Assembly (NCBI GenBank): GCA_026770595.1
Contig: MU633763.1
Span: 1 to 24,725 of the forward strand
Origin: Ochromonadaceae sp. CCMP2298
Taxonomy: Eukaryota; Sar; Synurophyceae; Ochromonadales; Ochromonadaceae
Length of the DNA: 24,725 nucleotides
Direction of reading: 5' to 3'
Shown: positions 1 to 24,725 of the stretch, piece by piece
Position numbering within the stretch: the first letter of the stretch is position 1
How the letters are laid out: each line of letters begins with the position of its first letter
Notes under the pieces: generated by a model
The model's database searches: none
The model's input: the letters and a program-made list of their open reading frames with translations, nothing else
What the model was told of the DNA's origin: nothing
Made by a program: the position numbers and the translations under genes

Positions 1-672
1 GCAGACGTACCCAGGTGAGACCCCGCCCGACTGAGTACATTACGCCCTCTTTTCTCTTCCTGTATTCCATTCTCACCACTTCGTCGTATGATTCCTGTCC
101 CTAACTTCCGTCTAACCCCACCAGTTCGCGGCGCATACGACAGGCTGGCTGCAGTTAGCAAGATGGCTGCCGACCCCACCTTGATCCCGGCCGTCTTCGA
201 GCCGCGACGGCTCAGGAGCGGCATCAAGTTCAGTGATCTCTCCCTGCATATCTTCCAGCAGTGCGAGATGGTCTGGTTGTGTGAGGTGATGCGGGGCGAC
301 GGTGGGCACGGCGGGTGGTGTCACCACATCCGCACCCACAAGGCGCTCGCACGCCGATACCGTCTGCCTGTCGGCGGGTTGCGGTACTGGAGCAAGCTGG
401 ACAATGATGAGTATGCCTTCCAGCAACCCATGCGCTGCGAGCCCCCGGACGAGTCCATCCTGGACCGCTACAGCATGCGCGCTGTGGGCAGGTGGAAGCA
501 GAACGTGGCTCGGGTTTTGGTAAAAGTTAAGCTGGATTATGTACCCGGCCGGCTGGCCGACATGGAAATAAGTTTCGCACACACTGATAAGTTAAGGTTA
601 CGATGTCCACGCCGCCCATCTATCTTTCGCCTCACTAGGGGTGTGGTACATAGACATAAAGGCGCCTACTGA
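1..672 (+). CDS. 3' part of a gene encoding an HTH-like, transposase-related protein (partial)
   Basis: The likely model is an exon ending at 14, an intron from 15 (donor GTGAGA) to 124 (CTAACCCCACCAG acceptor), and a second exon from 125 to a TGA at 670-672. The split codon (g + tt) keeps the open frame. The second exon has the G/C-rich third positions typical of this window up to about 515; the last 150 nt are less convincing, so the true end may differ. The centre has a segment with the pattern L-A-R-R-Y-R-L-P followed by L-R-Y-W, resembling a helix-turn-helix of transposase or homeodomain type. After a linker comes a helix-like I-L-D-R-Y-S-M-R-A-V. The same order of elements occurs in the small gene at 23842-24475. 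No catalytic domain is visible. It may be a transposon remnant, a domesticated protein or a pseudogene. The tail overlaps the ATP12 3' end on the other strand. Confidence 0.45.
15..124 (+). other. probable intron in the left-edge gene
   Basis: The sequence CCCAG|GTGAGA at 14/15 is a good donor. A pyrimidine-rich stretch ending CCCCACCAG at 124 is a good acceptor. Joining them gives phase 1 and continues the long open frame to the right. The upstream exon is almost wholly outside the window, so this is an inference. Confidence 0.4.
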
Positions 673-1657
673 GCTAATCCTCACGGCGTTGTTTAGTCTA
701 TCCATGTCGTGTCCACCCTCTACCACGCCCCAGATCTCCACCTGGAACTCCTCCTCCAGGCGGGAGGCCGCGACCATCTGCTCGAGATCGATGATTCTAC
801 ATGGAGTAGAGGAGACAGGTGGGCGGTTATCAATAGAAAGTCAAAGCGGTGCGGTGGAGGGTGGGCGATGCATGCGCTCTCAACCTACCTTGCAATGTAA
901 GCCAGAGACAGGACCAGCGACTTGGACTCCAGCGTGGCGCCCTGCAAGGCCGTCAGCGAGAAGGCGTCCATCTTCCGCAGCAGTGCGGTGACCTTCATGA
1001 TAGTCTCCTCGGGGTGGCTGATGCGCCCAGCCATGGACTCGGTAGGGGCGAGGTTAATTCCCAGCTGCGCGTTGAGCCAGTCCACAACGGGCAGAAAGTG
1101 CTGCTGCTGCTGGCCCAGCAAGACACGGTCCGCTGCAGTGGTGATGAACAGTGCTGCATCCGTGGGCAGGTACCTCACGCAGGTATTTATCACAATCTCC
1201 GGCTCTATCTGCACTTGGTCTATGGCCGTGCAGGCCAGGCCCATCATGGGCATGTTGACGGGCTGGATGCCGTTGCGCGTGTCCGTCTGCGCATCCCACT
1301 CGGCAGCAATCGATACCGCTAGCGGCAAATTGGGAAGTATGAGCGGGTTTCTGGCTGGCGTCCGAAGGGTCTTGCCGTCTAATGTAATGCCGAACTGCAG
1401 GACAGGTGGGTTTGTTGCAAGAAGCAACAAGGAAGATGAGTGGCTGAGTAGAGATCTTTCAAGGAACGAGAGCGATTACTTACCCCTATCTGATCTCCAT
1501 CTGCCATCGGCACGACATCTACTAGCTTGTAGAACCGCTTGCGCCCCGAAATAGTCTGATGGATCGAAGGCACCAACGAAAAGTGCCTCCGATCCATCAG
1601 ACGGGGCGCAAGCCGAACCCCCGCGAGGCATTTACTCGCCAACTGCAAAGGCAGCAT
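598..1657 (-). CDS. ATPAF2: ATP12, mitochondrial F1-ATPase assembly factor 2 (three exons)
   Basis: The coding exons are 1657-1484, 1394-889 and 796-598, with TAA at 600-598, giving 292 aa (human ATPAF2 is 289). ATP12 is the matrix chaperone that binds the F1 alpha subunit before alpha3-beta3 assembly. Diagnostic segments are GRKRFYK near residue 44, LDGKTLRTPA early in exon 2, AAEWDAQTDT, then LQGATLESKSLVL at the end of exon 2. The last exon has SRLEEEFQVEIWG followed by E-G-G-H-D, matching the conserved ATP12 C-terminus. Both splice junctions keep frame: phase 0 at 1484/1394, and phase 2 at 889/796 where ag + a gives Arg. The first 40 residues are rich in Arg, Leu and Ser and nearly free of acidic residues, as expected of a mitochondrial presequence. 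Met21 (1597-1595) is an alternative start. The presequence region contains a long foldback at 1537-1613. The gene is divergent from the PhyH-like gene at 1933. Confidence 0.9.
797..888 (-). other. ATP12 intron 2 (92 nt)
   Basis: On the minus strand the donor is AAG|GTAGGT (first base 888) and the acceptor CCATGTAG (last base 797). Removal joins the conserved LAYIA segment to R-I-I-D-L-E-Q-M in frame, phase 2. Confidence 0.85.
1395..1483 (-). other. ATP12 intron 1 (89 nt)
   Basis: On the minus strand the donor is GGG|GTAAGT (first base 1483) and the acceptor CTGTCCTGCAG (last base 1395). Removal joins DGDQIG to FGITLDGKTL in phase 0, restoring the conserved N-terminal strand pair of the ATP12 family. 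Confidence 0.9.
1537..1613. repeat. foldback (inverted repeat) within ATP12 exon 1
   Basis: The left arm starts GCTTGCGCCCCG at 1537 and ends near 1573. The right arm is its reverse complement and ends at 1613. The arms are about 31 bp, differing by one substitution and a six-base insertion (AAATAG) in the left arm. The loop is about nine bases. It lies wholly in the ATP12 presequence region and includes the alternative start at 1597-1595. Confidence 0.85.
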
Positions 1658-1707
1658 CGTGATCTCCGTTTCGCTCTACCGCGAGAGCAATTAAACTGTG
1701 CAGTTCC

Positions 1708-1877
1708 AGAGAATGAGGTCCCACAACACATCCACAACAACAACACATTCACACCAGCACCGCTCGGGCCCCGTACCGTAAATTTGCTCTTTTTCGGTAC
1801 GGGGCCCGGCAAATGGTGTTTGTGTGAATGTGTGGTGTGCTGTGTTGTTGTGGATGTGTTGTGGGACCTCATTCTCT
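1708..1877. repeat. 170-nt foldback (long imperfect hairpin) between divergent genes
   Basis: The left arm (1708 to about 1779) begins AGAGAATGAGGTCCCACAAC, and the right arm (about 1795-1877) ends with its reverse complement. About 34 outer base pairs and 13 inner base pairs (GGGCCCCGTACCG) are perfect. Between them the arms differ mainly by a roughly 11-13-base indel and a few substitutions. The loop is about 15 A/T-rich bases. It lies between the ATP12 start (1657, minus) and the PhyH-like start (1933, plus), so it may be in a 5' UTR. I see no clear flanking target-site duplication. It could be a MITE-like foldback, a template-switch product or a regulatory hairpin. Confidence 0.85.
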
Positions 1878-1932
1878 TCTGATTTTGTGATGTGATGTGT
1901 CTATCAGAAGTAAGTCGAAGCTCTGGCGTGCG

Positions 1933-2201
1933 ATGCTTGCGGTGGCCCTTCTTCTGCTGGGGCGCTGTACGTGCTCGCGGGTCTGGTCGGTGCCCAGAGC
2001 CCTGACAGCACCGACACAGATGCAGACAGTTCCTGTTGCAGCATGGGCACCCAGCAGGGACCTGCAAGGACACAGGGGTAGATGTAGTGTCCTATGGCAG
2101 GGAACTCAAAGCACTGGGGCAGAGAGGGAAGTTGTCATGGGGACGGAAGCTGCAGAGACTCAACAGTCGTCCTCCATGCGCGAGCGGCGACGGGTCAAGC
2201 G

Positions 2202-2232
<31 letters not shown>

Positions 2233-3497
2233 CAGATCCAGAGCCAAAGCCAACCCTTCAGCGACGATACCGGTGCCTGTGACCTAGGGGCCAGGGGCAG
2301 TGTCGGGGTCGGAGGCAGGGTTGGGGGCAGGGACAGGGCCGGTGTTGTGCCTGTGTCGGTGGAGTACCTCCGGGACCCCCACTGCGGCGCCAGCACCAAC
2401 GCACAGTACGTGCCTGTGGACGTTACGCTCACGTACCCTGCCTGCATGGTGGACAGACCCATCTCACCCCCACACGCGCTGTTCCTATCCCTCGACGATC
2501 TGTTCCCAGGTTCCCACATAGGCCAGATTTTCGACGAAAACTCCTCTTTTCGCACCGCGATAAGGGACGCCGCTAGGAAGGACTTCTCCCCTAGGGAATC
2601 GTCACCAGCCAGTCAGCAGCAGCGTGAAGGTCTGGAGGCGGTTGAGGGAGCGGGAGTGGGTGCGGGAGCTGAGCGTCAAATAAACGATCCCCGCTCTTCA
2701 GTCATGTCCAGCTGGCGTTCCCAGAATCCCTACTCAGCGATGGGAGCTGCCTTCTCTGCCCATGGGGTGGCCCTGACGGGGGTGCAGTTTGTTACCACGC
2801 TGACTGAGCTGTGCACAGGCGAGCATCCCCTGGTGAGGCCGCTGCTGAGGGGGCAGGCGCAAGGGGTGGGGGCTGGGCTGAGCAGTACGGATACAGCTGT
2901 GCTGGTAGGGGAGGCAGTGGAGGCAGCGGCGGACCTGCATGTCTTCGGATCTTGGATGGATATAGTTGGAGTGCGGGGGAGAGGTGTCGCGCACAGCTGG
3001 CACCAGGACAGTGGCCTGCACCAGATCACAGTCATGCTGGGCTTCCCACCAGAGGATGGGTACAGAGGTGAGTGGGTAGGGGTAGATAGTAAAACACGGT
3101 CAGTGGTTTGGAGCAGCGTTGATAGGCAGATCTTGTCTCTGCTGCCTGCTGTATGCTGTACACTGCACACTTACCTCATACTAACGCTTCTCCCTTACCG
3201 TACCCTTCCCTTGTTCACTCTTTCTCTTCCCCCTTAGGGCGGGGCGTATTCAGCCACGTGCTGCCCCTGAGCCACAGACTGACCAGCCACAACAGCAGCG
3301 GCCCACGGCTCTGGGGGGACCTGTCCGTGGACATGGGAACCTCTGGGCCCGTCTCAGCAGCAGTCGCAGTCCCAGCGGAGAGCGTCCTGCAGCCTGTGTA
3401 CCGTAGAGGAGGCGAGGTGATGGTGTACAGCGACAATGACGTGTTCCACAGCGCACCCGATCTCGCGCACCGACAATCGCTGTGGCGATTCATGTGA
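1933..3497 (+). CDS. phytanoyl-CoA dioxygenase-like (PhyH) Fe(II)/2-oxoglutarate oxygenase with signal peptide
   Basis: The exons are 1933-3067 and 3238-3497 (TGA), giving 464 aa. The first in-frame ATG is 1933; the frame is open further upstream but without an ATG. It encodes M-L-A-V-A-L-L-L-L-G, a likely secretory signal or anchor. Residues from about 94 hold a Gln-Ser repeat. The catalytic part is C-terminal: SWHQDSG provides the His-x-Asp iron ligands (H357, D359). The second exon supplies a distal His (H449, in DVFHSAPDLAH) and Arg residues (R457, R462) suited to binding 2-oxoglutarate. The SWHQDSG plus late H...R layout is that of the PhyH family, but the substrate cannot be predicted. 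The intron falls between the two halves of the ligand set. The remainder (residues about 115-340) is unrecognised. Family assignment is fair, function unknown. Confidence 0.72.
2209..2254 (+). repeat. hexanucleotide repeat (CAGAGC)n encoding Gln-Ser dipeptides
   Basis: About seven copies of CAGAGC, with two single-base variants near the 3' end, sit in frame in the PhyH-like gene. They encode alternating Gln and Ser with one Ile. The purity suggests recent slippage, and copy number is probably variable between individuals. Confidence 0.9.
3068..3237 (+). other. intron of the PhyH-like gene (170 nt)
   Basis: The donor is G|GTGAGT at 3068. The acceptor is a long pyrimidine tract ending TTCCCCCTTAG at 3237. 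Splicing in phase 1 (g + gg = Gly) joins EDGYRG to RGVFSHVLPLSHR and restores the C-terminal half of the oxygenase fold. It is the longest intron in the window. Confidence 0.88.
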
Positions 3498-3981
3498 GCT
3501 GGGTAGCTGGTGTGGGAAATATGTAGTAATGTATCAATATTTCTGCTGTTTGTAGTGTTAAAAAAGAAGCCTTATTTCTTGTTCCGCAGCTGCGCTTGCA
3601 GTTCCTGCTTCCCCCTCCTCTCTCCACTCACGTTGCAGTACATCCACGGCTAGTGGATTTATATACCTCTCTCCCCCCCCCCCCCCCGTGATCTTTTAAT
3701 ACCTAACACGCCCTTTTCAAAGGGAAGGCTCAGTTCCCATGTTACTGTAGGTCCCCTTTTCCAGTTTTCCAGCCGTTTTGTGTTCACCAAAGCAAAGCCA
3801 GCAAGCAAGCCTCTTGGAGAGGTCCTCTCTTTCCGCGCTTCGGTCACCAGGGCGGCACATTTGGAGCGCAAATCGATCAAGTGGGTCGACTTGTGTTGTG
3901 CAGCACAGCTGGAGCTTGTGTTGTGAGCTCGGTCAGCTCATAATTTGGAGTATTTCTCAGTAACAGTGGAGACCGCGGACC
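3498..3981. other. spacer between the PhyH-like gene and DRC11
   Basis: This 484-nt stretch between two plus-strand genes shows no supported coding sequence. It should hold the 3' UTR of the first gene and the promoter and 5' UTR of DRC11. The one notable element is an uninterrupted run of 15 C at 3673-3687. I see no convincing TATA box. Confidence 0.6.
3673..3687. repeat. homopolymer run of 15 C
   Basis: Fifteen consecutive C lie upstream of the DRC11 start. The exact length may be a sequencing uncertainty. G-rich on the minus strand, it is a slippage-prone site. Confidence 0.9.
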
Positions 3982-6678
3982 ATGGCAAACTCTACCTATG
4001 ACAACCTGTGGCAGCAGGCTATGGGCGAGCTGAGTGAACAGCTGCACGTCGAGGGTGTTGACGAGGGCGGAGGCGAGGACGGCGGTGGTCAGAACGAGGG
4101 TCCCCACGATGTCACCATCTTCCAGGCATTCCAGCACTTCGCCTGTCTTTACATCAAATACTTGCAGATCTTCCGGAAACTGGAGTACTGCTACGACTGC
4201 ATGATCCACCCCCAGAAGCGGATCGCAGTCAAGGCTGTTTTGGAATTGGTGATTCGACGAGTGCTGGAGTTGAAGGACGATCTGGTGCGGTGGAACCCCC
4301 CGAACACGTACGTGCGCATCCCGCAAGGACCCGAGGAGGCCTTTCCCTGGGAGTACGTGCACCTGGACGACATCCTGGTGGACCTCAAGCTGTCTCCGGA
4401 TATGCTGGAGATCCCCGTGCCGCGGTATTTCCGGGAGGATATTAAGCAGCAGATTGACCAGCGGGACCGCATTGTTCTGGGTTTCATGCGTTTGAAGCAC
4501 AACACGGACAAGCTTTATATCACTGACAGCTACGATTCCGCAGTGGTCGTGGAGAACATGTCTCTGCAGCGCGCTATCGAGATCATCCAGCGCAACGAGC
4601 GAGGCAGACAGGGCTTCGAGAGGGCCAACATCGTGCGCACTCTCCGGGAGAAGGAGCGCCAGGGACGCATCTTCGAGTCCACGGCGAAGGTAGAGATGGA
4701 CGTGGACCTGGCTGCCACCAACCTGCAGCGCATGCTTAAGGGCTTCATCAGCCGCACAGAGGCCACGCGGGAGCGCGAGAACGAGCTAATGTTTATAGGT
4801 ATGCGGCCACGCAGAGACAACCTGGATGTGCTAGACCACGAGCTGCAACTGGCCTACGTCAAGCGCAAGCAGGAGCAGGGGGAGAACAAGGAGTCCTACG
4901 AGAAGGCCCTGGAGGACCTCAAGGAGATCATCGCAGACGAGGAGGGGCCTGAGAAGCGCGAGGAGCTGAGGGAGGAGCGCACCTTGTGGGTGACGGACCA
5001 GATCGCGCAGGAAAAGTTTCCGGAGGATCTTGAGGATTTCTATCAGACGAAGATGTATGAGGAGCCGGTGGTTGCCGACGATGCGGGAGCCGGTGCCAAG
5101 GGCGGCAAGGACGACAAGAAGGGGGAGAAGAAGGATAAGAAGGAGGATAAGAAGGATAAGAAGGACAAGAAGAAGGGCAAGGGCGAGGATGAGGCGGAGG
5201 CGATGCCCAAGCTGCAGGGGCGCACGGAGCTCACCGACAGCATGGCCAAGTGCGTGGACGGCTTCGAGGACGTGTGGGACGGCCGCGACGAGTCAGACAA
5301 CTTCCAGCAGAAGCACGACGTGGAGCTGGGCAAGGAGGTGGTGCGCCCGGGGGTGTACGAGGAGATCCGCCAGACGGTGGACGAGATGCTGGTGATGAAC
5401 CTCAAGAAGATTAAAATGCAGGTTGCCCCTGCCACCAAAGGGAAGAAAGGGAAGAAGGGCAAAAAGGGCAAGAAGGGGAAGAAGGCGGGCAAGGGGAAGA
5501 AGAAGAAGCCTCTGCCGGGGGAGAAGATCTCTGAACTGAAGGGCCTGGACGCGGACCAGATGCTGTCCGTGCTCATCGAGAACAAGCTGGTCGTGCGCAG
5601 TCGTAACCGCACAGTGGCCAGCCTAATCGGGGATTTCAACTACCTAGGCAGCGTGCACCACAACGCAGACCGCAAGGACGAGGGCGCCTGGGAGCCCCAA
5701 GACCCCTCCGTGGCGCAGATCCGCCAGAGCCTCACCGAGTACTGCATCCTGCCCAACGGGTCGCCCGAGGTGAAGATGAACTGCAAGAAGCTGATTAAGT
5801 CGGTGATGCTGTACGGCCCCAGCGGCGCGGGCAAGACGCACGCGGTGGAGGCGGTGGCGCACGAGCTGGGCGCGCTGCTGATCCACATAAACCCAGCCAA
5901 GTTGAAGGGTCAGTTTGGGGGGAAATCGGGCCCCACCAAGCTGGTGCATATGGTTTTCACAGTCGCGAGGGACCCGGCCATGCAGCCCTGCGTGATCTAC
6001 ATCGACGAGTGCGAGCAGTTCTTCACAGGCGGCAAGAAGAGCAAGGACAAGGACGGGCCCAGCAGGTTCAAGAAGGACTTCCAGCTGTACAAAAACCAGG
6101 CCCTGGAGCCCGAGCACCGCGTGATCATCATCGGCACGAGCAAGAGCCCCGAGAACGGCGAGACCAAAGACTTCAAAGCCTTCTTCGACAAGTTCCTGTA
6201 CATGCCCTATCCCGACTACGCCTCGCGCGTGCTGATCTGGAAGCACTACCTGTTCGAGAAGATCCTCGAGGGCATGAAGCTGCCCGAGGAGACCCGCGTG
6301 GCGGGCCTGATGACGCAGGCGCAGCGCACGCAGATGGAGGACGAGATGGCGGTTAAGGTCAGGCTGGCCATGGAGCGGGTCAATATATCCTCCCTGGCGC
6401 ACGTGTCGGAGGGCTACTCCGCGGGCTCCATCGCGCGCACCGTGCGCATCGTCATCACGCCCCGCCGCGTGGCCATGGTGCGCCTGCGCCCGCTGAGCAA
6501 CTACGACTTCATCGACAACCTCTCCTTCCAAGACGTCAACTACCAAGACGACAAGGCCACCTTCATGGAGTTCACGCGCGTCATCACGGGGCTCTCCGAC
6601 AGGCGCAAGAAGGTCGAGTCCATCGTTTCCGGCGAGCCCATCGGCGGCAAGGGAGACAAGAAGGGCAAAAAGAAATAA
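3982..6678 (+). CDS. DRC11: DRC11 / IQCA1-type AAA+ protein of the nexin-dynein regulatory complex
   Basis: An uninterrupted 898-aa frame starts at ATG 3982 in a favourable context (ACCATGG). DRC11 (IQCA1 in animals, FAP82 in Chlamydomonas) is an axonemal nexin-dynein regulatory complex subunit that helps set flagellar bending. The N-terminus (S-T-Y-D-N-L-W-Q-Q) fits the family. An IQ-like motif at about residues 246-266 (LQRMLKGFISR) is followed by R-E-R-E-N-E-L-M-F-I-G-M, as in IQCA1. The AAA+ module has Walker A GPSGAGKT at 612-619 and Walker B VIYIDE at 671-676, then the family segment RVIIIGTSKSPENGETKDF. Two lysine-rich stretches (about 373-400 and 483-510) and a basic tail (GGKGDKKGKKK) are longer than I expect and account for much of the excess over human IQCA1 (822 aa). 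The gene shares this window with an inner-arm dynein heavy chain. No introns are seen. Confidence 0.9.
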   Translation: MANSTYDNLWQQAMGELSEQLHVEGVDEGGGEDGGGQNEGPHDVTIFQAFQHFACLYIKYLQIFRKLEYCYDCMIHPQKRIAVKAVLELVIRRVLELKDDLVRWNPPNTYVRIPQGPEEAFPWEYVHLDDILVDLKLSPDMLEIPVPRYFREDIKQQIDQRDRIVLGFMRLKHNTDKLYITDSYDSAVVVENMSLQRAIEIIQRNERGRQGFERANIVRTLREKERQGRIFESTAKVEMDVDLAATNLQRMLKGFISRTEATRERENELMFIGMRPRRDNLDVLDHELQLAYVKRKQEQGENKESYEKALEDLKEIIADEEGPEKREELREERTLWVTDQIAQEKFPEDLEDFYQTKMYEEPVVADDAGAGAKGGKDDKKGEKKDKKEDKKDKKDKKKGKGEDEAEAMPKLQGRTELTDSMAKCVDGFEDVWDGRDESDNFQQKHDVELGKEVVRPGVYEEIRQTVDEMLVMNLKKIKMQVAPATKGKKGKKGKKGKKGKKAGKGKKKKPLPGEKISELKGLDADQMLSVLIENKLVVRSRNRTVASLIGDFNYLGSVHHNADRKDEGAWEPQDPSVAQIRQSLTEYCILPNGSPEVKMNCKKLIKSVMLYGPSGAGKTHAVEAVAHELGALLIHINPAKLKGQFGGKSGPTKLVHMVFTVARDPAMQPCVIYIDECEQFFTGGKKSKDKDGPSRFKKDFQLYKNQALEPEHRVIIIGTSKSPENGETKDFKAFFDKFLYMPYPDYASRVLIWKHYLFEKILEGMKLPEETRVAGLMTQAQRTQMEDEMAVKVRLAMERVNISSLAHVSEGYSAGSIARTVRIVITPRRVAMVRLRPLSNYDFIDNLSFQDVNYQDDKATFMEFTRVITGLSDRRKKVESIVSGEPIGGKGDKKGKKK

Positions 6679-6917
6679 ACTAATATAATAGCAGTCACAA
6701 GTGACAATTGTATAACAAAAAACCGTGTTCATGAGCTTCCCTTATCGTATGAGAAAAACGTTATACTTGTTCCTGGCTTTGCAGCGGCCGTTTCGCTCTT
6801 GTCCCATGGCCTCCTTCCTGCGGCCGGACTACCGCCCCGTTGTACCTAACTACTGTTAACCCATTCCAGAACCCCCTGCCCCTGTCACATTGCTTGACTG
6901 CCCCCCACTTTAAGATA

Positions 6918-6962
6918 TTCCATAGGCTCTTATAACCTATGGAAATTTCCACTTTTCGGAAA
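6918..6962. repeat. adjacent small hairpins
   Basis: TTCCATAGG (6918-6926) pairs perfectly with CCTATGGAA (6936-6944) across a nine-base loop. The next bases GGAAATTTCC (6941-6950) are themselves a perfect palindrome, and ATTTCC pairs again with GGAAAT near 6957-6962. The overlapping stems could be alternative structures. Role unknown. Confidence 0.75.
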
Positions 6963-7299
6963 TAGCTCGCTATATAGAAACCGACTAAACTTGGGGAGTA
7001 TCTGAAAAGAAGAGCTCGCGGAAGTAATAGTCGTAGTCCCCATGCGTCGTTTGTGTAAATTTTGTATTTTATCTGTGCCAAAAATGTTGGTATAGCGAAG
7101 AGGATCAGGCTCAATGGCTCACTTTCTCTTGCTCTCTATTAGTCATATTACTTTTTTTGTGTGTCTGTTACTTTTTGGGGTAGTTTTGCAAGCGTAATTC
7201 GCTCGAACTAATCGAACTAATTACCTTGTGAACGAATTTGGTGAACGAACTCTCCTTGCTACAACACCAATCCCAAAAAATCACATGTGATGGGATGGC

Positions 7300-7323
7300 A
7301 ATGAGGGTGTGCACACCCTCATT
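7300..7323. repeat. 24-bp perfect palindrome
   Basis: AATGAGGGTGTG is followed at once by its exact reverse complement, centred between 7311 and 7312. A 10-bp palindrome TCACATGTGA sits just upstream at 7281-7290. The position, about 185 nt upstream of the ATG at 7506, suits a dimeric transcription-factor site, but that is an inference. Confidence 0.85.
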
Positions 7324-7505
7324 TGGTCATCACATTCCATCCATTTTTCTTTCATCGTCACGGCAGAAAACTTAATCAGCCACTCACAGGAAACTATACA
7401 GTTATTGGAGATCATTCCACAGTATAGGCATCTCTTCGAACCTTGCAGTCAGAAGTCTGTGTGTGTGATTGAGCCTGCCCGTTTGTTCGCGTGGCTTGGC
7501 GTAGG

Positions 7506-8354
7506 ATGTGGCTTTGTCTGTATATAGTCGCCTTACTCGGTGTAGTGAGGGTGGTTGAGGCAGCTGTCGTTGGATCTCCTGGATCTTACTCCTTATTCAG
7601 CCCCAGGCACAGTAACAACCTGTTGATCACAGCCTTGGCGAGTGCCGAGGCCTCAGCAGAGAAAGAATACGGAACGCTCGGCAGTGCTAAACGTTCCGAC
7701 GTCGTGCTTAAGTTCCAAAAAGACATCGATGTGGCGCAGATCCTGAAGAAGATCGCCTCCTCCTCGGATGTGTCCGATGAGAAGTACAGAAAGTACATAT
7801 TGAAAATGAGCGTGATGCTTCTGTCCCTGCGCTACTACCCGCTCGGCTGGAGCAACTACACCTTCCGCGTGAAGGCAAAGGGTGCAGTAAAGAAGGGCAA
7901 ACAAGCAGACGGCTCGTTAGGCCAGATAGAATTCTTGTCCACGCGCCCTTCCCAGGGGGGCAGCCCGGTGGGCAGCAAGCGCGTGCGAGTGCAGTTCAGC
8001 CTGGAGGCATCCGGGGAGGGGCTGGTGCTCGTGTCGAGATCGAGCTCCGTGGGCCTGTCTCAGAGGAAAACGGAGCTGATCGCGGACTCGCTGGAGCACT
8101 TCTTGAAGGCGCAGCTGCGGAGGGAGGTGGACCTGGCGGGGGTGCGCAGGCGCCAGCAGGTTTCGTATGTGCAGCAGGCCAGGGTGGCCAAGAAGGCTCG
8201 CAAGGCGAAGGAGATAGATAAAATCCTGCGCCCTGAGAAGTACAAAGCCAAATCTCCCACAGTGCGGAGCGTGGGTTCTGGCAGCAGTTCTGGCTCTGGT
8301 CGGTATTCGCCCAGCGCGGACACGAAGAAGCGCCGGGAGGTGAAGAGCAGCTGA
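7506..8354 (+). CDS. signal-peptide protein with basic C-terminal region, function unknown
   Basis: I chose the ATG at 7506. The frame is open to a GTG at 7491, but eukaryotic initiation favours the ATG. It encodes 282 aa ending at TGA 8352-8354. Residues 1-19 (MWLCLYIVALLGVVRVVEA) form a good signal peptide with a cleavage-like A-A at the end. Residues about 20-195 alternate charged and hydrophobic segments without a motif I recognise. Residues about 195-245 are helical and basic, with A-R-V-A-K-K-A-R-K-A-K-E. The tail is Ser/Gly-rich and ends K-K-R-R-E-V-K-S-S. I see no membrane segment after the signal peptide. Codon bias supports a real gene. The basic tail loosely recalls ER-membrane proteins such as CCDC47, but I would not assign it. 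It converges on PDK1. Confidence 0.72.
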   Translation: MWLCLYIVALLGVVRVVEAAVVGSPGSYSLFSPRHSNNLLITALASAEASAEKEYGTLGSAKRSDVVLKFQKDIDVAQILKKIASSSDVSDEKYRKYILKMSVMLLSLRYYPLGWSNYTFRVKAKGAVKKGKQADGSLGQIEFLSTRPSQGGSPVGSKRVRVQFSLEASGEGLVLVSRSSSVGLSQRKTELIADSLEHFLKAQLRREVDLAGVRRRQQVSYVQQARVAKKARKAKEIDKILRPEKYKAKSPTVRSVGSGSSSGSGRYSPSADTKKRREVKSS

Positions 8355-8706
8355 GGGTAGAGCCGTCCTCTGAACCTGAAATAGCATCCTGAGATTTAAA
8401 GTGCGGCGTATTGGTAGAGTCGCTGCACGCTTCGGAGAGGAAATCTGGCTATTCTCGGTGCTTTGAATGACGCCGTCACATACACGGTCGATAAAGGCAC
8501 CAGGTAGCGGTACAATGCTCCTTTTCGGAGAACTCAGAGTAGTTGCTGGTCAGAGAGGACGGCTGTAAAACCCGTGTGGTAATTATGTTTAATCGTATGG
8601 TAATCATTTTTTGTGCATCGGAAATGTCACCACATTGCAGATGCCATTTGAACAGCTGAACTCGATATACAAATGTAAAGCAGCAACTTTGTACAGCTAC
8701 AGGTCC
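8355..8706. other. spacer between convergent genes
   Basis: These 352 nt separate the 3' ends of the signal-peptide gene (plus) and PDK1 (minus) and should contain both 3' UTRs. I see no coding sequence, RNA gene or repeat I can support. Confidence 0.6.
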
Positions 8707-10387
8707 CTATCCCTCAACCTCCGAGCTCTCCCCCTCCATCGTCACGCTGGGGGGTGCCGACGAGAGCGAGTGGTGCACCACTGCGTTTATCAGGTCAGCC
8801 CACATCTGGGACCCGGCAGACTCGCATAGGATGTGGTACGCGCGCCCCGACTCTGAGCACATGATGTCGAACTCCTTGCTATTTTTCTGTTTAAGGGGAG
8901 TGGAGTAGGTGGAGTAGGTGGAGTGAGTGATGCGGCGGGGAGAGCGGTGGGCGGGGTAAGCGGGGTGCAGGGCGAGCACGAGGAAGCCTTACAATTATAC
9001 AGCTCACGGGATTCTCGCGAGTCCACGGTATGTGTCCCTTGTACTGCATGGTGTCCGGGTCGACGTAAATCAACCGCGGCTGGTCGGTCAAGATTAGCTG
9101 ACGCTTCTTGGAGAACAGTCCCTTCCTCTTGTAGACCAGTGCCATGAAAACCCGCCTCTCATCTGGATCCAGGAACTGCTCCCACTTGTGGGAGGACACC
9201 GTGGGCGACTGCGCCTCCTCCCCCGCGTCTGAGTTCCCGTCTAATACTGTCGCGTCGCCCTCCATCAGCCACTCGTCCGTCCCACCATCGCGCATGAACT
9301 GGTCTGAGGGGAAGGTCGAGGGGTCGGGCTGGTAGGGAGCCTCCAGCTCCTCCAGGCCTCCCCACTGGACGGAGGTAAAGAACGCATGCGCTTTCAGCGC
9401 CTCGTAGCTGTTCGCTGATCCGTCCTCGCCTGCCCCCAGACGCTCGCTGTCGACGTGCCTCAGCAGGCTGAGGATCAAGTCCTGCGCGACGAGGTCCACG
9501 ACAGTCGGGAAGATCAGCGGCTTGGAGCCTTTGCAGTGGCCCATGATGGCCTCAAAGGTCAGGTACTCCGTGGCCTCGCGGAAGGGCGAAATACCCGACA
9601 GCATTTGAAAGACCATGCAGCCCAGGGCCCACAGGTCGCATGCTTTGGTTGCCGCCTTCTCGCCCGACAGTACCTCGGGAGAGACGTAGTCCTGGGTTCC
9701 TACGAAGCTCGTGCGGGGGCTGCCCTCGCTCCCCTCCCCAGCTATAATCGTAGACGTGCCGAAGTCTGCTAGTCTTATGTGACCGTCGGCGCTAATTAGC
9801 ACATCTAGAAGGGCGGGGGGGTTGGGTGTTAGAATCTGCGCAGGATGGGGGGGAAGTGCGGATAGCTTACTGTCTGGCTTGAGGTCTCTGTGGATGATCT
9901 TTTTACTGTGCAGATACTCAATGGCCTCGATAATTTCGGCGGTGTAGAAGCGCGCCATGTTGTAGTCGAAGGCCTCCTGTTCCAAGCCTCTTTCGAGCTT
10001 CTCCTCCATCTTCGTATTGATCAGGCTCTGCAGCTCGCCTCCTGGGGCCAGATCGGTGCACATGTACAGGTAGTCGGCGTCCTGGAATGAAAAGTGGAAC
10101 TTGACCACGAAGGGATGAGACAGCATGGTCAAGATCTGCCTCTCCTTCATCACTTGCTTGATTTTGTTCTCTCGCCGGATGTGAACTTTCTCCATGATCT
10201 TTACGGCGAACTGGTCGGATGACACCTTGCTCTTCGCGTGCACGACCCTCGCATAGGCACCTTCACCGAGAGTGATGCCGAAAAGAAAGTCCGACGTCTG
10301 CAGCTCCCTTTGCACTACGGGAGCCTCCTCCTCCTCCTCCTCCTCGTAATTGCCATCCTCCCCGTCGTCACTGGAATTTCTGCTCAT
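8707..10387 (-). CDS. PDPK1: PDK1-type AGC kinase with C-terminal PH domain (three exons)
   Basis: The exons are 10387-9871, 9804-8993 and 8886-8707 (TAG), giving 502 aa. PDK1 phosphorylates the activation loops of other AGC kinases at phosphoinositide-rich membranes. After an acidic N-terminus come the glycine loop GEGAYARV (41-48), catalytic Lys63 in FAVKIMEK, HRDLKPDN (166-173), and DFG (186-188). The activation loop has SFVGTQDYVSPEVL, placing Ser205 at the position of the autophosphorylated Ser241 of human PDK1. The PH domain runs from about 379 (KWEQFLD) through RKGLFSKKRQ, the basic phosphoinositide-binding loop, YVDP and IPWTRE. The third exon completes it (SGRAYHI, then a helix with W-A-D-L-I-N-A-V). 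Kinase-then-PH order is diagnostic of PDK1. The gene is divergent from the dynein heavy chain. Intron 1 splits the catalytic-loop Asn codon and is open in frame. Confidence 0.92.
8887..8992 (-). other. PDK1 intron 2 (106 nt)
   Basis: The minus-strand donor is ATT|GTAAGG (first base 8992) and the acceptor CCCTTAAACAG (last base 8887). Splicing in phase 0 joins the two halves of the PH domain (NPVSCII to KNSKEFDI). Reading through instead gives a Pro/Leu/His-rich tail that stops at 8891. The intron carries a short tandem repeat of CTCCACCTA. Confidence 0.85.
9805..9870 (-). other. PDK1 intron 1 (66 nt, open in frame)
   Basis: The minus-strand donor is A|GTAAGC (first base 9870) and the acceptor CCCGCCCTTCTAG (last base 9805). 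Splicing restores HRDLKPDNVLISADGH exactly. The intron is a multiple of three with no in-frame stop, so unspliced RNA would still encode a full-length but altered kinase. Confidence 0.88.
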
Positions 10388-11029
10388 CCCAGAAACAAGG
10401 GCAACGCCAGCAATGAGAATGAGCCGTTAAACGACGAAGGCCGCGTAGCTGACGGTCTGGAGTCTCTTGGTCCAAACGGCTCGCGCGCGAGTGTGGCGAG
10501 CAACGTAAGTATGCATTAACTTAGCTAGATTAGAAGTGCCACTCTGAAATGGAATGGATTCCTTCCTGGATCCAAGTGTGGGCAAAACACGCCGCAGGCA
10601 AAACACCCGGTACACAATGAAATTTCGCATCTTGGGAAAATGTTACCATTGTCGACGCAAGTCTTTCGATCACAAATAACGAGTTTAGATCGTGAATAAC
10701 TCGTTATATACGCATCACTTCTATGATCTGACACCACTTTCATACAAAAACTCGATGCTTATGTTCAATTTCATATCGTGTCGAAGTCTCTTAGCTTCAG
10801 GAAATTGGATCCAACAATGAGAAATGCTGTTGTCACAATAGTAAATGCGCTAAATACACAGATACATCAAATATAAGCGTCGATTTATATGGTATTTTGC
10901 TCCCACACTCATCGCTGCTTTGCCGTTTCTTCCCACACACAATGCCCCTTCGTCGCTTCGAGTTCGAAGAAGCCTTTGCCAGTTTGACGGTGGCGAGGCT
11001 CTCCACAATTCCCCCACATTCCTTTTGGG
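10388..11029. other. divergent intergenic region between PDK1 and the dynein heavy chain
   Basis: These 642 nt separate two start codons facing away from each other, so the region must hold both promoters and 5' UTRs. It is more A/T-rich than the genes. The only structure I can point to is a perfect 10-bp inverted repeat, ATAACGAGTT at 10676-10685 and AACTCGTTAT at 10698-10707. No supported coding sequence or TATA box. Confidence 0.6.
10676..10707. repeat. 10-bp inverted repeat in the PDK1/dynein intergenic region
   Basis: ATAACGAGTT and its exact reverse complement AACTCGTTAT are separated by 12 bases. A regulatory role is possible but undemonstrated. Confidence 0.6.
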
Positions 11030-14000
11030 ATGGAGGAAACGAAGTCCGGCGCGTCCGGCGGCTTGCGCCAGAAATTCGGCCCTGCTGCGAAGAAGGACTT
11101 CAAAGACCTCGCGGTGGGTGCCTCCACCCGTCATGTACCCGAGATCGTGCATGTCGAGCCAAAGGTGTTCGAGCCCTACAAATGGACTGCTGGGCATGTT
11201 CCCCGCAGGATCGAGGTGGAGAGGAAGAAGCGGCAGTTTGCGGTGATCGATTTGACGCAGGCGCTGAGGGAGAACGGCGTGATCGACGAGATCCGCCGCG
11301 CGATAACCGCGCCAGACGTCTCATCAGTGACCTGCATGCCCCTGTCCTTTTTCGACAACACTGAGTTCCATTCTAGACCCACCTCTTCGTGGCACGAGTT
11401 CGTGCGCGAGTCGGGCTCGCTCGATGGCGGCATCCCTGCTCGCGCGATGTACACAGTGATGGTTAACGACAAGGACGTAGTCGTCGTATGGCGCGCCTGC
11501 AAGGTAATCGCGGCCCACGAGGACACGAACCAGTTCACAGTCAACTACATGGCGGATAAGCACTACATGGCGACATGCCCCAACACAAAAAGCAGCACCA
11601 GCAACGCGGGCACCATTGCCGCCCTATCCGTCTGCTTCGACGCGGAGGACCCGGAGCTCTATGTGCGCAGATTGCTCGGCGCTGCCTCGCTGCGCAGAGA
11701 GGTGTCGGACACAATCGCGCTCAACCTGTACGTGGACTGCATGCCGGTGGACAACCTGAAGCCCCTGGACTCCGAACAGGTCAACCGGATTCTCGAGAAC
11801 GCGATTAATATGAATAAGCTGCGCATGAGCAGCTCTCTGGACACCAGCAGCCTTCTGCAGCAGTACAACCTCAACCACATGCGAACTATGAACAAGCTCA
11901 TCTTCGTCAAGCTCATGCAGGAGCAGCAGAAGGCTGTCGAGATGGTGCGGAGCGTCAGCACAGACGCCACGATCTTCCAAGCCCCCTCGGACGTCTTCCC
12001 CCCCCGCCACAACGTATTTGTCAACACAGACCTGCCCTTCGACGAGCGGCAATTGACCTTCAAGTTCTCCTCTCTGTGGAACAAGATGGAGGCGCTGTAC
12101 ATCATCCACCAGATGCAGGTGGAGAACGTGACCCTGGAGAGGGCGGTTTTCTTCGCAGTGCCGGAGAAGTCCCAGCGCCTGGAGGAGTTCGCCAGCAACC
12201 AGGCCGTTACCGGCAACGCCCTCACCGCCCTCGTGAAGGAGAACTGGGTCAACGCGATTACCTCCTCGGTGCGCCAGAACCTCAAGGAGGTCAAGAAGGG
12301 CTGGTTCAACATCGACGAATCCAACCTGGAGGTGTACAAGTTCTCCAAGCTGCGGCGCTTCATGTACCGCATAAACTTCAAGATGGAAGACACTATGAGA
12401 GACCTTATGTACCGAATGGTGTCCGAGTTCTGCTCGATGATTAAGTCCTTCTGTCCGGAGAGCATCAAGATAAGGGCGAACGACTCGGTGGAGATCGTGG
12501 GGGGGCGGTTCCCCATGTTCATCGCGGACTTGAAGTTCATCAACGCCACGCCCACCAAGGCTGCCGAGTTCGTCTACTCGACCACCAAGGAGGCCCTGCT
12601 GGAGACCATCATGCACCCCTTCGACGCGGTGTTTAAGTCCCTCAAGGGCATGGTGAAGGTGGAGCGCAGGGTGATGAAGAGGCTATTCTGGGCCTACGAG
12701 CCGCTCATGACGGTGCCCCACGCGGGCGAGGAGTGGGCCGTGGAGCTGCACAAAGACCTCGTCGCCACGGTGGAGAAGGCCTTAACTCCCATGCAGGAGT
12801 ACATTGGGTTCTTGATGGACTACAAGACGTTGATCGAGATAGACGTGGAGGAGTACACGGCCAACGCGGAGGCCAAGTTCTTCCCAGGCGAGGTGATGAA
12901 CATGGTGGACCTGGCCGCCCTCGCTCGCCAGCACGCCCACGACTCCGAGTCAATCTCCTACGACCTGCCCAGCTCCGTCTCCATCGGCCTGGTGCTGATC
13001 GACTGCAAGAGCGTGAAGACCATGCTGGCCGCCAAGCACAAGGTCATTTCGGCCAGGCTCTTCCAGCTGCTGCAGCGCCGCGCCAGGGACTACGCCGACA
13101 CGGTGCAGGTGGAGTTCAGAGAAATGTTCGACGGGGTGGCCGTGCCTCCTGACAATATCGAGAAGCTCACGGACATGAGGGACTTTCTGTCCACGCTGCC
13201 CAGCCGCATCGACCAGCTGGGGGACAGGATTGCCAAGAACGAGACGCACTTCGCGCTGATGGAGGAGGCGAAGTGGCAGATCCCCCTGGACGAGATGGAC
13301 GTGCGCTGGGACGTGTACCACTGGCCCTGCAAGCTGCTGGGAGAGATCGCCAAGCAGGAGAAGAACATGCGCGTGCAGGAGTTCAACTTCAAGAGGGGCA
13401 TGGAGGAGGAGCAGCAGGAGTTCAACTCGGACCTGTCCAACCTGCAGTCCGACGTGGCCAAGCTCAAGGACCTCACGAAGCTCGGGGACGCCGCGAAGAA
13501 CGCCGAGACCGTGCGGCGCATCAAGCTGGCCCTCGCGCAGGCCGACGAGAAGTCGAAGCTGTTCAACTCCCGAGAGAGCCTGTTCAACGCGAGCCCCACG
13601 GAGTACGGGGAGCTGTCCGAGCTGGCCAAGACCTTCGAGCCCTTCTTCGACCTGTGGGACTCCTGCGAGAAGTGGCTGTCCAACAAAGAAACCTGGACGA
13701 ACGGCTCTTTCATGGCCCTGGACGCGGAGGTGGTCGAGAACAACGTGAACACTCTGCTGCGCAACCTGAACAAGTCCGCCAAGACCTTCGAGCGCAACAA
13801 CCTCTCCCAGTGCAACGTCATCGCAGCCCAGGTGCGCGACGAGCTGGACCTCTTCCGCCCCCGCGTTCCGATCATCGTCTCTCTGCGCAATGCGGGCATG
13901 CGCGAGCGCCACTGGGACGAGCTGGCGACCAAGGTGGGCGTGACCTTCCCGGAGGACAAGGGGGAGCTGACGCTGCACAAGCTGGTGGATATGGGCATGG

Positions 14001-17000
14001 TCAAGGCCATGGCGGATGTGGAGAAGGTGGCGGAGAAGGCGGGCAAGGAGTTCGGCATCGAGACGGCGTTGGACAAGATGGCCAGCGCGTGGGAGAGTAT
14101 GATGCTGGTGGTGGAGGAGTACAGGGACACGGGTACGGCGATCCTCAAGGGCGTGGACGACTACATGGGCCTGCTGGACGAGCACATCACCATGACCCAG
14201 GCGATGGCGTTCAGCGCCTTCAAGGGCCCCTTCGAGGCGCGCATCGACTCGTGGAACACCTCCCTGCAGGTGATCTCAGAGGTCGTGGACGAGTGGGTGC
14301 AGCTGCAGCGCAACTGGCTCTACCTCCAGCCCATCTTCGACTCAGCCGATATCAACAAGCAGCTTCCGCAGGAGGGCAAGCGCTTCACAACGGTGGACAA
14401 ATACTGGCGTGCCACGATGCAGAGCGCGATGAAGGGCGTGCTCGCTGTGAAGTTCTGCGACGACGTGAGGCTCTTGGAGCGCTTCAAGGAGGGAAACAAG
14501 CTGCTGGAGATGGTGCAGAAAGGGTTAGCGGACTACCTGGAGACCAAGCGCGCAGGCTTCTCGCGCTTCTACTTCCTCTCCAACGACGAGCTGCTGGAGA
14601 TATTGTCCGAGACCAAGGACCCCCTGCGGGTGCAGCCGCATCTGCGCAAGTGCTTCGAGGGCATCAAGGAGGTCGACTTCCAGCCCGACTTGACCATCGT
14701 GGGCATGACCTCGCCCGAGCGCGAGTACGTGCCCTTCGTGAAGCCCGTAGACCCCAAGAACAAGAACATAGAGGCGTGGATGGTGGAGGTCAAGGATGCG
14801 ATGATCGGCGGCGTGCGCGACAACATGTACCACGCGATTCTGGACTACACCGAGCGGCCGCGCACGGACTGGATGCAGAAGTGGGCGGCGCAGTGCGTGC
14901 TCAACGGCTCGCAGGCGCACTGGACGCGCGAGGTGGAGGAGGCGCTGAAGGAGAAGGGCAACGACGGTGCGTGGGAGTACTACGCACAGCTGGTGAGGCA
15001 GCTGGAGGACATGGTGATCCTCATCAGAGGCAAGATCTCCAAGGCTGCGCGCGTGACGGTGGGCGCCCTGGCGGTGGTGGACGTGCATGCCCGAGACGTG
15101 CAGAAGAAGATGGCGGAGGCGGGCGTGGCCAAGGTAACGGACTTCGACTGGATATCGCAGATGCGCTACTACTGGGAGGGGGATATCGAGCAGGGGCTGG
15201 GGGACCTGGCGGTCATTATGGTCTCCTCGAAGCGCTGGTACGGCAACGAGTACCTGGGCAACTCCTTCCGCCTGGTGATCACGCCCCTCACGGACAAGTG
15301 CTACCTCACGCTAATGGGGGCGCTGCAGATGATCCTGGGGGGCGCGCCGGCGGGTCCGGCTGGTACTGGCAAGACTGAGACTACCAAGGACCTGGCCAAG
15401 GTAGGTATTAAACCCATCCATCTATGCTACAAACACTTATTAAACCCCATCTATACTACAAACGCGTATTAAACCCAGGCGCTGGCCAAGCAGTGCGTGG
15501 TGTTCAACTGCTCAGACGGGCTGGACTACATGGCGATGGGCAAATTCTTCAAGGTATCCATATTAAACCCACATATCTACACCACATATCCATATTAAAC
15601 CCACATATCTACACCACACTACCTATTAAACCCCACTCGAAGGGTCTGGCCTCCTCGGGGGCCTGGGCGTGCTTCGACGAGTTCAACCGCATCAACATCG
15701 AGGTGCTCAGCGTCATCGCGCAGCAGGTGATCCAGCTGCAGGGCACCGTGCAGAGGGGGGAGAAGCGCACGGTCTTCGAAGGCACGGACATCCTCGTCAA
15801 CCCCGAGTTCGCCGTCTACATCACCATGAACCCCGGGTACGCGGGCCGCGCAGAGCTTCCTGACAACCTGGAGGCCCTCTTCCGACCCGTGGCGATGATG
15901 GTTCCTGACTACGGGCTGATCGGCGAGATCATGCTGTTCTCCTACGGGTACATGGCGAACCGCAAATGCTCCCAGAAGATGGTGGCGACCTTCCGCCTGT
16001 GCTCGGAGCAGCTCTCCTCGCAGGACCACTACGACTACGGCATGCGCGCGGTGAAGACCGTCATCACCGCCGCGGGCAACCTGAAGCGCGCCAGCCCCGA
16101 GGAGAACGAGGAGGCGCTGCTGATGCGCGCCCTGCAGGACGTGAACGTGCCCAAGTTCCTCGCGCACGACCTGCCCCTCTTCGCGGGCATCCTGAGCGAC
16201 CTGTTCCCGGGCGTGCTGCGGCCCGCGTTCGACTACGGGCCCCTGGTGGTGAGTCTGAAGGAGGCCACGCTGGAGAAGAACCTGCAGCCGGTGGACATAT
16301 TCCTGCGCAAGAACATAGAGCTCTACGAGATGATCTGCGTGCGCCACGGGCTGATGGTGGTGGGCCCCACGGGGGGCGGGAAGTCGTGCAATATTCGAGT
16401 GCTGGCGGCTGCCCTGTCCAAGCTACACGCCAAGGGGATCGCGGGGGAGCGGTACGAGAAGACCAAGATCCACCACCTGAATCCGAAGTCCATCAGCATG
16501 GGGCAGCTCTACGGCAAGTTCGACGAGAACACGCACGAGTGGCAGGACGGCATTCTGTGCGTGATCATCCGCATGTGCATCAAGGACGACACGCCGGTGC
16601 TGAAGTGGATGCTCTTCGACGGGCCGGTGGATGCCATCTGGATCGAGAACATGAACACAGTCCTGGACGACAACAAGAAGCTCTGCCTCACCTCTGGCGA
16701 GATCATCTCCCTCAGCGAGCCCATGACGATGATGTTCGAGCCCGAGGACCTGGCGGTGGCCTCGCCCGCCACCGTGTCGCGCTGCGGCATGATCTACATG
16801 GAGCCCACCTCTCTCGGCTACGACGTGCTGATGCAGAGCTGGCTCGCCACCACGCCGCCCACCCTGGGCGCCCGCGCGCGCGCCAAGCTGATGCAGCTCT
16901 TCGACGCCTACGTACCGGGCGTGCTCCCCTACCTGCGCCGCAACTTCGCCGAGCCCCTGCCCACCACGAACAACTGCCTCGTGGAGGCGCTGCTGAACCT

Positions 17001-20000
17001 GCTTGACACCTTCCTGGCAGACTTTCACGAGGTGGACGACGGGCGGGAGAAGAAGACCGCCGAGCAGATCGACGCCTTCCAGAGGCAGCTCGAGCCCGTC
17101 TTTATCTTCTGCCTTATTTGGTCTCTCTGCTGCACGGTCGGGCGCGCATCCCGCAAGGCCTTCAACGACTTCCTGCGCCTGGAGATGGCGGCCAACGGGG
17201 TGACCCAGGCGCCCCCCGTGTCTGGCTCTGTGTACGACTTCAAGTACGACGTGGATGCGAAGGCGTGGGTCGAGTGGAACAGCTCGGTCTCCCCGTACCA
17301 GTACGACCCAAAGCTGTCCTTCGCCGAGCTGATCATCCCCACCAAGGACTCCATCTGCTACACCTTCCTGCTCGACATCCTCGTGCAGAACAAGAAGCAC
17401 GTCATGATGACCGGGCCCACCGGAACCGGAAAGACTGTAAACATCCAAGGCCATCTGCAGAACGGCCTCCCCGACAAGTACGTCCCCATCCCCATATCCT
17501 TCTCCGCGCAGACGTCGGCCAACCAGACGCAGGACCTGATCGACTCGAAGACGGAGAAGCGCCGCAAGGGCGTGTACGGGCCCTCGGCGGGCAAGGAGTT
17601 CATCATCTTCGTGGACGACGTCAATATGCCCATGAAGGAGGAGTACGGCGCGCAGCCGCCCATCGAGATCCTGCGCCAGTGGTTCGACAACATGGGCTGG
17701 TATGACCGCAAGGCGCTGGAGTTCCGGCGGATCATCGATGTGATATTCGTGGTGGCCTGCGGGCCCCCCGGGGGCGGGCGCAACGACGTGACGGCCCGCT
17801 TCTACCGGCACTTCAACATCATCAACTACGTAGACATGTCTGACGACTCGCTCAGACTCATCTTCACCACCATCCTGACCAACTTCCTGGGGCCTTTCGA
17901 GCAGGAGGTGCAGCTCCACGGCGCCGGTCTGGTCAAAGCCACCATCCAGCTGTACAACACCATCCTGGAGGAACTGCGCCCCACGCCCACCAAGCCCCAC
18001 TACACGTTCAACATGCGAGACATCTCCAAGACGTTCCAGGGCATGCTGATGGTGGACCGCCGCAAGGTCACCACTGGCGTGCAGCTGGGCCGCCTGTGGA
18101 TGCACGAGAACACGCGCGTCTTCGGCGACCGCCTCATCAGCGACGAGGACAAGGGCTGGCTGAAACGCGTGCTGGAGGAGAAGATGGAGGCCAACACGGC
18201 GCTGCAGGGGGCCGAGCTGTGGGCCACGCGCGGGGAGGTGTTCTGCTCGGACTTCATGGTGCCCGGAGCGGACCCCAGGGTGTACGAGGAGATCGACGTG
18301 GCGGAGCTGCAGCCCATGATAGAAGACTACCTGGCCGAGTACAACTCCGAGAGCAAGCAGCCCATGCATCTTGTGATGTTCGGGGACGCGCTGCAGCACG
18401 TTGTGAAGATCGCCCGCGTGCTGAGGCAGCCCTCGGGGCACGCGCTGCTGCTGGGCGTGGGCGGGTCGGGCAGGCAGTCCCTCACCCGCCTGGCCACGTT
18501 CATCGCGGGCTACCAGATCTACCAGATCGAGATCGCCAAGGGCTACGGCATGAACGAGTGGCGCGAGAACGTGAAGGAGTGCCTGCTGGTGGCCGGGGTG
18601 AAGAACAGGCCCATCGTGTTTCTGTTCAACGACATCCAGATCATAAACGAGACCATGCTCGAGGACATCAACGGCGTACTCAACTCGGGCGACGTGCCCA
18701 ACCTCTACAACGCAGAGGACCTGGAGGCCATCACGTCTGCCTGCAAGCCCGAGTGCGTCAAGAAGCGCCTGCCGCCCACCAAGCTGAACATATTCTCCCA
18801 GTACCTGCTGCGGGTCAAGGCCAACATCCACGTAGTGCTGTGCATGTCCCCGCTCGGCGACGCCTTCCGCACGCGCCTGCGCAAGTTCCCCTCCCTGGTG
18901 AACTGCTGCACCATCGACTGGTTCCAAGAGTGGCCCGACGAGGCGCTGCAGTCCGTGGCCGCGCGCTTCCTGGCCTCCTCGAACCTGGGACTGTCCCCCG
19001 AGATGGAGCAGAGCCTGATCACCTTCTTCCAGTTCATCCACCAGAGCATCGAGAAGAAGTCAATCGAGTTCCTGGTCAAGATGCGCCGCCACTTCTACGT
19101 GACGCCCACCTCGTACCTGGAGCTGCTCTCCACGTACAACAAGGTGCTCACGGAGAAGCGCAGGGAGGTGGGCACGCTGCGGGACCGGCTGACCATCGGT
19201 GTGGACAAGCTGGTGTTCACGGAGATCCAGGTGAACGAGCTGAAGGCCACCCTGATCGAGATGGAGCCCAAGCTCATCCAGACGCAGGCAGAGGTGGACG
19301 TGATGATCGTGCAGATCAGCAAGGACAAGCTGTCTGCGGCGGAGACCAAGGCGCTGGTCGCGGTGGAGGAGGCGTCCGCGTCCAAGAAGGCGACGGACAC
19401 CAAGGCGATCGCGGACGACGCGCAGCGCGATCTGGACGAGGCGCTGCCCGCCCTGGCGGAGGCCGTGCAGTGCCTCAAGGACCTGAAAAAGGCCGACATC
19501 GACGAGGTCAAGTCGCTCGGCCGGCCGCCCGTGAACGTAGTACGTACTCTGACCGCCTGCTGCATCATGTTCGACATAAAGCCCAACATGGTGCCGGACC
19601 CCGACAACCCCGGCAAGAAGATCAAGGACTACTTCAAGGCCTCCCAGCAGCACCTGCTCTCCAATGCCAACAAGCTGCTCGACGACATGTCGAACTACGA
19701 CAAAGACAACATCCCGCACCACATCATCACGCAGATCGAGCCCTTCTACAACGACCCCAGCTTCACCCCCGAGATCGTGGAGAAGGCCTCCAAGGCCTGC
19801 AAGGCCATGTGCATGTGGGCCAGGGCGATGTACAAGTACCACCAGGTGACCCTTGTCGTGGAGCCGAAGAAGAAGCAGCTCGCAGAGGCGCAGGAGTCCC
19901 TGGACGAGACGATGATCATCCTCAAGCGGGCGCAGAGCACGCTCAAGGGCGCGGAGGACCAGATCGCCGGCCTGGAGGCGTCCTTCAAAGAGGCCAACGA

Positions 20001-23000
20001 CAAGAAGGAGCAGCTGGTGTTCGACGTGGAGCAGTGCCGCGCGCGCCTGGAGCGCGCCGTGTCGCTGATGGGCGGCCTGGGCGGCGAGCGCACGCGCTGG
20101 ACTAAGACCTGCGCAGACCTGACCGCCGCGTTCGACAACCTCGTGGGCGACGCGCTCGTATCTGCGGGAGCCATCGCCTACCTCGGCGTGTTCACGCCCA
20201 GCTTCCGCACGGACGTGATCGCCCAGTGGGCCGAGAAGCTGGACGAGCTCAAGATCCCGCACGCAGCCAACGCCAACCTGCGCACCACCCTGGCCGACCC
20301 CGTGGCCATCCGCAGCTGGACCATCTGCGGCCTGCCGCAGGACTCGCACAGCGTGGAGAACGGCATCATCATGTCCAAGGGCCGCCGCTACCCCCTGCTG
20401 ATCGACCCGCAGGGGCAGGCCAACCGCTACATCAAGAACATGGGCAAGGACTCGTCTATGTGCCCCAACGACATCGACGTGATCAAGCTCAGCGATAAGA
20501 ACTTCCTGCGCACGCTGGAGAACGGCGTGCGCTTTGGCCGCTGGGTGCTGCTGGAGAATATCGGGGAGAACCTCGACGCCGCCCTGGAGCCCCTCCTGCT
20601 GCAGCAGAAGTTCAAGCAGGGGGGCACCGAGATGATAAAGATCGGGGACTCCACCATCCCCTGGAACGACTCGTTCCGCTTCTACATGACCACGAAGCTC
20701 ACCAACCCGCACTACGCGCCAGAGGTGTGCGTGAAGGTCAGCCTGATCAACTTCGCGATCACGTTTGTGGGCCTGGAGGACCAGCTGCTGGGCGTGGTGG
20801 TGGTGGAGGAGATGCCGGAGATGGAGGAGAAGAAGAACAGCCTCGTCATCTCCAACGCCAGAATGCGGAAGGAGCTGCAGGACCTCGAGGACCAGATCCT
20901 CTTCATGCTGTCCAACTCCACAGGCAATATCCTGGACGACCACAAGCTAATCGAGACCCTGGCCACGTCCAAGGTGAAGAGTCAGGAGATTTCGGCCAAG
21001 GTGCAGGAGGCCGAGATCACCGAAAAGCAGATCGACGAGTCCAGGAACATGTACCGGCCTGTGGCCTTCCGAGGCTCCATTCTGTACTTCTGCATCGCGG
21101 ACCTGGGCACGATCGACCCCATGTACCAGTACTCTTTGCAGTGGTTCAGAGGCCTCTTCGTGCAGGCCATCCGACAGGCCCCCGCCTCGGACGACATCTC
21201 CGTGCGCATCACCGCCCTCAATGACTTCTTTACCTACTACGTCTACACCAACATCTGCCGCTCGCTGTTCGAGCGCCACAAGCTGCTCTTCTCCTTCCTG
21301 CTCACGATCCGCATCCTGCAGGGCAGCGACAAGATAGACGCGGCGGAGTGGACTTTCCTCATCTCGGGCAAGTGCATGGGCAGCGCAGATGCGCCCAACC
21401 CCTCCCCCGACTGGATCGACAACCGCATGTGGAGCGAGGTCACGGCGCTGTCCTCCCTGCCCAGCTGCGAGGGCCTCGCTGCCTCGGTGGCTGGAGACAT
21501 CGTGCAGTGGAAGGGCATGTACGACTCGCTCGATCCGCAGACCGCCACCCTGCCCGGACGGTGGCACGGTGCGCTGAATAGCTTCCAGAAGCTGTGCATC
21601 CTGCGCTGCTGGCGGGCTGACAAGATACCGTCGGGCATCTTGCACTACTGCATCGAGCAGCTGGGCACCAAGTTCGTGGAGCCCCCGCCCTTCGACCTGC
21701 TCTCCTGCTTCAAGGACAGCAACGTTCTGTCCCCGCTCATCTTCGTGCTCTCGAAGGGCTCGGACCCCACCAAGGCCTTCAACGAGTTCGCCGTGAAGCA
21801 GAAGATGGACCGCAAAGTGCGCATGCTCAGCCTGGGGCAGGGGCAGGGGCCCAAGGCGGTGAAGATGATCGAAGAGGCCACGCAGAAGGGCAACTGGGTG
21901 CTGCTGCAGAACTGCCACTTGTTCATCAGCTGGCTGCAGGAGCTCGAGCGCATATGCGAAAACCTCTCCGGCGACTCGGTGCACAAGGATTTCCGCCTCT
22001 GGCTGACCTCCATGCCTTGCAAGGAGTTCCCCTCGAGCGTCCTGCAGAGCTCGGTGAAGATGACCAACGAGCCCCCCAAGGGCCTGAAGGCCAACCTGCG
22101 CAACGCCTACTACAAGCTCAACAACGAGACGCTCAACGTGACCAACAAGCCCAACAATTACAAAAAGCTGCTCTTCGGCCTGTCCTTCTTCCACGCAGTC
22201 GTGCAGGAAAGGCGCCTTTTCGGACCCATGGGGTGGAACATTCCGTACGAATTCAACGACACGGATCTGGACATCTCCAAGGGGCAGCTGGGGCTGTTCC
22301 TGGACCAGTACGACGAAACGCCCTGGGAGGTGCTCAACTTCCTGACGTCGTATATCAACTACGGGGGGCGCGTGACGGACTACATCGACCTGCGCACGAT
22401 CGACGTGATCATGAAGAGCTTCTACAACCCCGGCCTGCTCACCTCCGAGTACCGGTTCGACAAGGAGGGCGTCTTCTACTCCATAGACTTCGACGAGGAA
22501 GACCCCCACGCCTCCTACCTCGCATACATCGACAGCCTGCCGCTGGTCGCGTCCCCGGGTGTGTTCGGCATGCACGAGAACGCTCTGATCGCATCTGCGA
22601 ACGCCGAGACCTTCTCCATGTTCGACACCTGCCTCTCTCTGGAGGGCACGGGTGGCGGGGGCGGCTCCAGTGCGGGTGCCAGGGAGAAGCTGATCGAGTT
22701 CACGGCGAAGACTGTGGAGGAGGCCATCCGCAAGAAGGGGCAGTTCGACATCGAGGGCATCTCGCTCGTCTACCCTGTGGTCTACGGCGAGTCCATGAAC
22801 ACGGTCTTGCTGCAGGAGTGCATCCGCTACAACAAGCTGATCGACGCGATGGAGCGCACGCTGCCGGAGCTGCTCAAGGCGCTCAAGGGGCTGGTGGTGA
22901 TGTCGAACGAGCTCGAGGCCATCGCGAACGCCATCGCGATCAACCAGGTGCCCGGCGCGTGGGCCGGCGTGGCCTACCCCAGCATGAAGCCCCTCTCCGC

Positions 23001-23565
23001 ATGGCAGGCAGACCTCATGGAGAGGCTTAAGTTCATACAGGACTGGATCGAGCTGGGCGTGCCGGCGGTATTCTGGATCTCGGGCTTCTACTTCCCGCAG
23101 GCCTTCCTCACCGGCTCGCTGCAGAACTACGCCCGAAAGTACAAGTTGCCCATCGATACGGTCGAGTTCAACTTCCTGCTGAAGAAGGAGGACTGGACGA
23201 TGTTCCCCACCAAGCCCGAGGACGGGGTGTACATCCGCGGGCTGTTCCTGGAGGGGGCGCGGTGGGACGCCGCCGAAGGGTCTATCTCCGACTCGCTGCC
23301 CAAGCAGCTCTACACAGAGCTGCCTGTGATCCACCTCGACCCGCAGCAGCACCGCAAAGAGGTGACCAAGAACATCTACCGCTGCCCCGTGTACAAGATC
23401 CTCTCCCGCAGAGGCACGCTGTCCACCACCGGGCACAGCACGAACTTCATCATGTGGATAGAGGTGCCCTCGTACCGCACGAACATCCTCAACAACGAGG
23501 GCAAGGCGGACCAGGAGGAGTGGATCCGCGCAGGCGTGGCAGCCTTCTCCTCCCTAATGTATTAA
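11030..23565 (+). CDS. DNAH1: axonemal inner-arm dynein heavy chain, DNAH1-like (three exons, complete)
   Basis: The exons are 11030-15400, 15479-15553 and 15643-23565 (TAA), giving about 4122 aa. This is the motor subunit of a single-headed inner dynein arm. The tail and linker fill residues 1 to about 1400 (linker landmark [14 protein letters not shown] near 1179). The AAA ring has P-loops GPAGTGKT (AAA1, 1442-1449), GPTGGGKS (AAA2, 1723-1730), GPTGTGKT (AAA3, 2073-2080) and GVGGSGRQS (AAA4, 2420-2428). AAA1 Walker B is [10 protein letters not shown] coiled-coil stalk flanks the microtubule-binding region (about 2763-2900), followed by AAA5, AAA6 and a C-terminal domain containing [15 protein letters not shown]. 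The AAA2-AAA3 segments ([42 protein letters not shown]) look closest to DNAH1 from memory, and the length fits (human DNAH1 about 4265). The subclass is less certain than the family. A Gly-rich insert (GTGGGGGSS) lies in the C-terminal domain near 22650. Confidence 0.93.
15401..15478 (+). other. dynein intron 1 (78 nt), built of a ~30-nt repeat
   Basis: The donor is AAG|GTAGGT and the acceptor AAACCCAG|G. Splicing is phase 0 and joins TTKDLAK to [17 protein letters not shown], the invariant dynein AAA1 sequence. TATTAAACCC occurs at 15406, 15438 and 15467, so the intron is about 2.5 copies of a 29-32-nt unit that also makes up the next intron. Confidence 0.92.
15406..15633 (+). repeat. six dispersed copies of a TATTAAACCC-containing unit in two neighbouring introns
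   Basis: Copies start at 15406, 15438, 15467, 15561, 15593 and 15624. The 75-nt exon between the two groups (15479-15553) contains no copy. The spacer sequence between copies is similar both within and between the introns. Confidence 0.88.
15554..15642 (+). other. dynein intron 2 (89 nt), built of the same ~30-nt repeat
   Basis: The donor is AAG|GTATCC and the acceptor CCACTCGAAG|G. Splicing is phase 0 and joins MGKFFK to [26 protein letters not shown] occurs at 15561, 15593 and 15624, spaced 31-32 nt, with ACATATCTACACCACA between copies. The donor is weaker than the others in this window. Confidence 0.9.
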
Positions 23566-23841
23566 CCCACCATGCCACAGTACCGCCATACCTGTACCGC
23601 AATTTATACTTTCATATAAATAAATAAAGCAAAGATTTTCATGCTGAGATTTTGAATTGAACACTTAACATGGTACTCCGCAACTATAGCGAGGAAGCAC
23701 AGTTCCAATCGGCTCCTACAAATATACAGTACACATGGCACTTTCTCTACAGGCTGCTTGCCTGCAACCCCCCTGTTTGCCTTCCTGCTCCCCCGCACCA
23801 ACCCCAACTACCCAACAACCAGTAGCGCGACACCGAATAAC
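23566..23841. other. spacer between the dynein heavy chain and the small HTH-type gene (convergent)
   Basis: A/T-rich 3' UTR sequence follows the dynein stop, with overlapping AATAAA-like signals at about 23617-23630 that could direct polyadenylation. The remainder up to the minus-strand stop at 23842 shows nothing I can assign. Confidence 0.6.
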
Positions 23842-24475
23842 TTAATTGGCCGCCAGCAGCGTAGCCATCGCGGCCTCGCTGTTCGTGCCCACCATGTCTC
23901 TGTAGGCGATGAAAAGATCCACGTAGCGTTTCTGACTGCGGCGAGAGATGGGCGTGAGCTCCTCCGGTACTTTGCGGCGCCTCTCACCTGTCGCTCTGTA
24001 GAAATGGGGGTAGGTGGGTGGGTGATTAGGAGTATATATGGATGATCATGTATACATGTGCGTGTATGCGTGTACTGGTGTGTGTATGTGTGTATGTATG
24101 TAGTAGTTCACCCCCCTCTCACCTGTACTCCCGCGCAATCTCAGCCAAAATATCCTCCTTCGTGGTGTCCAATCCACGGATTTGGATGTACTCGCGAATT
24201 GCGATGAGCGCGTGTGTGTCAAGCGCCTGCGGCCGTCCGTTGGATCCCTTCAAAACCTTTCCTTTGCGCGACCTCGAAGCCAGTCTGTAGAGTAGCCGCC
24301 TCGGGAGTTCATACTGCTTTGAGAGGTTTACTGCAGTGTCCACCCCATTGTTGATCCTATCTGCTAGCCAGAACTTCTGCTCCATCGTGAGCGTCGCCGC
24401 GGTGAGGGTGGGCCAGGGGCATTCTGCAGACACGGAGGGTACAGACATCTGGAGCTCAAAACTGCCAAATGGCAT
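23842..24475 (-). CDS. small HTH-like, transposase-related protein (two exons)
   Basis: The exons are 24475-24123 and 23995-23842 (TAA), giving 168 aa. The ATG at 24475 is the first in frame; a second Met is residue 10, and an upstream exon joined at the CTCCAG before it is possible. The segment T-M-E-Q-K-F-W-L-A-D-R-I, then L-S-K-Q-Y-E-L-P-R-R-L-L-Y, looks like the paired helices of a DNA-binding helix-turn-helix of transposase type. A linker (NGRPQALDTHAL) follows. The second exon encodes T-P-I-S-R-R-S-Q-K-R-Y and a helical end. Splicing in phase 2 (ag + a = Arg) keeps the frame. No integrase or DDE catalytic residues follow, so it is either the severed N-terminal part of a transposase or a domesticated DNA-binding protein. 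The left-edge gene shares the same element order. Confidence 0.65.
23996..24122 (-). other. intron of the small HTH-type gene (127 nt)
   Basis: The minus-strand donor is TACAG|GTGAGA (first base 24122) and the acceptor CCCCATTTCTACAG (last base 23996). The downstream frame is open for 50 codons to TAA with G/C-rich third positions. The intron contains a TG/ATG-rich microsatellite (plus-strand view about 24050-24100). Confidence 0.75.
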
Positions 24476-24725
24476 TCTGTTGTTCTGTTTCTACTGTCTG
24501 TTCCACAGCACGCATGGAGACGTTGATCTCTACAGTAGAAGGTTGTCCCACGGGCTTCTCCCGCTGGCGGTGTTTTTGAAGATTTCCAGGGATTTTGGGG
24601 AGGATTTGGACTGAAATCGGCCCGGCCGGTCAAACGAGGCGATTTCAGGTTTTGCCATGTCAAAAATTTGGTCGTGCAAGTTTTGCCCATTTACACCCTT
24701 TTGGCGTCTTTTGTGTTTGCAAGTT
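24476..24725. other. right-edge region, no supported gene
   Basis: This stretch is upstream of the minus-strand HTH-type gene and may hold its promoter or earlier exons. An 8-bp inverted repeat (TCTACTGT at 24491-24498, ACAGTAGA at 24533-24540) is visible. GAAATCG and CGATTTC form a short stem near 24613-24646. The final 100 nt are T-rich and unlike coding sequence here. Confidence 0.5.

Follow-up and report, generated by a model that had tools for sequence, protein, structure and literature searches.

Short tandem arrays of a ~32-nt unit as a probable family of spliceosomal introns in a chrysophyte-like genome

The 24,725-nt stretch of DNA analysed here (the window) contains a dynein gene whose only two introns are tandem arrays of one ~32-nt unit, and the same unit recurs throughout the genome in predicted introns. 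These introns probably constitute a genome-wide spliceosomal family, each member a short tandem array of the unit with splice information in register. We read the family as introners of a minisatellite type, that is, as gained introns whose unit supplies the splice sites and which expand locally. The origin of new introns is a long-open question, and tandem arrays with splice sites of their own suggest a form of intron birth unlike that of the usual jumping-gene introns. If this reading is true, such a family would represent a second, transposase-free route of intron gain and a directly testable system.

The dynein gene lies at positions 11030-23565 of the forward strand and encodes an axonemal dynein heavy chain with Pfam domains from DHC_N2 to Dynein_C. 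Its spliced frame comprises 4,122 codons without an internal stop and is interrupted only at 15401-15478 and 15554-15642, both within AAA1 and both bounded by GT-AG. The features of the gene are as follows.

11030..15400, + strand, dynein exon 1, codons 1-1457; open frame with Pfam DHC_N2 and the start of AAA_6
15401..15478, + strand, intron 1, 78 nt, phase 0, GTAGGT...CCCAG, three cores; in-frame TAA stop inside
15406..15415, + strand, core TATTAAACCC, intron 1 copy 1; exact match
15438..15447, + strand, core TATTAAACCC, intron 1 copy 2; exact match
15467..15476, + strand, core TATTAAACCC, intron 1 copy 3; exact match, with the acceptor AG directly after it
15479..15553, + strand, dynein exon 2; 25 codons
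15554..15642, + strand, intron 2, 89 nt, phase 0, GTATCC...GAAG, three cores; frame-shifting if retained
15561..15570, + strand, core TATTAAACCC, intron 2 copy 1; exact match
15593..15602, + strand, core TATTAAACCC, intron 2 copy 2; exact match
15624..15633, + strand, core TATTAAACCC, intron 2 copy 3; exact match
15643..23565, + strand, dynein exon 3, 2,640 codons plus stop; rest of AAA1 to Dynein_C

A preliminary description of this DNA had reported two introns, each with three copies of TATTAAACCC at a spacing of 29-32 nt, as the sole interruptions of the gene. The spliced frame and exact matching confirm this, with core spacings of 32 and 29 nt in intron 1 and of 32 and 31 nt in intron 2. 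All six exact copies of TATTAAACCC in the window are inside these two introns, and both arrays were also called by Tandem Repeats Finder. The AAG|G contexts that had been described are likewise present at both introns, which are both in phase 0 and which we take to lie between Walker A (GPAGTGKT) and the later FDEFNR motif. The two introns had also been thought to be specially linked to each other. The spacers are 73% identical inside intron 1 and 91% identical inside intron 2, against 55-73% across the two, indicating that they mainly have in common the core, which is itself frequent in the genome. Since the values across the two introns (0.55-0.73) are about the means of other introns, the special link is not upheld.

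Retention of intron 2 would shift the frame and that of intron 1 would bring in an in-frame stop, so the AAA1 domain can be made only if both are removed. Removal of intron 1 joins KDLAK to ALAKQCVVF, as in the relatives P0121, P0122, P0126 and P0138, and this continuity of the protein suggests that the dynein introns are spliced out. The two introns fold no better than shuffled sequences. Direct repeats at their junctions are 3 and 4 nt long, as for most introns from AG|G alone, and no copying was seen when the dynein arrays were compared by eye with their own exons. A 9-nt exon repeat around intron 1, CTGGCCAAG, was considered as a target-site duplication and rejected, since LAKALAK is a normal protein motif in relatives.

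The assembly holding the window (11.2 Mb, 724 contigs) was searched for the unit. The core TATTAAACCC occurs 764 times, versus 8 times for the reversed word, and a two-core pattern is found in 63 places, versus none for the control; these counts for the genome are slightly too high, since some contig sequence is duplicated: the pairs L013/L015, L064/L065 and L066/L067 have 2.4-3.3 kb in common at 100% identity. No polymorphism was found between the identical contig pairs. The unit is ~32 nt long, the majority reading of 117 aligned units is TGTATTAAACCCCCTCTTTCTATACTATAATA, and the consensus combines a strong core with a weaker CTATACTATAAT part. Extrapolation from 97 exact cores in 60 arrays gives, very roughly, ~470 arrays in the genome. 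The unit is clumped: exact cores occur in one of nine readable unselected 5-kb stretches (L043), and only 2 of the 38 filtered introns from the unselected stretches plus the window contain the core. Matches to the two-core pattern in five IMG/VR contigs, three of which are near-copies of each other, were rejected by inspection as unrelated to the unit. Proteins of this genome match those of chrysophytes (DRC11, 71% over 83% of the protein with Ochromonas danica; the DM10 protein, 65% with Ochromonas sp. CCMP1393), and by these matches the genome appears chrysophyte-like.

Genes were predicted with a home-made finder restricted to GT-AG introns, using a coding model trained on this genome. The finder recovers both dynein introns exactly; its output is not free of false introns and fuses adjacent genes. 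It was applied to the window and 29 loci, ~185 kb in total, with 20 of the 29 loci chosen for containing the core and L038 (all N) left out of the counts. In this sample, the core with at most one mismatch had 246 sense and 45 antisense occurrences in predicted introns and, at the same threshold, none in ~86 kb of predicted exons. The reversed core was found 12 times in predicted introns of the same ~185 kb. Fifteen of the 45 antisense cores belong to the model of L018, where antisense cores outnumber sense cores and which is perhaps on the wrong strand. A hidden Markov model (HMM) of the unit, applied with a threshold of 10 bits, matched 152 times, whereas reversed sequence gave no match; 115 of the matches were intron-sense, 26 intron-antisense and 2 exon-antisense, and 9 fell outside the gene models. 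Both the core and the HMM counts include the overlapping loci L009/L010, L013/L015, L017/L018 and L026/L027. The coding flanks of 60 arrays were on the same strand as the array on both sides in 45 cases, opposite on both sides in 2, and mixed or unscorable in 13. The preliminary description had raised the prospect that the unit occurs in introns across the genome; the search bears this out, the unit being dispersed, located in predicted introns and mostly oriented with the gene.

For the register and similarity sets, an intron was retained if both adjacent exons were 30 nt or longer, and identical introns were removed, giving 267 of 499 introns; for the tandem-repeat set, AG, TG, CG or AA was additionally required before the donor, giving 190. 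When compared with the other predicted introns, a small database, 58 of 78 core introns matched another intron at blastn E<1e-5 with the low-complexity filter on (reversed control, 1/78), and 63 of 78 did so with the filter off (reversed control, 10/78). Introners have been defined operationally as groups of introns in one genome with high similarity at blastn E<1e-5 (PMC12768974), and by that definition the core introns are an introner family. One predicted intron, in L022 (~1911-2076, minus strand, C25), has the unit inverted in its 5' half and in sense in its 3' half, and its ends are near inverted repeats (GTGGGTTTAATA...TATTAAACCCAG).

The unit is in register with the splice sites in part of the core introns. 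The donor follows AG in 62 of the 78 distinct core introns; the earlier proposal that unit introns sit at AAG|G sites is borne out to this extent. Eleven of the 78 start AG|GTATTAAACCC-like. The first core is at most 32 nt from the donor in 37 of the 78, and in 11 of these 37 the unit starts at intron position +1 (p 1.1e-8 for uniform phase), defined as exactly the unit's G before TATT[A/T]AACCC with one mismatch allowed. Toward the other end, the last core is at most 32 nt from the intron end in 48 of the 78 and ends 2-10 nt before it in 28 of these 48 (p 1.2e-5 for uniform phase). Since the donor model may favour GTAT, these register counts could be inflated. A count that is independent of the finder, with duplicated stretches included, found GGTATTAAACCC 20 times in the genome, 17 of them as AGGTATTAAACCC, in which the A before it gives AG|GT. 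Cores at most 7 nt from the donor together with cores at most 15 nt from the acceptor are present in only 9 of the 78 core introns, both dynein introns among them; these nine are arrays over almost their whole length. Use of the core as a branch site was considered and gained no support, since neither TTAAC nor CTAAC was found enriched near the 3' end of other predicted introns.

Removal of core introns can be followed in the product of one gene. The spliced model of the EFHC-like (DM10) gene of L014 is identical to P0241 (100% over 601 aa), and the match crosses ten predicted GT-AG introns, four of which contain one to five cores; beyond residue 601 the model is wrong. P0241 is an intron-free public protein of 667 aa found on four contigs, each at most 2,669 nt long. 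The genomic span is ~3.7 kb, so these contigs are most likely transcripts, the alternative being an intronless copy. At the protein level, then, the core introns of this one gene appear to be precisely removed. In its four core introns, the donor is in register in none, and a core lies 6-7 nt before the acceptor in two. Six spliced predicted proteins were submitted to Pfam, and all contained eukaryote-type domains. In three of the six, the best Pfam stretch crosses core introns: two in fn3, two in Aminotran_1_2 and one in 3Beta_HSD.

Relatives of the dynein were compared as proteins, in a search that favours long reading frames; there were at least 120 matches, with the sequence read for 13 and alignment ends used for the others. 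P0139, the closest among the matches listed, is 75% identical over 1,444 aa and 90% identical within the part used for the search, and in a shifted frame it aligns through the intron 2 site with no gap. Judged from few residues and back-translation, it is apparently continuous at the intron 1 site too. By back-translation it has an intron of its own, which precedes the intron 1 site by ~11 nt and whose translation reveals no unit. Both dynein sites are read through by P0121, P0122, P0126, P0138, P0145 and P0219, and the first site is read through by P0160 and P0167; P0193, P0204, P0225 and P0230 end upstream of the sites and are uninformative. No interruption at the dynein sites was found among the sequence-read relatives (13 of 120) whose frame reaches them. 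Because the search favours long frames, this indicates absence in some relatives, not polarity over a tree. From these protein alignments the dynein introns look gained; what holds of the gain proposed earlier is that, among the proteins compared, they are at least partly absent from the closest relative among the matches listed. Within the genome itself, six other dynein genes (C108, C55, C337, C72, C158 and C154) have the complete AAA1 domain in one open frame. Four more (C48, C610, C317 and C189) have AAA1 introns at other positions, and the core is present in the C48, C610 and C317 loci.

The frames of P0139, P0193, P0204, P0225, P0230 and P0167 break at differing points within ~35 codons of the AAA1 P-loop (window 15340-15560). 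Among the matches listed, the breaks come after PAG, PAGT, TTK-G and CSDG. This is suggestive, and only that, of an intron-gain hot spot at the AAA1 P-loop, in a set that is biased by the length limits of the search and confined to the matches listed.

The spacer identity of units is 0.735 within an intron, 0.616 within the same gene, 0.575 between genes and 0.517 for shuffled units. Only 2 of 5,367 between-gene unit pairs reach a spacer identity of at least 0.9, and one of these represents overlapping stretches of one contig, since L009 and L010 were scored as different genes despite belonging to a single contig. The near absence of near-identical units between genes argues against a current copy-and-paste spread, and the recent gain that had been proposed is not borne out as a fresh burst. 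The family looks like an older one with local tandem amplification and no current copy-and-paste burst. Tandem repeats with a period of at least 10 were found in 93 of 190 filtered introns, mostly from core-selected loci, versus 10-19 in shuffles and 6 of 190 coding pieces. The corresponding counts were 44 of 119 core-free introns (9-13 in shuffles) and, for unselected loci plus the window, 6 of 38 introns (0-2 in shuffles). Other units are thus also found in tandem, and tandem growth inside introns is not limited to the ~32-nt unit.

Introners have been described in Micromonas, Aureococcus and others, with some families carrying both splice sites and some reported to have neither target-site duplications nor terminal inverted repeats (PMC9860276, PMC4815162). 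Signs of DNA transposition were found in most introner families of one large survey (PMC9860276). The introns described here resemble introners in being dispersed, sequence-similar spliceosomal introns in genes. They differ in that the repeated entity is a ~32-nt tandem unit whose copy number varies, and near-identical copies of full length were not observed. As for the transposon marks of known introners, terminal inverted repeats are missing here and junction direct repeats are rare. The two labels of the preliminary description, introner-like and expanding minisatellite, each fit part of the pattern. The survey excluded low-complexity families, on the grounds that expanding microsatellites could look like introners (PMC9860276); the present family falls in that class, and others like it may therefore have escaped notice.

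Two fission-yeast genes are on record with introns that consist of local 24-nt tandem repeats, the repeat itself containing cryptic splice sites (PMC3629103), and intron gain by tandem genomic duplication is on record for a potato RdRp (PMC4974935). The arrays described here are similar in that the intron consists of tandem repeats with splice sites inside. In those cases, however, the repeat resembles a nearby exon of a single gene, whereas here one unit occurs in many genes; with the core absent from ~86 kb of predicted exons, the arrays do not appear to be tandem copies of flanking exon. A considerable proportion of the introns of Amoebophrya fall into repeat families (PMC7789003). Most of those introns are non-canonical and have inverted as well as direct repeats, along with predicted hairpins, whereas the introns here are GT-AG and tandem, and the dynein introns are unstructured. 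Another stramenopile alga, the pelagophyte Pelagomonas calceolata, has an introner-like class of introns with a length peak at ~210 bp (PMC9481584); a tandem unit is not mentioned for these in the available part of that paper. Among the matches listed from the open-licence literature, there was no report of tandem-unit introns in chrysophytes, and the accessible portion of a chrysomonad genome paper (PMC7954800) reports no such introns.

The register of the unit suggests how the introns of such a family might arise. Where an exonic AG immediately precedes it, the GTATT of the unit could act as a 5' splice site, and an incomplete unit that finishes with TATTAAACCC plus 2-10 nt could close the intron at AG. 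With its splice signals in register, an array would be removable at any unit number and could therefore grow or shrink by tandem duplication at almost no cost. A stretch of units inserted at or near AG|G would then create a new intron; being spliceable at once, an array in an exon would survive, and its unit number would vary through local turnover. Candidate routes of insertion are the copying of array DNA in break repair, transposition and reverse splicing. DNA-level insertion or duplication is ranked first, weakly, because of direct repeats of 8-11 nt at the junctions of a few introns and the inverted units in one predicted intron. Tentatively, and at somewhat less than an even chance, we go further and propose that the unit is self-sufficient. 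Carrying both splice sites, two or more units in an exon would be a spliceable intron, whose birth, growth and loss would follow from minisatellite turnover and not from a transposase, and hundreds of the lineage's introns would have been made in this way.

A minisatellite that invaded and expanded within pre-existing introns would make the arrays passengers and their match to splice sites secondary. Such passengers would explain why 69 of the 78 core introns lack cores close to both ends and why tandem repeats of more than this unit are common in filtered introns (93/190; 6/38 in unselected loci plus the window), and P0139's own intron, located ~11 nt before the intron 1 site and showing no unit, is in keeping with them. 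This explanation is nevertheless unlikely, if the most serious competitor, since no interruption at the dynein sites was seen in any sequence-read relative (13 of 120) that reaches them, internal passengers would not be expected to show register with both donor and acceptor, and other dynein genes have their AAA1 introns elsewhere, three such loci with the core. An ordinary DNA-transposon introner of the Micromonas/Aureococcus kind, internally repetitive by chance, would account for dispersed, sequence-similar, mostly gene-oriented introns and for the inverted units of the predicted intron in L022. It would also account for junction direct repeats of at least 8 nt in 6 of 78 introns, against a mean of 0.47 and a maximum of 3 in 500 shuffles. 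Direct repeats of 9-11 nt straddle both junctions at L027:6279-6365, L028:3509-3633 and L020:6291-6517 (minus strand), a target-site-like minority. Target-site duplications are not a constant feature, however: repeats of at least 8 nt are confined to those 6 of 78, their lengths vary, and the dynein introns are not among them. Inverted repeats of at least 10/12 were found at the ends of 0 of 78 introns (null mean, 0.36), the number of units varies, different genes have almost no near-identical units in common and the dynein introns fold no better than shuffles, all of which makes this kind of element improbable.

Reverse splicing, in which excised intron RNA would enter at AG|G and be copied back, so that whole introns spread, agrees with the orientation bias of the arrays and with the 62 of 78 donors that follow AG. 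It predicts copies of whole introns, yet near-identical units between genes are almost absent, and neither the inverted units of L022 nor the junction repeats of at least 8 nt are expected from it. We consider it a shade less probable again than the transposon and weakly favour insertion or duplication at the DNA level over it. Mis-assembly or mixed binning, by which the repeats would not be genuine introns of a single organism, is very improbable. The assembly is a draft with identical duplicated contig stretches, and the unit is clumped on some contigs, as such an artefact would have it. Against this, P0241 shows correct removal, best Pfam stretches cross core introns in three genes, the GC3 of gene models overlaps between unit-bearing and unit-free loci (0.68-0.92 over all), and the unit occurs in many genes with differing spacers.

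Other repeats were observed in the same material. The intron at L014:253-443 looks like a tandem array of a 12-nt unit, TATTGTATACTA, and by eye introns of L077 and L079 resemble arrays of ~28 nt with TTTTAATCCC and of ~16 nt. Elsewhere in the window, a perfect inverted repeat of 35 nt occupies positions 1708-1877, its arms lying at 1708-1742 and 1843-1877; hairpins are nested within it, and it resembles a small foldback element. A further 20-nt hairpin is located at 1554-1602.
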